The position numbers and the translations under genes were made by a program. The notes under the pieces are model-generated. The model saw only the letters and a program-made list of their open reading frames with translations. It did no database searches and was not told the DNA's origin. From contig NZ_SOAL01000004.1 in the NCBI RefSeq assembly GCF_004364775.1, positions 124,001 through 188,000 on the forward strand: a DNA stretch of 64,000 nucleotides. The letters run 5' to 3'. Shown here piece after piece: positions 1-64,000 of the stretch; the first letter of the stretch is position 1, and every line of letters starts with the position of its first letter. The stretch is from Comamonas sp. JUb58 (GTDB lineage: Bacteria; Pseudomonadota; Gammaproteobacteria; Burkholderiales; Burkholderiaceae_C).

Positions 1-355
1 GAGCCTTCATGTCCTTCAGACGCTTGATCGAGGTCTTGACGGTCTTGAAGTTGGTCAGCATGCCGCCCAACCAGCGTTGGTCGACGTAAGGCACGCCAGC
101 ACGTTGTGCTTCGGTGGCCAGGATTTCGCGAGCTTGGCGCTTGGTGCCCACCATCAGGATGGTGCCACGGTTGGCCGACAGCTGCTTGATGAACTTTTGT
201 GCGTCCTGGAACAGAGGCAGGGTCTTTTCCAGGTTGATGATGTGAATCTTGTTGCGGCTACCGAAAATGTACTGGCCCATCTTGGGGTTCCAGAAACGGG
301 TTTGGTGGCCAAAGTGGACGCCGGCTTCCAGCATCTCGCGCATCGTAACGGACAT
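1..355 (-). CDS. rpsB: 30S ribosomal protein S2 (partial, 3' end outside window)
   Basis: Structural protein of the small ribosomal subunit. The first 118 residues are visible, beginning [17 protein letters not shown] and containing [11 protein letters not shown], both hallmarks of bacterial S2. The ATG at 355 is preceded by a GGAG-type ribosome binding site around 361-366. The reading frame is still open at base 1, so the C-terminal half (S2 is usually about 250 residues) and any downstream tsf gene lie outside. Identity is certain from the N-terminal sequence. Confidence 0.97.
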
Positions 356-764
356 ATATCTTCTCCGAAGGTTAGGTCTAAAATTCTGCCCAACTATCAC
401 GGCCGCCGTGCTTGTGCACCGCATGCCGCAACACCTTAGGTAGGCAGGTTTGCGATTTCGTTTTGAACCGATGTGGCAGACCACACTCGGCAAAACCCTA
501 GGATTCTAACATAGTCTGGAGCGGGGCGCGACGAAGTCACCCAGCCCCTGGGCACAAGCTGCCAATCTCCATACCAGCGCAAGCTGAACCCAAGCCCACC
601 GGTTCCAAGCTTGACGATTGCTTGCGTTTTTTGAGCCACTGTGGCGCCCCTTACCAGGACTGCCACAAAAAACTAGGCACAATCTGGTACTCGAACGCAC
701 GGTTTTTGCAAATGCTTGCATGCGCCGTGCCCCACTCTATGAACGGCCCCCTGTTTTTGTTGTT
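356..764. other. Divergent intergenic region rpsB / DadA-like gene
   Basis: About 400 bases without a convincing gene. It must carry the promoter and leader of rpsB on the minus strand; a TAGAAT hexamer at 503-508 (minus strand) is a possible -10 box without a good -35. The short open frames here lack ribosome binding sites and look like chance. No riboswitch or repeat recognised. Confidence 0.5.
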
Positions 765-2021
765 ATGAAGATTGCGATCGTTGGAGCAGGCATTGCAGGT
801 ATAGCAACCGCCTTCGAGCTGATGGAGGCCGGCAACGAGGTCAGTGTTTTCGAACAGCACCGGGCCGCTGGCGAGGAAGCCAGCTTTGCCCCCTCCGGGC
901 TGATGTGGCCCTGCGCCATCAACCCCTGGGGCGCCACCGCCTTCCAGCAGGCCCTGCAACTGGGCATGACGCGCCCGGCTTTCTCCGAGCTGCAGATCCA
1001 GGGCGGCGTGCTTTCATCCCCGCGCCGCTGGGCGCGCCGCCAGCAAGCGGTGGCCAAGAAGCTGCGCGACAGCGAAACCCTGCCCGCGCTGCAATCGCTG
1101 GAGCTGCTGGCCATGCAGCGCATGCAGCATGTGCAGGAGATGCTGGACATCAACGGCCAGTTCAGCCAGGGCCTGTTGTTGCCGCTGCGCAAGGAGCCCA
1201 GCGCCGCCGCACTGTATGAACTGACCCGGCGCCTGTCGGCCGCACATATTGATTACCAGCGCTGCAACGAAGCAGAAACCCGCGCCATCGAGCCCGGCCT
1301 GGCCACCGAGATACAGATTGCCGGCGCGCTGCACCTGCCCGAAGCCTGGTCGGGCAATGGACGGCTGTTCTCGCAAGGGCTGCTGCAGGCGCTGCAAACG
1401 CATGGGCTGAAGCTCCATACCCAGCAGGCCGTCAGCGGCATCCAGAGCGCCGGCCATGGTGTGCGCCTGCAACTGGCCGGCGGCACACAGGATTTCGATG
1501 CCGTCATGCTCTGCGCTGGCACCCACACGAACCAGCTGCTGCGCCCGCACCATGTACAGCTGCCCAGCGCCCCTATCTATAGCTACAGCGCCAGCATCCA
1601 GATCAGCGAAGAGTCCCTGGCCCCGCGCCGCGCGGTCATCGATCTGGAAAACAACATGATCCTGACCCGCCAGGGCTCGCGCCTGCGCATCAGCGGTGGC
1701 GCCGAGCTGGGCTACCCCGACAACCCCGAGCGCAGCGAAGACGCCCGCCACGCCCTTATTAGCGTGCTGCTGGAATGGTTCCCGGGCTGCATCCAGCCCA
1801 GCCAATCGATCCTGCAGATGTGGCGCGGCGCTCGGCTAACCGTTCCCGATGGACTGCCGGTGGTCGGCGCCTCCGGCATCCCGGGCGTCTGGCTCAATAC
1901 CGCGCACGGCGGCTTTGGCTGGGGCTTGTCGATGGGCTGCGCCCACCATGTGCGCCAGCTGGTCATGGGCCAGAGCACCAGCACCGCTCCGGAAGCCCTG
2001 GACCTGCAGCGCCTGCGCTAA
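765..2021 (+). CDS. FAD-dependent D-amino-acid dehydrogenase (DadA-like)
   Basis: A 418-residue flavoprotein of the DAO/DadA family, expected to oxidise D-amino acids (or a related secondary amine) to 2-oxo acids at the inner face of the cytoplasmic membrane. The N-terminus MKIAIVGAGIAGIATA gives the GxGxxG dinucleotide fold (residues 2-12), followed by the acidic end of strand 2 (VSVFEQ) and a SFAPSGLM segment typical of DadA. Near the C-terminus NTAHGGFGWGLSMGCA is the second FAD-contact region. The frame is open upstream to 618, but homology starts at the ATG at 765; there is no strong ribosome binding site, so the start is moderately sure. The substrate cannot be fixed from sequence. It lies upstream of, and probably is independent from, the NAD(P)HX repair gene. 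Confidence 0.82.
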   Translation: MKIAIVGAGIAGIATAFELMEAGNEVSVFEQHRAAGEEASFAPSGLMWPCAINPWGATAFQQALQLGMTRPAFSELQIQGGVLSSPRRWARRQQAVAKKLRDSETLPALQSLELLAMQRMQHVQEMLDINGQFSQGLLLPLRKEPSAAALYELTRRLSAAHIDYQRCNEAETRAIEPGLATEIQIAGALHLPEAWSGNGRLFSQGLLQALQTHGLKLHTQQAVSGIQSAGHGVRLQLAGGTQDFDAVMLCAGTHTNQLLRPHHVQLPSAPIYSYSASIQISEESLAPRRAVIDLENNMILTRQGSRLRISGGAELGYPDNPERSEDARHALISVLLEWFPGCIQPSQSILQMWRGARLTVPDGLPVVGASGIPGVWLNTAHGGFGWGLSMGCAHHVRQLVMGQSTSTAPEALDLQRLR

Positions 2022-2070
2022 CTACTTCGGCCAGCGGTCCGCAGCCAAGGGGCTGCGCTAGGATAGCGCC

Positions 2071-3648
2071 ATGCCTGCTACCGCCGCACCACCCTACCCC
2101 GCCTTACTCTCCAGCGACCAGGTTCGCGCGCGCGAGCAATCGCTGGCCAGCAGCCTCCCCCACTACAGCCTGATGGCCCGCGCTGGCGAGGCCACCGCCC
2201 GCCTGGCCTTGGCGGTGGCGCCGCATGCCCGGCATATCTGGGTGGCCTGCGGCGCCGGCAACAACGGCGGCGATGGCCTGGAGGCTGCCATCCATCTGCA
2301 GGCCGCCGGCAAGACCGTACACATCAGCCTGCAGCCCAGCGCCGGCAAAGCCCTGCCTACTGACGCCACCCATGCACTGCAACGCGCCCAGGCAGCAGGC
2401 CTGTCGATCAGCGAGCAGCCACCCGCGCATTTCGACCTGGCCATCGATGCGATCTGGGGCATTGGCCTGCGCGCCGACCGCAGCAGCCCTGCTGAAGACC
2501 CTGCGCTGACCTGGCTGCAGCGCCTGCTGGAAACCGATAGCGATGTGCTCTGCATCGACACCCCCTCAGGCCTGCTGGCCGATACCGGCGCCTGGTTACC
2601 CTGGCTGGCGCCCCTGGTGCCGCAAGCTGCCCGAGGACGCCGCTTCACGCTCAGCATGCTGGCCCTCAAGCCGGGGCTGTTCACCTTGCAGGGGCGCGAC
2701 TGGGCGGGCGAGGTCTGGCTGGCACCACTGTCGGCGCAGAACCCGGTTTGGCGCTGCGACCAGATACCTGCCGCCGACATCGACACCTCCGCAGGCACCG
2801 GTCAGTTGGTCATCCAGGCCCAAAACCCTCTGCCCAGCCACAACAGCCACAAGGGCCTGTTTGGCGATGTCGGCGTCATCGGCGGCCAAAGCGCCTGCCA
2901 CGATGGCCAGGGCATGGAAGGCGCCGCTATGCTGGCCGCCAGCGCGGCGCTGCATGCAGGGGCTGGCAGGGTCATGCTGCATTTGCTGGGCAGCAACCCT
3001 GCATCTGCCAGGCCCGCCGGTATTGCGGCGGACATCATGCTCCGGTCGCTGGAAGCCATGCGCGCCTCGCGCGGCAGCCTGGTCTGCGGCTGCGGTGGTG
3101 GCAGCCTGGTGGCCGAGGTCATTCCCCAGGCCTTGCAGCATGTGGGCAGCCTGGTGCTGGATGCCGATGCGCTCAACGCCTTTGCCGCCCAACCGGCACT
3201 GCAACAAACACTGCTGCAAAGGGCCGCCCAAGGCCATGCAACCGGGCCCACGGTACTCACACCCCATCCGCTGGAGCTGGCCCGCCTGCTGGGCAGCAGC
3301 ACCGAGCAGGTTCAGCGCGACCGCATTGCGGCCGCACGCCAGGCGGCACAGCAATGGCAGTGCCTGGTGGTGCTCAAGGGCAGCGGCTCGGTAGTGGCTG
3401 CGCCGGATGGGCACTATGCCATCAACCACAGCGGCAATGCCCGCCTGTCGATTGGCGGCACCGGCGATGTGCTGGCCGGCTGCATCGGCGCACACCTGGC
3501 AGTGCTACCACCGGGCAGCAGCTGGGCGGAGGCCTGGCAGCCGCTGCTCAATGCTGTATGGCTGCATGGCCATGCAGCCGATACCTGGCCGCCGGCGCGG
3601 ATGCTGACGGCATCGCGCCTGGCCAGCAGCCTGCAACGGCCCGGTTAA
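2071..3648 (+). CDS. nnr: Bifunctional NAD(P)H-hydrate epimerase / ADP-dependent dehydratase
   Basis: Metabolite-repair enzyme of 525 residues that restores damaged hydrated NAD(P)H. The N-terminal YjeF_N epimerase domain (about residues 10-225) has the motif GAGNNGGDGL at 61-70. The C-terminal kinase-like dehydratase domain (about 250-515) has the GGTGDVLAG nucleotide-binding loop near residues 461-470. The ATG at 2071 follows an AGGA ribosome binding site (AGGATAGCGCC then ATG). This is the fused form common in bacteria. It ends 16 bases before the convergent SDR gene. Confidence 0.93.
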   Translation: MPATAAPPYPALLSSDQVRAREQSLASSLPHYSLMARAGEATARLALAVAPHARHIWVACGAGNNGGDGLEAAIHLQAAGKTVHISLQPSAGKALPTDATHALQRAQAAGLSISEQPPAHFDLAIDAIWGIGLRADRSSPAEDPALTWLQRLLETDSDVLCIDTPSGLLADTGAWLPWLAPLVPQAARGRRFTLSMLALKPGLFTLQGRDWAGEVWLAPLSAQNPVWRCDQIPAADIDTSAGTGQLVIQAQNPLPSHNSHKGLFGDVGVIGGQSACHDGQGMEGAAMLAASAALHAGAGRVMLHLLGSNPASARPAGIAADIMLRSLEAMRASRGSLVCGCGGGSLVAEVIPQALQHVGSLVLDADALNAFAAQPALQQTLLQRAAQGHATGPTVLTPHPLELARLLGSSTEQVQRDRIAAARQAAQQWQCLVVLKGSGSVVAAPDGHYAINHSGNARLSIGGTGDVLAGCIGAHLAVLPPGSSWAEAWQPLLNAVWLHGHAADTWPPARMLTASRLASSLQRPG

Positions 3649-3664
3649 AGATCAGCCAAGGGGC

Positions 3665-4423
3665 TTAGCCACGGCCCACAAACGGCATCTTGGTGGCCAT
3701 CACCGTGTGGAACAGCACATTGCATTCCAGCGGCAGATTGGCCATGTAGAGCACCGACTGGCCCACAACATCGACATCCATCAGCGGTTCGGGCGCAATC
3801 TCACCATGCGCCTGCATGACGCCCTGGGTCATGCGCATCGCCAGCTCGGTGCCGGCGTTGCCCACATCGATCTGGCCCACGGCGATATTCCACTTGCGGC
3901 CATCGAGCGCAGCGGTCTTGGTCAGGCCCATCACTGCATGCTTGGTGGCAGTGTAGGCAATCGACATGGGCCGAGGCGCATGGGCCGAGATGGAGCCATT
4001 GTTGATGATGCGGCCACCCATCGGCGATTGCTGGCGCATCACACGGAAGGCCTGCTGCAAGCAATAGAACATGCCGTTGAGGTTGACATTGACGACATCC
4101 TGCCAGGTCTCGACCGGCAGTTCATCAATCGGCACCGCAGGCGCGCCGCGCCCGGCGTTATTGAACAGCATGTCCACGCGGCCAAACTGGGCGACAGCCG
4201 CATCAAACAAGGCCTTGACCGCCACCGGGTCCGCCACATCGGTGGGCACCACCAGGGCCTGGCCTGCATCTGCTGCATGGCTGGCCACTTCCTGCAAAGG
4301 CTGCTCGCGGCGGCCCGCCAATACCACGGACCAGCCATCCTTCATCAATGCCAGCGCCGCTGCGCGGCCAATCCCGGTGCCCGCACCGGTCACCACTGCA
4401 ATCTTGCGCGTCTTCTCGGTCAT
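3665..4423 (-). CDS. SDR family oxidoreductase
   Basis: A 252-residue classical short-chain dehydrogenase. Visible landmarks: TGAGTGIG nucleotide-binding motif near the N-terminus, NNAG in the fourth strand, NNGSIS with the catalytic Ser, and YTATKHA with the catalytic Tyr and Lys. The ATG at 4423 has an excellent site (AAGGAGTACGG then ATG). It is transcribed in the same direction as rnr and starts just after the rnr terminator, so it probably has its own promoter. The substrate is unknown. Confidence 0.85.
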
Positions 4424-4446
4424 CCGTACTCCTTGGTTCTGTCAAC

Positions 4447-4481
4447 AAAAAAGCCAGGCCATCGCTGGGATGGCCTGGCTT
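4447..4481 (-). terminator. Rho-independent terminator of rnr
   Basis: A perfect 12-bp stem, AAGCCAGGCCAT (4451-4462) with ATGGCCTGGCTT (4470-4481), followed on the minus strand by a run of U from the A-tract at 4447-4452. It lies between rnr and the SDR gene. Confidence 0.88.
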
Positions 4482-4505
4482 GGATCATAGTGAATTCACA
4501 GCAGA

Positions 4506-6773
4506 TCAGCGGCGTTTGCGCGGGGTCTTCTGTCCCGGTTGTTTGCTGGCACCTGCGCCGCGGTCATTGCCACGCGGCTTGCCGGCACCATGCGTGGCAC
4601 CCTTGGCCTTGCGCTTGAGGCTGGCGCGCTGCGCATCATAGGCCTCATCGCGGCCCTCACGCTGGCGGCTGGAGGGCGACGAGGCCACCTTGTTGGCCGC
4701 ACGGGCGCTAGAGGCCGGGGCACGGGCCGCATCCTCGCCCTCGCGCACCAGGCGGAAGTCGATCTTGCGCGCATCCAGATCCACACGGCTGACCTGGATC
4801 TGCAGGCGGGTACCGATGGTGTAGCGGATGCCGGTGCGCTCGCCGCGCAGTTCCTGGCGCATCTCGTCAAAGCGGAAATAATCGCCACCCAGCTCGGTGA
4901 TGTGGATCAGGCCTTCGACATAGAGCTGGTCCAAGGTGACGAACAGGCCGAACGAGGTGACCGCAGACACCATGCCGCTGTATTCCTCGCCCAGGTGTTC
5001 GCGCATGTACTTGCACTTGAGCCAGGCTTCCACATCGCGGCTGGCCTCATCGGCACGGCGCTCGTTGGCACTGCAATGCAGGCCGGCTGCTTCCCAGGCT
5101 TGCACTTCGCGCGATACGCGTTGCACGCGTTCGGCCTGCAGCTTTTGCTTGGGCGCTGCCACGCGACTGGCCAGGCGCTTGGCCAGCTTGGCCTCGGCCT
5201 CACCCGGGGTGGGCAGCAGCGGCAGCTGGTAGCGCTTGCCCAGCAAGGCAGCCTTGATGACGCGGTGCACCAACAAATCCGGGTAACGGCGGATCGGGCT
5301 GGTGAAGTGGGTGTAGGCCTCATAGCCCAAACCAAAGTGACCGCTGTTGATCGGTGTGTAGATCGCCTGCTGCATCGAGCGCAGCAGCATGGTGTGGATC
5401 TGCTGGGCGTCTGGCCGATCCTTGGTGGCCTGGGCAATGGCCTGGAACTCGGCCGGGCTCGGGTCGTCGCTGATCGACAGACCCACACCCATGGCCTTGA
5501 GGTAGCCGCGCAGAATGTCCTGCTTTTCGGGCGTCGGGCCTTCGTGCACGCGGAAGAGCCCGGGCTGGCCGCTTTGCTGGATGAAATCCGCCGCGCAGAC
5601 ATTGGCTGCCAGCATGGCTTCTTCAATCAGGCGGTGGGCTTCGGTGCGGGTGCGGGGCACGATTTTCTCGATGCGGCCGTTCTCGTCACAGATGATCTGG
5701 GTTTCGGTGGTCTCAAAATCCACCGCGCCGCGACGGCCACGCGCCGACAGCAAGGCCTTGTACACGTCATGCAGGTTGAGCAGATCGGCCACGCGCTCCT
5801 TGCGCTTGATCGCTTCCTGGCCCCGGGTGTTGGCCAGAATGGCCGCTACCTCGGTATAGGTAAAGCGTGCATGGCTGTGCATCACGGCGGGGTAGAACTG
5901 GTAGGCCTGCAGCTCACCATCGGCGGTGACCAGCATATCGGCCACCATGCACAGGCGGTCCACATTCGGATTCAGCGAGCACAGGCCGTTGGAGAGCTTC
6001 TCCGGCAGCATGGGGATCACGCGACGCGGAAAGTAGACGCTCGTGGCACGGTCGTAGGCATCGACGTCAATGGCATTGCCGTTTTGCACATAGTGGCTCA
6101 CATCGGCAATCGCCACCAACAGGCGCCAGCCCTTGGTGCGGCCGATCTTGGCGGGCTCGCAGTACACCGCATCGTCAAAGTCGCGCGCATCTTCACCGTC
6201 AATGGTGACCAGCGGGATATCGGTGAGGTCGATGCGGGCCTTGCGGTCGGCTAGGCGAACTTTGTCGGGCAGCTTCTTGGCCAAGGCCAGGCACTCGTCC
6301 GAGAACTCATGGGGCACGCCATATTTGCGCACCGCGATTTCGATTTCCATGCCGGGATCGTCGATCTCGCCCAGCACCTCGACCACGCGGCCTACGGGCT
6401 GGCCAAACAAGGCCGGCGGCTCGGTCAATTCAACCACCACCACCTGGCCGGTCTTGGCGACGCCGATGGCGCCATTGGGGATCAGCACATCCTGGCCATA
6501 GCGCTTATCCTCAGGCGCCACCAGCCAGACGCCGCTTTCCTGCAGCAGGCGGCCGATGATGGGCTGCGCAGAGCGCTCGATGATTTCAACAATACGACCC
6601 TCGGGACGGCCCCGGCGGTCGGTGCGCACGATGCGGGCGCGGACCCGATCGCGGTGCAGTACGGCGCGCATTTCATTGGCCGGGATGTAGATGTCGCTTT
6701 CGTTGTCATCCCGGATCACAAAGCCGTGGCCTTCACGGTGGCCTTGGACTACACCTTCAATTTCTTCTGACAA
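4506..6773 (-). CDS. rnr: Ribonuclease R (3'-5' exoribonuclease)
   Basis: Processive 3'-5' exoribonuclease that degrades structured RNA, takes part in rRNA quality control and helps degrade tmRNA-tagged messages. With the start used here it has 755 residues: N-terminal cold-shock-like domains (about 1-130), the RNB catalytic domain with IDGEDARDFDDAVY (metal-binding Asp cluster near residues 195-204), an S1 domain (about 590-670, GLFVTLDQLYVEGLIH), and a basic tail ending TPRKRR. The start is a TTG at 6773: AGGAGC lies 6 bases upstream and homology begins with SEEIEG. A longer frame runs upstream through the tRNA gene and is not real. Confidence 0.95.
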   Translation of the reverse strand: MSEEIEGVVQGHREGHGFVIRDDNESDIYIPANEMRAVLHRDRVRARIVRTDRRGRPEGRIVEIIERSAQPIIGRLLQESGVWLVAPEDKRYGQDVLIPNGAIGVAKTGQVVVVELTEPPALFGQPVGRVVEVLGEIDDPGMEIEIAVRKYGVPHEFSDECLALAKKLPDKVRLADRKARIDLTDIPLVTIDGEDARDFDDAVYCEPAKIGRTKGWRLLVAIADVSHYVQNGNAIDVDAYDRATSVYFPRRVIPMLPEKLSNGLCSLNPNVDRLCMVADMLVTADGELQAYQFYPAVMHSHARFTYTEVAAILANTRGQEAIKRKERVADLLNLHDVYKALLSARGRRGAVDFETTETQIICDENGRIEKIVPRTRTEAHRLIEEAMLAANVCAADFIQQSGQPGLFRVHEGPTPEKQDILRGYLKAMGVGLSISDDPSPAEFQAIAQATKDRPDAQQIHTMLLRSMQQAIYTPINSGHFGLGYEAYTHFTSPIRRYPDLLVHRVIKAALLGKRYQLPLLPTPGEAEAKLAKRLASRVAAPKQKLQAERVQRVSREVQAWEAAGLHCSANERRADEASRDVEAWLKCKYMREHLGEEYSGMVSAVTSFGLFVTLDQLYVEGLIHITELGGDYFRFDEMRQELRGERTGIRYTIGTRLQIQVSRVDLDARKIDFRLVREGEDAARAPASSARAANKVASSPSSRQREGRDEAYDAQRASLKRKAKGATHGAGKPRGNDRGAGASKQPGQKTPRKRR

Positions 6774-6834
6774 ATTATCTGCTCCTGTTTTGGAAGCCGT
6801 TTTTTTGATATACAATCTGATTCTTTCCTGAAAT

Positions 6835-6919
<85 letters not shown>

Positions 6920-7034
6920 AGTTTAACGACAAGTACAACTTGTTTTGTGAAAACGGTGAAAAATCAGTCTTAGCGGGCTGGTCCTACAGTGGTATTTTAG
7001 GAAAGTCGATAAGGGGCACTGCCCTGCATCATCA

Positions 7035-7119
<85 letters not shown>

Positions 7120-7124
7120 GACAT

Positions 7125-7156
7125 AAGCCGCTGCACTTTTTGTGCAGCGGCTTTTT
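7125..7156 (+). terminator. Terminator after tRNA-Leu copy 2
   Basis: A perfect 12-bp stem AAGCCGCTGCAC / GTGCAGCGGCTT with a T5 loop, followed by a T run. Confidence 0.92.
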
Positions 7157-7460
7157 CTTTGCCTGCGATGGGCATCCATCCCCCAAGCACCTGCCGCTTG
7201 GCGCACACCACAACGCCTGCAGATCCATCACAGCGCTCCACCCGCTGCAAACTGCGCACCTTGCTCTACGTACCGCATCGCTGGCAAGCCGCACTCCCCT
7301 TCTCTCCATGCAAGCCTCTGCATGGACCAAGCAGCCCGGCACCACCCAGATCAACGCACGGCAACAGCTCGACATCAAGAGGCCACAGACAGAAATCAGC
7401 CCCAAACCAGCCTCTCTGAAAAATTTTCCGCATTTGCCCAAAGCTGCCAAAAATCGACCC

Positions 7461-7466
7461 TATAAT
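7461..7466 (+). promoter_or_regulatory. -10 element of tRNA-Leu copy 3
   Basis: A consensus TATAAT followed by TGC, 17 bases before the tRNA gene. The upstream sequence CATTTGCCCAAA resembles the upstream sequence of copy 4 (CTTTTCCCAAA), which suggests a shared promoter design; the -35 match is poor. Confidence 0.7.
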
Positions 7467-7482
7467 TGCGGCTTCCCTGAAA

Positions 7483-7567
<85 letters not shown>

Positions 7568-7574
7568 AATAGCA

Positions 7575-7610
7575 AAAGCTGCTGCACACACAATGTGCAG
7601 CAGCTTTTTT
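7575..7610 (+). terminator. Terminator after tRNA-Leu copy 3
   Basis: A 13-bp stem AAAGCTGCTGCAC / GTGCAGCAGCTTT with a 7-base loop, then T residues. Confidence 0.9.
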
Positions 7611-7718
7611 GCATTGAGGCAGGCCTGAAAGTCGGCAGCGCTTAGCTACCCACACTCTCACGCTATCTTTTTTGAGAAAATTTTTGCACTTTTCCCAAAT
7701 CCGCCTCCAACCCGCCCC

Positions 7719-7724
7719 TATAAT
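7719..7724 (+). promoter_or_regulatory. -10 element of tRNA-Leu copy 4
   Basis: TATAAT followed by TGC, placed as in copy 3 (15 bases before the tRNA). The upstream segment parallels that of copy 3, consistent with duplication of a tRNA plus its promoter. Confidence 0.7.
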
Positions 7725-7739
7725 TGCTTCATCCTGAAA

Positions 7740-7824
<85 letters not shown>

Positions 7825-7830
7825 AACATC

Positions 7831-7864
7831 AAGCCATTGCACCCATGTGCAATGGCTTTTTTGT
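7831..7864 (+). terminator. Terminator after tRNA-Leu copy 4
   Basis: A perfect 12-bp stem AAGCCATTGCAC / GTGCAATGGCTT with loop CCAT, followed by T residues. Confidence 0.92.
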
Positions 7865-7964
7865 TGTCTGCTTGCAAGCAGGCTGCGGAGCCGTACACCG
7901 CACAGGGCTCCACACCCCAGCCACCCTGCCCACTCCCCCGAACAAGCCCATCAGCAGGCCCATG

Positions 7965-7997
7965 AAAAAACGCCCTGGCGGTCAAGCACAGGGCGTT
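7965..7997 (-). terminator. Terminator of the DUF349 gene
   Basis: Stem AACGCCCTG (7969-7977) / CAGGGCGTT (7989-7997). On the minus strand it is followed by a U run from the A-tract at 7965-7970. Confidence 0.85.
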
Positions 7998-8018
7998 GTT
8001 CAGGGGCGCTGTAGACGT

Positions 8019-10766
8019 TTACTTCTTCAGCAAGGCCTTCAAGGCATTTTGCAGGCGGCGGGCCGAGGCTTCGTCGCTACCGGTAGCCAGCACCTTGGCA
8101 ACGTCTTGCTGCCAGGTCTCTTGCGGCGATGGATCATTGCGGCGCGTCAGCAGCTGCAATTGCAGTGCGCGGCGGGCATTGATGTGCTCGGCCGGGGTGG
8201 GCACTTCGGCGGCCATCTCCAGGCGCAGCATGGCTTCGCGGCCATCACCGGCGGCAGGCGCTGCAATGGCCTGGCTCCAGCTGTTGCGCGAGCCGCTGGC
8301 AAGGCGCCCCAGATCCTGGGCTTGGGGCAGCAGCGCAGCATCGCGCTGGCTCCAGGCATCCATCATCTGCGTCAGCGCCTGGCCATGGGCCTGGGTGGCC
8401 AGCTTGCGCAGGGCTGCCTGGGCATGCTCCACGGCATCTCGCTGGGCACGGAAGGCGGCATCGCCCAGACGTGGGCCACGGTCTTCGCGCGGCGCGCGGT
8501 CCATGCGGTCACCACGGCCAAAGCGGTCATCACCACCACGGCGCTCCTGGCCACGGTCGCTGCGCGGACCACGGCTGTCGCGGCCGTCCCGGCTGTCACG
8601 GCGATCGCCACCGGACTTGCCCGTGCGGCCAGCAGGTGCGGGCGCATCACGGCGCATGCCAGGGCGGTCATCGCCGCTGCGCTGGGCAATCACAGGCTTG
8701 GCTGGCACAGGGGCTGGTGCGGGGGCAGCAGCTTCTGCTTCGCCAGCATCACCAGCGTCTTCGGCTACCGCTTCTTCCGGTGCAGCGACATCAGCAGCGG
8801 CTTCGGCATCCGGTGCAGCGGCTGGCGCGGGTGCGGCGGCTGCGGGCTCCGCCGCCACCGGTGCTTGCTGGGCCTGCAGCGCTTGCTGCAAACCATCCAA
8901 CGCAGCCTGGATCTGGGCGGCATCACCGCTGTGGTTGGCCGCTTCCAGCGCCTTGGAGGCATCGAGCACGGCCTGGTCGCGGGCGCTCAGCTGGTGCTGC
9001 ACGCGCTCACGCTGCTGGGTCTTGCGTGCAAAGGCTTCATCCAGCGGCTTGCGGAAGGCATCCCAGAGCTTTTGCTCATGGCGGCGGTCCATCGGCACGG
9101 ACTGGGCTTCGGTCTGCCATTGGCGCTGCAGCTCTCGCACGGCGTCAATGTTCAGATTGGGCGCAGCGGCCAGCTCCACCGCCTGGGCCACCATGGCTTC
9201 GCGGCGGGCAATGCTCTGCTTCTGGGCAGCATGCAAAGGTGCAGAGGCATCGTGCAGTGCAGACTTCCAGGCCTCTTGCAGTTCGGCATAGGCCTTTTCG
9301 CCCACATGGCCGCTGGCGCGCCAACGGTCACCAAACTGGAACAGGTCACGCTGAATGCGCTTCCAGTCGGTCGAAGGCTTGTGTGCTTCCACCCAGGCCT
9401 TGAGTTCGGCGATCAGGGCTTCGCGCTCGGCGCGGTGCTTGGCGCCCTCTTCGCGCACCTTGGACAGCCAGACCTCAACATGCTTGTAGGCCGCATTGCA
9501 GGCCTCATCAAACTTTTTCCACAGCGCATGGTTGGTGGGGCCGCTTTGGTCGGCCTTCTTCCAATCCTCGCGCAGTTGGCGCAGCGCTTCTTGCAGCTTG
9601 CGGCCGCCGAGCTCCTGACCTTCGGGGCGGACGAGCAGGCCCTGGGCCTTGGCCAGCAGCTCTTCACGCACCTTGTCGGCGCTCCAGCGTTGCCAACCTT
9701 CCAGTTCGCCGGCGGCGATCAGCGCGGTGTTGACCTGGGATTCCAAGTCCTGGTCGATCAGCTTGCCATGCTGCTTGAGGGCCGCGCGCAGCTGTTGCGC
9801 CGCGCTGGATGCACCCTTGCCATGGCCTTCGGCCGTGTGGGCCTGCAAGGCTTTCAGCGCTTCCTGCACCACTTGCTTGGCGCGCTTGGATTCCTGCGGG
9901 TCGGCAGCGGGCTTGGCGGCAGCAGCACGGGCCGCTGCCTGCTCCACTTCGGTGGGCAGACCGCGACCGGCGCGGATCTCATCGGCCCAGACGGGCACCG
10001 TCGGCAGGGGGGCCTGCGCGTCTTCAGCTGCCGCCAGGGTTTGCTTGAGGGCCGACTGGAACGCATCCCAGACCAGCAGCAGCTGCGACTTGGAGGCCTC
10101 CAGCATGCTGGGGTAGCGCGCTTCCACACTGCCCCAGCTGGCATCGCCTTCCAGCACGGCAGCCTGGTCCTGCCAGTGCTGCACGTCGGTGGCCAGTGCC
10201 GCCTCGGCAGATTGGGCGTCCTTGTAGGACTTGGTGGAGAGCACTTCAACGCGCTGGGCCAGCAGCACTGCTGCCTCGCGCTGCACCTGCACGCGGTGCT
10301 GCAGGTCTTCAATCGTCTTGATGCGGTCGGCCAGCTGGATCTTGAGCGCAGCCAGTGGCTCGCGCGAAAGCGGCGCGCCAGCCTTGGCGGCATCGCGCTG
10401 CCAGGCCAGGGCATCGGCAATGTTCAGCTTGGAGGCGCCCAGCAGCTTCTCAGCCTTCTCAGCCCATTCCGCAGCGATGGCTTCCTGGCCCTTGGCGCGG
10501 CGCATCTCGTCCATGCGCTCACGGATGGCCTTGGCGGCACCCTTGTCGCGGGCAGACAGTTCCTTGAACACTTCCTGCAGCTGCTCGGCACCCGGGTTGG
10601 TCGCCAGCCATTCGCGCACCTTGGCTGCACGCTCACCCGAGGTGGCAGCCGAAAAAGCACCACCGGTGACGCCATCGAGTGGATGGGGGGCAGCGGCCGC
10701 CTTGGCGGGTGCGGGTGCGGGCTCAGGGGTTTCGGGCGTCTTGTTGCGCGAGATAAAGGGGAACAT
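8019..10766 (-). CDS. DUF349 repeat protein with a charged low-complexity segment
   Basis: A 915-residue, largely alpha-helical cytoplasmic protein. Several DUF349 units are visible as Trp-rich helical motifs, for example DWKKADQSGPTNHALWKKF, WKRIQRDLFQFGDRWRASG and LQRQWQTEAQSVPMDRRHE. Between the repeats and a last helical domain lies a long Ala/Pro-rich stretch, then a segment very rich in Arg, Gly, Asp and Ser (around plus-strand positions 8460-8660), suggestive of a disordered, possibly RNA-binding linker. The ATG at 10766 has no clear ribosome binding site. Function of DUF349 proteins is not established; nothing here narrows it. Confidence 0.85.
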   Translation of the reverse strand: MFPFISRNKTPETPEPAPAPAKAAAAPHPLDGVTGGAFSAATSGERAAKVREWLATNPGAEQLQEVFKELSARDKGAAKAIRERMDEMRRAKGQEAIAAEWAEKAEKLLGASKLNIADALAWQRDAAKAGAPLSREPLAALKIQLADRIKTIEDLQHRVQVQREAAVLLAQRVEVLSTKSYKDAQSAEAALATDVQHWQDQAAVLEGDASWGSVEARYPSMLEASKSQLLLVWDAFQSALKQTLAAAEDAQAPLPTVPVWADEIRAGRGLPTEVEQAAARAAAAKPAADPQESKRAKQVVQEALKALQAHTAEGHGKGASSAAQQLRAALKQHGKLIDQDLESQVNTALIAAGELEGWQRWSADKVREELLAKAQGLLVRPEGQELGGRKLQEALRQLREDWKKADQSGPTNHALWKKFDEACNAAYKHVEVWLSKVREEGAKHRAEREALIAELKAWVEAHKPSTDWKRIQRDLFQFGDRWRASGHVGEKAYAELQEAWKSALHDASAPLHAAQKQSIARREAMVAQAVELAAAPNLNIDAVRELQRQWQTEAQSVPMDRRHEQKLWDAFRKPLDEAFARKTQQRERVQHQLSARDQAVLDASKALEAANHSGDAAQIQAALDGLQQALQAQQAPVAAEPAAAAPAPAAAPDAEAAADVAAPEEAVAEDAGDAGEAEAAAPAPAPVPAKPVIAQRSGDDRPGMRRDAPAPAGRTGKSGGDRRDSRDGRDSRGPRSDRGQERRGGDDRFGRGDRMDRAPREDRGPRLGDAAFRAQRDAVEHAQAALRKLATQAHGQALTQMMDAWSQRDAALLPQAQDLGRLASGSRNSWSQAIAAPAAGDGREAMLRLEMAAEVPTPAEHINARRALQLQLLTRRNDPSPQETWQQDVAKVLATGSDEASARRLQNALKALLKK

Positions 10767-10940
10767 GGAGTCAGTTCAGTCGTAAATACGGCCTGCATCG
10801 CGGGGCAATGCAGCCATTGGCACATAAAAAAGGGGAAGCCAGGCAAGGGCCTGTCTCCAAGCGCTATTTTGACCGGGTTTGGCGAGGACTCCAAGCACAC
10901 GGGCATCGCTATAAGGTAATTCAGCCGAAGCATGGCCAAA

Positions 10941-10976
10941 AACAAAGGGCTGGCGCCCTGCGGCCCAGCCCTTGTT
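10941..10976 (-). terminator. Terminator of the DUF748 gene
   Basis: Arms AACAAAGGGCTGG (10941-10953) and CCAGCCCTTGTT (10965-10976) pair with one bulged base. On the minus strand the hairpin runs into a T-rich tail. It separates the DUF748 gene from the DUF349 gene. Confidence 0.75.
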
Positions 10977-10993
10977 CAACAGCGTGTCGGCGC

Positions 10994-13900
10994 TCAGCGC
11001 GGCGCCAGACTCAGCTCGGCATGCGGCGTCCAGTCCTTGTCCTCGCCAAAACCCTCGGTCTTGGCATTGCCCAGGAAGAGCCGCTCCAGCTTGACGCCTT
11101 TGCTGGCCAGGTAGTCGCGCACGGTCACGCCCCGGGCCAGCGCCAGCTCACGCATGGCGTTGTCGGGCACGCTGATGCTGGTCAGCAGCAGGGTTTCCAT
11201 CTCGGCCACAGGGATGTCGCTGGCCATGCCGACCAAGTTGCGCGGCTTCTGGATATCGGCACGTTTGTACACATCCTTGAGCAAGGCGGGATACTCGGCC
11301 GCGCTCACGGCTTGCACGTCTTCGGGCTTGCCACCGGCGCGCACCGTAGCACGGCGCTTTTGCGCCAGCACCAGGTCATCGATGCGGGCCTTGCGCCAGC
11401 CGTCCTTCTCGCGCTCCAGATCGGCCTGGCCGGCAACGGTCAGCTGCAGCGCCGGGCGGTCTTCCAGCGCCTTGGCCACCTTGTCCAGGCTTTGCTTGCT
11501 GTCCGCATCCAGCACCGCACTGCCGGGGACGAAAGCCACATGGCTGGCCTCGCTGCCGCCACCAAAGGCGCCCGAGAGCAGCGCGAACGGCGAGGTCACC
11601 GCCTTCATGATCAGGTTGCCGATGACCTTGAAGATGATCGGCGCCAGGCGGAACTGCGGATCGTTGAGCGAGCCGCTGATGGGCAGGTCCAGGTCGATTA
11701 CGCCATTGCGGTCGGCCAGCAAGGCCACGGCGAGCTTGACCGGCAGGCTGGCCGGTGCGCCCTGCACCGCATCGCCAAAGGTCAGCTGGTTCAGCACCAG
11801 CTTGTTGCTGGCCGTCAGCAGGCCCTCGGGCGTCACGTCGTACTGCACATCCACGCTCATCTTGCCGCGCTCGATACCATGGCCGGCGTACTTGATGCTG
11901 TAGGGCGTCAGCGGCGACAGCTCCAGATCGCGCACCTTGCCATGGATATTGAGCGCCAGCGGCTTGACCAGCGGGTTGAGCTTGCCGGTGATCTCCAACG
12001 ACGCCGTGCCCTCGGCCTTGCCGCGCAGCTCCAGTTCGGCGAGTTGCAGCTGGCCGTCGGTCGGCTCGGACGAGAAAGCACCCATGCGCCCGGCGAGCTC
12101 GGACAGGTCGGCCGAGTAGTTGGGCCGCACAAACTGGTCGCTGAACTTGACGGTGCCGCCAGCCAGGGTGATCGTGCCCATGTCGATGATCGGCCCCGTG
12201 GCGGGTTCGGGGTTGGTTGATGCAGCCGGTGGGCTGACCGCTGCGGCACCCGATGCCTCGACTACCACGCCTTCCGCCGGTGCCGCCGCATCGGCAGCGG
12301 CCGCATCCCGGCTGCTGCCCAGGTCCTGCAGATTGAGCTTGCCGTTCTCCTGCACCAGAAGGCGGGCATAGAAGTCAGTCAAGGCCGTCTCACCCACCTG
12401 CACCTTCATGCGCTGGCCAGGCACCATGTCCACGGCCAGGGCGCGCAGGCTCAGCAGCTTCCAGTTCAACAGATCATCGCCCGCACCCATCAGCCCAATG
12501 CCCAAGGTACCGGTACCCCGGTTGGCAGCAGCTGCTGCGGTCTTGCGGCCGGTCTCGCTGGCGCCATTGCCATCGTCATCGCTGGCGTCATCGCTGCTGG
12601 CTGGTGCTGCGGCGGCCACCAGGGGGCGCACGCGCACATCGTCCAAGCCGGCATCGCCCTTCAGATGCAGCACCGGCCCCTTGTCCGATTGGCTGAAATC
12701 CACCGTGCCCCGGAAATTGGCATCCGCCCGCACCAGGCGCACCGGCAGCATGGCTTCGGCGTAGGGCACAAAGGCATGGACCGGCAGCTGGCTCACATTC
12801 AGGCGCCCGGCTGCTGACAAAGGCGTCAGGCCCAGGCTACCGTCATAGGCGATGCGGCCAGGTTCGGAACGGCCACTGCCGACCCGGCCGGAGAACTTGA
12901 GCGCCGAGGGCTTGGCCTTGGTCGCCAGCGGCGCATAGTCGCGGAGTTCCAGATCCCAGCCGGTCAGGCGAAAGGCCACCTTGCGGGCGGTGGATTCATC
13001 CTGGTAGGCCAGCTGGGCGCCCTTGATGGCGACCAAGTCCAGCTGCACATCCCAGGGTTTGCTGACTGCGGCCTTGCTGGACGTAGCCGCCTTTGCGGGC
13101 GCCTTGGCCTCATTCTGGCGGGCCTGCGATGCGACCAGCCAGTCCTCAAACATCATGCGACCATCCTTGGCCCGTGAGACGCCCAGCACCGGCTCCACCA
13201 GCTGTACCGAACCCAGCTTGACCTGCTGGGCTTCGGTATCCAGCACGGCATCCTTGACCAGCAACTGGCGCAGTTCTAGCAGGTTGTTCTTGCCCTTGAG
13301 CCCGATCGCAGGGCCATGGGGCGGCGCGCAGTTGGCCTTGCTATTGCACTGCAGGGCCACATCGGACACGCGCATCTGCGCCAGCGCAACCTTGAGCGCG
13401 GTGCCCTGGCGGCTCAGGTGCATCTCGCTGTCGATCGTGCCCAGCAGGCCGGGCTCGATCACCCCGGTCAAATAAGAAGCACCCAGTTGCAGCGGCAGGC
13501 CCGTGGTGCTCACATCCACTTCGGCCATCTGGTCGGTCGCCTTGCCGGAGAACACCAGGCGGCCGGTAGACGGCACACCCTGGGCACCCGAGAGGCCTGA
13601 CGAACCCTCAAAACTGAAGGGCTCCTTGAAGGGCCAGGCGATATGCTGGGCCTCCATTTGGAAGTCATCCAGCTGCACGCGCGCGGGCAGCGGCACGCTT
13701 TCATCGACCCACACGCCTTTGAGGCGGCTCAGCTTGAGCGCATCGATCTGCAGCGACCAGCTGGCTTGGCCACTGCCGGCCTTGTCTGCGGATGCGCTCG
13801 ATGCGGCTGCTGGCGCCTGAGGCTCGGCCTTGTCGTCCTTGGCGTTCTTGTCGTCGGCGCTTGCGGCGTCTGCTTTGGCCGCTGAGCTTGCAGGCTCCGC

Positions 13901-15016
13901 CTTCTCAGTTGCGGCAGCTGTTTCGGTGGCCTTGGCAGCCTGCCCGCCCTCTTCACTGCGCCCCGGCAGCGCCTGGCCCTGGGCATCGAGCAGGCTCAGC
14001 TGGCCATTCTTGCCGCGCTTGAGCGACAGCTGCGCGCCATCCAGTGCCAGCTGGGCAATATGCACCTGCCCCAGCAATGGCTGCACATCGGCCAGTTGTA
14101 CATCCAGCCTCTCCCAGCCCAGCAACTCGCCCTGGGCAGCGTCCAGCACCTGCACACCGCTGGCATGCACCTCGCCGCTCAGGCGCACCTGTGTTTTTTC
14201 CTGCTGTTCAAAGGCGAGCGCCAGGTCGGCATTGAGCACACCAGCAGCCAGCTCGACGGGCAGCGACGCCGGGATATAGGCCAGATAGGGCTTGAGGTCG
14301 AGGTCCTTGATCGCAAACTTGGCCTCGGCCTTGCGGTCATCGGCAAAAGGCGTGGCCTCGGCATGGCTCGCAAACTGGCTGCCATTGAGCACAAAGGCCA
14401 GTTGGGGCAGCACCTTGATCTCGCGCTTGGATTCCAAGTTGCTCAGAAAAGGAATACCCAGCTGCAGGTCCTTGAGTTCATGGGTCTGGCCCACGGTGTC
14501 GTCGCGGAAGGTCAGCTGGCCGTCTTTGAGCTCGATGTTGTAGAGCGCAAAGTGCGCCGTCTTGCCGTCATCGGGCTGGGGCTGGGGGCTGCGCAGCTTT
14601 TGCAGCACATCGTCAAAATCAAACTGACCAGGCGCGGTTTGCGCCACATGCACTACGGGTTTGTCGACCTGGATGGCATCGAGCACCGGTGCCAACCGGA
14701 AAACGGACTGGATGTCGGCATCCACATAGATGCGCTCCACCGCCAGCATGGCCGGGCTGTCGGCCTGCGGGCCCGCAATCTGCAGGTCACGCACGGTCAG
14801 CTCCAACGACCAGGGCTTGAAGTCCACGGCGCCGATATGCACGGCACGCCCCAGTTTTTCCGTGCCCAGCTTCTCACCCTGGGTGCGCAACAGCCAGGGC
14901 AACAGCAGCCAGGACAGCGCCCACAGCAGCAACAGCGCCAGCAGGCACCAGCCCAGCCGGCGCAACCAGCGCATCGCGACGAGCTTTTTCTTGTTTGTTT
15001 CTTGCGTTTCGCTCAC
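10994..15016 (-). CDS. Large AsmA-like DUF748 protein with OmpA-like C-terminus
   Basis: A 1,340-residue envelope protein. A basic N-terminus and one strong membrane segment (about residues 18-40, LGWCLLALLLLWALSWLLLP) anchor it in the inner membrane, with the rest in the periplasm. The body consists of repeated DUF748/AsmA-like beta modules interrupted by Ala/Glu/Lys-rich low-complexity linkers. The C-terminal part contains FVPGSAVLDADSKQSLDKVA, like the start of an OmpA-type domain. Start: a GTG at 15016 with AAGGA 8 bases upstream. AsmA-like proteins are linked to lipid transport between membranes in other bacteria; that role here is an inference. Confidence 0.82.
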   Translation of the reverse strand: MSETQETNKKKLVAMRWLRRLGWCLLALLLLWALSWLLLPWLLRTQGEKLGTEKLGRAVHIGAVDFKPWSLELTVRDLQIAGPQADSPAMLAVERIYVDADIQSVFRLAPVLDAIQVDKPVVHVAQTAPGQFDFDDVLQKLRSPQPQPDDGKTAHFALYNIELKDGQLTFRDDTVGQTHELKDLQLGIPFLSNLESKREIKVLPQLAFVLNGSQFASHAEATPFADDRKAEAKFAIKDLDLKPYLAYIPASLPVELAAGVLNADLALAFEQQEKTQVRLSGEVHASGVQVLDAAQGELLGWERLDVQLADVQPLLGQVHIAQLALDGAQLSLKRGKNGQLSLLDAQGQALPGRSEEGGQAAKATETAAATEKAEPASSAAKADAASADDKNAKDDKAEPQAPAAASSASADKAGSGQASWSLQIDALKLSRLKGVWVDESVPLPARVQLDDFQMEAQHIAWPFKEPFSFEGSSGLSGAQGVPSTGRLVFSGKATDQMAEVDVSTTGLPLQLGASYLTGVIEPGLLGTIDSEMHLSRQGTALKVALAQMRVSDVALQCNSKANCAPPHGPAIGLKGKNNLLELRQLLVKDAVLDTEAQQVKLGSVQLVEPVLGVSRAKDGRMMFEDWLVASQARQNEAKAPAKAATSSKAAVSKPWDVQLDLVAIKGAQLAYQDESTARKVAFRLTGWDLELRDYAPLATKAKPSALKFSGRVGSGRSEPGRIAYDGSLGLTPLSAAGRLNVSQLPVHAFVPYAEAMLPVRLVRADANFRGTVDFSQSDKGPVLHLKGDAGLDDVRVRPLVAAAAPASSDDASDDDGNGASETGRKTAAAAANRGTGTLGIGLMGAGDDLLNWKLLSLRALAVDMVPGQRMKVQVGETALTDFYARLLVQENGKLNLQDLGSSRDAAAADAAAPAEGVVVEASGAAAVSPPAASTNPEPATGPIIDMGTITLAGGTVKFSDQFVRPNYSADLSELAGRMGAFSSEPTDGQLQLAELELRGKAEGTASLEITGKLNPLVKPLALNIHGKVRDLELSPLTPYSIKYAGHGIERGKMSVDVQYDVTPEGLLTASNKLVLNQLTFGDAVQGAPASLPVKLAVALLADRNGVIDLDLPISGSLNDPQFRLAPIIFKVIGNLIMKAVTSPFALLSGAFGGGSEASHVAFVPGSAVLDADSKQSLDKVAKALEDRPALQLTVAGQADLEREKDGWRKARIDDLVLAQKRRATVRAGGKPEDVQAVSAAEYPALLKDVYKRADIQKPRNLVGMASDIPVAEMETLLLTSISVPDNAMRELALARGVTVRDYLASKGVKLERLFLGNAKTEGFGEDKDWTPHAELSLAPR

Positions 15017-15156
15017 GGCGTTGATCCTTACTCTGAGTCAGCACGGCCCGCCACATGGCATTGGTGACGAGCCCCAGAGCCATTGTGCCCAAATATGCCA
15101 GTGCAGCGGCGCTCGCTTAGCACACAAAAGCCGCATCGCTGGCTGGTTCACAATCG

Positions 15157-15184
15157 TTGAAAGCTTGCAGCTGTTCCATAGAAA
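15157..15184 (+). promoter_or_regulatory. Possible sigma-70 promoter for an orphan transcript
   Basis: TTGAAA (15157-15162), 16 bases, TAGAAA (15179-15184). A terminator-like hairpin 220 bases downstream makes a short transcript possible. Weak evidence on its own. Confidence 0.3.
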
Positions 15185-15190
15185 CGCTGT

Positions 15191-15414
15191 GCCCCTCTAT
15201 ATATAGAGCATGTACCCCGTTTCTATGGCGACTCCCTGGTCAGCCGCCATGGCCAGCGCCCTGCGCATCCGCCTGCCAGGCAGCGATGCATCGATCCAAC
15301 ACCAGCGCGGCATCGGGCGAGCAAGGGACCGAAAAATGAAGCTGCTTTTCACACTGCGGCAGGCCAAACGGCTTTCTGACGCCGCAAAAACACAACGGCG
15401 GGGCCTGCTTTTTT
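15191..15414 (+). ncRNA. Candidate small RNA (unnamed)
   Basis: A stretch of about 220 bases between a possible promoter and a terminator-like structure. Near the 5' end CTCTATATATAGAG forms a small palindrome. At the 3' end GCAGGCC (15359-15365) pairs with GGCCTGC (15402-15408), enclosing CGCCG/CGGCG, followed by six T. No open frame here has a ribosome binding site or recognisable protein. The hairpin belongs to no recognised gene, which is why a small RNA is proposed. Confidence 0.3.
15359..15414 (+). terminator. Terminator-like hairpin without an assigned gene
   Basis: Nested stems GCAGGCC/GGCCTGC and CGCCG/CGGCG, then TTTTTT at 15409-15414. It lies in the 1.2-kb gap between the DUF748 gene and the lytic transglycosylase gene. 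Confidence 0.5.
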
Positions 15415-15951
15415 GCGTCACCCTTATTTATACCCAGGTATAAACCTCAGAAACCCGCAGTCACCATGGGTTATTGGTCTTTTTATCCTGGTTTTTATAC
15501 AGTTTTTTAGGCAATTTCCTGTGAAGTTCGTGTGTGCGCAGATGACCGCATCATGACGAATGCCCCCTTGCCCAAATCGGGTCAGGGTTTTGCGTGTTCT
15601 GCAAAGGTCCTGGGAATCCCTCCGCTTCCCGCTTGGTGGCGCATTTTGTCACCGCAATCACCTCAATGGCGCAGCACCCGCCTGCAAAAAAAGAGCAGCA
15701 AATGCGCGCAGTGTTTGATAAAGATTGACTTTTCAGCGAATCCTTGACGGCAATCGCAGTGATAGAGGCATTAATCGAAAGCTATCAAAGCCCTGCCTGC
15801 CCGCTGCCAGTCGATCCGCTTTCCGGTGCTTATTCTGCCTGCGCGCCTGCCCCAATCTCTCGCCGCTTCCCATGCACTGATCCGCCCATCAGCCCGTCCG
15901 CTATACACGTTTTTTTATTACTTTTTTTTATAGCTTTTCTATTCAATAGTG
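15415..15951. other. Gene-free stretch with one near-perfect palindrome
   Basis: No open frame here is convincing. The only clear structure is TTTATACC-CA-GGTATAAA (15427-15444), an 8+8 palindrome that could be an operator. Base composition becomes AT-rich towards 15900-15960, just before the promoter of the next gene. Confidence 0.4.
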
Positions 15952-15981
15952 TTGACTGAATATTAAGCAAGCTTCTAGAAT
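15952..15981 (+). promoter_or_regulatory. Sigma-70 promoter of the lytic transglycosylase leader
   Basis: TTGACT (15952-15957), 18-base spacer, TAGAAT (15976-15981), preceded by T-rich tracts at 15910-15940. The predicted start of transcription is near 15988, giving a leader of about 220 bases. Confidence 0.65.
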
Positions 15982-15987
15982 TCAGCC

Positions 15988-16208
15988 CATTGCATTAATT
16001 GCTGATTTTTTAGTCAACACCCCTCACGGTGTTTTGATCGTAGCCCCTGACACGCAAGAGCGTGCTTGAAACGACAAAGGGCTGTCTGCTACGCAGATGG
16101 CCTGCCGGTGGCCGCACAGGACAGTGCGGCCCCACCCTGCCAGACCCCAGCCCGGTGCAGAACCACCGGGCTATTGGAGGTGGTGGGACTTTGAAAGGAA
16201 AAATCCCT
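15988..16208 (+). promoter_or_regulatory. Hairpin-rich 5' leader of the lytic transglycosylase gene (unknown class)
   Basis: Successive stems can be drawn: AACACC/GGTGTT (16016-16033); AGCCC (16042-16046) with GGGCT (16079-16083) enclosing CACGC-AAGA-GCGTG (16051-16064); GCTGTCTGC-TAC-GCAGATGGC (16081-16101, with G-T pairs); GGCCGCAC/GTGCGGCC (16110-16131); and CCCACC/GGTGGG (16131-16187) enclosing AGCCCGGTG/CACCGGGCT (16149-16172). The ribosome binding site AAAGGA (16194-16199) follows directly. I compared it by eye with c-di-GMP-I, cobalamin, manganese, fluoride and ZTP riboswitch consensus features and found no match. Confidence 0.55.
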
Positions 16209-17180
16209 ATGACGGCTCCCGCGCAAGTGGATGCCGGTGTGCGCTCATTGAGCGCCACCATCAGTCGTGGTCTGATGACCATGGCGCACAACAGTTTTGC
16301 TTTGATTGGTCTGGTGGTGGCGTTCTGCGCCCTCACCCTGGTGTCGCGTGACGATCTTCGCCACGCTGGCGAGGCGCAATTGCGCAGCTGGCTGCAGGCC
16401 CGCAGCCATGCACCCGTGAGCCTGGCAGCGGCCGATGCGGACGCAGCCAGCGGCGACGATGCCGCCATGGTGGCTGCCGTTGACCGTGCCACGGCCAGCA
16501 ACCCCCAACAATTGCCCCGCAACCAGGCCAATGTGGCCTATTGGCTGGCCAAGAAATACCGCGTAGCGCCTGAGCCGCTGGCCGTGCTGGTCTCCGAAGC
16601 CTACCTCGTCGGCAAGGAAACCAAGCTCGACCCCACCTTGATCCTGGCGATCATGGCGGTCGAATCCAGCTTCAACCCCTTTGCCCAGAGCTCGGTGGGT
16701 GCGCAAGGCCTGATGCAGGTCATGACCAAGATCCACACCGACAAGTACGAGCACTTCGGCGGCCACTTTGCGGCCTTTGACCCGGTGACCAACCTGCGCG
16801 TGGGCGTCAAGGTGCTGCAAGAGTGCATCGAGCGCGCCGGCTCGCTCGAAGGCGGCCTCAAATACTATGTGGGCGCTGCCAACCTGCCAACCGACGGTGG
16901 CTACGCCGCCAAGGTGATGGCCGAGCACTTCCGCATCAAGCAAGTGGCCGAAGGCCGCAGCAACACGCCCAAGGCCCCCGTGGCACCTGCCGCCAAGCCT
17001 TCGCTGTCGGCCCAGGCAGATACGCCCGCCGCAGCCGGCACCGTGGCCGATAAGGCCAAGGCTGCCAGCAACAGCGCTGCCGCTGGCAACGCCTCTGAAA
17101 CCGTGGCCCTGGCCGACAAGCAGGCTGCGCTGCCTGCAGCCGCCAAGGCCGAGGCCACCGCCGTGGCCATGGGCTCCTGA
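16209..17180 (+). CDS. Membrane-anchored lytic transglycosylase (SLT domain)
   Basis: A 323-residue enzyme expected to cleave the MurNAc-GlcNAc bond of peptidoglycan in the periplasm. One membrane segment lies at about residues 30-46 (FALIGLVVAFCALTLVS). The SLT (Slt70-like) domain carries MAVESSFNPFAQSSVGAQG, with the catalytic Glu at about residue 152. A long Ala/Lys-rich, probably disordered tail of about 80 residues ends the protein. The ATG at 16209 is preceded by AAAGGA. It is a single gene with its own promoter, a long structured leader and a terminator, so regulation at the leader is likely. Confidence 0.85.
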   Translation: MTAPAQVDAGVRSLSATISRGLMTMAHNSFALIGLVVAFCALTLVSRDDLRHAGEAQLRSWLQARSHAPVSLAAADADAASGDDAAMVAAVDRATASNPQQLPRNQANVAYWLAKKYRVAPEPLAVLVSEAYLVGKETKLDPTLILAIMAVESSFNPFAQSSVGAQGLMQVMTKIHTDKYEHFGGHFAAFDPVTNLRVGVKVLQECIERAGSLEGGLKYYVGAANLPTDGGYAAKVMAEHFRIKQVAEGRSNTPKAPVAPAAKPSLSAQADTPAAAGTVADKAKAASNSAAAGNASETVALADKQAALPAAAKAEATAVAMGS

Positions 17181-17212
17181 TCAGCCGCACCGGCGCGTCG
17201 CCCCCTCAGCAC

Positions 17213-17240
17213 AAGCACCCTGCGGGGTGCTTTTGTTTTT
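17213..17240 (+). terminator. Terminator of the lytic transglycosylase gene
   Basis: Stem AGCACCC (17214-17220) / GGGTGCT (17225-17231) with loop TGCG, followed by a T-rich tail. Confidence 0.85.
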
Positions 17241-17328
17241 TCTGGCCCTGGCACCGCGTCCAGGAACCGGTTCTTATCCAGACGCGGCGATAAACCCATT
17301 GCCCCAGGCCGGTGCAGCCTCGGCTACA

Positions 17329-17492
17329 CTAGCCGGGTACGCGACTGGCGATAGACATCTGTATGACCGGATTGTTGACGTGGAATGCAGGCCCGGCCTG
17401 CAGCAACCACCGGGGAGCGTACCGTGCAGTGCCAGGGCGGGCCCATCGCCCCCCGCACCCGCCACGTGTTAGCCGTGCGCCTGGGCAGCCCC
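17329..17492 (+). promoter_or_regulatory. ZTP (pfl) riboswitch upstream of glyA
   Basis: Conserved features of the pfl/ZTP class appear in order: P1 strand GGTACGC (17336-17342) followed by GACTGGCG; GTGGAA with an inner hairpin TGCAGG/CCTGCA; CCACCGGGGAGCGTACC, whose GCGTACC (17417-17423) closes P1; then, after a variable linker, GTGCGCCTGGGCAGCC near 17475-17491. ZTP switches sense the purine precursor ZTP/ZMP, a sign of 10-formyl-tetrahydrofolate shortage, and turn on one-carbon genes; glyA is a known target. TACACT (17325-17330) may be the -10 box, which would put the transcript start at P1. I see no clear intrinsic terminator, so control may be translational. Confidence 0.88.
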
Positions 17493-17550
17493 TGTTTTCG
17501 CCAACCTCCCTGTTGGCAGGCAGGGCTCACTTCTGACTCCAACGACCGCC

Positions 17551-18795
17551 ATGTACCAACGCAACATCCTTGTCGAACAGACCGACGCAGAACTCTTTGC
17601 GGCCATCCAGGCCGAAAACCAACGCCAAGAGCAGCACATCGAGCTGATCGCCAGCGAGAACTACGCCTCCCCCGCCGTGATGTGGGCCCAGGGCACCCAG
17701 CTGACCAACAAGTACGCCGAAGGCTACCCCGGCAAGCGCTACTACGGTGGCTGCGAATTTGTCGATATCGCCGAGCAACTGGCCATCGACCGCGTCAAGC
17801 AACTGTTCGGCGCTGAAGCAGCCAACGTGCAACCCCATTGCGGCGCATCGGCCAATGAAGCGGTTTTCCTGGCTTTCCTGAAGCCCGGCGACACCATCAT
17901 GGGCATGAGCCTGGCTGAAGGCGGTCACCTGACCCATGGCATGCCGCTGAACATTTCCGGCAAGTGGTTCAACGTCGTCTCCTACGGCCTGAACGCCAAG
18001 GAAGAGCTGGACTACGATGCCATGGAAAAGAAGGCGCACGAGACCAAGCCCAAGCTGATCATCGCTGGCGCTTCGGCCTACTCGCTGGAAATCGACTTCG
18101 CCCGCTTTGCCAAGGTGGCCAAGGACGTGGGCGCGATCTTTATGGTGGACATGGCCCACTATGCCGGTCTGATCGCCGCTGGCGAGTACCCCAACCCTGT
18201 GCCCCATGCTGACGTGGTGACCACGACCACCCACAAGAGCCTGCGCGGCCCACGTGGCGGCGTCATCCTGATGAAGGCCGAGCACGAAAAGGCCATCAAC
18301 TCGGCCGTGTTCCCCGGCCTGCAAGGCGGCCCGCTGATGCACGTGATCGCGGCCAAGGCTGTGGCCTTCAAGGAAGCGCTGACGCCCGAGTTCAAGACCT
18401 ACGCCCAGCAAGTCAAGACCAACGCACGCATCGTGGCCGAGACCCTGACCGAGCGCGGCCTGCGCATCATCTCCGGTGGCACCCAAAGCCACGTGATGCT
18501 GGTGGACCTGCGTGCCAAGGGCATCACCGGCAAGGAAGCCGAAGCCGTGCTGGGCGCTGCCCACATGACGATCAACAAGAACTCCATCCCCAACGACCCG
18601 GAAAAGCCAATGGTCACCAGCGGTATCCGTATCGGTACGCCCGCGATGACCACCCGTGGTTTCAAGGACGAAGAGGCGCGCCTGACCGCCAACCTGATCG
18701 CCGACGTGCTGGACAACCCACGTGACGAGGCCAACATCGCCGCCGTGCGCGAAAAGGTCAACGCCCTGACCGCACGTTTCCCTGTCTACCGTTGA
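17551..18795 (+). CDS. glyA: Serine hydroxymethyltransferase
   Basis: PLP enzyme of 414 residues, the usual length. It interconverts serine and glycine while charging tetrahydrofolate with a one-carbon unit, feeding purine, thymidylate and methionine synthesis. Visible landmarks: [11 protein letters not shown] near the N-terminus, [22 protein letters not shown], and [14 protein letters not shown] with the PLP-binding Lys at about residue 229. The ATG at 17551 lies about 60 bases after the ZTP riboswitch. nrdR follows 20 bases downstream and is probably co-transcribed. Confidence 0.98.
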
Positions 18796-18815
18796 TCTGA
18801 GCAGCGCCCGCGCCT

Positions 18816-19307
18816 ATGAAATGCCCCTTCTGCAGCCATCCCGATACCCAGGTGGTGGAGACCCGTGTTGCAGAAGACGGCGGCTTTGTACGGCGCAGAC
18901 GCCAATGCGGCCATTGCGAAAAGCGCTTCACCACCTATGAGCGCCCCGAAGTCAGCCTGCCGGTGATCGTCAAAAAAGACGGCCGGCGCATCGACTACGA
19001 CCGCAGCAAGCTGCGCGGCTCCTTCAGCTTGGCGCTGCGCAAGCGCCCGGTCAGCATCGACAAGGTGGACCTGGCGCTTGAGCATGTCGAAGACAAGCTG
19101 CGCACCCTGGGCGCACGCGAGGTGCAGACCCATCTGATCGGCGAGCTGGTCATGGCCGAGCTGCAAAAGCTCGACAAGGTGGCCTACATCCGCTACGCCA
19201 GCGTGTACCGCAGCTTTGAGGATATCGACCAGTTCAAGTCCATCGTCGACGAGGTGACCACCCCTCCGCCCGAGCCCAAGAAAGACAGCGCCCGTAAAAA
19301 GGACTGA
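18816..19307 (+). CDS. nrdR: Transcriptional repressor NrdR
   Basis: A 163-residue repressor of ribonucleotide reductase genes that senses ATP/dATP. The N-terminal zinc ribbon has two Cys pairs ([17 protein letters not shown] and [18 protein letters not shown]), followed by an ATP-cone domain ([17 protein letters not shown]). The C-terminal tail is Pro/Lys-rich. The glyA-nrdR order is common in proteobacteria, and the short gap suggests an operon under the ZTP switch. Confidence 0.97.
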
Positions 19308-19313
19308 GCCAGC

Positions 19314-19347
19314 AAAAAATGCGAACCCCAGGGTTCGCATTTTTGTT
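19314..19347 (+). terminator. Bidirectional terminator between nrdR and aroC
   Basis: A perfect 12-bp stem AAAATGCGAACC (19316-19327) / GGTTCGCATTTT (19332-19343), flanked by an A-tract and a T-tract, so it can stop transcripts of nrdR (plus) and aroC (minus). Confidence 0.92.
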
Positions 19348-19386
19348 GGGGGGGCCAGCCATGGAGCCAGCCCGGGCTGCGCCTCG

Positions 19387-20490
19387 TCAGTCTTGCGGCG
19401 CCTCGGCGGCAATCGGGCCCACGGCCTGCACCACATCGCTGTTCTGGGCACGGTGGCGCAGGGCATGGTCCATCAGCACCATGGCCAGCAAGGCCTCGGC
19501 AATCGGTGCGGCGCGGATGCCCACGCAAGGGTCGTGGCGGCCCTTGGTGATGACCTCGGTGCTGATGCCCTCGGTATCGATGGATTCGCGCGGGCTGATG
19601 ATCGAGCTGGTCGGCTTGATGGCAATGCGGATCTCGATGTCCTGGCCGGTGCTGATACCGCCCAGAATGCCGCCGGCATTGTTGCTGCGAAAGCCCTGGG
19701 GGCTGAGCGAATCACCATGCGTGGTACCACGCTGGGCCACGCTGTCAAAACCGGCGCCAATCTCCACCGCCTTGACGGCATTGAGGCCCATCATCGCGTA
19801 GGCGATGTCGGCATCGAGCTTGTCGTACAGCGGCTCGCCCAGGCCGACGGGCACGCCGCTGGCCTGCACACGGATCAGCGCGCCGCAGGAATCGCCCGCC
19901 TTGCGCAGCGCATCCATATAGTCTTCATAACAGCTGACATCGGCCACCGGCGCAAAAAACGGGTTGTTGGGCACATGCGCCCAGTCCTCAAAAGGCAGGG
20001 CCACCTCACCCACCTGCAGCATGCAGGCGCGAAACTCGGTGCCGAACTTCTCTTTCAGCCACTTCTTGGCCACGGCGCCAGCCGCCACGGTGGGCGCCGT
20101 CAGGCGGGCCGAGGAGCGACCGCCACCGCGCGGGTCGCGGATGCCGTACTTGTGCCAGTAGGCATAGTCGGCATGGCCGGGGCGAAAGCTCTGCGCAATA
20201 TTGGAGTAGTCCTTGCTGCGCTGGTCCGTATTGCGGATCAGCAGCGCAATCGGCGTGCCCGTGGTCTTGCCCTCATAGACGCCCGAGAGGATCTCCACGC
20301 TGTCAGGCTCATTGCGCTGGGTGACAAACTTGCTGGTGCCGGGGCGGCGGCGGTCCAGGTCCAGCTGGATGTCTGCCTCGCTCAACGCCATGCCCGGTGG
20401 GCAGCCGTCAATCACGCAGCCAATCGCCGGGCCATGGGATTCGCCAAAGTTGGTAACAGTAAATAAGGTGCCGAAGGTATTGCCGCTCAT
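19387..20490 (-). CDS. aroC: Chorismate synthase
   Basis: Last step of the shikimate pathway: makes chorismate from EPSP with reduced FMN. It has 367 residues, the normal length. The three family signatures are visible: [18 protein letters not shown] near the N-terminus, [18 protein letters not shown] around residue 130, and the C-terminal [19 protein letters not shown]. It is convergent with nrdR and shares its terminator. Confidence 0.98.
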
Positions 20491-20538
20491 AGCCCGCCAT
20501 TATCACTGATGCCAGTGCCCCACACAGCCCCGCAGGGC

Positions 20539-22014
20539 TCACCAGCCGGGCTGGTCACCACCGGGCGGCTGGCCGGCATGGGGCCAGCTGCTGGGCAGGC
20601 CCTGCAGCACCGCACTGTGGCGCACCGCGCGCAGCCGGCCAAAGCCGGTATCCATGTCCTCCAGATAGGCCTCGGGCGGCACAGCAGCTGCCGCCGGCGC
20701 AGCGGCTACCGGCCGCTGGCCCATGGACTGCAGCCACTGCGCCACCCGCGCCAGCGATACCTGCACATGCCAGCTGCCGCCTTGGGTCGCCTGGCGGTAT
20801 AAGGCCGCCTGGATGCCAAAGGCCAGCAAGAAGCCCGCGCTGTAATCCAGAATCTGCAGCGGCAGCGCCCGCAGCCCCGCGCTGCCAAAAGCCTGGCCCT
20901 CGGCCCAGTTGATGCCGCAGACGGTCTGCACCAGCGAATCAAAGCCACGCCGATCGGACCAGGGGCCGCTGCGCCCATAGGCGGACAGGCTGGCATACAC
21001 GATACCGGGCCGCAGCCGTGCGACAGACTGCGGGTCCAGCCCCAGCGCATCCAGCGCGCCAGGCCGATAGCCCTGCAGCAGCACATGGGCCTGGTCCAAC
21101 AGCGCGGCCATCTTTTGCTGGCCGGCCGCGGCTTTCAGGTCCAGCAAGGCCGAGCGCTTGCCCCGGCTCATATCGGCAATGGCCTCGATATTGGGCAGGC
21201 CTGGCCCGTTGAGCATCAGCACATCGGCCCCTTGCGCGGCCAGGCTGCGGGCGGCCACGGGCCCAGCCAGAATGCGGGTCAGGTCCAGCATATGCAGGCC
21301 ATCCAGCGGCCGGTGCCGGGCCGGCACCGGCCAATCGCGGGCGGCGGCGGGCTGCTCACTGTCCAGCTGCGTGATGGCGACCAGGGGCTGCGCTGCCACG
21401 GCTGCACTTTGGGGGTGGGCCTGCCAGGCATCCGGGCTGCGGGCGGCCGCCACCACCAGGCCGAGCGCGGCAGCACGCTCTTCCACCGCCTGCGCGGTCC
21501 AGCCTTTCAGCGCATCGGCCACTGCCTGGCGCGGGGTGGCCTCGCCCGTCGGCAGGCCCAGCAGCCGCAGCACGCCATCGCGGTGGTGCGCAAAATTGGC
21601 ATGGATGCGCAGCCAGCCCGGCTCGCCCAGATCAGCGCCACAGGCATACAGGCCTGAGATCGGCGCCCAGAGGTTGGGCTGCTCGCCATCAATCGTGAAA
21701 TAGCCACTGCATTCGGCCAGCACATGGCCCACATCCACGTTGACCCGGGGCATGGGCTGCTGCTGGCGGCGCTGGTCGATCAAGGCGCTGGCCAGGCCGC
21801 TGGCAGCCACTGCAGCTGGGGCCGCCACATCCAGGCAAAAACTCGAGGGGTAGGCAGCGCCATCGCCGCTGAGCGCCAAAACGCCCGGCGCCAAAGCCTG
21901 CGCAGGCAGGCCCGCTTGCTGCCACAGCATTTGCACGCTGGCCTGTATGGCGGCGTGCCGCGGCTGCTGCGCCAGGGGGTGGCTGGCGGCGGTGTTGTGG
22001 TCAGTGGTTGGCAA
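20539..22014 (-). CDS. CaiB/BaiF-type family III CoA-transferase, with N-terminal extra half
   Basis: A 491-residue family III CoA-transferase moving CoA between carboxylic acids. The usual N-terminal Rossmann part (LHMLDLTRILAGPVAARSLAAQGADVL) begins only near residue 225; before it stands about 220 residues resembling the C-terminal half of a CaiB protein (WLRIHANFAHHRDGVLRLLG, then LKGWTAQAVEERAAALGLVV). LQILDYSAGFLLAFGIQAAL probably holds the catalytic Asp. The start is TTG at 22014: AGGAG lies 6 bases upstream, whereas an upstream ATG at 22050 has none. It is divergent from the HTH-citrate synthase gene, which suggests joint regulation. Substrate unknown. Confidence 0.78.
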   Translation of the reverse strand: MPTTDHNTAASHPLAQQPRHAAIQASVQMLWQQAGLPAQALAPGVLALSGDGAAYPSSFCLDVAAPAAVAASGLASALIDQRRQQQPMPRVNVDVGHVLAECSGYFTIDGEQPNLWAPISGLYACGADLGEPGWLRIHANFAHHRDGVLRLLGLPTGEATPRQAVADALKGWTAQAVEERAAALGLVVAAARSPDAWQAHPQSAAVAAQPLVAITQLDSEQPAAARDWPVPARHRPLDGLHMLDLTRILAGPVAARSLAAQGADVLMLNGPGLPNIEAIADMSRGKRSALLDLKAAAGQQKMAALLDQAHVLLQGYRPGALDALGLDPQSVARLRPGIVYASLSAYGRSGPWSDRRGFDSLVQTVCGINWAEGQAFGSAGLRALPLQILDYSAGFLLAFGIQAALYRQATQGGSWHVQVSLARVAQWLQSMGQRPVAAAPAAAAVPPEAYLEDMDTGFGRLRAVRHSAVLQGLPSSWPHAGQPPGGDQPGW

Positions 22015-22126
22015 GGCGTTCTCCTGGTGGGCACATGGCCGCCATTGCATACCTCGTGCCCGCTCTGGTCAATCTTGATTGGGCCAGTACATGTGCCAAT
22101 TCGCTTGCCCTGCAGTAGCATGGCCC

Positions 22127-23449
22127 ATGGTTCCTGCACGCCCCACCCCCACCCCAGCTTCCGAAGACGACAGCCCCTGGCTCAACAGCCAGCAAGCCGC
22201 CGCCATGCTGGGGGTGCAGCGCGCCAGCCTCTATGCCTATGTAAGCCGGGGCCTGCTGCGGGCCCACAGCCATCCAGGCTCGCGCGGCCATGTCTATGCC
22301 CGCATCGATGTGCAGCGCCTCGCGCGCCAGCGGCAAACCGTGCGCAACCCGGCGCAGCTGGCCCGCTCCACCCTGGACTGGGGCACGCCGGTACTGCGCT
22401 CGGCCATCACCCAGGTCAGCCAGGGCCAGCTGTACTACCGGGGCCGCGATGCACTGCAATGGGCGCAGCATGCCAGCCTGGAGGACACGGCCGCGCTGCT
22501 GCTGGGCCAGCCCATCGCGGCAGAACCCCACAGCGCCCGCAAGGCAAGCACCACAGCAGCCACCGCACAGCCTCTGCCGCAGCCCCGCCCACCCGACCAG
22601 GTACTGCGCGCCTGGCACAGCCTGCCAGGCAACGAGCCCAACCTGGCCCATCTCGACTGGCCCCAGCCGCTACTGCAACAGATGCTGGGGGTGCTGACGG
22701 GGCTGCCGTCCATCGATGAAACCCAGCCCACAGCCGAACAGTTTATCCACCAGCAGCTCTCAGCCCTCTGGCAAGTAGATGCAGTGGGTGAAAACACCTT
22801 GCGCCAGGCCCTGGTGCTCTGCGCCGACCATGAGCTCAATGCTTCCAGCTTTGCGGCCCGGGTGGTGGCATCGACAGGTGCTAGCCTGCATGCCAGCCTG
22901 GGCGCAGGCCTGGCGGCACTCAGCGGCCCACTGCACGGCGGAATGACGGCGGTGATCGACCAGCACTGGGACGACTGGCATGCGGCGCCGCAGGCCGGCG
23001 GCAGCCTGCCACCGTCACTCGCCCAGTTGCTGGCCGACACCCGCATCAACGGCAGCCCGCATTACTGCGCCGGCTTTGGCCACCCGCTCTACCCGGCCGG
23101 CGACCCGCGCAGCCAGCGCCTGCTGAGCCTGCTGCCTGCCGATGCGCAGCGCCATGCCCTGCTGGCCGCCGTACAGCGCCACACGGGCCTGCACCCCAGC
23201 CTGGACTATGCGCTGGTCGCCATCCAGCGTGGCCTGGGTCTGCCAGCAGGTGCCGCTTTTGTGCTGTTTGCACTGGGCCGCACGGCAGGCTGGCTGGCCC
23301 ATGCGCTGGAGCAGCGCGACAGCGGCCAGCTGATACGCCCCCGCGCGCAGTATGTGGGCTTGCCGGCTGAAACCGCTTCCCAGGCCGAAGCACCTGCCGC
23401 CGGCGACAACACCGCCAGCAACATCCCCAGGCGCATCATCCGTTTCTGA
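22127..23449 (+). CDS. Citrate synthase-family protein with N-terminal helix-turn-helix
   Basis: A 440-residue protein combining an excisionase/MerR-like DNA-binding helix-turn-helix (about residues 15-60: WLNSQQAAAMLGVQRASLYAYVSRGLL) with a citrate synthase domain. The latter keeps the active-site pattern: LSGPLHGG with one His, GFGHPLYPAGDPR with the second, and HPSLDYALVAIQRGLGLP near the catalytic Asp. It could be an enzyme that binds DNA or a regulator that senses acyl-CoA/oxaloacetate-like ligands. The start ATG at 22127 is where the reading frame begins to look conserved. It is divergent from the CoA-transferase gene across 112 bases. Confidence 0.8.
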   Translation: MVPARPTPTPASEDDSPWLNSQQAAAMLGVQRASLYAYVSRGLLRAHSHPGSRGHVYARIDVQRLARQRQTVRNPAQLARSTLDWGTPVLRSAITQVSQGQLYYRGRDALQWAQHASLEDTAALLLGQPIAAEPHSARKASTTAATAQPLPQPRPPDQVLRAWHSLPGNEPNLAHLDWPQPLLQQMLGVLTGLPSIDETQPTAEQFIHQQLSALWQVDAVGENTLRQALVLCADHELNASSFAARVVASTGASLHASLGAGLAALSGPLHGGMTAVIDQHWDDWHAAPQAGGSLPPSLAQLLADTRINGSPHYCAGFGHPLYPAGDPRSQRLLSLLPADAQRHALLAAVQRHTGLHPSLDYALVAIQRGLGLPAGAAFVLFALGRTAGWLAHALEQRDSGQLIRPRAQYVGLPAETASQAEAPAAGDNTASNIPRRIIRF

Positions 23450-23470
23450 GCGGCACCAAAGCACAGGCGC

Positions 23471-23494
23471 AAAAAAGCGGCCTCGTGGGCCGCT
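23471..23494 (-). terminator. Terminator of the CBS-domain gene
   Basis: Stem AGCGGCC (23476-23482) / GGCCGCT (23488-23494), followed on the minus strand by a U run (A-tract 23471-23476). Confidence 0.82.
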
Positions 23495-23541
23495 GGTGTT
23501 GCTGATCGCCGGCTCGGCCACCAAGGGCTGCCGGCAAAGCC

Positions 23542-23994
23542 TCAAGCATCCGTCTCGCCTTCCACCGGCCAGTCGCGGATATAGGCCTTGAGCATCTTGT
23601 TCTCGAAGTTCTGGCTGTCGACGACGGCCTTGGCCACGTCGTAGAAGCTGATCACACCCATCAGCATCTTCTTGTCCATCACCGGCATGTAGCGCGCATG
23701 GCGGTCCAGCATCATGCGGCGCACCTCGTCCATGTCGGTTTCCATCGTGCAGGTCAGGGGCGCGTCGTCCATCACGCTGCGCACCAGGATGCTGCCGGCG
23801 GTACCGCCGTTGTTGACGATGGCGACGATCACCTCGCGGAACGTCAACATGCCCACCACATCGCCGTGCTCCATGACCACCAGCGAGCCAATGTCCTTCT
23901 CCGCCATGGTCTGGATCGCGTCGCCCAGAGGGTCGTTCACGCTGGCCGTGTAGAGGGTGTTGCCTTTGAGGCGGAGGATATCGCTGACTTTCAT
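23542..23994 (-). CDS. Protein of two CBS domains
   Basis: A 150-residue soluble protein made of a CBS pair (Bateman module), a fold that binds adenine nucleotides such as AMP or ATP. The first CBS spans about residues 8-65 (DPLGDAIQTMAEKDIGSLVVME), the second about 75-130 (DEVRRMMLDRHARYMPVMD). No effector domain is attached, so it may act on a partner protein. The ATG at 23994 is preceded by AAGGAG at the right distance; the longer frame upstream lacks such a site. Confidence 0.85.
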   Translation of the reverse strand: MKVSDILRLKGNTLYTASVNDPLGDAIQTMAEKDIGSLVVMEHGDVVGMLTFREVIVAIVNNGGTAGSILVRSVMDDAPLTCTMETDMDEVRRMMLDRHARYMPVMDKKMLMGVISFYDVAKAVVDSQNFENKMLKAYIRDWPVEGETDA

Positions 23995-24133
23995 GGGTGT
24001 CTCCTTGTACCGTTCTCCGATGCTGGCGGGGCCCGCCGGTATGCACACGCATCGGCGACAGGCCTGCCTGTCCGGGTCTGCTAAATATAGCCGACAATGC
24101 CCGTCCAGAACGACAACATCGCGGAGATACGCC

Positions 24134-25432
24134 ATGCCCGGTTACACCGATCCCGGCTTTGACACCCTGAGTCTGCACGCCGGCGCCCAGCCGGACCCGG
24201 CCACCGGCGCCCGTGCCGTCCCCATCCACCTGACCACCTCCTTCGTCTTCGAGTCGAGCGACCATGCGGCGAGTCTGTTCAATCTGGAACGGCCCGGCCA
24301 TGTCTACAGCCGCATCAGCAACCCCACCAATGCGGTGCTGGAGCAGCGCGTCTCGGCACTCGAAGGCGGCGTAGGCGCCATCGCCGTGGCCAGCGGCCAG
24401 GCCGCGCTGCACCTGTCGATTGCGACCTTGATGGGCGCGGGCAGCCATATCGTTGCCAGCACCGCGCTCTATGGTGGCAGCCAGAACCTGCTGCACTACA
24501 CCCTGGCCCGCTTCGGCATCGAGACCACCTTTGTTAAACCCGGCGATATCGATGGCTGGCGCGCTGCGGTGCGGCCCAACACCAAGCTGTTCTTTGGCGA
24601 GACCGTCGGCAACCCCGGCCTGGATGTGCTGGACATTCCCACCGTCTCGTCCATCGCGCATGAGGCCGGCGTGCCCTTGCTGGTCGACTCCACCCTGACC
24701 TCGCCCTGGCTGATCAAGCCCTTCGAGCATGGCGCCGACATCGTCTACCACTCGGCCACCAAGTTTCTCTCCGGCCACGGCACCGTCATCGGCGGCATCG
24801 TGGTCGATGGCGGCAGCTTTGACTGGGAAAAGTCCGGCCGCTTCCCTGAGCTGACCGAGCCCTATGACGGCTTCCACAACATGGTGTTCAGCGAGGAATC
24901 GACCACCGGCGCCTTCTTGCTGCGCGCGCGGCGCGAAGGCCTGCGCGATTTTGGCGCCTGCATGAGCCCGCACAGCGCCTGGCTGATTCTGCAAGGCATC
25001 GAGACCCTGCCGCTGCGCATGGAGCGCCATATGCGCAACACCGAAAAAGTGGTGCAATTCCTGGCCAGCCACCCCATGGTCAGCCGCGTGGGCCACCCCA
25101 TGCTGGAGAGCCACAGCTCCTACGCGCTGGCGCAAAAGCTGCTGCCGCGCGGCGCGGGCTCGGTATTCAGCTTTGACATCGCCGGCAACCGCAACCAGGG
25201 CAAGAAGTTCATCGAAACGCTCAAGGTCTTCAGCCACCTGGCCAATGTCGGCGACTGCCGCTCGCTGGTCATCCACCCGGCCAGCACCACCCACTTTCGC
25301 ATGCACGACGACGCCCTGGCGCAAGCGGGCATCAGCCAGGGCACCATCCGCCTGTCCATCGGGCTGGAAGACGCCGACGACCTGATCGACGACCTCAAGC
25401 GCGCGCTCAAGGCCGCAGAGAAAGCCGCATGA
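24134..25432 (+). CDS. metY: O-acetylhomoserine sulfhydrylase (MetY-type PLP enzyme)
   Basis: A 432-residue Cys/Met-metabolism PLP enzyme that makes homocysteine from O-acetyl- (or O-succinyl-) homoserine and sulfide. The N-terminus FDTLSLHAGAQPDPATGARA and the length fit MetY better than the shorter MetZ/MetB type. SRISNPTNAVLEQR, ASGQAALHL, and VYHSATKFLSGHG with the PLP Lys at about residue 210 are visible. The ATG at 24134 follows GGAG. No SAM riboswitch is seen in the 139 bases upstream. It overlaps the next gene by 4 bases. Confidence 0.9.
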   Translation: MPGYTDPGFDTLSLHAGAQPDPATGARAVPIHLTTSFVFESSDHAASLFNLERPGHVYSRISNPTNAVLEQRVSALEGGVGAIAVASGQAALHLSIATLMGAGSHIVASTALYGGSQNLLHYTLARFGIETTFVKPGDIDGWRAAVRPNTKLFFGETVGNPGLDVLDIPTVSSIAHEAGVPLLVDSTLTSPWLIKPFEHGADIVYHSATKFLSGHGTVIGGIVVDGGSFDWEKSGRFPELTEPYDGFHNMVFSEESTTGAFLLRARREGLRDFGACMSPHSAWLILQGIETLPLRMERHMRNTEKVVQFLASHPMVSRVGHPMLESHSSYALAQKLLPRGAGSVFSFDIAGNRNQGKKFIETLKVFSHLANVGDCRSLVIHPASTTHFRMHDDALAQAGISQGTIRLSIGLEDADDLIDDLKRALKAAEKAA

Positions 25433-25854
25433 TGGAAATCCGTGTCTTTGCACTGCAAGATTCCGCAGCCGTTGTGCAGCTGTGGCATGACTGCGGCCTC
25501 TACCGTCCCTGGAACGATCCGCACAAGGACATTGCGCGCAAGCTCAGCGTCTCGCCCGAGCTGTTCTGGGTGGGGATCGATGAACAAGGCGAGCTGATGG
25601 CCAGCATCATGGTCGGCTACGACGGCCACCGGGGCTGGATCAACTACCTGGCGGTGCACCCCAAATACCAGCGCCAGGGCCATGCGCGCCAGCTGATGCA
25701 GCGGGCCGAGGCCGAACTGACGGCGCTGGGCTGCCCCAAGCTCAACCTGCAGGTGCGCGCCGGCAACGAGGCCGTGATCGCCTTCTATGAAAGCCTGGGT
25801 TATGGCGACGACCAGACCGTGAGCCTGGGCAAGCGTTTGATTCCAGACCTCTAG
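25429..25854 (+). CDS. GNAT family N-acetyltransferase (YpeA-like)
   Basis: A 141-residue acetyl-CoA-dependent acyltransferase of the GNAT fold. The acetyl-CoA binding motif VHPKYQRQGHARQLM and the C-terminal VIAFYESLGYGDD are clear. Its sequence resembles the E. coli YpeA type throughout, and no substrate is known for that type. It overlaps metY by ATGA, so it is translationally coupled to it. Confidence 0.88.
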   Translation: MMEIRVFALQDSAAVVQLWHDCGLYRPWNDPHKDIARKLSVSPELFWVGIDEQGELMASIMVGYDGHRGWINYLAVHPKYQRQGHARQLMQRAEAELTALGCPKLNLQVRAGNEAVIAFYESLGYGDDQTVSLGKRLIPDL

Positions 25855-25871
25855 ACGATTGGAATACCGAC

Positions 25872-26708
25872 ATGCAAATCCAAGTTCAAGGTGCTGACCT
25901 GTATGCCTACACCGGCGGCAAGGCGCTGGATGCGAGCCAGTCCACCGCCATCTTCATCCACGGCGTGCTGTGTGACCACAGCGTCTGGGCGCTGCAGAGC
26001 CGCTACCTGGCCAACCACGGCTGGAACGTGCTGGCCATCGACCTGCCCGGCCACTGCAAAAGTGGCGGCGCCGCACCGCGCAGTGTGGAAGAAGCCGCCG
26101 ACACCATTGCCCAGCTGCTCGATGCCGCAGGCCTGCAGCAGGCAGCGCTCATCGGCCATAGCTGGGGCAGCCTGATTGCGATGGAAGCGGCTGCACGCCT
26201 GGGCGCACGCGTCAGCCACCTGGTTCTGGTCGGCACCGCCGATCCGATGAAGGTGGCGCCGGCCCTGCTGGAGCAAGCGCTGAATGCGACCGACCAGGCC
26301 ATTGGCATGGTGCAGACCTTTTCGCGTGCCACCCTGGCCCCGCCCTCGGGTGCCGGCAGCTGGGTGTTTGGCGCCGGCATGGCGCTGGCGCGCCGCGTAC
26401 AGGCCAGCAACCGCGACACCAACCTGCTGCACACCGGCTTTGTGGCCTGCGACAGCTACCGCAACGGCCAGGCCGCGATGGCCGCCCTCGCCTGCCCGGT
26501 GCTGTTTGTACTGGGCGAGCAAGACCAGATGACCCCGGCCCGCGCCGCACGCAGTTTGGTGGACGCCGCCAAGGCTGCCGGCAAGCAGGTGCAGGTCCAG
26601 ATGGTGCCTTGCGGACACAACCAGATGACGGAGTCGCCCGACGCGACCCTGTTTGCCATCCACCGCTTTCTCCAGACGCAGCCCGCCAAGGCCCCGGCCC
26701 ATGCGTGA
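25872..26708 (+). CDS. Alpha/beta hydrolase
   Basis: A 278-residue alpha/beta hydrolase. FIHGVLCDHSVW provides the oxyanion-hole region, IGHSWGSLIAMEAA the nucleophile elbow (G-H-S-W-G, Ser nucleophile), LGEQDQMTPA the acid residue, and CGHNQMTESPD the catalytic His. It may be a 2-hydroxymuconate-semialdehyde-hydrolase-like or an esterase enzyme; sequence alone does not decide. It lies 17 bases after the GNAT gene and probably belongs to the metY operon. Confidence 0.83.
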   Translation: MQIQVQGADLYAYTGGKALDASQSTAIFIHGVLCDHSVWALQSRYLANHGWNVLAIDLPGHCKSGGAAPRSVEEAADTIAQLLDAAGLQQAALIGHSWGSLIAMEAAARLGARVSHLVLVGTADPMKVAPALLEQALNATDQAIGMVQTFSRATLAPPSGAGSWVFGAGMALARRVQASNRDTNLLHTGFVACDSYRNGQAAMAALACPVLFVLGEQDQMTPARAARSLVDAAKAAGKQVQVQMVPCGHNQMTESPDATLFAIHRFLQTQPAKAPAHA

Positions 26709-26873
26709 GAGATTGTTGCAGCGCCGCATGGGCGCCTATCAGTTTTGCTAATGTGATATTGCTTTTGTTTTTATAGCAACAGATCACGTATGTATCTAGC
26801 GTAAGTAGGCGTAAGCCTCTATAAAAAATGCCGGAATCTAGGCGGCAAATGCGTTAGCCTATCCGCTAGGCCG

Positions 26874-27791
26874 ATGGAGGCCCAGACAGCTGCATCTGAG
26901 AAGCTGCAGACCGGATACATACGACTTATGCAATACAAGGCCCTTCCCTGTTTGCTGCAACACTGCCAGGCGCAACCCTGGCATCTGTTGCGGCCGCGCG
27001 TGGACATGGACCTGGAGCGATGGGCAGAGACCTGGGCAGACCAGCTATCGAGCCTGCATGAATTCTCCAGCCATGGCTACTATGGTCTGGATGTACAGGA
27101 TCTGGACGCCGATAGCCAACGCGCTGCCCGGGCTGGCTGGTGCCGCGCGGCACTGCAGTCGCTGGCACTGTTGGATCTGGCCTACAGCCGTGGCCTGCCA
27201 CCGCGCGCGATGGAAAGCCTGTTTGAGCATGTGCTGCACTGGTGCAATGAATACGCCATCTTCATGCGCAGCGATGCCGCAGCGCCGGCGCAAGCCCGGC
27301 AACCGATCAACCCCGCCTCCAACAGCTACCCGGCCGCTGTGCAATTGCTGGCGCTGCCGGTACTGCTGGAACGCCAGGAGCTGATCCCCGGCATTGTTGA
27401 GCGCCTGCTGGGCAACCGCTGCGATTGCCTGCTCGACTACCTGAGCGCCGTCGCCTGCGAGAAGGACGAGGCCTCGGCACAGGTCTTCTGCCCCAAGCCT
27501 TATGCCGATCTGATGGCTTTCTTTGAGCAGTCCGAGCTGGGCACCGAGCCTTTGCAAGCCTATCTGGACGAGAACTACAGCAGCCAGCTGCACCCTGCGC
27601 TGGCCGCCATTGGCCGGCTCATTGGCATGGGCGATCACCACCCACGCTGGGCCTGGGAAGTTGCCGCCCTGGTGGTGCTCTATGAGCTGGACGACAGCCC
27701 GCTGACCGCCTACACCTGCTACCCCGCCGATATGGTGGCGCTGGCCCGCCAGCGCCTGGCGTTCAATGAGGCGAGCTTCGCTGCGCACTGA
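26874..27791 (+). CDS. PoNi-type immunity protein (DUF1910/DUF1911), orphan
   Basis: A 305-residue protein. The C-terminal part matches the DUF1911 pattern: PYADLMAFFEQSELG, then WAWEVAALVVLYELDDSPLT and CYPADMVALARQ (aromatic-WE-AA, I/LDDS and YP-D-V landmarks). The N-terminal half fits DUF1910. Proteins of this type neutralise PoNe DNase effectors delivered by type VI secretion or contact systems. No effector, VgrG, PAAR or other toxin gene lies nearby, so it may be an orphan immunity gene. The start is uncertain (26874 or ATG 26928), as neither has a good ribosome binding site. The 165 bases upstream are relatively AT-rich. Confidence 0.68.
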   Translation: MEAQTAASEKLQTGYIRLMQYKALPCLLQHCQAQPWHLLRPRVDMDLERWAETWADQLSSLHEFSSHGYYGLDVQDLDADSQRAARAGWCRAALQSLALLDLAYSRGLPPRAMESLFEHVLHWCNEYAIFMRSDAAAPAQARQPINPASNSYPAAVQLLALPVLLERQELIPGIVERLLGNRCDCLLDYLSAVACEKDEASAQVFCPKPYADLMAFFEQSELGTEPLQAYLDENYSSQLHPALAAIGRLIGMGDHHPRWAWEVAALVVLYELDDSPLTAYTCYPADMVALARQRLAFNEASFAAH

Positions 27792-27867
27792 ACGGCTTCA
27801 GCTATCTCGGCGGATGGCCATCAGGCAAGTCGCTTGATGGCTGCAGTTCTAAACGATCAAACTGCGC

Positions 27868-29250
27868 TCAACCCTTGGCTGGGTCCGCCTGCACCGCATC
27901 CCCCAGCACAGGCTCCAATTCCTGCGCGGCTGCTTCCACCTCTTCCGCCGGCAGCCACTGGCGCCGCTCCAGCAGCGCAATCAGCGCGATTTGGTCCAGC
28001 CCGCTATGCCACCACAGCGGCTCGGTGGCCTCATTGCGGTCCAGCATCAGCGCAGCCACCAGGGGCTCGGCCAGGGTTTGCGCCGGCTCGATCAGCAACA
28101 CATAACGCATGTCTTGCTGGCTCTCGGTCACGCCCGTGGCGGATCGGCGCTCGTCCACATCCACGACGGCACCCACCCAGTCCAGCTGGCACAGCACATC
28201 CAGCGCGCGGTGCAGCTGCACATCCTCCACCTGCAAACGGGTGGCGAGCTGGTGCAGGTAGAGGCCCTTCTCGGGCTGGTAGCGCATCAGGTTGAGCGCG
28301 CGCAGGCATTCCAGCGCCAGCTGAAAATCCCAGCTCTGCGCCAGCGGCAGCCGTGCCACGCCGGCCAGCAGGCTGGGCAGGTAGGCAGCGACCACGGCAC
28401 CCAGCAGCACAATCACCCAGGCCACATAGATCCAGATCAGCAAGATCGGCAGAGTGGCAAAGGTGCCGTAGATGGTGGAATAGGTTGGCACATGCACGAG
28501 GTACAGGGTCAGCACCTTCTTGGCCACCTCAATGCCTACGGCCACAAACAGGCCGCCGGCCAGCGCATCGCGCCAGCGCACATGGGTGTTGGGCACATAG
28601 CGGTACATGGCGGTCACGCCCGATGCCAGCAGCACAATTTCCAGCGAATCAAAGGCCAGTCGGATCAGGTACGGCAGCTCACCAAAGGCGCTGCGCGATG
28701 CCGCCACCACCGATGAGGTCAGCACCAGGCTGGATGCCAGCACCAGCGGGCCCAGCGACATGGCGGCCCAGTAGATCAGCACCCGCTGGCCCAGCGGCCG
28801 CAGCTGGCGCACGCGCCAGATGTTGTTCAGGGTGCGGTCCATCGTCAGGATAAGGGCCAGCGCCGTCACCAGCAAAAAGCTCAGCCCCGCCAGGCCCAGG
28901 CGGCTGGCCTTGGACGCAAACTGCGTGATATAGCCCAGCACCTGGCTGGCAATGGTGCTGGGGATCAGGCTCTCGATCAGCCAGCGCTGCAGCTGCGCCT
29001 CGACCGTGGCAAACATCGGGAAGGCGGTGAGCAAGGCCAGCGCCACCGTGAAGAAAGGCACCAGTGCCAGCATGGTGGTAAAGGTCAGGCTGCTGGCCGT
29101 CAGGCCCAGGCGGTCCTCACCAAAGCGCGTGCGCAAGGTATTGACGGTATTGCGCCAGGGAAACGCCGCAATTTGCTGCCACCACAATGCCCATCCCCGG
29201 CGCGGTTGCACCTGCAAAGATGCCGCGTTTTTCTCATCACTTACGTACAT
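27868..29250 (-). CDS. YihY/virulence factor BrkB-type inner membrane protein
   Basis: A 460-residue membrane protein. After the N-terminal motif LTASSLTFTTMLALVPFF, typical of YihY, there are about six membrane segments (for example SFLLVTALALILTM, VLIYWAAMSLGPLVLASSLV and LPILLIWIYVAWVIVLLGAVVA). A cytoplasmic C-terminal extension of roughly 130 residues is winged-helix-like (YLHQLATRLQVEDVQLHRALDVL). The old name RNase BN does not apply to this family. The start is taken as ATG 29250; an upstream start at 29301 is also open. It is divergent from, and nearly abutting, the DUF2069 gene. Confidence 0.85.
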   Translation of the reverse strand: MYVSDEKNAASLQVQPRRGWALWWQQIAAFPWRNTVNTLRTRFGEDRLGLTASSLTFTTMLALVPFFTVALALLTAFPMFATVEAQLQRWLIESLIPSTIASQVLGYITQFASKASRLGLAGLSFLLVTALALILTMDRTLNNIWRVRQLRPLGQRVLIYWAAMSLGPLVLASSLVLTSSVVAASRSAFGELPYLIRLAFDSLEIVLLASGVTAMYRYVPNTHVRWRDALAGGLFVAVGIEVAKKVLTLYLVHVPTYSTIYGTFATLPILLIWIYVAWVIVLLGAVVAAYLPSLLAGVARLPLAQSWDFQLALECLRALNLMRYQPEKGLYLHQLATRLQVEDVQLHRALDVLCQLDWVGAVVDVDERRSATGVTESQQDMRYVLLIEPAQTLAEPLVAALMLDRNEATEPLWWHSGLDQIALIALLERRQWLPAEEVEAAAQELEPVLGDAVQADPAKG

Positions 29251-29270
29251 ACCGATATGATGCCATTTCC

Positions 29271-29714
29271 ATGCCTGCATCCACCCCTGATCCCGCCGCA
29301 AATCTGCCTGATTTGGTAACGCCTGCCGCTGCGGGCGCGGCTGCGCAGTATTCGCGCTGGCTGGCCGTTGCGGCCTTGCTGGGCCTGGTGCTGCTCTGCC
29401 TGGTCTGGGAGCTGTGGCTGGCCCCCTTGCGGCCGGGCGGCTCCTGGCTGGTGCTCAAGGCCTTGCCGCTCTGCCTTCCGTTGGCTGGCCTGCTCAAGCA
29501 CCGCATGTATACCTACCGCTGGCTGAGCCTGCTGGTCTGGCTGTATTTTGTCGAAGGCGTGGTGCGCGCCTGGGGCGACGCAGCGCCCAGCCGCTGGTGC
29601 GCGCTGGCCGAAGTCGCCCTGTGCCTGCTGCTGTTTGCCGCCTGCGTGATGCATATCCGGGGCCGCCAACGCGCCGTTGCCCCGGCCCCCAAGCCGGCCG
29701 CTGCCTCCTCCTAG
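29271..29714 (+). CDS. DUF2069 small membrane protein
   Basis: A 147-residue inner membrane protein with four predicted hydrophobic segments (WLAVAALLGLVLLCLVWELW; LVLKALPLCLPLAGLL; RWLSLLVWLYFVEGVV; EVALCLLLFAACVMHI). The KHRMYTYRWLSLLVWLYFVEG core is the DUF2069 signature. Function unknown. The start ATG lies only 20 bases from the divergent yihY start, so both promoters must overlap the coding starts. It is followed 32 bases later by the FAD dehydrogenase gene, probably co-transcribed. Confidence 0.85.
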   Translation: MPASTPDPAANLPDLVTPAAAGAAAQYSRWLAVAALLGLVLLCLVWELWLAPLRPGGSWLVLKALPLCLPLAGLLKHRMYTYRWLSLLVWLYFVEGVVRAWGDAAPSRWCALAEVALCLLLFAACVMHIRGRQRAVAPAPKPAAASS

Positions 29715-29746
29715 ATTCTTTTTCTTTTCATTTGCTGAGACATCCA

Positions 29747-31168
29747 ATGACCGACCTGATTGCGAGCTTGCGCCAGATTGTGGGCGATGCCCATGTGCTT
29801 ACCGATGGCGACCTGACAGCCTATGAGCAGGACTGGCGCCGCCGGGTCCACGGCAAGGCGCTGGCGGTGGTGCGCCCCGCCACGACCGAGCAAGTGGCTG
29901 CCGTCGTCAAGGCCTGCGCGGCCAACGGCACCTCCATCGTGCCCCAGGGCGGCAACACCGGCCTGGTCGTGGGCTCCACGCCCGACACCTCGGGCCAGCA
30001 GGTGGTGCTGAACCTGGGCCGCATGCAGGCCATCCGAGCGATCGACAAGGACAACCTGACTGTCACGGTCGAGGCCGGCTGCATTCTGCAAACCCTGCAA
30101 GAACGCTGCGAAGGCCAGGGCTTCCTGTTCCCGCTGTCGCTGGCAGCCGAAGGCAGCTGCACCATCGGTGGCAACCTGGGCACCAATGCCGGCGGCACCC
30201 AGGTTGTGCGCTATGGCAATACCCGTGAGCTCTGCCTGGGCCTGGAAGTGGTCAACGCCCAGGGCGAGATCTGGAACGGCCTCAAGGGCCTGCGCAAGGA
30301 CAACACCGGCTACGACCTGCGCAACCTCTTCATCGGCAGCGAAGGCACCCTGGGTGTGATCACCGCCGCCACGATGAAGATCTACCCCATGCCCGCCAGC
30401 CAGCTCACCGCCTGGGCAGCACTGCCCTCGTTCGATGCCGCCGTGCGCCTGTTGGCGCTGGCGCACCAGTACCTGGGCGCGGGCCTGACCGGCTTTGAGG
30501 TGATGAACCGCTTTGCGCTGACCCTGGTCGACAAGCACATGCCCCAGCTGCGCGTGCCCTTTATCGACAACCCCGCCTTCCCCTACGCCGTGGTGCTGGA
30601 AAACTCCGACAGCGAATCGGAAGAACATGCCCGCAGCCGCTTTGAGGCCTTGATGGAAGCCGCATTCGAGCAGGAGATCGTGCTCGACGCCGTCGTGGCC
30701 GAGAACCTGGGCCAGGCCCACAACCTCTGGCATATCCGCGAAAGCATTCCGCTCGCCCAGGTCGAGGAAGGTCTCAACATCAAGCACGATATCTCGGTGC
30801 CCATCTCGCGCATCCCCGAGTTTGTCGAGCATGCCACCCAGGTGCTGAACGACAAGGTGCCGGGCATGCGCCTGGTCAATTTCGGCCACCTGGGCGACGG
30901 CAATCTGCACTTCAATGTGCAGGCGCCCGAGGGCGGTGACGCCAAGCAGTTCCTCGATGAGCGCGAGCACGAGGTCAACCACATCGTCTATGACGCGGTG
31001 GCCGCATTCGGCGGCTCCATCTCGGCCGAGCACGGCATCGGCACGCTCAAGGTCGACACCTTGCCGCAGTACCAGTCGCCCGTGGCCTTGTCGATGATGC
31101 GTGCGGTCAAGGCCGCGCTGGACCCGCAGAACATCATGAACCCGCATGCGATGGTCACACGCGGTTAA
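29747..31168 (+). CDS. FAD-binding D-2-hydroxyacid dehydrogenase (GlcD/D2HGDH-like)
   Basis: A 473-residue flavoprotein of the VAO family, likely oxidising a D-2-hydroxy acid such as D-2-hydroxyglutarate or D-lactate. The FAD-binding domain shows VPQGGNTGLVVGS (about residue 62 onward) and GNLGTNAGGTQVVRYGNTRE; further on come KDNTGYDLRNLFIGSEGTLG and the C-terminal FGHLGDGNLHFNV and SAEHGIGTLK, both metal/substrate-site motifs of this family. Only the GlcD-type subunit is present, without glcE or glcF, which argues for a stand-alone dehydrogenase. Confidence 0.88.
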   Translation: MTDLIASLRQIVGDAHVLTDGDLTAYEQDWRRRVHGKALAVVRPATTEQVAAVVKACAANGTSIVPQGGNTGLVVGSTPDTSGQQVVLNLGRMQAIRAIDKDNLTVTVEAGCILQTLQERCEGQGFLFPLSLAAEGSCTIGGNLGTNAGGTQVVRYGNTRELCLGLEVVNAQGEIWNGLKGLRKDNTGYDLRNLFIGSEGTLGVITAATMKIYPMPASQLTAWAALPSFDAAVRLLALAHQYLGAGLTGFEVMNRFALTLVDKHMPQLRVPFIDNPAFPYAVVLENSDSESEEHARSRFEALMEAAFEQEIVLDAVVAENLGQAHNLWHIRESIPLAQVEEGLNIKHDISVPISRIPEFVEHATQVLNDKVPGMRLVNFGHLGDGNLHFNVQAPEGGDAKQFLDEREHEVNHIVYDAVAAFGGSISAEHGIGTLKVDTLPQYQSPVALSMMRAVKAALDPQNIMNPHAMVTRG

Positions 31169-31184
31169 ATAAGCGGCACACAGC

Positions 31185-31228
31185 AAAACAGGGCGGCCCT
31201 CGATGAGGTGCCGCCCTGTTTTTTTTGT
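31185..31228 (+). terminator. Terminator after the FAD dehydrogenase gene
   Basis: Stem AAAACAGGGCGGC (31185-31197) / GCCGCCCTGTTTT (31210-31222), then a T run. It may also serve the convergent lipoprotein gene. Confidence 0.9.
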
Positions 31229-31239
31229 TCATTGAAGGA

Positions 31240-31713
31240 TCAGGACGCCGGCGTGCCCACCGCGTTGCTGATCATCTGGTTCACATCCTTGGGCCAGGAA
31301 AAGGCCGCGCCCGGGTCTTGCACCACGCGCGGCTGGCCGTCCTGCAGCCACCAGATGCGCATGGTGTTGCTCTTGGCATCCAGCGCCACGGCGGCAGCGT
31401 TCTGGCCACCATCGTGCTGGCGGTTACCGGTGATGTAGTAGACGGAGCCCTGCTTGCTCAGCGGCCCGGTCACCTGCAGGTTCTGCATGAAGGCCGCGCG
31501 GTGCTCACCCAGCAGGTGCTGTATGCGCGCAGCCATCACGCCCTGCTGCAGAAAAGCGGCATCGTGCGGATACTGGCCCACCTGGGCCTGCAGCTGGTTC
31601 CAGGCCTGCTGGCCGTTGGGGTCCACGCCTGCGGGCGTCGTCTGGCAGCCGGCCAGTGCCAGCGCCGCAGCTGCGCCCAGGGCCAGGCCCCATTTCTTCG
31701 TCATCATCCACAT
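31240..31713 (-). CDS. Hypothetical lipoprotein
   Basis: A 157-residue protein with a lipoprotein signal (MTKKWGLALGAAAALALAGC, lipobox LAGC), so it is probably attached to a membrane facing the periplasm. The mature part has no motif that I recognise; it contains SVYYITGNRQHDGGQNAAAVAL and Trp-rich IRIWWLQDG-like text. The start is taken at ATG 31713 because AAGGACA lies at the right distance; ATGs at 31707 and 31704 would give the same signal. Confidence 0.72.
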   Translation of the reverse strand: MWMMTKKWGLALGAAAALALAGCQTTPAGVDPNGQQAWNQLQAQVGQYPHDAAFLQQGVMAARIQHLLGEHRAAFMQNLQVTGPLSKQGSVYYITGNRQHDGGQNAAAVALDAKSNTMRIWWLQDGQPRVVQDPGAAFSWPKDVNQMISNAVGTPAS

Positions 31714-32058
31714 AGTTAGCTGTCCTTGTAGCGTTTGCAGCGCCCTCTCCTGCGCCTCACAAACTGTCGATGTCCCGCTGCCCACCTGCGCTTGCCGCCG
31801 CATCGCGCGGCCGGCCCCGGTGGGCCCGGGCGCCAAAGCCGACACCCTACACCAATTTATGGCGACTCAGGTCGGCCGCAGACATCTCCCACACTGGCTT
31901 ATCCTTACGGCCTACGCGACAAGCGCAGCCGTCGTACAGTAGGCCCTTTGGGCCTCGCCCCCTGCCCCGCCCCTGCAGTGCGCCCATCGCACCGGGCCAG
32001 GCAATGCCTTAGCACCAGCGGGGCGGCAAGGCCCCCGTCTCGATCAGGCCAGAAGAAC
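31714..32058. other. Divergent region between the lipoprotein gene and thyA
   Basis: 345 bases with no supported gene. It must hold both divergent promoters; no strong sigma-70 match, riboswitch or repeat was recognised. The upstream extension of the thyA frame through this stretch is compositional. Confidence 0.45.
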
Positions 32059-33039
32059 ATGAAGCAATACCTCCAACTCGTCCAGAACATCCTGGACCAA
32101 GGCTCCTGGCAGTCCAACCGCACAGGCATCCGCACGCTCAGCATGCCCGGCGCCATGCTCAAGTTTGATCTGCAGCAAGGTTTCCCGGCCGTCACCACCA
32201 AGAAGCTGGCCTTCAAATCCGCCATCGGCGAAATGGTGGGTTTTCTGCGCGCCGCGCGCAGCGCCGCCGATTTCCGCGCGCTGGGCTGCAAGGTCTGGGA
32301 CCAGAACGCCAATGAAAACCAGGCCTGGCTGGCCAACCCCTACCGCCTGGAGGCCGACGACCTGGGCCCCGTCTACGGCGTGCAATGGCGCCAGTGGCCG
32401 GCCTACAAGCTGATCGACCAGACCCAGCCCCAAGGCGCCGCCCAGGTGGCCGATGCGCTGGCCAAGGGCTACACCCAGATCGGCGAAGTGGCCGAAGACG
32501 GCAAGCGCCAGATCGTGCTCTACAAGGCCATCGACCAGCTGCGCCAGTGCCTCGACACCATCATGACCGACCCGGGCAGCCGCCGTATCCTCTTCCACGG
32601 CTGGAACTGGGCCCAGCTCGAAGAAATGGCCCTGCCCCCTTGCCACCTGCTCTACCAGTTCCTGGTTGACCAGAGCAAGCGCGAGATCTCGCTGTGCCTG
32701 TATATCCGCAGCAATGATGTCGGCCTGGGCACCCCCTTCAATCTGACTGAAGGCGCGGCGCTGCTGCACCTGATGGGGCGCCTGAGTGGCTACACCCCCC
32801 GCTGGTTTACCTATTTCATCGGTGATGCCCACATCTACGAGAACCACCTGGACATGCTGCAAGAGCAGCTCAAGCGCGAGCCCTTTGAGTCGCCGAAGCT
32901 GGTGCTGTCAGACCGCATCCCCGACTATGCGGTGACTGGCCAGTACGAACCTGAGTGGCTGGAGAAGGTCGAGCCTTCAGACTTCTGGCTGGAGGGCTAC
33001 CAGCACCATGCGCCACTGACGGCGCCAATGGCGGTGTAA
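32059..33039 (+). CDS. thyA: Thymidylate synthase
   Basis: Makes dTMP from dUMP using methylene-tetrahydrofolate, thus linked to glyA through folate. It has 326 residues, longer than the E. coli enzyme (264) because of an insertion in the small domain around [16 protein letters not shown], as in the Lactobacillus casei type. The catalytic Cys is in [11 protein letters not shown] (about residue 195); [13 protein letters not shown] and [16 protein letters not shown] are further signatures. The ATG at 32059 is chosen from the conserved [12 protein letters not shown] start. Confidence 0.97.
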
Positions 33040-33043
33040 ACCA

Positions 33044-33067
33044 AAACGCCCGCTATTGCGGGCGTTT
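33044..33067. terminator. Bidirectional terminator between thyA and the DUF4124 gene
   Basis: A perfect 10-bp stem AAACGCCCGC / GCGGGCGTTT with loop TATT in a convergent intergenic gap. Confidence 0.85.
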
Positions 33068-33069
33068 GC

Positions 33070-33489
33070 TTAGGAAGGGGCCTTGGTCTCGCAGCGCTCT
33101 TTCAGCTCCTCAAACGACGCCCGCTTTTGCTTGCGGATCGGCAGCGGCAGCGCAATCGATTCGGCTTCGATCTGCATGCTCTTCATGCGCTCCGGGTCGG
33201 GGCAATCGGCCGGGCGGGGATCCGGTTCGTCGGCGGCTTGTGGGGCAGGTGCCGGCGCTTTCTCTGCCGGCTTTTTGCTGACTGGGCGGTCATGCTCGCG
33301 CGGATTGATGCCCTGGCTGGAGGGCGTCACGGTGATCGCCTCCGCCTTTTGCCCGGCCGCGCAGGGCTCGTCCTGAAAACTGGTGCGGCCCTGGGCATCG
33401 ACGCATTTGTTGATGGCCCAGGCCGGTGCGCTCAAGCAGCACGCTGCCGCGATCAATCCAGCAGCAAAGGTGGGGCGGGCGTGGGGCAT
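33070..33489 (-). CDS. DUF4124 periplasmic protein
   Basis: A 139-residue exported protein. The signal peptide ends around APAWA (residues 21-25), followed by the DUF4124 core INKCVDAQGRTSFQDEPC with two Cys that could form a disulphide. The rest is a Pro/Ala/Lys-rich linker and a charged C-terminus with a second Cys pair (ADCPDPERM, LKERCETK). Function of DUF4124 is unknown. Confidence 0.8.
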   Translation of the reverse strand: MPHARPTFAAGLIAAACCLSAPAWAINKCVDAQGRTSFQDEPCAAGQKAEAITVTPSSQGINPREHDRPVSKKPAEKAPAPAPQAADEPDPRPADCPDPERMKSMQIEAESIALPLPIRKQKRASFEELKERCETKAPS

Positions 33490-33559
33490 GGGGCAGTCCA
33501 GACAAATGGCGAAAAGCCCATTATGCGGCAGGCTGCCACGGCGCCCTGTAGTCCCATCC

Positions 33560-34540
33560 TCAATTCAGCTCGATGCGCACGCCGCTCTTGACCAGGGCCT
33601 GCAGCTTGTTGGTTTCGGCCTGCAGAAACTGGCCGAAGGCCTCGGGTGTGGACAGCGACACCAGCAAACCGGTCTTGGCAATCTGGGCCCGCACAGCAGG
33701 GTCGTCGACCACGCGGTGCATATCGGCATTGATCTGCTGCACCACCGCATCCGGGGTGGCAGCCGGTGCCAGCATGCCAAACCAGCTGCCGCTGACAAAG
33801 TCCATGCCCAGCTCCTTGAAGGTCGGAATCTCAGGCGCGCCCGGGTGGCGCTGCTCGGAGGCAATGGCCACCGCTGCCACCTTGCCGGCCTGCACCAGCG
33901 AGTACGAGGACATGCCATCAAACATGCCATCGACCACACCGGCCATCAGGTCGGTCATCGACGGCCCCTGGCCCTTGTAGGGCACATGGGTAAAGCGGAT
34001 GCCCGCCTTGGTGGCGAACAGCTCGGCTGCCAGGTGCGGGCTGGATCCGGGGCCTGACGAGGCCAGCTTGAGCGCGCCGGGGTCGGCCTTGGCGCGGTCG
34101 ATCAGGCTCTGCAGCGACTGGCCACGCAAGCGGTTGGTGACCAGCAGCACATTGTGGCTGGAGCCCATCAGACCGACGGGCCGGAAGGCATCGGGCCCAT
34201 AGGGCAACTGCCGGCGTAGCACCGGGTTGGAGGTGTAGGCATAGCTGGTGAACAGCAGCGTGTAGCCATCGGCTGGCGTCCGGGCCACTGCGCTGGTCCC
34301 TATGATGGTGCCCGCGCCATCGCGGTTCTCCACCACCACCGGCTGGCCCCAGAGCGTCGCCAGCTTGGCCGCCAAAGTGCGGGCCAGGGTGTCGGTGATG
34401 CCGCCCGCGGAATACGGCACCACGATCGTCACGCGTTTGTTGGGGAAAGCGGCCTGCGCCTCGGCCGCCGATGCGGCTGCCGTGCACAAAGCCAAGCCCA
34501 GCCCCAGGGCTGTAGCGCGCAAAGAAATCCATGAAGACAT
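33560..34540 (-). CDS. Bug-type periplasmic receptor 1 (TTT substrate-binding protein)
   Basis: A 326-residue receptor with a signal peptide (cleavage near AASAAEAQA). FPNKRVTIVVPYSAGGITDTLAR at the mature N-terminus and ENRDGAGTIIG are hallmarks of the Bug/TctC family, which bind carboxylates in the periplasm. The ribosome binding site TAAGGAGGTCTT is intact, but only 12 bases before the ATG a 163-bp MITE begins, so the native region upstream has been displaced. It is the last gene of the catabolic operon; no TctA/TctB membrane genes are near. Confidence 0.88.
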   Translation of the reverse strand: MSSWISLRATALGLGLALCTAAASAAEAQAAFPNKRVTIVVPYSAGGITDTLARTLAAKLATLWGQPVVVENRDGAGTIIGTSAVARTPADGYTLLFTSYAYTSNPVLRRQLPYGPDAFRPVGLMGSSHNVLLVTNRLRGQSLQSLIDRAKADPGALKLASSGPGSSPHLAAELFATKAGIRFTHVPYKGQGPSMTDLMAGVVDGMFDGMSSYSLVQAGKVAAVAIASEQRHPGAPEIPTFKELGMDFVSGSWFGMLAPAATPDAVVQQINADMHRVVDDPAVRAQIAKTGLLVSLSTPEAFGQFLQAETNKLQALVKSGVRIELN

Positions 34541-34552
34541 AAGACCTCCTTA

Positions 34553-34715
34553 GGGATCCTCTGCATGACTCCCTGCCGTGGTCTGAACGCGGGCTCGGGC
34601 GATTCACTGCGTTGTCTTCCTTGTCAATAGCTACGGCTATTGACTGCGAAAGACGCCTTGCGCCTCATCCCGATCCGCGCCCATCCCGCTTGGCGAGGGT
34701 CTTGCAGAGGATCCC
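34553..34715. mobile_element. MITE-like element, 163 bp, with 3-bp target duplication
   Basis: Terminal inverted repeats GGGATCCTCTGCATGAC (34553-34569) and GTCTTGCAGAGGATCCC (34699-34715) match at 16 of 17 positions. Both ends are flanked by TTA (34550-34552 and 34716-34718), a 3-bp duplication of the TNA kind used by some IS5-family transposases. The interior has no open frame; it contains the palindrome GTCAATAGC-TACG-GCTATTGAC (34623-34644). It lies between two receptor genes of the operon. Confidence 0.78.
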
Positions 34716-34830
34716 TTACCCAGCCTGTCTGCCGGGCAATTGCCAGACCATCGCAAGAGTTGGCTGTGCCAATACGGCACAGAGGGTCCCTGGGCAGGAC
34801 TGCTGCCCCGCAGCCTGCCCCGGGCGTCGC

Positions 34831-35820
34831 TCAATCGACCTTGAGCTTGGCCACCTTGGCCAGTTGCTGCCACAGCGCCATGTCGTTCTTGACGACCTGG
34901 CTGAACTCGGCGGCAGACTTGTGCGCAGGGATCAGCATGTTCTGCTCGGCAAACTTGGCCTTCATCTCGGGGCTGCCCAGCGCCTGGCCCAGATCGGCAT
35001 TGAGGCGGTCGATGATCTTGGGGTCGGTCTTGGCGGGGGCGAACACGCCGTACCAGCCGTCGGCGTCAAAGGTGTAGCCCTGCTCGGTCAGGGTCGGTAC
35101 GTCCTGCAATGCAGGGCCGCGCGCCGATCCGGTGGCGCCCAGCGCGCGCAGCTTGCCGCTGCGCACATGGGGAATCGGCGAGGCAATGTCCATAAAGCCC
35201 ACGCCAATGGTGTTGGCCAGCAGATCGCCCAGCTCCACGGCGGTGCCCTTATAGGGCACATGGGGCATGTCCAGCCCGTAGTGGGCCTTGATGCCTTCCA
35301 TCACCAGGTGGCCGGTCGAGCCACTGCCCCATGAACCATAGGCCAGGCGGCCCGGGTGGGCCTTGGCGTACTGCACCATGTCGGCCAGGTTCTTGAAGCC
35401 GGTCGCAGGGTTGGCCACCAGCAGCACGCCCGCTGCACCCACCTGCGCCACTGGCGCCAGGTCGCGCATGGCGTCATAGGGCATCTTGGGCTGGATGATG
35501 GGGTTGATCGCAATCGACGACGACGGCGAGAACAGCAAGGTATAGCCATCGGCCTGGGCCTTGGCCACATGGTCATTGCCGATGATGCCGTTGGCGCCGG
35601 CCTTGTTCTCGACGTAGAGGCTTTCCTTCAGCGAGCTCTGCAGCGGCGGCAGCAGCATGCGCGCAAAGATGTCGCCGCCCGATCCGGCCGGCCCCGGCAC
35701 AATCATCCGGATCGCCTTGTTGGGCCAGGCCGTATTGGCCCAGGCCGTACCGGTGCCCGCTGCGGCGAGCAGGCCCAGCAGCATCTGTCGGCGGTTGAAG
35801 TTTGCGCATGAATCGGTCAT
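34831..35820 (-). CDS. Bug-type periplasmic receptor 2 (TTT substrate-binding protein)
   Basis: A 329-residue receptor. The signal peptide carries an Arg pair before the hydrophobic stretch (NRRQMLLGLLAAAGTGTAWA), which could be a Tat signal. The mature start WPNKAIRMIVPGPAGSGGDIFAR, VENKAGANGIIGND and DGYTLLFSPSSSIAINP are typical Bug motifs. It is closely similar in layout to receptor 3 (DADGWYGVFAPA against DADGWYGMFLPA), suggesting a tandem duplication. The ATG at 35820 has AGGAG. Confidence 0.9.
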   Translation of the reverse strand: MTDSCANFNRRQMLLGLLAAAGTGTAWANTAWPNKAIRMIVPGPAGSGGDIFARMLLPPLQSSLKESLYVENKAGANGIIGNDHVAKAQADGYTLLFSPSSSIAINPIIQPKMPYDAMRDLAPVAQVGAAGVLLVANPATGFKNLADMVQYAKAHPGRLAYGSWGSGSTGHLVMEGIKAHYGLDMPHVPYKGTAVELGDLLANTIGVGFMDIASPIPHVRSGKLRALGATGSARGPALQDVPTLTEQGYTFDADGWYGVFAPAKTDPKIIDRLNADLGQALGSPEMKAKFAEQNMLIPAHKSAAEFSQVVKNDMALWQQLAKVAKLKVD

Positions 35821-35939
35821 TTTTGTCTCCTGTTGACTGCGGATAGCCGGCCCTTGCCGCAGCTACCACCTGGTTCTATCGCTGGCCATGTCAGCGCTGC
35901 CCGGGCTTGTCGCGCCCGGTGCAGCCGCCAGCGCGCTCG

Positions 35940-36932
35940 TTACGACATCTTCAGATCGGCCAGTTTGGCCAGCCCACCCCAGATCTTCATATCGGACTGG
36001 ATGGAACGGGCAAACTCTGCCGCCGGTTTGACGGCAGGCAGGGCCATGTTCTGGTCTTCAAACTTTTTGCGGATATCGGCACTCTGCGCCACCTGCACCA
36101 GGGCCTGGTTCAGGCGCTCCACCATCTCGGGGTTGGAGCTGCCAGCGGGCAAAAACATGCCATACCAGCCGTCCGCATCAAACTTGAAGCCCTGATCGGT
36201 AAAGGTGGGCACCTGCGGCGTGGCCGGTGCGCGCTGCGTGCCCGTCACACCCACGGCCAGCAGCTTGCCATTACGGATATGCGGCACGGGCGACGCGATG
36301 TCCATGAAGCCCATCGGAATGTTGTTGCCGATGATGTCGGACAGCTCGGTGGACAGCGCCTTGTAGGGCACATGGTGGATGTCGATGCCGTAATGGGCCT
36401 TGAGGCCCTCCAGCGCCAGATGGCCCGACGAGCCATTGCCCCAGGAGCCGCAGGACAGCTTGCCTGGGTTGGCCTTGGCATAGCGCACCAAGTCGGCCAA
36501 GGATGCAATGCCGGTCTCCGGATTGGCCACCAGAAAAATGCCCGACAGCCCAATCTGGCCCACCGGCAGCAGATCACGCTGCGTGTCATAGGGCAGCTTG
36601 GGCTGGATAAAGGGGTTGATCACGATGGCCGACGACGGCGCAAACAACACCGTGTGCGCATCATTGCTTTTGACGACAAAGTCATTGGCGATGATGCCGT
36701 TGGCGCCCACCTTGTTTTCTACATAGAAGGGCTGGCCCAGCGCCGCCTGCAGGCCAGGCGCCAGCAGGCGGGCAAACACATCGCCGCCCGATCCGGGCGA
36801 GCTGGTCACCACCAGGCGCACCGGCTTGCTGGGCCAGGGCGCGGCCGCCCGCGCCAGGGGAATGGCGGCAGGCAGTGCGGCAGCCATGGCCGCCATCAGC
36901 AGGGTGCGGCGCTCGATACGCAACTGGTTCAT
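35940..36932 (-). CDS. Bug-type periplasmic receptor 3 (TTT substrate-binding protein)
   Basis: A 330-residue receptor and the close paralogue of receptor 2. An Arg pair stands before the hydrophobic signal (ERRTLLMAAMAAALPAAIPLARA). PSKPVRLVVTSSPGSGGDVFAR and VENKVGANGIIANDF are the Bug motifs. The ATG at 36932 is chosen over upstream starts because AAGGAGACAAAC precedes it. It follows the CMD-like gene by 29 bases in the operon. Confidence 0.9.
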   Translation of the reverse strand: MNQLRIERRTLLMAAMAAALPAAIPLARAAAPWPSKPVRLVVTSSPGSGGDVFARLLAPGLQAALGQPFYVENKVGANGIIANDFVVKSNDAHTVLFAPSSAIVINPFIQPKLPYDTQRDLLPVGQIGLSGIFLVANPETGIASLADLVRYAKANPGKLSCGSWGNGSSGHLALEGLKAHYGIDIHHVPYKALSTELSDIIGNNIPMGFMDIASPVPHIRNGKLLAVGVTGTQRAPATPQVPTFTDQGFKFDADGWYGMFLPAGSSNPEMVERLNQALVQVAQSADIRKKFEDQNMALPAVKPAAEFARSIQSDMKIWGGLAKLADLKMS

Positions 36933-36961
36933 GTTTGTCTCCTTGTCCTTGTCGTTCGATG

Positions 36962-37660
36962 TCATGCGGCGTCCAGCTCGGCCAGCACCGTGATGCCCAG
37001 CGCCGTGCCATGCACCGCCAGGTGCGCACCCATCTGGATGACCTGCACCACCGCATCGCGCGCCACGCCCAGTCCATGGGCCTGCTGCAGCGCTGCGCGC
37101 AAGGCCTCGGGCTGGCTGGCGGTAAAGCAGGCATGCAGCGCAATGGTGATCAGGCAGCGCTCGCCAGCGCTCAGGCCCTGGCCGCTTTCTGCCGTGCTGG
37201 CCAGCGCCTGCAGATGGCCAAAGTAGCCTGGGTCCATGGCCTGCAGCCGCCCCCACAGATCGGGCTGCTGGCCGTCCACGGTGCTCTCAGCCTCGGGTGG
37301 CAGACCATACACCTGGGCCACCTCGTCCAGCGCTGCCGCTGTCGCGCCTGCGCCTTGCAGGCAAACCAAGGTCAGCACATCCAGCAAGTCGTCATCGCTG
37401 GCGCCGCAGGCCAGGGCTTTTTGCATATGCAGCTTCAAGCCGCTGGCAAACAAGTGGCTGGCCGATGCATCGAGCGCCACATAGACCAGTTCCACCATGC
37501 GCTCGCTCAGGCCGCCGCTGCGCGCCGGGTAGCCGGCATAGTGGGCATAGGCCTGCAAAAACGCCGGGCGGCGGGCAAGCAGTTGCGCATTCCAGGGCCT
37601 CCAATAGCCACGCTCCTGGCGGTACAGGGCCTCAACGGCGGCGGTGTCCAGTTCAGACAT
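36962..37660 (-). CDS. Tandem carboxymuconolactone-decarboxylase-like (AhpD-fold) protein
   Basis: A 232-residue protein with two CMD-like helical units (about 45-115, MVELVYVALDASASHLFASGLKLHM; and about 155-225, GERCLITIALHACFTASQP). The CxxC pair of AhpD peroxidoreductases is absent, so a redox role is unlikely; a decarboxylase/hydrolase-like or unknown role remains. AGGAGG stands at the right distance before ATG 37660, which overlaps the stop of the double SDR gene by 8 bases (translational coupling). Confidence 0.75.
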   Translation of the reverse strand: MSELDTAAVEALYRQERGYWRPWNAQLLARRPAFLQAYAHYAGYPARSGGLSERMVELVYVALDASASHLFASGLKLHMQKALACGASDDDLLDVLTLVCLQGAGATAAALDEVAQVYGLPPEAESTVDGQQPDLWGRLQAMDPGYFGHLQALASTAESGQGLSAGERCLITIALHACFTASQPEALRAALQQAHGLGVARDAVVQVIQMGAHLAVHGTALGITVLAELDAA

Positions 37661-38927
37661 GCTGGACCTCCTTGCTGCCTGAGATATCCAGGCTCTGCCC
37701 GGTCACAAACTGCGCCCGTGCACCGGTCAGAAAACGGACCAGCGGCAGCAGTTGCGCCACTGCCGCCCCCGTGGCCTGTTCAGGCGACAGCAGCAGCGCA
37801 TTGATACGCAGGCCCTGCGTGGCCCATTCGCAGGCCAGGGTTGCCACCAGCATGCGCGCGGCAGCCAGCGCCGTCTGGTGCTGCCAGGCAGGCACATCGT
37901 CGGGAGCACTAGCGGGCAGCAAGAGCAGCAGGCTGGCATCGCGCGCATGGGCGGCGGCAAACTGCTGGCCGGCGCTCAGCACGGCCTCCACAAGATCGCC
38001 GCCAGCCAGCGCCTGCGTGCTGATCAGGCCTTGGCATGGCGCGGGCGTTGTCGCCGCCTGCGCGCCGTCCTCCGCCTGCAGCGCTTGCAGCCAGGCGCCA
38101 TCACATCCGGCATCGCTGCCGGCTTGTAGCTGCAGATACAGCGGCGTCTGCAAGGGTGCAGGCACAGCGGTGCTCAGCGCGCAGCGGCTGCTGCCGCCGT
38201 AAATGCCTGACCCGCCATCCACCGACAGGACCTGGCCCGACAGCACACGGGCCTGGGGCTGCGCCAAAAACACCAGCGCGGCGGCCATTTCTTCGGGCTC
38301 GGCCAGGCGGCCCAGGGGGATCTTGGCAACGGCATCGGCCAACGCCAGGCGGCCGGCATCCATCAGGCCCTGTACCAGCTCGGTGCGCACAAAGCCGGGG
38401 CACAAGGTGCTCACACCCAGCTGGGGGTAGCGCTGTGCCAGGCTTTGCGACCAGGCGATCAGCCCGGCCTTGCTGGGGCTGTAGAGCCCGCGCCAGGGAA
38501 TGGCCTTGTGCCCCGCGCCGGAGGACACATTGACAATGCGCGCATCGGGCTTCAAGCGCGGCAGGCAGGTCTCGAACAAGGCCTGCGGCGCCTGCAGGTT
38601 CAGCCGCAGCAGGCGCTGCCACTGCACGGGCGCCTGCTCGGCCAGCGGGCGGCCGCTGCTGTCCGAGATACCGGCGTTGTTGACCAGCGCATCCAACGCC
38701 GGCAGCTGCGCCAACTGGCGGCCCAGCAGGGCCAGCGCCTGCGCATCGGTCAGGTCCAGCGCAAAGGCCTGCGCGCTGGCCGCGCCCTGCGCCAGGCAGT
38801 GCTGGGGCAGCTCGGCAATCGCGGGGCTGATGTCGACCAGCAGGCAGTCCCAGCCCTGCTGCGCAAACTGCAGCGCGGCAGCGCGGCCAATGCCAGAGGC
38901 AGCCCCGGTGATCAAGACAGCGGGCAT
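37653..38927 (-). CDS. Double SDR: intact dehydrogenase fused to a degenerate second SDR
   Basis: A 424-residue protein. Residues 1-245 are a complete classical SDR: TGAASGIG (7-14), NNAG (83-86), SSGAGHK with the catalytic Ser, and YSPSK with Tyr149 and Lys153. About residues 250-424 look like the back half of another SDR: AAARMLVATLACEWATQGLR resembles the helix after the YxxxK motif, and FVTGQSLDISGSK resembles the C-terminal substrate-loop strand, but no YxxxK or glycine motif survives. The second part may be structural (dimer-like within one chain). It sits inside the beta-oxidation-like operon, probably oxidising a 3-hydroxyacyl-CoA. Confidence 0.8.
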   Translation of the reverse strand: MPAVLITGAASGIGRAAALQFAQQGWDCLLVDISPAIAELPQHCLAQGAASAQAFALDLTDAQALALLGRQLAQLPALDALVNNAGISDSSGRPLAEQAPVQWQRLLRLNLQAPQALFETCLPRLKPDARIVNVSSGAGHKAIPWRGLYSPSKAGLIAWSQSLAQRYPQLGVSTLCPGFVRTELVQGLMDAGRLALADAVAKIPLGRLAEPEEMAAALVFLAQPQARVLSGQVLSVDGGSGIYGGSSRCALSTAVPAPLQTPLYLQLQAGSDAGCDGAWLQALQAEDGAQAATTPAPCQGLISTQALAGGDLVEAVLSAGQQFAAAHARDASLLLLLPASAPDDVPAWQHQTALAAARMLVATLACEWATQGLRINALLLSPEQATGAAVAQLLPLVRFLTGARAQFVTGQSLDISGSKEVQHV

Positions 38928-38932
38928 AGGCT

Positions 38933-39703
38933 TCAGATATTGGTGAAGGTGATGCCGCCATCCACCACCAACGCCTGCGCGGTGGTGAACTGCGCAGCAT
39001 CGCTGGCCAGGAAGCAGATGGTGCCGGCAATGTCGTCCACCGTGCCCAGGCGCCCCATCGGCGTCTTGGCCACGCGGCCGGCATCGCGCTCGGCATTGCG
39101 GTTGCGTTGCGTACCCTCGGTCGGCACGGCCGAGGGGCAGACCGCATTGACGCGGATATTGCGCTCGCCCAGCTCCGCCGCCGCGGCGCGGGTAATGCCC
39201 AGCACGCCGGCCTTGATGCCCGAATACACCATCGAGCTGCCGGCCGAGCGCAGCGCCGCGACCGAGGCCACATTGATGATGGCGCCACCGCGCTCTGCAT
39301 CCATGCGGGCAGCGGCGGCCTGAATGCCCCAGAGCACGGCCTTGAAGCCGATGTCCAGCATGCGGTCCACCGTCTCGGGCATGATCTCGCTCACCGATTG
39401 GTAGCGCACCCAGGCGGCGTTGTTGACCAGGATGTCCAGCCGCTGGTGGCGGGCATAGGCCTCGTCCACGGCGGCGGTCATCTCTTCCCGCGTGGCCACG
39501 TTCTTCACCACGCCAAAGGCCTGGCCGCCCTGCGCGGTGATCGCGGCCACGGTGTCTTCAACCAGCGCATCCTTCAAATCATTCACCGCCACCACCGCAC
39601 CGCGTGCGGCCAGTTGCAGCGCCGTGGCGCGGCCAATACCAGCGCCGGCGCCGGTGATCAGGGCCACGCGGCCTTCCATATCTCTCGCGATTGCCCCTGT
39701 CAT
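38933..39703 (-). CDS. SDR family oxidoreductase
   Basis: A 256-residue classical SDR: TGAGAGIG near the N-terminus, NNAAW, NVASVAALRS with the catalytic Ser, and YSGIKAGVLG with Tyr and Lys. VCPSAVPTEGTQRNRN follows. Its ATG overlaps the stop of the upstream acyl-CoA dehydrogenase gene (ATGA), and the double SDR starts 5 bases after its stop, so all three are translationally linked. Probably a 3-hydroxyacyl-CoA or alcohol dehydrogenase; substrate not determinable. Confidence 0.87.
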   Translation of the reverse strand: MTGAIARDMEGRVALITGAGAGIGRATALQLAARGAVVAVNDLKDALVEDTVAAITAQGGQAFGVVKNVATREEMTAAVDEAYARHQRLDILVNNAAWVRYQSVSEIMPETVDRMLDIGFKAVLWGIQAAAARMDAERGGAIINVASVAALRSAGSSMVYSGIKAGVLGITRAAAAELGERNIRVNAVCPSAVPTEGTQRNRNAERDAGRVAKTPMGRLGTVDDIAGTICFLASDAAQFTTAQALVVDGGITFTNI

Positions 39704-40671
39704 TGCGTCACCTCACAACGGTCCATAAAGTCGGCTCCCAGCTTGCGCATCACGGCGCCCACACCCAGGCAGGCGTCCAGCTTCTTGTGCTCGCGCAGGC
39801 TGCGGTGCAGCCCCAGCTCCCAGGTAAAGCCCATGCCACCATGCAGGTGGATGGCCTTTTCCAGCACCCAGGCGCCCTGGTTCAAGGCAGCGGCCAGGGC
39901 GCTATCGGCCTGGCGCGGATTGCCCCACTCATCCGGGTGCAGTGCACGCCAGGCCTGGGCACTGGATGCCTCCAGCAGCAGGCGCATGCGCGCCAGGTGG
40001 TGGCGCACCGCCTGCTTGGCCGACAGCGGCCGGCCAAACTGCACGCGCGCCTGCAGGTAATCGGCAGTGCGGTCCAGCGCGCCGGCACACAGCCCGTTCA
40101 CATACTCGGCCCAAAGCAGCTGGATATCGGCGCAAAAGACCTGCGACTGCGGCGCGTCCAGGGTCAGCAGCGGCGTGGCGCCGGTGGTCGATACCCACAG
40201 CTGGGGCACTTCCGGGTCCAGCATCTCCTCGGCCTGGCAGCGCAGGGCCGCCTTGTCGTAGAGCGCACAACCGGCATCGCTCTGCACCAGCACATAGTCG
40301 GCCTGCTGGCCATTGCGCGCCACCCCACTCCAGTCGCCAGCGGCCTGCGCGGCCATCACCACGCACAGCGATTTCTCACCGCGCAACAGCTGGCCACCGG
40401 CCTCCGTGCCTTGCAGTGCCTTGCTGGCGGCGATCTGCTCAGGCAAGGGGTAGGACAGTTGCATCTGCCCTGCCACCCGCACCACCGGCATCGCAAACAC
40501 CAGCGGCAGGCCCAGGCCGCCCTGCGCTTCATCAGCGCAAATACCAAACAGGCCGGCATCGGCCATGGCGGCAGCCGCCTCGGCCGGGCCTTGCCCTTGC
40601 AGCGCTGCGATGACCGCCTGCGCCGCCTGCCCAAACTCCTCGGGCTGCAGCTCTTCACTTTGCATCGTCAT
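39700..40671 (-). CDS. Acyl-CoA dehydrogenase, short subunit
   Basis: A 323-residue, rather short acyl-CoA dehydrogenase-like flavoprotein. The C-terminal four-helix part is recognisable (GRPLSAKQAVRHHLARM; HLHGGMGFTWELGLHRSLRE), while the N-terminal half is reduced and I do not find a convincing catalytic Glu. Such short partners pair with full-length ones in heteromeric dehydrogenases of steroid and branched-acid degradation, and the neighbour at 40676-41875 would be the partner. The ATG at 40671 has AGGGG and starts 4 bases after the neighbour's stop. Confidence 0.82.
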   Translation of the reverse strand: MTMQSEELQPEEFGQAAQAVIAALQGQGPAEAAAAMADAGLFGICADEAQGGLGLPLVFAMPVVRVAGQMQLSYPLPEQIAASKALQGTEAGGQLLRGEKSLCVVMAAQAAGDWSGVARNGQQADYVLVQSDAGCALYDKAALRCQAEEMLDPEVPQLWVSTTGATPLLTLDAPQSQVFCADIQLLWAEYVNGLCAGALDRTADYLQARVQFGRPLSAKQAVRHHLARMRLLLEASSAQAWRALHPDEWGNPRQADSALAAALNQGAWVLEKAIHLHGGMGFTWELGLHRSLREHKKLDACLGVGAVMRKLGADFMDRCEVTQ

Positions 40672-40675
40672 CCCC

Positions 40676-41875
40676 TCAGTCCTTGGTCAGCTGTTGAATG
40701 CGCTGGGCAATGACATCCAGCTGCACTTCGGTGGTCCCGGCATAGATGCTCTCGGCGCGCGAGAACAGATAAGCCTGTGTGAAATGGGCCTTGGCGCGTT
40801 GCGCCAGAGCGCTGTGGCCAGGGTTGATATCGGCCACCATCGCCAGCGCCAGCGAGGCAAAGGCCTGGTGGCATTCCGACCAGTAGAGCTTGGTGAGCGA
40901 CCCGCGCGCACCAATCGGCTCGCCGGCCTGCAGCTGCTCCCCGCTGCGCTCGACCAGGCCCTTGAGGCCATCGATCTGGCTGACCACCTGGCCCACCGCC
41001 TGGCGCAGGCCCGGCTCTTGCAAGCGGGCGCGCAATGTGGGCTCGGACTGGTAGGCCCGCACCAGCTGGCGCAGCTCGCATTCAAAACGCCAGGCGCGGT
41101 ACATGCGGTTGGTGGCGCGCTCGATCGACAGCACGCGGATGGCCGCGCTCCAGCCTTCATCGGCAGCGCCCAGGCGGGCCGAATCGGGCACGCGCACCTG
41201 GTCAAAAAACACCTCGGCAAAGGACTGCTTGTTGTCGATGGAGCGGATCGGCACCACGCGGATGCCGGGAGTGTCCATCGGCACCGCAAACATCAGCAGG
41301 CCCCGGTGCTTATCGGCCACCGTGCCGGTGCGGGTCAGCAGCAGGCAGTAATGGGCCTTGGCGGCGCCGCTGGTCCAGATCTTCTGGCCCTGGATGAGCC
41401 AGTCATCGCCATCGGGCGTGGCCTTGGTGCGCAGCCGCGCCAGGTCCGATCCGGCCTCGGGCTCGGAAAAGCCCTGGCACCAGTACTCGCGCATCTCCAG
41501 AATCGCGGGCAGAAAGGCCTGTTTTTGCGCCTCGGTGCCCACCGCCATGATGATGGGGCCGGCCAGCTCCTTGCCGATCGAGCTGACGCTCTCGGGCATG
41601 GCCAGCGCGCCCACTTCCTTGTTCACCGCCAGGTGCTCGCGCAGGCTCAGGCCATGGCCGCCATAGGCGGTCGGCCAGGTCATGCCGGCCAGGCCCGCCT
41701 GGTACATGCGCGCTTCCCAGTCGCGGCACTCGTCCAGGCTGGGCGTGCGGTAGTCCACGCTGTCGGCGCGCATATGGGCGGGCAAATGGCTGTGCAGCCA
41801 TTCACGCGCATATTGCCGGTAGGCGCCCGGGCCCGATGCGGCATCGGGGCGGGCGAAATTCTCTTCCTGTTTCAT
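40676..41875 (-). CDS. Acyl-CoA dehydrogenase, full-length subunit
   Basis: A 399-residue FAD enzyme introducing a double bond into an acyl-CoA. QGFSEPEAGSDLARLRT (flavin/substrate contacts) and the C-terminal YAGTTEVQLDVIAQ are clear. The position used by medium-chain enzymes for the catalytic Glu is Ala here (YAGTT), while RVLSIERATNR places a Glu (about residue 252) where isovaleryl-CoA-type enzymes have theirs, suggesting a branched or bulky substrate. It forms an operon with the short subunit. Confidence 0.88.
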   Translation of the reverse strand: MKQEENFARPDAASGPGAYRQYAREWLHSHLPAHMRADSVDYRTPSLDECRDWEARMYQAGLAGMTWPTAYGGHGLSLREHLAVNKEVGALAMPESVSSIGKELAGPIIMAVGTEAQKQAFLPAILEMREYWCQGFSEPEAGSDLARLRTKATPDGDDWLIQGQKIWTSGAAKAHYCLLLTRTGTVADKHRGLLMFAVPMDTPGIRVVPIRSIDNKQSFAEVFFDQVRVPDSARLGAADEGWSAAIRVLSIERATNRMYRAWRFECELRQLVRAYQSEPTLRARLQEPGLRQAVGQVVSQIDGLKGLVERSGEQLQAGEPIGARGSLTKLYWSECHQAFASLALAMVADINPGHSALAQRAKAHFTQAYLFSRAESIYAGTTEVQLDVIAQRIQQLTKD

Positions 41876-41912
41876 CGCATAGTTCCGATCAAAGTCTCCG
41901 TGGCACTGCGCA

Positions 41913-44048
41913 TCAGGCCTGCGGCTGGGCCGCCACCATCAGTGCATCGACCGCAATCACGCCCTCGCCGGCGGGCTGGACCAGCACCGGGTTCAGGTCG
42001 ATCTCCGCGATCTCGCCGGCATAGGCCAGTGCCAGCTCCGACAGGCGCGCCACCGTGGCGGCCATGGCCTGCACATCGGCAGCGGGCTGGCCGCGCACCC
42101 CTTGCAGCAGCGGGTAGAGCTTGAGCGAGGCGATCATCTGCAGCGCCTCGGCCTGCGTCACCGGTGCCACCTGCACCGCCACGTCTTTCAGCACCTCGGC
42201 ATAGATGCCACCCATGCCCACCATCACCACCGGGCCAAAGGCTGCGTCATGCGATATGCCGGTGATCATCTCGACACCGCCACCCACCATCGGCGCCACC
42301 AGCACCCCATCGATCTGCGCCTGCGGCGCGCGCTCTGCCACCCGCGCCAGCAGCTGCGCATGGGCCGTGCGGGCCTGCGCGGCGCTGCGGATGTTGAGCT
42401 CGACGCCGCCGACTTCGGTCTTGTGGGCAATGTCGGGCGAGACGATCTTGAACACCACCGGGAAGCCGATCAGCTCGGCCGCAGCCACCGCCGCATCGGC
42501 GGACTGCACCACCTGCTCCTGCGTCACCGGCACACCGGCCCGCGCCAAAAAGGCCTTGGCATGGAACTCGTTGCGGAAGACCTGGGCATCCAGCGCCTCC
42601 CAGTTCTGCGCGGCAGCAGGCACAGTTGGGGGCTGGCCCAGCGTCTGGCCCAGGCGCACCATACCGGCCAGTCCACGGGCTGCCGCATCAATGGTCGGGA
42701 AGATCGCAATGCCCGCGTTGGCAATGCGCTCGGTCACATCGGCAGGGCCCTGGCCGATCAGCACAATCAGGCGATCGGGGTAGTCGCGCCGGATCTGGGC
42801 CAGTGCCTCCTGGTACACACCGCTCAAACGCGGGTTGTGCAAGGACAGAGACAGCAGCAGCACCAGGGTGCTGCGCGATGCGTCTTCCAGCAGGGCCGTC
42901 AGCAGCTTGTACAAGATATCCGGCCGGCTGGACATCTGCGCCGTCGCATCCACCGGGTTGCGGGTGCCGGCCACGGGCACGGCTTCCTGGATACGGGCAC
43001 GCGTCGCGTCGGACAGCTCGGGCAGGTCCAGGCCCGCCTGCACCATGGCATCGGCCATCATCACGCCAAAGCCGCCCGATGCCGCCACCAGGGTCACGCC
43101 CCGGTTGCGCGGCAGCAGTGCCTGCGGCACCACCGACAGCGCCGCCGTCAGCTCCACCATGTCTTCGATGGACTGCACCGTCAGCGCACCGGCGCGGGTC
43201 AGCGCCGCTTCGATCACGGCATTCGACCCGGTCAAGGCGCCGGTGTGCGAGGCAGCCGCCGCCTGGCCTTGCTCGGTCGAACCGATCTTGAGCACCACCA
43301 CCACCTTGCCGGCGGCGCGGGCTGCTTCCAATGCCTGCAGCAGCTTGCTGCCATCGCGGCAGGTTTCCATGCAGCACAGGATGATGCGGGTCTGGCTGTC
43401 GCGGGCCAGCGCGGCAATGCCGTCGGCAATGTCCACATCGGCCTCATTGCCGGTCGCCATGAAGCGGCTGATGCCCATGCCTCGGCGCACCACCGACTGC
43501 AGCGTGAAGCTGCCCAGGTTGCCCGACTGCGAGACGATGCCCACATGGCCGGCGGCTGGCAGCTTTTCTTCCAGTGCCACCGAGAAGGAGCCAATCACCC
43601 GCTCCTCGATACCCACCGCGCCCAGGCAGTTGGGGCCCAGCACGCGGATTCGGCGCTCCCGCGCAATCTGGCTCAGCTGCCGCTGCAGCGCAGCGCCCTC
43701 CTCCCCTGCTTCTATGAATCCGGACGACAGCACAATCGCTGCCTGCACCCCTTTGTCGGCGCAGTCGCTCAGCGCTGCGGGCGCCATGGCCGCCGGCACC
43801 GCGATGATGGCCAGCTCAGGCACCTGCGGCACATCAAGCACGCTGGTATAGGCGGGAAGCGACTGGATGCTGCCGCCCTTGGGGTTGATGGGGAACACCG
43901 CGCCGGCAAAGCCATGCTTTTTGAGCAGATGCACGGGCCGCCCACCGATCTTGGTGGGGTCGTCGGAGGCACCAATGATGGCAATCGCGCGCGCATTGAA
44001 AAACGGATCAAGACCTGCACCGGGCTGCAGGCGGGTTGTCTGCAGCAT
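41913..44048 (-). CDS. Acetate--CoA ligase family protein (ADP-forming, fused alpha-beta)
   Basis: A 711-residue acyl-CoA synthetase of the ADP-forming type. The alpha part (about 1-465) holds the CoA-binding domain (IAIIGASDDPTKIGGRPV) and the ligase-CoA domain with AAASHTGALTGSNAV, whose His is the phosphorylated relay residue. The beta part (about 480-711) is the ATP-grasp (GFPVVFKIVSPDIAHKTEVGGV). In this operon it would activate the imported acid as its CoA ester. The ATG at 44048 has AAAGGA and lies 2 bases after the stop of the enoyl-CoA hydratase gene. Confidence 0.88.
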   Translation of the reverse strand: MLQTTRLQPGAGLDPFFNARAIAIIGASDDPTKIGGRPVHLLKKHGFAGAVFPINPKGGSIQSLPAYTSVLDVPQVPELAIIAVPAAMAPAALSDCADKGVQAAIVLSSGFIEAGEEGAALQRQLSQIARERRIRVLGPNCLGAVGIEERVIGSFSVALEEKLPAAGHVGIVSQSGNLGSFTLQSVVRRGMGISRFMATGNEADVDIADGIAALARDSQTRIILCCMETCRDGSKLLQALEAARAAGKVVVVLKIGSTEQGQAAAASHTGALTGSNAVIEAALTRAGALTVQSIEDMVELTAALSVVPQALLPRNRGVTLVAASGGFGVMMADAMVQAGLDLPELSDATRARIQEAVPVAGTRNPVDATAQMSSRPDILYKLLTALLEDASRSTLVLLLSLSLHNPRLSGVYQEALAQIRRDYPDRLIVLIGQGPADVTERIANAGIAIFPTIDAAARGLAGMVRLGQTLGQPPTVPAAAQNWEALDAQVFRNEFHAKAFLARAGVPVTQEQVVQSADAAVAAAELIGFPVVFKIVSPDIAHKTEVGGVELNIRSAAQARTAHAQLLARVAERAPQAQIDGVLVAPMVGGGVEMITGISHDAAFGPVVMVGMGGIYAEVLKDVAVQVAPVTQAEALQMIASLKLYPLLQGVRGQPAADVQAMAATVARLSELALAYAGEIAEIDLNPVLVQPAGEGVIAVDALMVAAQPQA

Positions 44049-44050
44049 GC

Positions 44051-44821
44051 TCAGCGTCCTTTGAAAACAGGGGCGCGCTTTTCCAGGAAGGCCATGCGCG
44101 CTTCCTTGGCGTCTTCGGTCTTGGCCAGCGCCATCGTGAACTCTTGCTCAAAGCGGTAGGCATCACGCTGGGGCATCAGGTCCACCATGTTGGCGGCGCG
44201 CTTGGCGTAAATCACCGCCAGCGGTGCCTTGGACGCAATCTCGCGTGCCATCTCCATGGCCTTGGGCAGCAGCGCTTCGGGCGCCAGCACTTCTTCGACC
44301 ACATTGCGCTGCAGCATCTCCTGGGCGGTCAGGCGCTGGCCGGTAAAGAACATGCGGCGCATGGTCGAGCGACCCAGCAAGGTCTTGAGCATCGATGCCC
44401 CGCCGGCCAGGCCCACATTGATCTCGGGCATGCCAAAGGTGGCGTTCGACGAGGCATAGAGAATGTCGCAGGCCGCAGCCAGGCCCATGCCGGCGCCGAG
44501 GGCCGTGCCGTTCACCGCTGCAATCACCGGCTTGGCGCATTCCTTGATCGCATTGCCGGTCTCGCGGGTGATGCGGTTGTGCTCCAGAAAATCGCCGGCC
44601 ACCTCAGCATTGGGGCGGTCCTTCAGATCAGCGCCAGCGCAGAACACCGAGCCGGAGCCGGTCAGCACCGCGCAGCGCACATCCTCGCGTTCGGAGATGG
44701 CATCAAAAATCGCCACCAGCTCGCGCCGCATCGCACGGTTAAGGGCATTAACGGGTGGGCGGTTCAAGGTCACCAGGGCCACGCCATCGGCGACTTCCAG
44801 CAAAACGGATGGCTCAGACAT
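44051..44821 (-). CDS. Enoyl-CoA hydratase/isomerase family protein
   Basis: A 256-residue crotonase-fold enzyme. GSVFCAGADLKD forms part of the oxyanion hole, NGTALGAGMGLAAACD is the second, and MPEINVGLAGGASMLKTLLG contains the usual Glu region. Probably hydrates the enoyl-CoA made by the dehydrogenases. The start ATG 44821 is preferred over 44839 because GGGGAGG lies directly upstream of it. It is the first gene of the catabolic operon; about 280 bases upstream have no gene before the MITE at 45104. Confidence 0.87.
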   Translation of the reverse strand: MSEPSVLLEVADGVALVTLNRPPVNALNRAMRRELVAIFDAISEREDVRCAVLTGSGSVFCAGADLKDRPNAEVAGDFLEHNRITRETGNAIKECAKPVIAAVNGTALGAGMGLAAACDILYASSNATFGMPEINVGLAGGASMLKTLLGRSTMRRMFFTGQRLTAQEMLQRNVVEEVLAPEALLPKAMEMAREIASKAPLAVIYAKRAANMVDLMPQRDAYRFEQEFTMALAKTEDAKEARMAFLEKRAPVFKGR

Positions 44822-45099
44822 GGCGGCCTCCCCGGACATTGGTCACAGCGGCGGTAACCGTTGGCTGGAAGGCGGCGCAGGGCGCAGCCTGCGCAATAGG
44901 CGCTATCACTTGCATGTTGTCTCCTTGGATCTTGGCCGCTCATGGCGAGCGCCTGTTTCGAATCTGTGTTTGATTCTAGGAAGGAACCCTGCAAATGATT
45001 TCCCCCCGATTGGTTGAATCTGTTCTGCGTTCCCCGGGGTAGTGGCGCCCTGGGGCAACCCTATGATGGACAGCAACCTACGTGCAGCGCGGCTCCAAC
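44822..45099. other. Upstream region of the catabolic operon
   Basis: No supported gene. It must carry the minus-strand promoter of the eleven-kb operon; only a TAGAAT hexamer (minus strand, near 44977) stood out, without a good -35. A C6 run occurs near 45002-45007. Confidence 0.4.
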
Positions 45100-45103
45100 C
45101 TAA

Positions 45104-45368
45104 GAACGTGTTTACGATCTCCTCGCGCCGCGACAGTGTCTTTGCGAGATGGGATGCGAGGCGTAGCGCGCAGCCAATAGCCCGCTATTGGCAAGTGCTG
45201 CAACGATGCAGACCGCTCGCAAAGCCACTGTCCCTACGGGTTGAAGTGAAATCGGGCGATTTCTGCGCGCTGGCCCTTGCTTGCACCCCGGTGCAAGCTG
45301 CGGACCAGCCCTTCGAACTCATCCCGATTGCACTCCAACGCGGCTGCGTAGAGATCGTAGACACGTTC
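45104..45368. mobile_element. MITE-like element, 265 bp, with TAA target duplication
   Basis: Terminal inverted repeats GAACGTGTTTACGATCT (45104-45120) and AGATCGTAGACACGTTC (45352-45368) match at 16 of 17 positions; TAA flanks both ends (45101-45103 and 45369-45371). There is no transposase frame inside. The interior contains the palindrome GCCAATAGC-CC-GCTATTGGC (45173-45192), related to the one in the 34.6-kb element. It ends 25 bases before the SMP-30 start codon. Confidence 0.78.
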
Positions 45369-45393
45369 TAAGAGCCCCAACCTGAAGCCCTCC

Positions 45394-46275
45394 ATGCATA
45401 TCCAGCCCCTGATCCCGCAACGCCTGGCCCTGGGTGAATGCCCCAACTGGGATGCCGCCACCGGCCAGCTCTGGGCCATGGACTGCCGGCGTGGCCATCT
45501 GCTGCGCATCGACCCGGCCAGCGGCCAGACCGAGCAGCACCTGCTGCCAGCGCCCACCGGCTCATTCGCGCTGAATGCCGATGGCAGGATCGTCATCGCG
45601 ATGAAGGAGGCGCTGGGCCTGTACGACCCTGCCAGCCGCCAGCTGCACACCCTCGCCGAGCTGGACGAGCACCTGCCCCATCTGCGCCTGAACGATGGCT
45701 GCGCGCTGCCCGATGGCCGCTTTCTGGTCGGCAGCATGCATTTGCACTTGGAAGAAGGCGAAGCACCCAAGGGCGGCATCTATGTATTGGAGCGGGATGG
45801 CCAGTTGGCGCGCATAGGCCCGGCCCTCAAAACCGCCAATGGCCCGCTGATCCACCCCCACAACGGCCGCCTCTTCATTGCCGACAGCGCCGCGCAAAGC
45901 ATTTATTCCTTTGATATCAGCAGTGGGCAGGCGCAAGACCAGCAGCTGTTCATCAGCACCCAGCCCCAGCAATCCGCCCCCGATGGCTGCTGCTGGGACA
46001 GTGATGGCGGGCTCTGGACGGCTATGGTGCGTACCGGCCAGCTCGCCCGCTACGATGCCCAAGGAGCGCTGAGCCAGTTGATCAGCCTGCCTGTGGCCCA
46101 CCCCAGCGCGCTCTGCTTTGGCGGGCCAGATCTGGCGGACTTGTATGTCACCAGCATCTCGGACAGCGGCCGCCTGCGCGCCAGCGGCCCGCTGGACGGC
46201 GCCATTCTGCGCATCACCGGCCTGGGTTACCGGGGGCTGGCCAAGCCCCAGGCGCGCATCCTCATCCAGGATTAG
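45394..46275 (+). CDS. SMP-30/gluconolactonase family protein
   Basis: A 293-residue six-bladed beta-propeller lactonase, expected to open a sugar or other lactone with one divalent metal. LGECPNWDAATGQLWAMD gives the first metal Glu, HLRLNDGCALPDGRFLVGSM the Asn/Asp region, and SAPDGCCWDSDGGLWTA the later Asp. Only 25 bases separate the ATG from the MITE, so the gene's promoter must lie inside the element or be absent. No sugar-catabolic genes lie next to it. Confidence 0.85.
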   Translation: MHIQPLIPQRLALGECPNWDAATGQLWAMDCRRGHLLRIDPASGQTEQHLLPAPTGSFALNADGRIVIAMKEALGLYDPASRQLHTLAELDEHLPHLRLNDGCALPDGRFLVGSMHLHLEEGEAPKGGIYVLERDGQLARIGPALKTANGPLIHPHNGRLFIADSAAQSIYSFDISSGQAQDQQLFISTQPQQSAPDGCCWDSDGGLWTAMVRTGQLARYDAQGALSQLISLPVAHPSALCFGGPDLADLYVTSISDSGRLRASGPLDGAILRITGLGYRGLAKPQARILIQD

Positions 46276-46321
46276 AAGGCTGCGCCCTCGCACTCAGCGG
46301 TGAGTAGGCCCCCACGATAGG

Positions 46322-46340
46322 TAGAATGAGAGGCATTCGC
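46322..46340 (+). promoter_or_regulatory. Fur-box-like site upstream of fecI
   Basis: TAGAATGAGAGGCATTCGC matches 12 of 19 bases of the Fur consensus, with both ATGA/CATT half-sites. It ends 22 bases before the fecI-like ATG, where Fur would block transcription in iron-rich cells. Confidence 0.5.
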
Positions 46341-46362
46341 ATTCTTCTACCCTGTCACTGGC

Positions 46363-46875
46363 ATGCCTCCCCTCTCCCCTGGCGCAACGGCCTACACCAT
46401 CGAGACCATCTACCGCCAGGAGCATGGCTGGCTGAAGGCATGGCTGCAGCGCAAGCTGGGGACGTCCACCCATGCGGCCGACCTGGCACATGACACCTTT
46501 GTCCGGCTGCTGGCTTCGCCGGGTTCGGAGCCAATCCGTGAGCCACGTGCATTTTTGCGCACCGTCGCACATGGGCTGCTGGTCAACCACTGGCGCCGCC
46601 AGGACCTGGAACGCGCCTGGATCGAGACCCTGGCCCAGCTGCCACCGGCGCTGGCGCCCACGCCCGAAGAGCGGGCCATGGCACTGCAAACCTTGCAGCT
46701 GGTCGATGCCATGCTGCGCCGCATCAATCCCAAGGCCCGCGCGGCCTTTTTGCTGTCACAGCTCGACGGTCTGACCTATGCCGCCATCGCCACGCAGCTG
46801 AAAGTGTCGGAGCGCATGGTCAAACGCTATATGGCCCAGGCCATGTTCGAATGCCTGTTGCTGGAGCAGGCATGA
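46363..46875 (+). CDS. FecI-type ECF sigma factor
   Basis: A 170-residue extracytoplasmic-function sigma factor. Region 2 (IETIYRQEHGWLKAWLQRKLG, ADLAHDTFVRLL) and region 4 (DGLTYAAIATQLKVSERMVKRYMAQ) are clear. It lies in the standard sigma / anti-sigma / receptor order and overlaps the fecR start by ATGA. It is expected to transcribe the TonB receptor gene when the receptor signals a bound iron complex. Confidence 0.92.
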   Translation: MPPLSPGATAYTIETIYRQEHGWLKAWLQRKLGTSTHAADLAHDTFVRLLASPGSEPIREPRAFLRTVAHGLLVNHWRRQDLERAWIETLAQLPPALAPTPEERAMALQTLQLVDAMLRRINPKARAAFLLSQLDGLTYAAIATQLKVSERMVKRYMAQAMFECLLLEQA

Positions 46876-47843
46876 GCCCGCTCGCTGCCGGCCAACCCAG
46901 CCGGGAAGAGCTGCGCCAGGCGGCCGAATGGTTTTCGGTGCTGCAGTCCGGCAAACCCAGTGCGGCTGATATCCAGGACTGGCAGCAGTGGCTGGCCAGT
47001 GGCACGGGCGCCCAAGCTGCATGGCAAAGGGTGGAAGACCTGGCCGGCGGCCTCTCCCGCTTGTCCAGCCTGCCAGCGCGCCAGGCGCTGGAGCATGGCG
47101 CCCGCCTGGGGCGCAGCCGCCGCAGCGCGCTACGTGCCCTGGCCCTGGTTCCCCTCGGTGGCCTGGCGGCCTGGCTGCTGCAGCAGCAGTCCGAGCGGCG
47201 CGGCTGGTTGGCCGACTACCGGACCTCGGTCGGTGAACGCCGGGAGCTGCAGCTGGCCGACGGTGGCCGTCTCTGGCTCAATACCGGCAGCGCGGCCAAT
47301 GTGGACTACCAGCCAGGTCTGCGCCGCATCGCGCTGTATGCCGGCGAGCTGCTGCTGAGCACCGGCCGCGACCCGGTTCAGCCCGCGCGGCCGATGGTCG
47401 TCGATGTGGCCCCTGGCCGGCTGCAAGCCCTGGGCACCCGGTTTGGGGTGCGGTATGCGGACAGCGGCGCCGTACACCTGGCCGTGTTCGAAGGCCGGGT
47501 GGCTGCGCAGCCGCGTGCCGGCAGCAGCTTGGTGGTGGCGGCCGGTCAGCAGGCCCTCGTCTGGCCACACCGAGTAGAGGCCCTGGGCAGCGTTGCCGCA
47601 CAGGCCGATGGCTGGACCCGCGGCATGCTGGTGGCCGACAACATGCGCCTGGACGACTTTCTGGCTGAGCTGTCGCGCTACCGGCGCGGCTTGCTCAGTT
47701 GCGCAGCCGAGGTGGCCGACCTGCGCATCGTTGGCGCCTACCCCTTGGCCGATACCGACCAGGTCTTGCAGGCGCTGGCCTCTAGCCTCAACATCCGCGT
47801 GCGCCAGCCCTTCCCCTGGTGGGTGTCGGTCGAGGGCCTATAG
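46872..47843 (+). CDS. FecR-type sigma regulator
   Basis: A 323-residue inner-membrane anti-sigma/regulator. The cytoplasmic N-terminal DUF4880 part (QAAEWFSVLQSGKPSAADIQDWQQWL), one membrane segment (about residues 86-102, ALRALALVPLGGLAAWLL) and the periplasmic FecR domain (TSVGERRELQLADGGRLWLNTGSA) are seen in order. It relays the signal from the receptor's STN domain to the sigma factor. Start ATG 46872, overlapping the sigma gene. Confidence 0.92.
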   Translation: MSPLAAGQPSREELRQAAEWFSVLQSGKPSAADIQDWQQWLASGTGAQAAWQRVEDLAGGLSRLSSLPARQALEHGARLGRSRRSALRALALVPLGGLAAWLLQQQSERRGWLADYRTSVGERRELQLADGGRLWLNTGSAANVDYQPGLRRIALYAGELLLSTGRDPVQPARPMVVDVAPGRLQALGTRFGVRYADSGAVHLAVFEGRVAAQPRAGSSLVVAAGQQALVWPHRVEALGSVAAQADGWTRGMLVADNMRLDDFLAELSRYRRGLLSCAAEVADLRIVGAYPLADTDQVLQALASSLNIRVRQPFPWWVSVEGL

Positions 47844-47939
47844 AAATCTTTTCTAGAAAATAGCGCCCCGAGGTTCCCTTTGTGGTGATTGGATTGGCAT
47901 GGGAAGTAACCAATCCGGTTTTCTTCCATCCAGCCATTC

Positions 47940-50408
47940 ATGAACCGACTTACCGACCCGGCCAGCCTTGCCCAACGCCATCTCGTTCGCGCCCTGCGGG
48001 GGCGCCCCATTGCCATCGCCGTGGCCAGCTTGCTGGGAGCATCTGGCGTGTATGCGCAGACGCTGCACAGCTTCTCCATCCCACCAGGCCCCTTGGGCAC
48101 CGTGCTCAGCCAGACGGCGGCCACCGCCGGGGTGCTGTTGTCGGTCGATGCCAAGTTGACCCAGGGCATCCACAGCCCCGGCGTGCAAGGCCGGTTCAGC
48201 GCTGAAGAAGGGCTAGCCCGGGCGCTGGCAGGCAGCGGACTGGCAGCGGTGCCCAACGCGGGTGGCGGCTACACCTTGCGCGCCGCACCTACCGCCGCCC
48301 CCGCACCCGCCAACCCGGCAGCCACCGCCGACAATAGCACCACTTTGAGCACAGTGGTGGTCAGCGCTGCGGCCCAGGCGCCAGCCACCACCGAAGGCTC
48401 GGGCGCCTACAGCGCGCGTGCCGCCACCATCGGCAAGACAGCGCAAGCCCTCAAGGACATTCCCCAATCGGTCAGTGTGGTGACGCGCCAGCGCATGGAT
48501 GACCAGAACCTCAGCTCGGTCAGCGATGTTCTGGAAAACACCACCGGCATCATGATCAGCGAGGTTGCCGATGGTGGCCGCAACTACTATTCGCGCGGCT
48601 TCAAGATTGCCAATGTGCAGTACGACGGCGTGCCCTTGTCACGCGGCAATTACGGGGTGGGCAACAGCTTCACCGGCAATGCCGCCTACCTGGACCGGGT
48701 GGAGGTGTTCCGGGGTGCCCAGGGCTTGTTCGAAGGGGCGGGCCAGCCGTCAGGCTCCATCAACCTGGTGCGCAAGCGCCCCACCGCCGACAAGCAGCTC
48801 CTGGTCGAGGCCCGCGCCGGCTCCTGGAGCCACTATGGCGGCATGCTGGATGCCAGCGGTCCGCTCAACGACGAGGGCAGCCTGCGTGCCCGCGCCGTGC
48901 TCGATTACGACGACAAGGGCGGCTTCATCGACCACACCGATGAGAAGAACCTCAACGCCTACCTGGCGCTCGACTACGACCTGTCGGCCGACACCACGCT
49001 GGGCCTGGGCCTGGGGGTCTCGCGCCTGCGCTCCACGCCCTTCTTTGGCGGCTTGCCACGTTACAGCGATGGCCGCTCGCTGAACCTGAGCCGCTCCACC
49101 TTCCTGGGCGCGGACTGGAACCGCTGGGACCGCGACGAAACCCAGCTCTTTGCCGACCTGTCGCACCGCCTCAATGCGGACTGGCAGTTCAAGGTCGCGG
49201 CGGCCTATTCCCGCGAGACCAGCCTCACCACCGTGCGAGATTCCACCGGCGCCGTCGACCCCGTCAGCTTGACGGGCCCGGAAGGCGCGGCCTGGAACTA
49301 CGACAAGCTGTCCAAGAACGCCGGCATCGACATGCACCTCAATGGCCGCTTCGCGCTGCTGGGCATGCCCCAGCAACTGACCGTAGGCGCCAGCCTGTCG
49401 CGGCTGCGCAGCAATGACCGCATCGCCTATGCCTACAACCTGGGCGCGATCGATGTGTTCAACCCCAATCCCCACGTGCCCAAGCCCCAGGACTTCCCCG
49501 ATTCGCAGCGCCTGTCGCGCTATGAGCCGCATCTGCAAAAAGGCATCTACGCCCAGCTGCGCACGGAAATCGCACCCGCCTGGACCTTGGTCAGCGGCGG
49601 CCGTGTCAGCTGGTTTGAGAGTGTCTTCAGCACCCAGGCCGCCACCTGGGACAGCAAGAGCGAGCAGAAGAAGTCCGGCGAATTCACGCCCTTCCTCGGC
49701 CTGATCTACAAGCTGACGCCGCAATGGTCGGCCTACGCCAGCTATGCCGATGTCTTCATGCCCCAGACCACCACCGCCCAGGATGGCAGCACGCTCAAGC
49801 CCGTGATCGGCGCCAACTACGAGGCGGGTATCAAGGGCGAGTTGCTCGATGGCAGGCTCAATGCCTCGCTAGCCGTTTACCGCGTTGATGAAACCAACCG
49901 TGCCGTGGAAGACACCGCCGCCGGTCGGCTCTGCAACGGCAACTACTGCTACCGCGCCGCCGGCAAGGTGCGCAGCCAGGGCTTTGAGGCCGAACTGCAG
50001 GGCGCTGTCGCCCCCGGTTGGCAAGTGGCTGCCGGCTACACCTTCAACCGCAACAAGTACCTGTCCGATCCGGTCAACGAGGGCCTGACCTTCAACGAAG
50101 ACACGCCGCGCCACCTGCTGCGTCTGTGGAGCGACTACCGGTTTAAGGGTGACTGGAGCGGGCTGAGCCTGGGCGCTGGCGTCAGTGCGCAAAGCGCGAT
50201 GAGCAACAGCGTCTCAGGCGTGCGCCGCCCATCCTATGGAGTCTGGAACACGCGCATCGCCTACGACCTGAACCGCCAGTGGACCTTGGCGCTCAATGTG
50301 AACAACGTCTTTGACAAGGTCTACTACGAGTACGCCAGCTACATCGAGAACCGCAACAACTACGGTACGCCGCGCAACTTCCTGGTGACCCTGCGCGGCC
50401 GCTTCTGA
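47940..50408 (+). CDS. TonB-dependent siderophore receptor with signalling (STN) domain
   Basis: An 822-residue outer-membrane receptor. A signal peptide (ends near GVYAQ, residue 40) is followed by the STN domain (FSIPPGPLGTVLSQTAATAGVLLSV), an Ala/Pro linker, the plug (IPQSVSVVTRQRMDDQNLSSVSDVLENTTGI, YYSRGF) and a 22-strand barrel ending in the terminal aromatic RGRF. The pattern is that of ferric-siderophore receptors such as FpvA/FoxA. Upstream (47849-47860) is the palindrome TTTTCTAGAAAA. The siderophore cannot be told. Confidence 0.92.
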   Translation: MNRLTDPASLAQRHLVRALRGRPIAIAVASLLGASGVYAQTLHSFSIPPGPLGTVLSQTAATAGVLLSVDAKLTQGIHSPGVQGRFSAEEGLARALAGSGLAAVPNAGGGYTLRAAPTAAPAPANPAATADNSTTLSTVVVSAAAQAPATTEGSGAYSARAATIGKTAQALKDIPQSVSVVTRQRMDDQNLSSVSDVLENTTGIMISEVADGGRNYYSRGFKIANVQYDGVPLSRGNYGVGNSFTGNAAYLDRVEVFRGAQGLFEGAGQPSGSINLVRKRPTADKQLLVEARAGSWSHYGGMLDASGPLNDEGSLRARAVLDYDDKGGFIDHTDEKNLNAYLALDYDLSADTTLGLGLGVSRLRSTPFFGGLPRYSDGRSLNLSRSTFLGADWNRWDRDETQLFADLSHRLNADWQFKVAAAYSRETSLTTVRDSTGAVDPVSLTGPEGAAWNYDKLSKNAGIDMHLNGRFALLGMPQQLTVGASLSRLRSNDRIAYAYNLGAIDVFNPNPHVPKPQDFPDSQRLSRYEPHLQKGIYAQLRTEIAPAWTLVSGGRVSWFESVFSTQAATWDSKSEQKKSGEFTPFLGLIYKLTPQWSAYASYADVFMPQTTTAQDGSTLKPVIGANYEAGIKGELLDGRLNASLAVYRVDETNRAVEDTAAGRLCNGNYCYRAAGKVRSQGFEAELQGAVAPGWQVAAGYTFNRNKYLSDPVNEGLTFNEDTPRHLLRLWSDYRFKGDWSGLSLGAGVSAQSAMSNSVSGVRRPSYGVWNTRIAYDLNRQWTLALNVNNVFDKVYYEYASYIENRNNYGTPRNFLVTLRGRF

Positions 50409-50427
50409 TCAGCGCTGGCCAGCGCGA

Positions 50428-50471
50428 AGTGCATCGGGCGGCCTCTCTGCGCAGAGGCCGCCAGATGCACT
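50428..50471. terminator. Bidirectional hairpin between the receptor and LysR genes
   Basis: Nested stems AGTGCAT/ATGCACT and GCGGCCTCT/AGAGGCCGC with a 6-base loop, in a convergent gap. No long T run, so the termination efficiency is uncertain. Confidence 0.6.
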
Positions 50472-50492
50472 GTTGGCCGGCCGCTGCCCCCG

Positions 50493-51431
50493 TCAGTGCG
50501 GCGCGTTGGCGGCCGGCAGCGCAAAGCGCTGCGCCTCCCCCGCCACCTGGCTGGCGACAAAATCCAGAAACAGCTTGACCTTGGCCGGGATAATCGCCGA
50601 ATCCACAATCGTGGCAAACATGCCCTCTTCAAAGGTGGTATTGCTCACCACATAATCGGGCAAGAGCCGCACCAGATTGCCCGCCGCCAAATCCGGATAG
50701 ACGGTGTAATCATCAAGCAATGCAATACCTTCGCCCAATTTGGCCAACTCCAATAAGGCAATGCCATTATTGGTCAAATGACGCGGCGAGAATCTAATAT
50801 CTTCCACCCCTGCATCATTCTTGAAATGCCAGATATGGTCTTTACCGGGCAAATAATAGGCCAGGCATTGGGCCTGCAATAAATCAGCGGGCTTGTGGAT
50901 GGCTGGCATTTTATCGACATAAGCCGGTGATGCCACCAAATAGCGCTGGCTGTGGAACAGCATGCGCCGCTTGACCCCCGCCTCGACCGGCGGCGATATT
51001 CTGAAATCAATATCGATATTGTTCTTGACCAGGTCGACCTTGGTCTCGGACAGCAGCAGCTCCACCAGGATCTCCGGGTGGGCCTGGCGGAAGCGGGCTA
51101 TCAGGCCGGGGAGCACGCGCTGGCCGAACATGGTGCGGGCATGCACACGCAGGCGCCCTTGCGGCGCGGAGCTGATGGCGGTGATGCTGGTGTGCGCCTG
51201 GTTGATGGTCCAGAGAATGCCTTCCAACTGGGCCGCGTACTCCTGGCCCGATTCGGTCAGCGACACCTGGCGCGTGGAGCGCAGCAAAAGCTTGACCTGC
51301 AGCCCATCTTCAAACTCGGTGATCATTCTCGACACGGCGGTGGCCGAGATGCCAAACAGCCGCGCCGTCTCTGAAAAACTGCGGGTCTGCGACACCGACA
51401 GGAACAGCTCCATCGCTCTCAGACGGTCCAT
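50493..51431 (-). CDS. LysR-type transcriptional regulator
   Basis: A 312-residue LysR protein: an N-terminal winged helix-turn-helix (about 1-60, SFSETARLFGISATAVSRMITEFE) and a periplasmic-binding-protein-like effector domain. GGAGGAATC precedes the ATG at 51431. It is divergent from the luciferase-like monooxygenase gene across 104 bases, the usual arrangement for a LysR and its target. Part of the gene (50600-50900) is richer in A+T than its neighbours. Confidence 0.92.
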   Translation of the reverse strand: MDRLRAMELFLSVSQTRSFSETARLFGISATAVSRMITEFEDGLQVKLLLRSTRQVSLTESGQEYAAQLEGILWTINQAHTSITAISSAPQGRLRVHARTMFGQRVLPGLIARFRQAHPEILVELLLSETKVDLVKNNIDIDFRISPPVEAGVKRRMLFHSQRYLVASPAYVDKMPAIHKPADLLQAQCLAYYLPGKDHIWHFKNDAGVEDIRFSPRHLTNNGIALLELAKLGEGIALLDDYTVYPDLAAGNLVRLLPDYVVSNTTFEEGMFATIVDSAIIPAKVKLFLDFVASQVAGEAQRFALPAANAPH

Positions 51432-51535
51432 GATTCCTCCAGATTGCGCAGTACTGAATCTCGAATTTCACGCATACAGATCTCCTGACCCCACCCCTAG
51501 AATGATTCCATATTGCCCATCATCAAGGAGACATC

Positions 51536-52600
51536 ATGGAATTTGGCGTATTCATTCTGGCGCAGCAGCGCGGCTACCACCAGCGCTCTCAGGACGTTAT
51601 CAACAACTCCATCGAACAAACCGTGGTGGCAGAACAAGCGGGTTTCAATACCGCCTGGTATGCCGAACACCATTTCAATAATTATTCGCTGTCGCCATCG
51701 CCATTAATGACCGTGGCCCATGCAGCAGCTAAAACCAAAACCATTCGCCTGGGCACGGCGGTGTGTATTTTGCCACTCTACCACCCCGCTCGCTTCCTGG
51801 CCGAGGTCGGCTTTGTCGACACCGTGTCCAATGGGCGACTCGAACTGGGCGTGGGCTCGGGCTACCAGCAATTTGAATTTGAACGCTTTGGCGTCGAGAT
51901 CGCCAATTCCGGCGCGATCTTCAATGAGTTTCTCGACATTATTCCCAAGGCCCTGACCCAGAAAATATTCGAATACCAGGGCGAGTTCCTGAATATGCCA
52001 CCCAGCTCCATCGCCGTGCGCTGCGTGCAAGACCCGATGCCACCGCTCTGGGTCACCTCGGGCAACCCGGTCACCCTGGGCCGGGGCGTGCGCGAAGGCC
52101 ACAACCTGTTTGTCACCGCCCTGCTCAACGGCAACGAGGCCATTGCCGGCCTGCGCACCAAGCTGGAGAGCATTGCCACGGCCGAGGGCAAGGACCTGGA
52201 CAACGATGTGAAGTTCGGCTTTCTGCGCTGCGGCTATGCCTCGGACAATGCATCGGAAATCAACGCCTACCTGGATTGCGCACGCTTTCAGCGCCGCATC
52301 TCGGAGAGCCTCAAGTTCCGCCGCGCCCAGTCCGAAGACGGCTACATGGTCAAGGAAGTGCCGACCGAAACCGACCCGACCTTCGAGCAGCTGCGCAAGA
52401 ACCTGCCCGTCGGCTCGGTCAACGAAGTGATCGACAAGCTGCTCGAAGAGATCAGCATCCTCAAGCCCAAGCACATTGCGCTGCAAACCCAGCTGGGCGA
52501 CTTCGACCAGAAGACCATGCTCAAGCAGATCGAGCTCTGGGGCGACAAGATCATTCCCGCCGTGAAAAAAGAAGTGGGCCAGGCCGTAGCGCTGGCTTAA
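51536..52600 (+). CDS. Luciferase-like (LLM) flavin-dependent monooxygenase
   Basis: A 354-residue TIM-barrel monooxygenase using reduced FMN. The N-terminus MEFGVFILAQQRGYHQ, WYAEHHFNNYSLSPSP, and the flavin-site pattern IRLGTAVCILPLYHPARFLAE followed by LELGVGSGYQQFEF are typical. It needs a reductase partner, supplied by the next gene (12 bases downstream). AAGGAG stands before the ATG; CTAGAATG near 51499 may be the -10 region. Substrate unknown. Confidence 0.88.
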   Translation: MEFGVFILAQQRGYHQRSQDVINNSIEQTVVAEQAGFNTAWYAEHHFNNYSLSPSPLMTVAHAAAKTKTIRLGTAVCILPLYHPARFLAEVGFVDTVSNGRLELGVGSGYQQFEFERFGVEIANSGAIFNEFLDIIPKALTQKIFEYQGEFLNMPPSSIAVRCVQDPMPPLWVTSGNPVTLGRGVREGHNLFVTALLNGNEAIAGLRTKLESIATAEGKDLDNDVKFGFLRCGYASDNASEINAYLDCARFQRRISESLKFRRAQSEDGYMVKEVPTETDPTFEQLRKNLPVGSVNEVIDKLLEEISILKPKHIALQTQLGDFDQKTMLKQIELWGDKIIPAVKKEVGQAVALA

Positions 52601-52612
52601 GGAGACAGGGCC

Positions 52613-53407
52613 ATGCGCGTTCACCTCAGCAACTGCGGCTCCATCAGCCTGATGGATGCCCACAATTTTCGGGCACTCGATGTGCTGATCGAACCCCAGC
52701 CCGAGCCCCAGCTCGCGCAGGCCCTAACCCGCATCGGCACGCGTGACGGCGACAGCCATGTCTGGCTCTTCCCCCAGGTGCTACGCTTTCTGGCCTGCCA
52801 GGCCGCAGACAGCGAATGGGACGCAGGCTTTGCCGCCATGCTGGCCTATGCGCAGCAGCACGGCTGGGTCAACGACCAAGGACAGGTGCGCGCGCACATC
52901 ACCTTGGCCGCGGAAGACCAGGTCGTTTCGGTTGCCGACTTCAAGGCCGCGATGCGTGCCCTGCCGGCCGGCATCAGCGCCGTGACCACTGGCCAGGGCA
53001 AGGATGTCGCCGGCATGATCGTCTCCAGCCTCACCTCCATCTCGGCCGAGCCGCCGATGGTCGGCTTCTTTGCGCACAGCGCCTCGTCAATGGGCGATAC
53101 CTTGCTGCAAACCGGCAAGTTTGTGGCCAATGTGCTGGGTGAGGAACACAGCCAGATCATCGCCAGCTTTCTGAGCCAGCCGCAGGGCGAGGCCCGCTTC
53201 AAGGAAGGCCGCTGGCACAGCAGCGAACACCAGTTGCCCGTGCTGAGCGATGCGCTGGCCAGCATGGAATGCGACATCGTCTGCACCCACACCCTGGGCA
53301 CGCACAAGCTGGTGGTCGGCAAGATCCGCAAGTCCTCCTGCAACAGCGCGAGCCCGGTGGTCAACTTCAACGCCAGCACGCACAAGCTGGTGCCCTTGGC
53401 AGCCTGA
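52613..53407 (+). CDS. Flavin reductase (HpaC-like) with N-terminal extension
   Basis: A 264-residue protein. The C-terminal part (about 105-260) is a flavin reductase domain (FKAAMRALPAGISAVTTGQ; GMIVSSLTSISAEPPMVGFF; KFVANVLGEEHSQII), which would supply reduced flavin to the LLM enzyme. The first 95 residues (DVLIEPQPEPQLAQALTRIG; AAMLAYAQQHGWVNDQGQVR) are extra and not a usual part of HpaC-like reductases; I do not recognise the fold. It is likely co-transcribed with its neighbours. Confidence 0.82.
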   Translation: MRVHLSNCGSISLMDAHNFRALDVLIEPQPEPQLAQALTRIGTRDGDSHVWLFPQVLRFLACQAADSEWDAGFAAMLAYAQQHGWVNDQGQVRAHITLAAEDQVVSVADFKAAMRALPAGISAVTTGQGKDVAGMIVSSLTSISAEPPMVGFFAHSASSMGDTLLQTGKFVANVLGEEHSQIIASFLSQPQGEARFKEGRWHSSEHQLPVLSDALASMECDIVCTHTLGTHKLVVGKIRKSSCNSASPVVNFNASTHKLVPLAA

Positions 53408-53434
53408 TTGCAGACCAGAAAGGGGCTTCGAAAC

Positions 53435-54256
53435 ATGGACTGGTTGCAATTGGACCAACGCATCTGCGTCGTCACCGGCGGCGCCAAAGGCCTGGGCGCC
53501 GGCATCGTGCAAGCGCTGCTGGCCAGCGGCTGCCGCGTGGCGGTGCTGGACCACGACAGCGATGCGCTGGCACAGCTCGCAGCCACCCATCCCGATGCCC
53601 AGCGCCTGCTGCCCATCCGCGCCGATGTCTCATCGCCCACTGCGGTAGAGTCCGCCTTTCAAACTTTGCAACAGCACTGGGGCGCGGGCCCCAGCGTGCT
53701 GGTCAACAACGCCGCCATCACCAGCGCCGCGCCACTGGCCGAGCTGGACCCTGCCGTTTGGGAGCGCCAGCTGCAGATCAACCTGGGCGGCTACCTGCGC
53801 ATGGGCCAGGCCTTCTACCGCCATTCCGACGCCAGCCTGCCGCGCGCCATTGTCAACATCGCCTCGATCTCCGCTCAGAACGCCCAACCGCTGAGCGGCG
53901 GCTACAGCATGAGCAAGGCCGCCATTCGCATGCTCACCGCCCAGATGTGCCTGGAATGGGGCCCGGAAGGCATCCGCTGCAACACCGTCAGCCCCGGCCT
54001 GTTTGTGACCCCGCTGAGCGAGCGCTTCTACCGCAACCCCGACGACCGCGCCCGCCGCGAACAGGTCGTGCCGCTGCGCCGCATTGGCCAAATCGAAGAA
54101 CTCGCCGAGGCGGTGGTCTTCCTCGCCAGCCCCCGGGCCAGCTATGTCCATGGCGCGGATCTGGTGGTCGATGGCGGTTTCAGCCATTCGCTGATGACGC
54201 ATATTCCTCAGGCTTATGGGCAGGGGGAGTTGGGTGGCAGCCAGACGCCGTCTTGA
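53435..54256 (+). CDS. SDR family oxidoreductase
   Basis: A 273-residue classical SDR: TGGAKGLGAG near the N-terminus, NNAAITS, NIASISAQ with the catalytic Ser, and YSMSKAAIRM with Tyr and Lys. The C-terminus extends about 20 residues beyond the usual end. The ATG at 53435 has AGGGG about 10 bases upstream. It closes the LLM / flavin reductase / SDR cassette and probably oxidises or reduces its product. Confidence 0.86.
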   Translation: MDWLQLDQRICVVTGGAKGLGAGIVQALLASGCRVAVLDHDSDALAQLAATHPDAQRLLPIRADVSSPTAVESAFQTLQQHWGAGPSVLVNNAAITSAAPLAELDPAVWERQLQINLGGYLRMGQAFYRHSDASLPRAIVNIASISAQNAQPLSGGYSMSKAAIRMLTAQMCLEWGPEGIRCNTVSPGLFVTPLSERFYRNPDDRARREQVVPLRRIGQIEELAEAVVFLASPRASYVHGADLVVDGGFSHSLMTHIPQAYGQGELGGSQTPS

Positions 54257-54354
54257 CTGGCTGGCCGAGCGCGGCGGCCGCCACTGCGAAGTCTGGTTGG
54301 TCACCAAGTAAGAGTGGCCCCTGAACAGGCCTGGTGCCAGGCAGCCAATGCCAT

Positions 54355-55437
54355 TCAATACGCGTCAAAGATGCGTTGCAGCTCTTTCGGGTCTTGGGTT
54401 TTGGTGAGGGCTAGCATCAGTAGAATTCGCGCCTTCTGGGGCGAATGCATCATCGACGAAACAAAGCCCGCCTTGCTGAACTCCCCAGTGGGAGTCACGA
54501 TACCGGTGGGCACGCGAGAGCCTACAACGACAGCGACGCCTTTCTTTTGCGCCGCCACCAAGCTCTCCATGATGGCAACCGGCATGTTGGCGTGGCCCGT
54601 GCCTGCATTGACAATGCCCCGCGCGCCAGCAGCCACGGCTGCATCCACCAGCACCCCGTCCGATCCCAGGGTCGTGTAGTTGATATCCACCCGAGGCAGA
54701 CTGTCGATCTGCCGGATATCAAACTCGCTGTTGGACGTATGCCTCTTGGCCGGGCTGGAGATAAAGAATGGCTGCGAATTTTGCATATAGCCCAGTTCGC
54801 CACCATCGGGACTCTTGAATGTGCCTGTATTGGTGGTGTTGGTCTTCATCACGCCAAACGCGCTGCTGATTCTGTCGTTCATGCTGACCAGAACCCCTTT
54901 GCTCTGTGCCGCTGGGCTAGCTGCCAAAGCGACTGCATTGACCAGGTTCAGAGGGCCGTCAGCACTGATGCCGGTACTGGGCCGCATCGATCCCACCAAG
55001 ACCACGGGCTTGTTAGTCTTCAACACCAGGTTCAAAAAGTAGGCGGTCTCTTCCAGCGTGTCCGTGCCATGGGTGATGACCACGCCGTCCACACCATCCG
55101 ACGCCAATAGCTCGTGGGTGCGCTTGGCCAGTGTGAGCCAGTTGGCCATGCTGATCTTGGAGCTTCCCACGTTGAAAATCTGCTCGCCAGAGACATTGGC
55201 AAACTTCTCAATTTCTGGAACCGCAGACACCAGTGATTGGATACCCACCTGCTTCATGCCTGCACCGGGACCGTAGTCTGTCAATGCCAAGGTATCGGCA
55301 CCTCGGCTGGCGATCGTACCGCCGGTCGCGAGGATCGCGACATTGGCTTTGGCAGCCTGCTGGGCAAGTGCAGGGGCAGCAGCCAGGGCGAATGCTGCGG
55401 CACTCAATACGCTTGTTGTGAATGTCTTGAGGTTCAT
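54355..55437 (-). CDS. Type II (periplasmic) L-asparaginase
   Basis: A 360-residue exported amidohydrolase. A signal peptide (residues 1-25, ending PALAQ) is followed by ILATGGTIAS with the nucleophile Thr at about residue 41, and VITHGTDTLEETAYFL with the second Thr and Asp of the catalytic site. The start ATG 55437 gives a clean signal; an upstream ATG at 55473 would add 12 residues, and neither has a strong ribosome binding site. It leads or ends a run of D-amino-acid/amide genes on the minus strand. It could act on asparagine or glutamine. Confidence 0.9.
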   Translation of the reverse strand: MNLKTFTTSVLSAAAFALAAAPALAQQAAKANVAILATGGTIASRGADTLALTDYGPGAGMKQVGIQSLVSAVPEIEKFANVSGEQIFNVGSSKISMANWLTLAKRTHELLASDGVDGVVITHGTDTLEETAYFLNLVLKTNKPVVLVGSMRPSTGISADGPLNLVNAVALAASPAAQSKGVLVSMNDRISSAFGVMKTNTTNTGTFKSPDGGELGYMQNSQPFFISSPAKRHTSNSEFDIRQIDSLPRVDINYTTLGSDGVLVDAAVAAGARGIVNAGTGHANMPVAIMESLVAAQKKGVAVVVGSRVPTGIVTPTGEFSKAGFVSSMMHSPQKARILLMLALTKTQDPKELQRIFDAY

Positions 55438-55535
55438 AGTGAGAGTTGTGTGCGAGCGTTGAAGAAAAGGCATGGGCGCAGCCGTGCCTGGCGCAGGCCG
55501 TCAGGCCATGCGCCGGCAATAACGGCGATATGAGG

Positions 55536-56468
55536 CTAGGGCAGCGGATCGCCCGCGCCCACCCGGTCCACAATCAAGCGGTAGTGCTCAGGCCTGCGGT
55601 GCTTGGCGAAGTTGAAGACATGCTGGCGGAAATGCTCACCCAGCGTGAGGTCGGCGCTGACGCAGATGACCTCGTCCTCTTCGGTCAGCGTACGCGCCAC
55701 GATCTCACCGGTGGGAGCAACGATCACAGAGCTGCCAATCATGTGGTGTCCATCTTCCGAGCCGCATTTGGCGGCGGCCGCCACCCAAATTCCATTCTGG
55801 TAGGCATTGGCCTGCAATGAAACCAAATGGGTAGTTGTGCGCAAATGCACCGGCTCATTCCAATGGATATTGAGCGACGGCGTGTTGTAGCCCAGCATGA
55901 CCACCTCTGCACTTTGCAAAGCCATCACGCGGTAGGTCTCCGGCCAGCGGCGGTCATTGCACAGGCACATGCCGTACTTGACTGCATCGGACTCGAACAC
56001 CCTGAACCCCAGGTCGCCAACATCGAAGTACTTTTTCTCCAGATGCTGGAATGGCGCCTCCGGCTTGTGCTCCACATGGCCAGGCAAATGGATCTTGCGG
56101 TACTTGCCGGCAATGTCGCCCCTCTGGTTGACCAGCACTGCTGTGTTATAGGGTCGCCCATCTTCCGCTAGCTCGGCATAGCCCAGATAAAAGCCCACGC
56201 CCAACTCCCGCGCTGCATCGAACAGGGGCTGAACATCGGCATTGGGCATCTGCGCTTCGAAGAATCTCGCTTGTGCTTCAGCTTCCTCCATCCAGTAGCG
56301 TGGGAAGAAGGTCGTCAGTGCCAGTTCAGGAAATACCACCATCTCAGCGCCTCTTGCCTTGGCTTCGCGCAGCATGGCTACCAAGCGGCGGACCACAGCG
56401 CCCCGGCTGTCCGATAGATGAACCGGCCCCATCTGGGCCACGGCCAAACCTAGTTTTCGTGTTGTCAT
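55536..56468 (-). CDS. N-carbamoyl-D-amino-acid hydrolase
   Basis: A 310-residue nitrilase-superfamily amidase. It reads like the well-known Agrobacterium enzyme: VVFPELALTTFFPRYW with the catalytic Glu (about 48), GKYRKIHLPGH with the Lys (about 125) and CLCNDRRWPETYRVM with the Cys (about 170). It would cleave N-carbamoyl-D-amino acids, the second step of hydantoin breakdown, to free D-amino acids. The start ATG 56468 overlaps the stop of the D-aminoacylase gene (ATGA) and has AAGGA; ATG 56477 is less likely. Confidence 0.9.
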   Translation of the reverse strand: MTTRKLGLAVAQMGPVHLSDSRGAVVRRLVAMLREAKARGAEMVVFPELALTTFFPRYWMEEAEAQARFFEAQMPNADVQPLFDAARELGVGFYLGYAELAEDGRPYNTAVLVNQRGDIAGKYRKIHLPGHVEHKPEAPFQHLEKKYFDVGDLGFRVFESDAVKYGMCLCNDRRWPETYRVMALQSAEVVMLGYNTPSLNIHWNEPVHLRTTTHLVSLQANAYQNGIWVAAAAKCGSEDGHHMIGSSVIVAPTGEIVARTLTEEDEVICVSADLTLGEHFRQHVFNFAKHRRPEHYRLIVDRVGAGDPLP

Positions 56469-57922
56469 TTTTCGCATTCCTTGTCTGCATATTGCTGGGG
56501 CGCTGGTCGGCGCAGCACTTGCCCTGGACGCGCTCCGGTGGGCTGATGGCCATCCCAGACCTGCCGCCCATTGACCCAGACTTGCTCGATGCCCTCGCTG
56601 GCCTGCACAGGCTCTTCGAACGTGGCCTTGTCCGATACCCGCTGGGGATCAAACACCACCAGATCGGCAAACCAGCCCGGCGTCAAGCGGCCGCGTTGGT
56701 CCAATCCATACTGCTCCGCAGCCAGGCCAGTCATCCGGTGGATGCCCTCTTCCAGCGACAGCAATCCACATTCACGCACCATGCGCCGCAGCACCCGCGT
56801 GAAGGTGCCCCACTGGCGTGGATGGGGGTGGGGATCAAAGGGCAGGCCATCAGAACCCACCATGGTCAGAGGGAAGCTGAAGATGCGGTCCACATCGCCC
56901 TGGTCCATCAAGAAGTAGATGGCACCCGCCGGTGACAGCCGCGCCAGCAGCGCTTCATCGTCCAAACCCCATTCCTTTTGCAGGTCGGCGAAATCCCGAC
57001 CTTTGGCCTCGGGGCAGGCGCTCGACCAGGTGATCATGGTGCGGCTTGCCAGGCGCACGCGGTCGAGCCGCAGCATGGTGGACGTGGCCGGGTAAGGGTG
57101 GCAGTCCACACACACCGGTTGCATGCGGCTGGCCTCCTCGATCAGCGCCAGCGTCTCCGCCGAACGACCGTGGTTGCGCTCTCCCGCCAGTTTGTGGTGC
57201 GAGAAAACCACCCGGCAGTCTGCGTCGCGCCCCACGGCCAGCGCCTCTTGCATGGCAGGGACAATCGCATCCGCCTCATCGCGCAGATGGGTGGCATACA
57301 CGGCCTGGCGGCCTCGCAAAGGCTGGCAGACTTGCAGCAGTTCCTGTGTGGACGCATGGCGTGCAGGCGGGTAAAAAGTACCGGTCGAGATGCCAAAGGC
57401 TCCGTCGTCCAACGCTTCGGTCAGCAAATCCCGCATCTGCGCACACTCTTCATCGCTGGCTTCACGCTGGTGGTCAGCCATCACCTTGACGCGCAAGGTC
57501 GTATGGCCCACCAGCGGAATCACGTTGACTGCCGCTGGCTTCGCCTGCAAGGCTTGCAACCAGTCGCCAAAGCGCTCAAAGCGAAACAGCTCGGGAGGCC
57601 CCAGCAGGTCCAGCGGCTGCGGCACGCTTTGTTGCACCAGCGGCGCCAGACTGATGCCGCAGTTGCCGGTGACCACCGTGGTAATCCCTTGAGAGACTTT
57701 GGGCACCATGTCGCGATGCACCAGCAGGTAGCCGTCATCGTGGGTGTGCGAGTCGATGAAGCCCGGTGCAATGGCCAGACCCTGGAGGTCAATGACGGTA
57801 TCACCGGCTTGGGGCAGCACATCGCCTATCTGGGCAATGCGCTCGCCTTCCACCGCCACATCAGCACTGAACGCGCCTTGGCCAGTACCATCGATGACCA
57901 TTGCATTCTTGAATATCAGCAC
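56465..57922 (-). CDS. D-aminoacylase (N-acyl-D-amino-acid deacylase)
   Basis: A 485-residue amidohydrolase-superfamily zinc enzyme. Metal-site landmarks: FIDSHTHDDG (His 59 and 61), VVTGNCGIS (Cys 88), YATHLRDE and FSHHKLAGERNHG (two His), and MVGSDGLP (Asp). It frees D-amino acids from N-acyl-D-amino acids. The start is GTG at 57922 with AGGAAAGAG upstream. It is translationally coupled to the carbamoylase gene, which suggests a shared D-amino-acid substrate pool. Confidence 0.9.
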   Translation of the reverse strand: MLIFKNAMVIDGTGQGAFSADVAVEGERIAQIGDVLPQAGDTVIDLQGLAIAPGFIDSHTHDDGYLLVHRDMVPKVSQGITTVVTGNCGISLAPLVQQSVPQPLDLLGPPELFRFERFGDWLQALQAKPAAVNVIPLVGHTTLRVKVMADHQREASDEECAQMRDLLTEALDDGAFGISTGTFYPPARHASTQELLQVCQPLRGRQAVYATHLRDEADAIVPAMQEALAVGRDADCRVVFSHHKLAGERNHGRSAETLALIEEASRMQPVCVDCHPYPATSTMLRLDRVRLASRTMITWSSACPEAKGRDFADLQKEWGLDDEALLARLSPAGAIYFLMDQGDVDRIFSFPLTMVGSDGLPFDPHPHPRQWGTFTRVLRRMVRECGLLSLEEGIHRMTGLAAEQYGLDQRGRLTPGWFADLVVFDPQRVSDKATFEEPVQASEGIEQVWVNGRQVWDGHQPTGARPGQVLRRPAPQQYADKECEK

Positions 57923-57947
57923 GGTTGTCTTCTCTTTCCTGCGCTGA

Positions 57948-58933
57948 TCAGTTCAGCTTTTCGATCTTGCTGGACTGGATGATCTCGGTCCATTTCTTGG
58001 TCTCGCGGGCGATCAATTGCTTGAAATCCTCCGGCGTGCCGCCTACGGGCTGGGCACCCAGGCCAAGGAGGCTTTCCCGCACGTTGGGGGTCTTCAGCAC
58101 CTTGTCCAGATCGGCTGCCAGTGTCTTGGCTTGATCGGGCGTCATCTTGCGGTTGCCCACCACCCCCCCCCCCAGGAAACGATCTCGTAGCCCTTCACAC
58201 CCGCCTCGTCCATGGTCGGCACATTCGGCAGCTGATCGATACGCTTGCCCAGTTGGGTCACGGCCAATGCACGCACCTTGCCGGACTTGATAAGCGGCAC
58301 GGCTTCAGAGCTGTTGATGAACATATAGTCCAAGCGCCCGCCCATCAGATCCTGCAAAGCAGCTGGCCCGCCTTGGTAGGGAACAAAAACGGTGTCCAGC
58401 TTTTCCAGGTGGTTGAGCAGCTCCCCACTCATGTGGCCGGTGGTGCCAACGCCTGAAGCGCCATAGGAGAGCTTGCCGGGATTCTTGCGCGCTTCGGCCA
58501 GCAAATCCTTGACGGATTGCACGCTGGATGCGGCAGGAACGATCAGCACGTTGTAGAGGTTGAAGAGGTGCGACACCGGCACCAGGTCCTTGTCCACGTC
58601 ATAAGGCAGGGTAGAAAACAGCGCGCGATTGACCGCCAGGGTGTTGATGTTTCCATAGCCCACGGTGAGCTCGTTACCCCGGATCACCTGCACCATGCCG
58701 ATATTGCCCGCCGCGCCGGGCTTGTTTTCTACAATCACTGGACGGTGGGCGTTTTGCGCCCATTGGTTGGTGATGATGCGGCTCAGCACGTCAGGGGAGC
58801 CACCGGCGGCCGACGGCACCACAAAGTTAATGGCTTGGCTGGCGTTGCCCTGTGCAGCAGCCGGAACCGCTTGGGCAGCAAGCAGTGCAAGAGGCAACAG
58901 GAGGGCAAAACGGTTCAGAAGGCGGCGGTTCAT
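57948..58933 (-). pseudogene. Bug-type periplasmic receptor 4, frameshifted at a G11 run
   Basis: A signal peptide and the first 250 residues (NFVVPSAAGGSPDVLSRIITNQ, VENKPGAAGNIGMVQ) are open from ATG 58933, but at a run of eleven C (58163-58173; G on the coding strand) the frame ends in WWATAR and a stop at 58142. The rest of the receptor (VVGNRKMTPDQAKTLAADL to SSKIEKLN, ending 57948) is open in another frame. Nine or twelve G would restore a single frame of about 328 residues. It could be a sequencing error, a true pseudogene or a phase-variable switch. It stands at the head of the D-amino-acid genes, divergent from a LysR gene. Confidence 0.85.
58163..58173 (-). repeat. Homopolymer of 11 G on the coding strand
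   Basis: Eleven C in a row on the plus strand inside the receptor gene, at the exact point where the frame is lost. Such tracts are prone to length change by slippage and to sequencing miscounts. Confidence 0.95.
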
Positions 58934-59055
58934 GGCTTGGATCTTTCATGGGTCTAAATATTGCTTGCAGCGTAAGGGACAAGCCGAACTCACCCAAATT
59001 GAAAAATGTCGGTGCATTCACAAACAAAGTTATATCGACCACGGGTTAACACCAA

Positions 59056-60033
59056 ATGCCAAGCCACTCACCGGACACCAGCCCAGCCGCCATTCGCCCC
59101 CGCGCACTGAACATGCGCCAGCTGGAGGTCTTCCACGCCATCATGACCACGGGCAGCATCAGCGGCGCAGCCTTGGCCTTGCATGTATCGCAGCCGGCGC
59201 TGAGCCGCGCGCTGGCGCACTGCGAAGCCCGCCTGGGCTATCCCTTGTTTGAGCGACTGGGAAGGAGACTGCAGCCCACGCCCGAAGCCCAGCGACTGCA
59301 TGAAGAAGCACGTGATCTGTACCGAGGACTGGACCGGTTCAACAGCCTGGCCCAGCGCATCGGCCATGCTGGCGTGGACACCTTGCACCTGGCCTGCAGT
59401 GCCACCTTTGCCAACACCTTGATACCGCAGGCGCTGCAGCAGCTGATGCGTTACAGCCCACAGCTGCGCGTGGACTTTCGCACCGCCACCTATGACGAAC
59501 TGCCGGAGTACCTGCTGTCTGCGCAAGCCGATGTCGGCGTCTCTTTGGTGGAATCGAACCACCCGGGCTTGAAATCACGCTTGCTGGGCCGCCAGCAGCT
59601 GCTATGCGTGCTGCCCCCGCAGCACCCGCTGGCAAACCGGCCTCTCATTGATCCGCTGGAGCTGTGCGACACCGCATGGATCGGCTACCCACCAGACACC
59701 CCGTTGGGACGCCTTTGCAGCGCAGCGCTAGGGATTGATGCCAGCTCCGCCAGCATCCAGGTGCGCTCGCCAGCCATTGCCCTCAGCTGTGTGCAGACAG
59801 GCTTGGGGGCCGCGATTGTCGATGCCTCATGCATCCCCCATCTCCCCCGTGGGGACATCGTCGTCAGGCCATTGACGAGCGATGTGTATTCCGACATCTG
59901 GACCATCACCTCGGCCCGGCAGCCCTGCTCGGCAGCGGGCCAGCAGTTCATCGATGCACTGCATGTGGTGCTGAAACAGCTGAATGTTTCCCAAGCTCAG
60001 CCGCCCAGAACCCAAAGCGCCGGCAACGCTTGA
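59056..60033 (+). CDS. LysR-type transcriptional regulator
   Basis: A 325-residue LysR protein. The winged helix (RQLEVFHAIMTTGSISGAALALHVSQPALSRALAHCE) sits at about residues 20-60 after a short N-terminal extension. The effector domain follows. It is divergent from the frameshifted receptor gene across 122 bases and probably controls that receptor and the D-aminoacylase, carbamoylase and asparaginase genes behind it. The effector may be a D-amino-acid derivative (inference). Confidence 0.92.
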   Translation: MPSHSPDTSPAAIRPRALNMRQLEVFHAIMTTGSISGAALALHVSQPALSRALAHCEARLGYPLFERLGRRLQPTPEAQRLHEEARDLYRGLDRFNSLAQRIGHAGVDTLHLACSATFANTLIPQALQQLMRYSPQLRVDFRTATYDELPEYLLSAQADVGVSLVESNHPGLKSRLLGRQQLLCVLPPQHPLANRPLIDPLELCDTAWIGYPPDTPLGRLCSAALGIDASSASIQVRSPAIALSCVQTGLGAAIVDASCIPHLPRGDIVVRPLTSDVYSDIWTITSARQPCSAAGQQFIDALHVVLKQLNVSQAQPPRTQSAGNA

Positions 60034-60050
60034 ACCCCGAGGGTTCCGTC

Positions 60051-60281
60051 CTAAAACGCCAAATCCAAACCCATGGTTCTGACCAAGGTGAAAGTCAGCA
60101 GCCCCAGCAGCAGCAGCGCCAGCACAAAAATCGCCGCAACCTTGCCGCCTGCGCGCAGCACGGCACGCGGGTTGCCGCCCTTTTTGCCCTGGTCGTAATG
60201 CCACTTGATGGCAAAGAACATGCAGGTGCTGAACATGCTCAGCTTGAAGATGACGAAGACTACGGGGATCCAATCGATCAT
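60051..60281 (-). CDS. Small membrane protein of unknown function
   Basis: A 76-residue protein with two membrane segments (about 3-22, DWIPVVFVIFKLSMFSTCMFFA; and about 47-67, VAAIFVLALLLLGLLTFTLV), separated by a basic loop (KWHYDQGKKGGNPRAVLRAGGK). The start ATG 60281 has GGAA upstream; a longer frame to 60359 is possible. No family recognised. Confidence 0.6.
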   Translation of the reverse strand: MIDWIPVVFVIFKLSMFSTCMFFAIKWHYDQGKKGGNPRAVLRAGGKVAAIFVLALLLLGLLTFTLVRTMGLDLAF

Positions 60282-60453
60282 TTTGAGAATTTCCAGCCAA
60301 TGACTTGGCACTGTCCGAGCCCCAGCAAAGCATGAGGCCACCACGCCAGCGATTGCCATACAAGCATGGGCCGCTGCACGTTCTGGTGCATATTACGCAA
60401 AAGCAATTTCCATACATGCGGACAAATTGTCCTAGCCATATCCATACATCACT

Positions 60454-61845
60454 ATGCAAGAAGACGACACCCTCCCCTGGTTGCCGCGATTGGCCGCGCG
60501 GGGCGGGCCGCGCTTTTTGCAAATTGCCGATGCCTTGCAACGCGCTGTGGCCGATGGGCTGCTGAACCCGGGAGATCGCCTGCCAACCCAGCGCCACCTG
60601 GCCGCCCTGTTGGAGGTCGACCTGACAACCATCACCCGCGCCTACGACGAGGCCCGGCGCCGCAACCTGCTTGAAGGGCGTGGTGCACGGGGAAGCTATG
60701 TGGCGGCGCCCAAGGTGGAGCTGACGGCCGTGCTCGATTTGGGCATGAACACTCCGCCACCGCCGGCGGGCCTGGATTTTGATGACTTGCTCAAGCAAGG
60801 CCTGGCCCAGGTGTTGATGGGCGCCGACGCGGCCCTGTTGATGACCTACCACCTGGGCGGCGGCAGCGATGTCGACCGCCAGGCCGGCGCCCAATGGCTC
60901 AAGCCGATGTTTGGGCCGGTTGATGCCGAACAGCTGGTCGTCTGCCCCGGGGCGCAGGCGGCGATTGCCGCATCCATCCTGGCACTGACCGCACCTGGCG
61001 ATGTGATCCTGGCCGAGCCGATGGGCTACCCCGGCCTGCGGTCTGCAGCGCTCCAGTTGGGGCGGCAGGTGATCGCCGTGCCAACCGACGAGCATGGCAT
61101 GCTGCCCGACCGCCTGGAGCAGGCCTGCCGCCAGCACCAGCCGGCCTTGCTCTACCTCAACCCCACCTTGCAGAACCCCACCGCCATCACCATGCCGCTG
61201 GCCCGGCGCCGGGCGCTGCTCGCCATCGCACAACGCTGCAACATCCGCATCGTTGAAGATGACCCCTATTGGCTGTTGGCCGAAGCGCCACCGCCACCAC
61301 TGGCCAGCTTGGCACCAGCGCAGGTGCTCTATATCTCCACCCTGTCCAAATGCCTGACACCCGGCCTGCGCGTCGCCTTTGTGTTGGTGCGTGACCCTGC
61401 CTTGCGCGAGCGCTTCCAGACCGCCCTGCGCGCCTTTGCGCTGATGGTCTCGCCGCTGTCGGCCGCACTGGCCACGCAGTGGATCTTGGGCGGCTCGGCC
61501 TATGGGCTGATGGAGGAGGTACGCAAAGAGGCCCGCCTGCGCCACCGCATGGCGCGCGATCTGCTGGCGGGCCGCTACAGCGGCGCGGGCGATGGCCTGC
61601 ATGTCTGGCTCGAATTGCCCAGTTATTGGCGTTCCACCCAACTGGCGCGTACTGCAGAGCAAGAGGGCATTGCCGTCACCCCCGCCGAGGCTTTCGCCAG
61701 CGATGCGCCGGGCAGCAACCCGGTCAACGCGATTCGCATCTCCCTGGGCAGCATCAAGGACCGGGGACGCTTGCAGGCGGGGTTGCAGCGGCTGTCCGAT
61801 CTGCTGGCCCGGCGGCCAGATGCCTTCACGGCGGCAGTGGTATGA
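60454..61845 (+). CDS. MocR/PdxR-type regulator (GntR helix-turn-helix + aminotransferase domain)
   Basis: A 463-residue regulator. The N-terminal GntR winged helix (LQIADALQRAVADGLLNPGDRLPTQRHLAALLEVDLTTITRAYDEARRRN, about 20-70) is followed by a type I aminotransferase-like domain that binds PLP (Lys about 299 in ISTLSKCLTPGLRVAF). Such proteins usually control PLP synthesis or amine metabolism. It precedes the NTPase gene by 54 bases. The divergent small membrane protein gene may be one of its targets. Confidence 0.9.
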   Translation: MQEDDTLPWLPRLAARGGPRFLQIADALQRAVADGLLNPGDRLPTQRHLAALLEVDLTTITRAYDEARRRNLLEGRGARGSYVAAPKVELTAVLDLGMNTPPPPAGLDFDDLLKQGLAQVLMGADAALLMTYHLGGGSDVDRQAGAQWLKPMFGPVDAEQLVVCPGAQAAIAASILALTAPGDVILAEPMGYPGLRSAALQLGRQVIAVPTDEHGMLPDRLEQACRQHQPALLYLNPTLQNPTAITMPLARRRALLAIAQRCNIRIVEDDPYWLLAEAPPPPLASLAPAQVLYISTLSKCLTPGLRVAFVLVRDPALRERFQTALRAFALMVSPLSAALATQWILGGSAYGLMEEVRKEARLRHRMARDLLAGRYSGAGDGLHVWLELPSYWRSTQLARTAEQEGIAVTPAEAFASDAPGSNPVNAIRISLGSIKDRGRLQAGLQRLSDLLARRPDAFTAAVV

Positions 61846-61899
61846 AGCGGCAGCCAGACCTCGGCATGGCTCCGCGTGGCAAAAATACGAGGACATGAC

Positions 61900-62439
61900 A
61901 TGCGCTATTTGGTGATTGGCACCAGCGGGGCGGGCAAATCCACCTTTGCAGAAAAGCTCGCCGCCGCAACCCAGTGCCCCTGCGTCGAGCTGGATGCGCA
62001 CTACTGGGGCGCAGACTGGCAAGCGGTGCCGCCCGAACAGTTCAGGCAGTCGGTGCGGCATGCCACGCAGGGCGAACGTTGGGTGGCAGATGGCAATTAC
62101 AGCGCCGTGCGTGACATCCTCTGGTTGCGCGCCAGCCATGTGGTCTGGCTCAATTACGGGCGGCCTACCGTCTTCTCTCGCGTGCTCTGGCGCACGCTCA
62201 GCCGGGGGCTCATGCGTACGCGTCTGTCCCATGGCAACCGGGAATCGCTGCGCATGGCGTTTCTGTCCAAGGACTCGATCCTGCTGTGGTCGCTGACCAC
62301 CTATGCCAAGAACCAAGCCAAGTTCAAGGCTCTGCGCGAGCAAGATACGTTCTCGCATCTGCAGTGGACGGAATGCACCCGGCCGGCGCAGGCGGATGCG
62401 TTTGTCAAGCGCGTCGCTGCGGCTTCAGACCACCGATAG
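61900..62439 (+). CDS. P-loop NTPase, adenylate-kinase-like (topology modulation protein type)
   Basis: A 179-residue small kinase-like protein. The Walker A motif GTSGAGKST lies at residues 7-15 after the N-terminal MRYLVIG. ELDAHYWG and WVADGNYSAVRDILWLRA follow, a pattern seen in proteins annotated as adenylate kinase or DNA topology modulation protein. The substrate is unknown. Start ATG 61900 with AGGA upstream; probably co-transcribed with the MocR gene. Confidence 0.8.
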   Translation: MRYLVIGTSGAGKSTFAEKLAAATQCPCVELDAHYWGADWQAVPPEQFRQSVRHATQGERWVADGNYSAVRDILWLRASHVVWLNYGRPTVFSRVLWRTLSRGLMRTRLSHGNRESLRMAFLSKDSILLWSLTTYAKNQAKFKALREQDTFSHLQWTECTRPAQADAFVKRVAAASDHR

Positions 62440-62680
62440 TGCGCCCTGCCATCCTCGGCACCCAAGTCAAGCTGAACGGTTCACGACGACCCATGGATAG
62501 CGGCCCGATCCCGCACAAGATCTGCTGCTGATACATATTGAGATTTTTTATATTGATATTAATTATTCAATAAAACTACACAATGTGATTGATAGTCAAT
62601 ACAAGGGTCCTAGCACTGATTTTGTTCAACAAAAAAGCCGAAGGTAGAACAAACTGCGAGCACCTCTAACTGGGTGATCG

Positions 62681-64000
62681 ATGATGAAAAATTCTATTGC
62701 TTTTGGCCTCACCGTTGCTTCTGTATGCATAGCTGCCCAATCCCATGCTGCACAGAACGAAGTCATCATGGACTTCGCAGGACAGGCGAACAACCTTCCT
62801 GCCTACACATCTGCCCTTGGAACCATGTCAGTGAGTCCCCCCGGTGGTGGCGGCTTTAGTGTTCCCGCAGGACATACCGCTTTTGTTACGTCGCCGGGCG
62901 GCGGTGTAACAACCGTATTCACGCCTTCCAGCACAGCAGTTCCGACGCGTATCGCCTTCTATGACCAACGCGCTTCGACCTATCGCAATATCAGTGCGAA
63001 GTGCCTCAACCCCGCAACCCTGGCGCTCGAAGCCTGCGATCTCGGAGACACTGCGACTTTCCCTCGGACAAACAATCCGGTATCTGCGGCACCTTATACG
63101 CAGACGACGGCCTATGTCTGGAATCCGGCACCGGACTACATTTTGCAGCCCTATACCCCGGGCTCGGGCAACATACAAAGCAATGGCGGCTACATCACCC
63201 TTCCGCCTTACGTGCGGGAAATTACCGTGACCGCTAAAGGCTCGGGGAATAACGATTTCTCCGGCACGGATATCTACTTTGCAGACGCACCCAGCGTCAG
63301 CAAGGCCTTTGCACCCGCTGCCGTCAACCCTGGCGGCCAGACCACCCTGACCATCACGCTCAAAAACCCGGACTTGGGTGCACCCATCCCCGGCATGAAC
63401 GTGACGGATCTGCTGCCATCGCCCTTGAAAATCGTCAGCGCATCGCACACCTGTACCGGTGGCTCATTGAGCGCAGCTGCGGGCTCCAGCAGCTTGTCGC
63501 TGACGGGCGCCACCCTGCCTACCGCAGGCTGTGCCATCACCGCCGTGCTGGAGTGGCCCAGCGACTCTGCCAGCATCTCTGCCTGCTTTGCCACACCCAC
63601 GTTGACCAACCGCATCACGCCACCAGCGCAGTTCAACACCGCCATCGGTCAGCTCAATACCGAAGCTGACGCCGAGCTGAGCTGCTCCTACACCTCACCG
63701 GTGGTCAACGTAGCCTGCACACCCAACGAATTGTTTGACTCGGCCAACCAGGTGTCCGTATGCACCATTTCTTCGAACGCACCAGCAGGCACATCTGGCT
63801 TGAATGTGAACTTAACACTGCCCGCCAGCAATCCACGCTACAGCTCGACCTGCGCCAGCCCCATCACCATCCCAGCAGGGCAAACCTCTGCCACCTGCAA
63901 CATCGCAGCCACAGCCAATACCGTCGCGGGTGATGGCGAAGTCACTGCCAGCCTGGCCATTGCCGCGCCCAGCGATGTGAACGACTACACGATCGGCATC
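62681..64000 (+). CDS. Secreted DUF11/DUF7933-like surface protein (partial, runs off the window)
   Basis: An open frame of 440 codons from ATG 62681 to the window end, so the stop lies outside. A signal peptide (about residues 1-23, MKNSIAFGLTVASVCIAAQSHA) is followed by a domain of unknown type and then PSVSKAFAPAAVNPGGQTTL and IPGMNVTDLLPSPLKI, the signature of the DUF11/DUF7933 beta-sandwich found in large bacterial surface proteins. Cys occur in pairs. There is a second possible start at 62684 and no clear ribosome binding site. The 150 bases upstream are strikingly AT-rich, unlike the rest of the window. Confidence 0.78.
   Translation, partial: MMKNSIAFGLTVASVCIAAQSHAAQNEVIMDFAGQANNLPAYTSALGTMSVSPPGGGGFSVPAGHTAFVTSPGGGVTTVFTPSSTAVPTRIAFYDQRASTYRNISAKCLNPATLALEACDLGDTATFPRTNNPVSAAPYTQTTAYVWNPAPDYILQPYTPGSGNIQSNGGYITLPPYVREITVTAKGSGNNDFSGTDIYFADAPSVSKAFAPAAVNPGGQTTLTITLKNPDLGAPIPGMNVTDLLPSPLKIVSASHTCTGGSLSAAAGSSSLSLTGATLPTAGCAITAVLEWPSDSASISACFATPTLTNRITPPAQFNTAIGQLNTEADAELSCSYTSPVVNVACTPNELFDSANQVSVCTISSNAPAGTSGLNVNLTLPASNPRYSSTCASPITIPAGQTSATCNIAATANTVAGDGEVTASLAIAAPSDVNDYTIGI

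Follow-up and report, generated by a model that had tools for sequence, protein, structure and literature searches.

A run of eleven G that breaks the frame of a TctC/Bug receptor gene in Comamonas sp. JUb58: most likely recent slippage in a homopolymer that arose by chance

In the genome of Comamonas sp. JUb58, a gene for a TctC/Bug periplasmic receptor loses its reading frame at a run of eleven identical bases, read as C11 on the forward strand and as G11 on the coding, reverse strand (58163..58173). Among the explanations weighed here, the most likely, which we favour with modest confidence, is that of a lineage-specific chance homopolymer that slipped recently in an otherwise conserved receptor gene; a miscounted run comes second. 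The tract is the longest homopolymer of the window (the whole 64-kb stretch of DNA analysed), the runners-up being G or C runs of seven and, for any base, a T8. The genome under study is a draft of 60 contigs, and eleven is the length of the tract as deposited.

The deposited receptor ORF (58142..58933, reverse strand) opens with an ATG at 58933 and is closed after 263 amino acids by a premature TGA at 58144-58142. It meets the tract at codon 254, the tract being two G's longer than the register of the orthologues requires. The rest of the gene (57948..58163, reverse strand) lies in another frame as 71 codons and a stop, and is conserved and under purifying selection. The first piece scores 147 bits with the Pfam family TctC (PF03401), whose cut-off is 27, and covers about positions 3-203 or 3-206 of the 274 of the profile, so that the full-length domain is not reached; the second piece aligns with positions 214-271 of the same profile at 22.1 bits, a score that taken alone is below the family cut-off. 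By comparison, the intact orthologue of the relative G013 reaches 185 bits. In NCBIfam, no match was obtained for either piece, nor for the G013 orthologue. Both pieces are one TctC/Bug periplasmic receptor gene split over two frames. A preliminary description of this DNA had located the loss of frame at the G11 and the completion of the protein in another frame, as is borne out by the stop after 263 amino acids and the 71 codons found elsewhere; its modulo-3 arithmetic, by which the gene would be whole with nine or twelve G, agrees with the alignment to four orthologues, where exactly two G's are extra. As far as the sequence tells, the frame depends on tract length: the deposited length gives 263 amino acids, whereas the orthologous register gives 327 in G013.

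Clear orthologues exist in the genus in G013, G017, G031 and G007, with DNA identities over the whole gene of 89%, 88%, 88% and 80%, respectively. These are the four of the 52 other genomes of the genus in which an orthologue was found at E<=1e-60, the best eight candidates being scored per genome, and the receptor gene is accessory in the genus. A sample of the family (399 genomes including that under study, best two candidates scored per genome) added three more distant relatives, at 68%. Among the matches listed in a wider scan of contigs, there was no close orthologue; one homologue had 67% identity and 79 had 35-44%. The genome collection holds one genome per species.

All four orthologues are in frame across the site, where they read TGG GGN GGN GTG GTG GGC, and they break the G run inside the glycine codons, the longest run (in G013) being of seven. 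Compared with them, the studied genome has two G's more and no interrupting base. In the 83 homologues drawn from the family scan and from the matches listed in the wider contig scan, the longest G run at the site is of two in 41, of three in 36, of four in five and of five in one. Retention of the tract at the same site thereby amounts to none of the four orthologues and none of the 83 homologues; among everything compared, the tract is private to the studied genome.

Apart from the tract, the gene looks sound. Upstream of it, dN/dS between the studied copy and the four orthologues ranged from 0.050 to 0.069, compared with 0.053-0.077 among the orthologues; downstream of it, the corresponding values were 0.062-0.091 and 0.030-0.090. 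No second stop or indel was found in the 972 compared bases of coding sequence (253 + 71 codons). The part behind the frameshift has not decayed, and the event is therefore either recent or arose only in sequencing.

The quality of the assembly was assessed by a frameshift scan of 280 kb of the same contig against roughly matching 280 kb of the single-contig genomes G013 and G017. In its filtered form, coding-like third-position GC was required of both query and match, with a match threshold of 65%. With the queries of G013, 158 of 199 ORFs were matched (58,781 amino acids aligned); among them, the receptor gene alone had a frameshift between two conserved halves. With those of G017, 165 of 187 ORFs were matched and two calls resulted, namely the receptor and query ORF 15; the latter was discarded as a spurious ORF, with an inverted repeat at the junction (by eye), that also breaks in G013. 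Reverse tests gave one frameshift-like call in each of G013 and G017 themselves, that of G013 being seen with the queries of the studied genome and not called with those of G017. The background is about one frameshift-like call per 280 kb, and nothing points to an assembly prone to indels in general. The idea of a generally error-prone assembly was dropped, as the filtered scan does not support it.

An unfiltered first scan had returned many more pairs: 16 frameshift-like pairs for G013 against the studied genome and six for G017, within a range of 6-17 over all genome pairs. This excess arose from long shadow ORFs, which in GC-rich DNA had taken the place of genes. When rechecked, the scan held 21 distinct joins in the studied genome, two of which are the receptor gene; a 22nd, of G017 query 72, is at the same place as that of G013 query 73, and the two were counted once. 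For 16 of the 19 other joins, a coding-like frame extends over most of the joined stretch, so that either a shadow ORF or a spurious extension accounts for the join. The three joins without such a frame belong to the G013 queries 65 (second join), 101 and 161, and query 101 breaks in G017 too. Two of the intact query ORFs of highest identity, one per relative, had no Pfam match. Open frames with family matches span two further runs in this genome, namely the C8 of rho and the C9 of a glycosyltransferase gene, both shorter than 11. The receptor frameshift coincides with the longest G/C run that the 280-kb stretch contains.

Genome-wide, seven G/C runs of at least nine bases were counted (two of 11 and five of nine), where 2-11 were expected, depending on Markov order. 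For runs of at least 11, the expectation per genome went from 0.04 under order 5 to 0.45 under order 2, and two were observed; these expectations use extension probabilities taken from 280 kb. Runs of at least nine are thus not in clear excess, whereas runs of 11 are, the excess being weak with order 2 and strong with order 5. Within the 280-kb stretch, there are three runs of at least nine here, none in G013 and one in G017. A G11 occurs somewhere in 27 of the 53 genomes searched, including G031 and G007, with none in G013 or G017. The mutS gene is intact, so that no loss of mutS would have helped slippage.

The second 11-base G/C run (C5:132639-132649) is found between a DeoR-type regulator gene (glpR-like, by eye) and a glycerol kinase gene (by eye). 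At that site, the four relatives have no G/C run longer than seven in the compared stretch; the alignment is informative for G013 and G017, and in G013 the spacing is identical but the bases are mixed, which suggests that this run came about by substitution and not by insertion. A run of nine (C6:1133-1141) precedes the probable start of a small glyoxalase/VOC-like gene (by eye) by about a dozen bases and lies near the ribosome-binding site, and a C9 (C4:237851-237859) is just ahead of the stop of a long ORF with a lipoprotein-like start.

The receptor gene is the first of four genes on the same strand. It is followed by an amidohydrolase gene (Amidohydro_3; 56465..57922, reverse strand), whose product we take to be D-aminoacylase-like and whose GTG start is 25 nt past the normal stop of the receptor, then by genes for a carbon-nitrogen hydrolase of the nitrilase superfamily (55536..56477, reverse strand) and a type II asparaginase (54355..55473, reverse strand). 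A LysR-family gene (59056..60033, forward strand), divergent from the receptor, is from its position the probable regulator of the cluster, and the same positional reasoning suggests that the receptor probably serves the uptake of an amide or a modified amino acid. After the early stop, the untranslated gap to the next start is 219 bases, compared with 25 normally. Polarity on the amidohydrolase, hydrolase and asparaginase genes is therefore possible, and the output of these downstream genes could be reduced. Beside the cluster, on the opposite strand (window positions 51536-54256), genes for a luciferase-like monooxygenase, a flavin-reductase-like protein and a short-chain dehydrogenase stand in a row.

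The receptor family is large, with 69 PF03401 matches in the studied genome (one of them marginal), 75 in G013 and 80 in G017. The match at C20:44093-44920 has an internal TGA. In G017, a match at 49159-49983 has a TAG and a TAA inside, and a G013 match at 46663-47472 is open.

The preliminary description had offered three readings of the broken frame, namely phase variation, a pseudogene and a miscount, and they have fared differently. A miscount, which still stands beside a recent slip, would mean that the G run has in reality an in-frame length, that G's were added or lost in base calling or assembly, and that the gene is whole in the cell. It is consistent with a break placed exactly in the longest G/C run of 280 kb, where miscounts are likeliest, with the healthy state of the rest of the gene and with the draft nature of the assembly in 60 contigs. 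It is made less likely, by arguments that are mild, by the lack of any other credible frameshift among the 158 matched G013 genes and by the open frames around the C8 of rho and the C9 of the glycosyltransferase gene, controls that are shorter than 11; we regard a miscount as a possible, though on balance unlikely, explanation. A pseudogene produced by old decay fared worse. An established pseudogene, in which the loss of the receptor is old and the frameshift is just one step among several in its decay, would account for the broken frame, would suit an accessory gene with many paralogues, and would have company in the second TctC match of the genome that carries an internal stop (C20:44093-44920). 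However, the 972 coding bases hold no second lesion, and dN/dS is 0.05-0.09 in both halves, as low as between intact orthologues. An old pseudogene was accordingly rejected on the constraint on both halves together with the absence of other lesions, and a long-established loss in any form seems very improbable to us.

For selected phase variation, i.e. a contingency switch that toggles the receptor and perhaps, by polarity, the downstream operon, it is the run alone that speaks. Its length and the loss of frame resemble the G11 of bapC and the G9 of tcfA in Bordetella, where a transport/binding gene, smoM, has a coding C9 as well (PMC1891110, in the portion of that paper on which we draw). The genome has two runs of 11 for 0.04-0.45 expected, and the 280-kb stretch has its three runs of at least nine for none in G013 and one in G017. 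On the other side, none of the four orthologues and none of the 83 homologues has the tract at this site, and the seven runs of at least nine fall within the 2-11 expected. The periplasmic receptor of a catabolic cluster is also an atypical surface target, which counts against such a switch. Taken together, this makes selected phase variation quite improbable, if less so than a long-established pseudogene. The more specific idea of a contingency switch of recent origin in the leading gene of a cluster for amide/amino-acid catabolism, where slippage would toggle the receptor and, via polarity over the 219-base gap, the amidohydrolase, hydrolase and asparaginase together, with clonal heterogeneity in nutrient use as the outcome, we hold to be slightly less probable still than selected phase variation in general. 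Recoding, by which slippage of the polymerase or the ribosome on the G run would yield some full-length receptor despite the frameshift, is the least probable of all and close to negligible. Long homopolymers are slippery in principle, and the downstream codons are conserved, though the same is expected after a very recent slip; the orthologues, however, have a single frame without such a long run, so that recoding is not conserved.

A recent slip on a chance run thus remains the reading that we prefer, and it may be pictured as follows. The run would have arisen by chance in the G-rich codon stretch for W-G-G-V-V-G of the TctC/Bug gene, where synonymous third-position changes would have joined neighbouring G's until the run was of a length at which replication may slip. 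Slippage by a number of bases that is not a multiple of three would then have cut the receptor at 263 amino acids, about 20% short, with the end of the TctC domain lost. Such a loss is plausibly cheap, given the dozens of paralogues in the genome and the accessory status of the gene in the genus. The run likely slips back and forth in culture, and the cell line may accordingly be a mixture; the run would then act as a hotspot of mutation, not as a switch shaped by evolution. What we infer of the direction and timing of the slip comes from relatives of 80-89% DNA identity only.

If this reading holds, the receptor gene neatly illustrates how a series of G-rich codons may, through base changes, turn into an unstable run by which a gene is silenced immediately and perhaps in a reversible way. 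For annotation, the lesson is that one draft genome should not yield, in such a case, the label ‘dead pseudogene’ or ‘phase-variable gene’. Should the switch be real, phase variation would reach beyond surface antigens to include metabolic uptake.

By sequence, the receptor belongs to the same family as two TctC/Bug proteins of solved structure, Bug27 (2qpq) and a terephthalate-binding protein (8hka), to which the 327-residue orthologue of G013 aligns over residues 31-316 and 33-323, respectively; compared with these, the studied copy ends at 263 amino acids, inside the family domain. Among the literature matches listed, there was no report joining TctC or the tripartite tricarboxylate transporters with phase variation or homopolymer frameshifts. 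The nearest parallels concern other proteins, and the smoM product belongs to a different receptor family, of TRAP type. In Bordetella pertussis, smoM (BP1487) has a coding C9 and is filed under transport/binding proteins, two sister species having C5GC3 instead (PMC1891110, Table 1). It is similar to our case as a lineage-specific coding G/C run that is interrupted in the sisters, and the same kind of run fusion would apply to both (PMC1891110). As regards instability, the reference genome of B. pertussis has its bapC G11 out of frame, a mixture of several lengths was present in all 93 single colonies, and a Bordetella tract upstream of BP3651 was seemingly unstable only beyond eight bases (PMC1891110, as excerpted). 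By analogy with bapC (PMC1891110), the G11 tract described here is probably unstable; an unstable tract in a receptor gene would thus have its parallels and would need no selected switch. Poly(A) tracts are dealt with in PMC2831843. In Propionibacterium acnes, G/C tracts vary both in and between genes, and sequencing error was weighed against real variation much as here; that study drew on 90 genomes with six Sanger-validated, whereas ours concerns a single genome (PMC4746626, in excerpt). The closest likeness in form is to bapC G11 and tcfA G9, as poly-G tracts within coding sequence, the bapC G11 being out of frame with lengths mixed within a colony; the Bordetella tracts, however, lie in cell-envelope genes and their lengths were typed in 90 strains, whereas here the tract belongs to a single genome whose relatives do not have it (PMC1891110, in the part cited).
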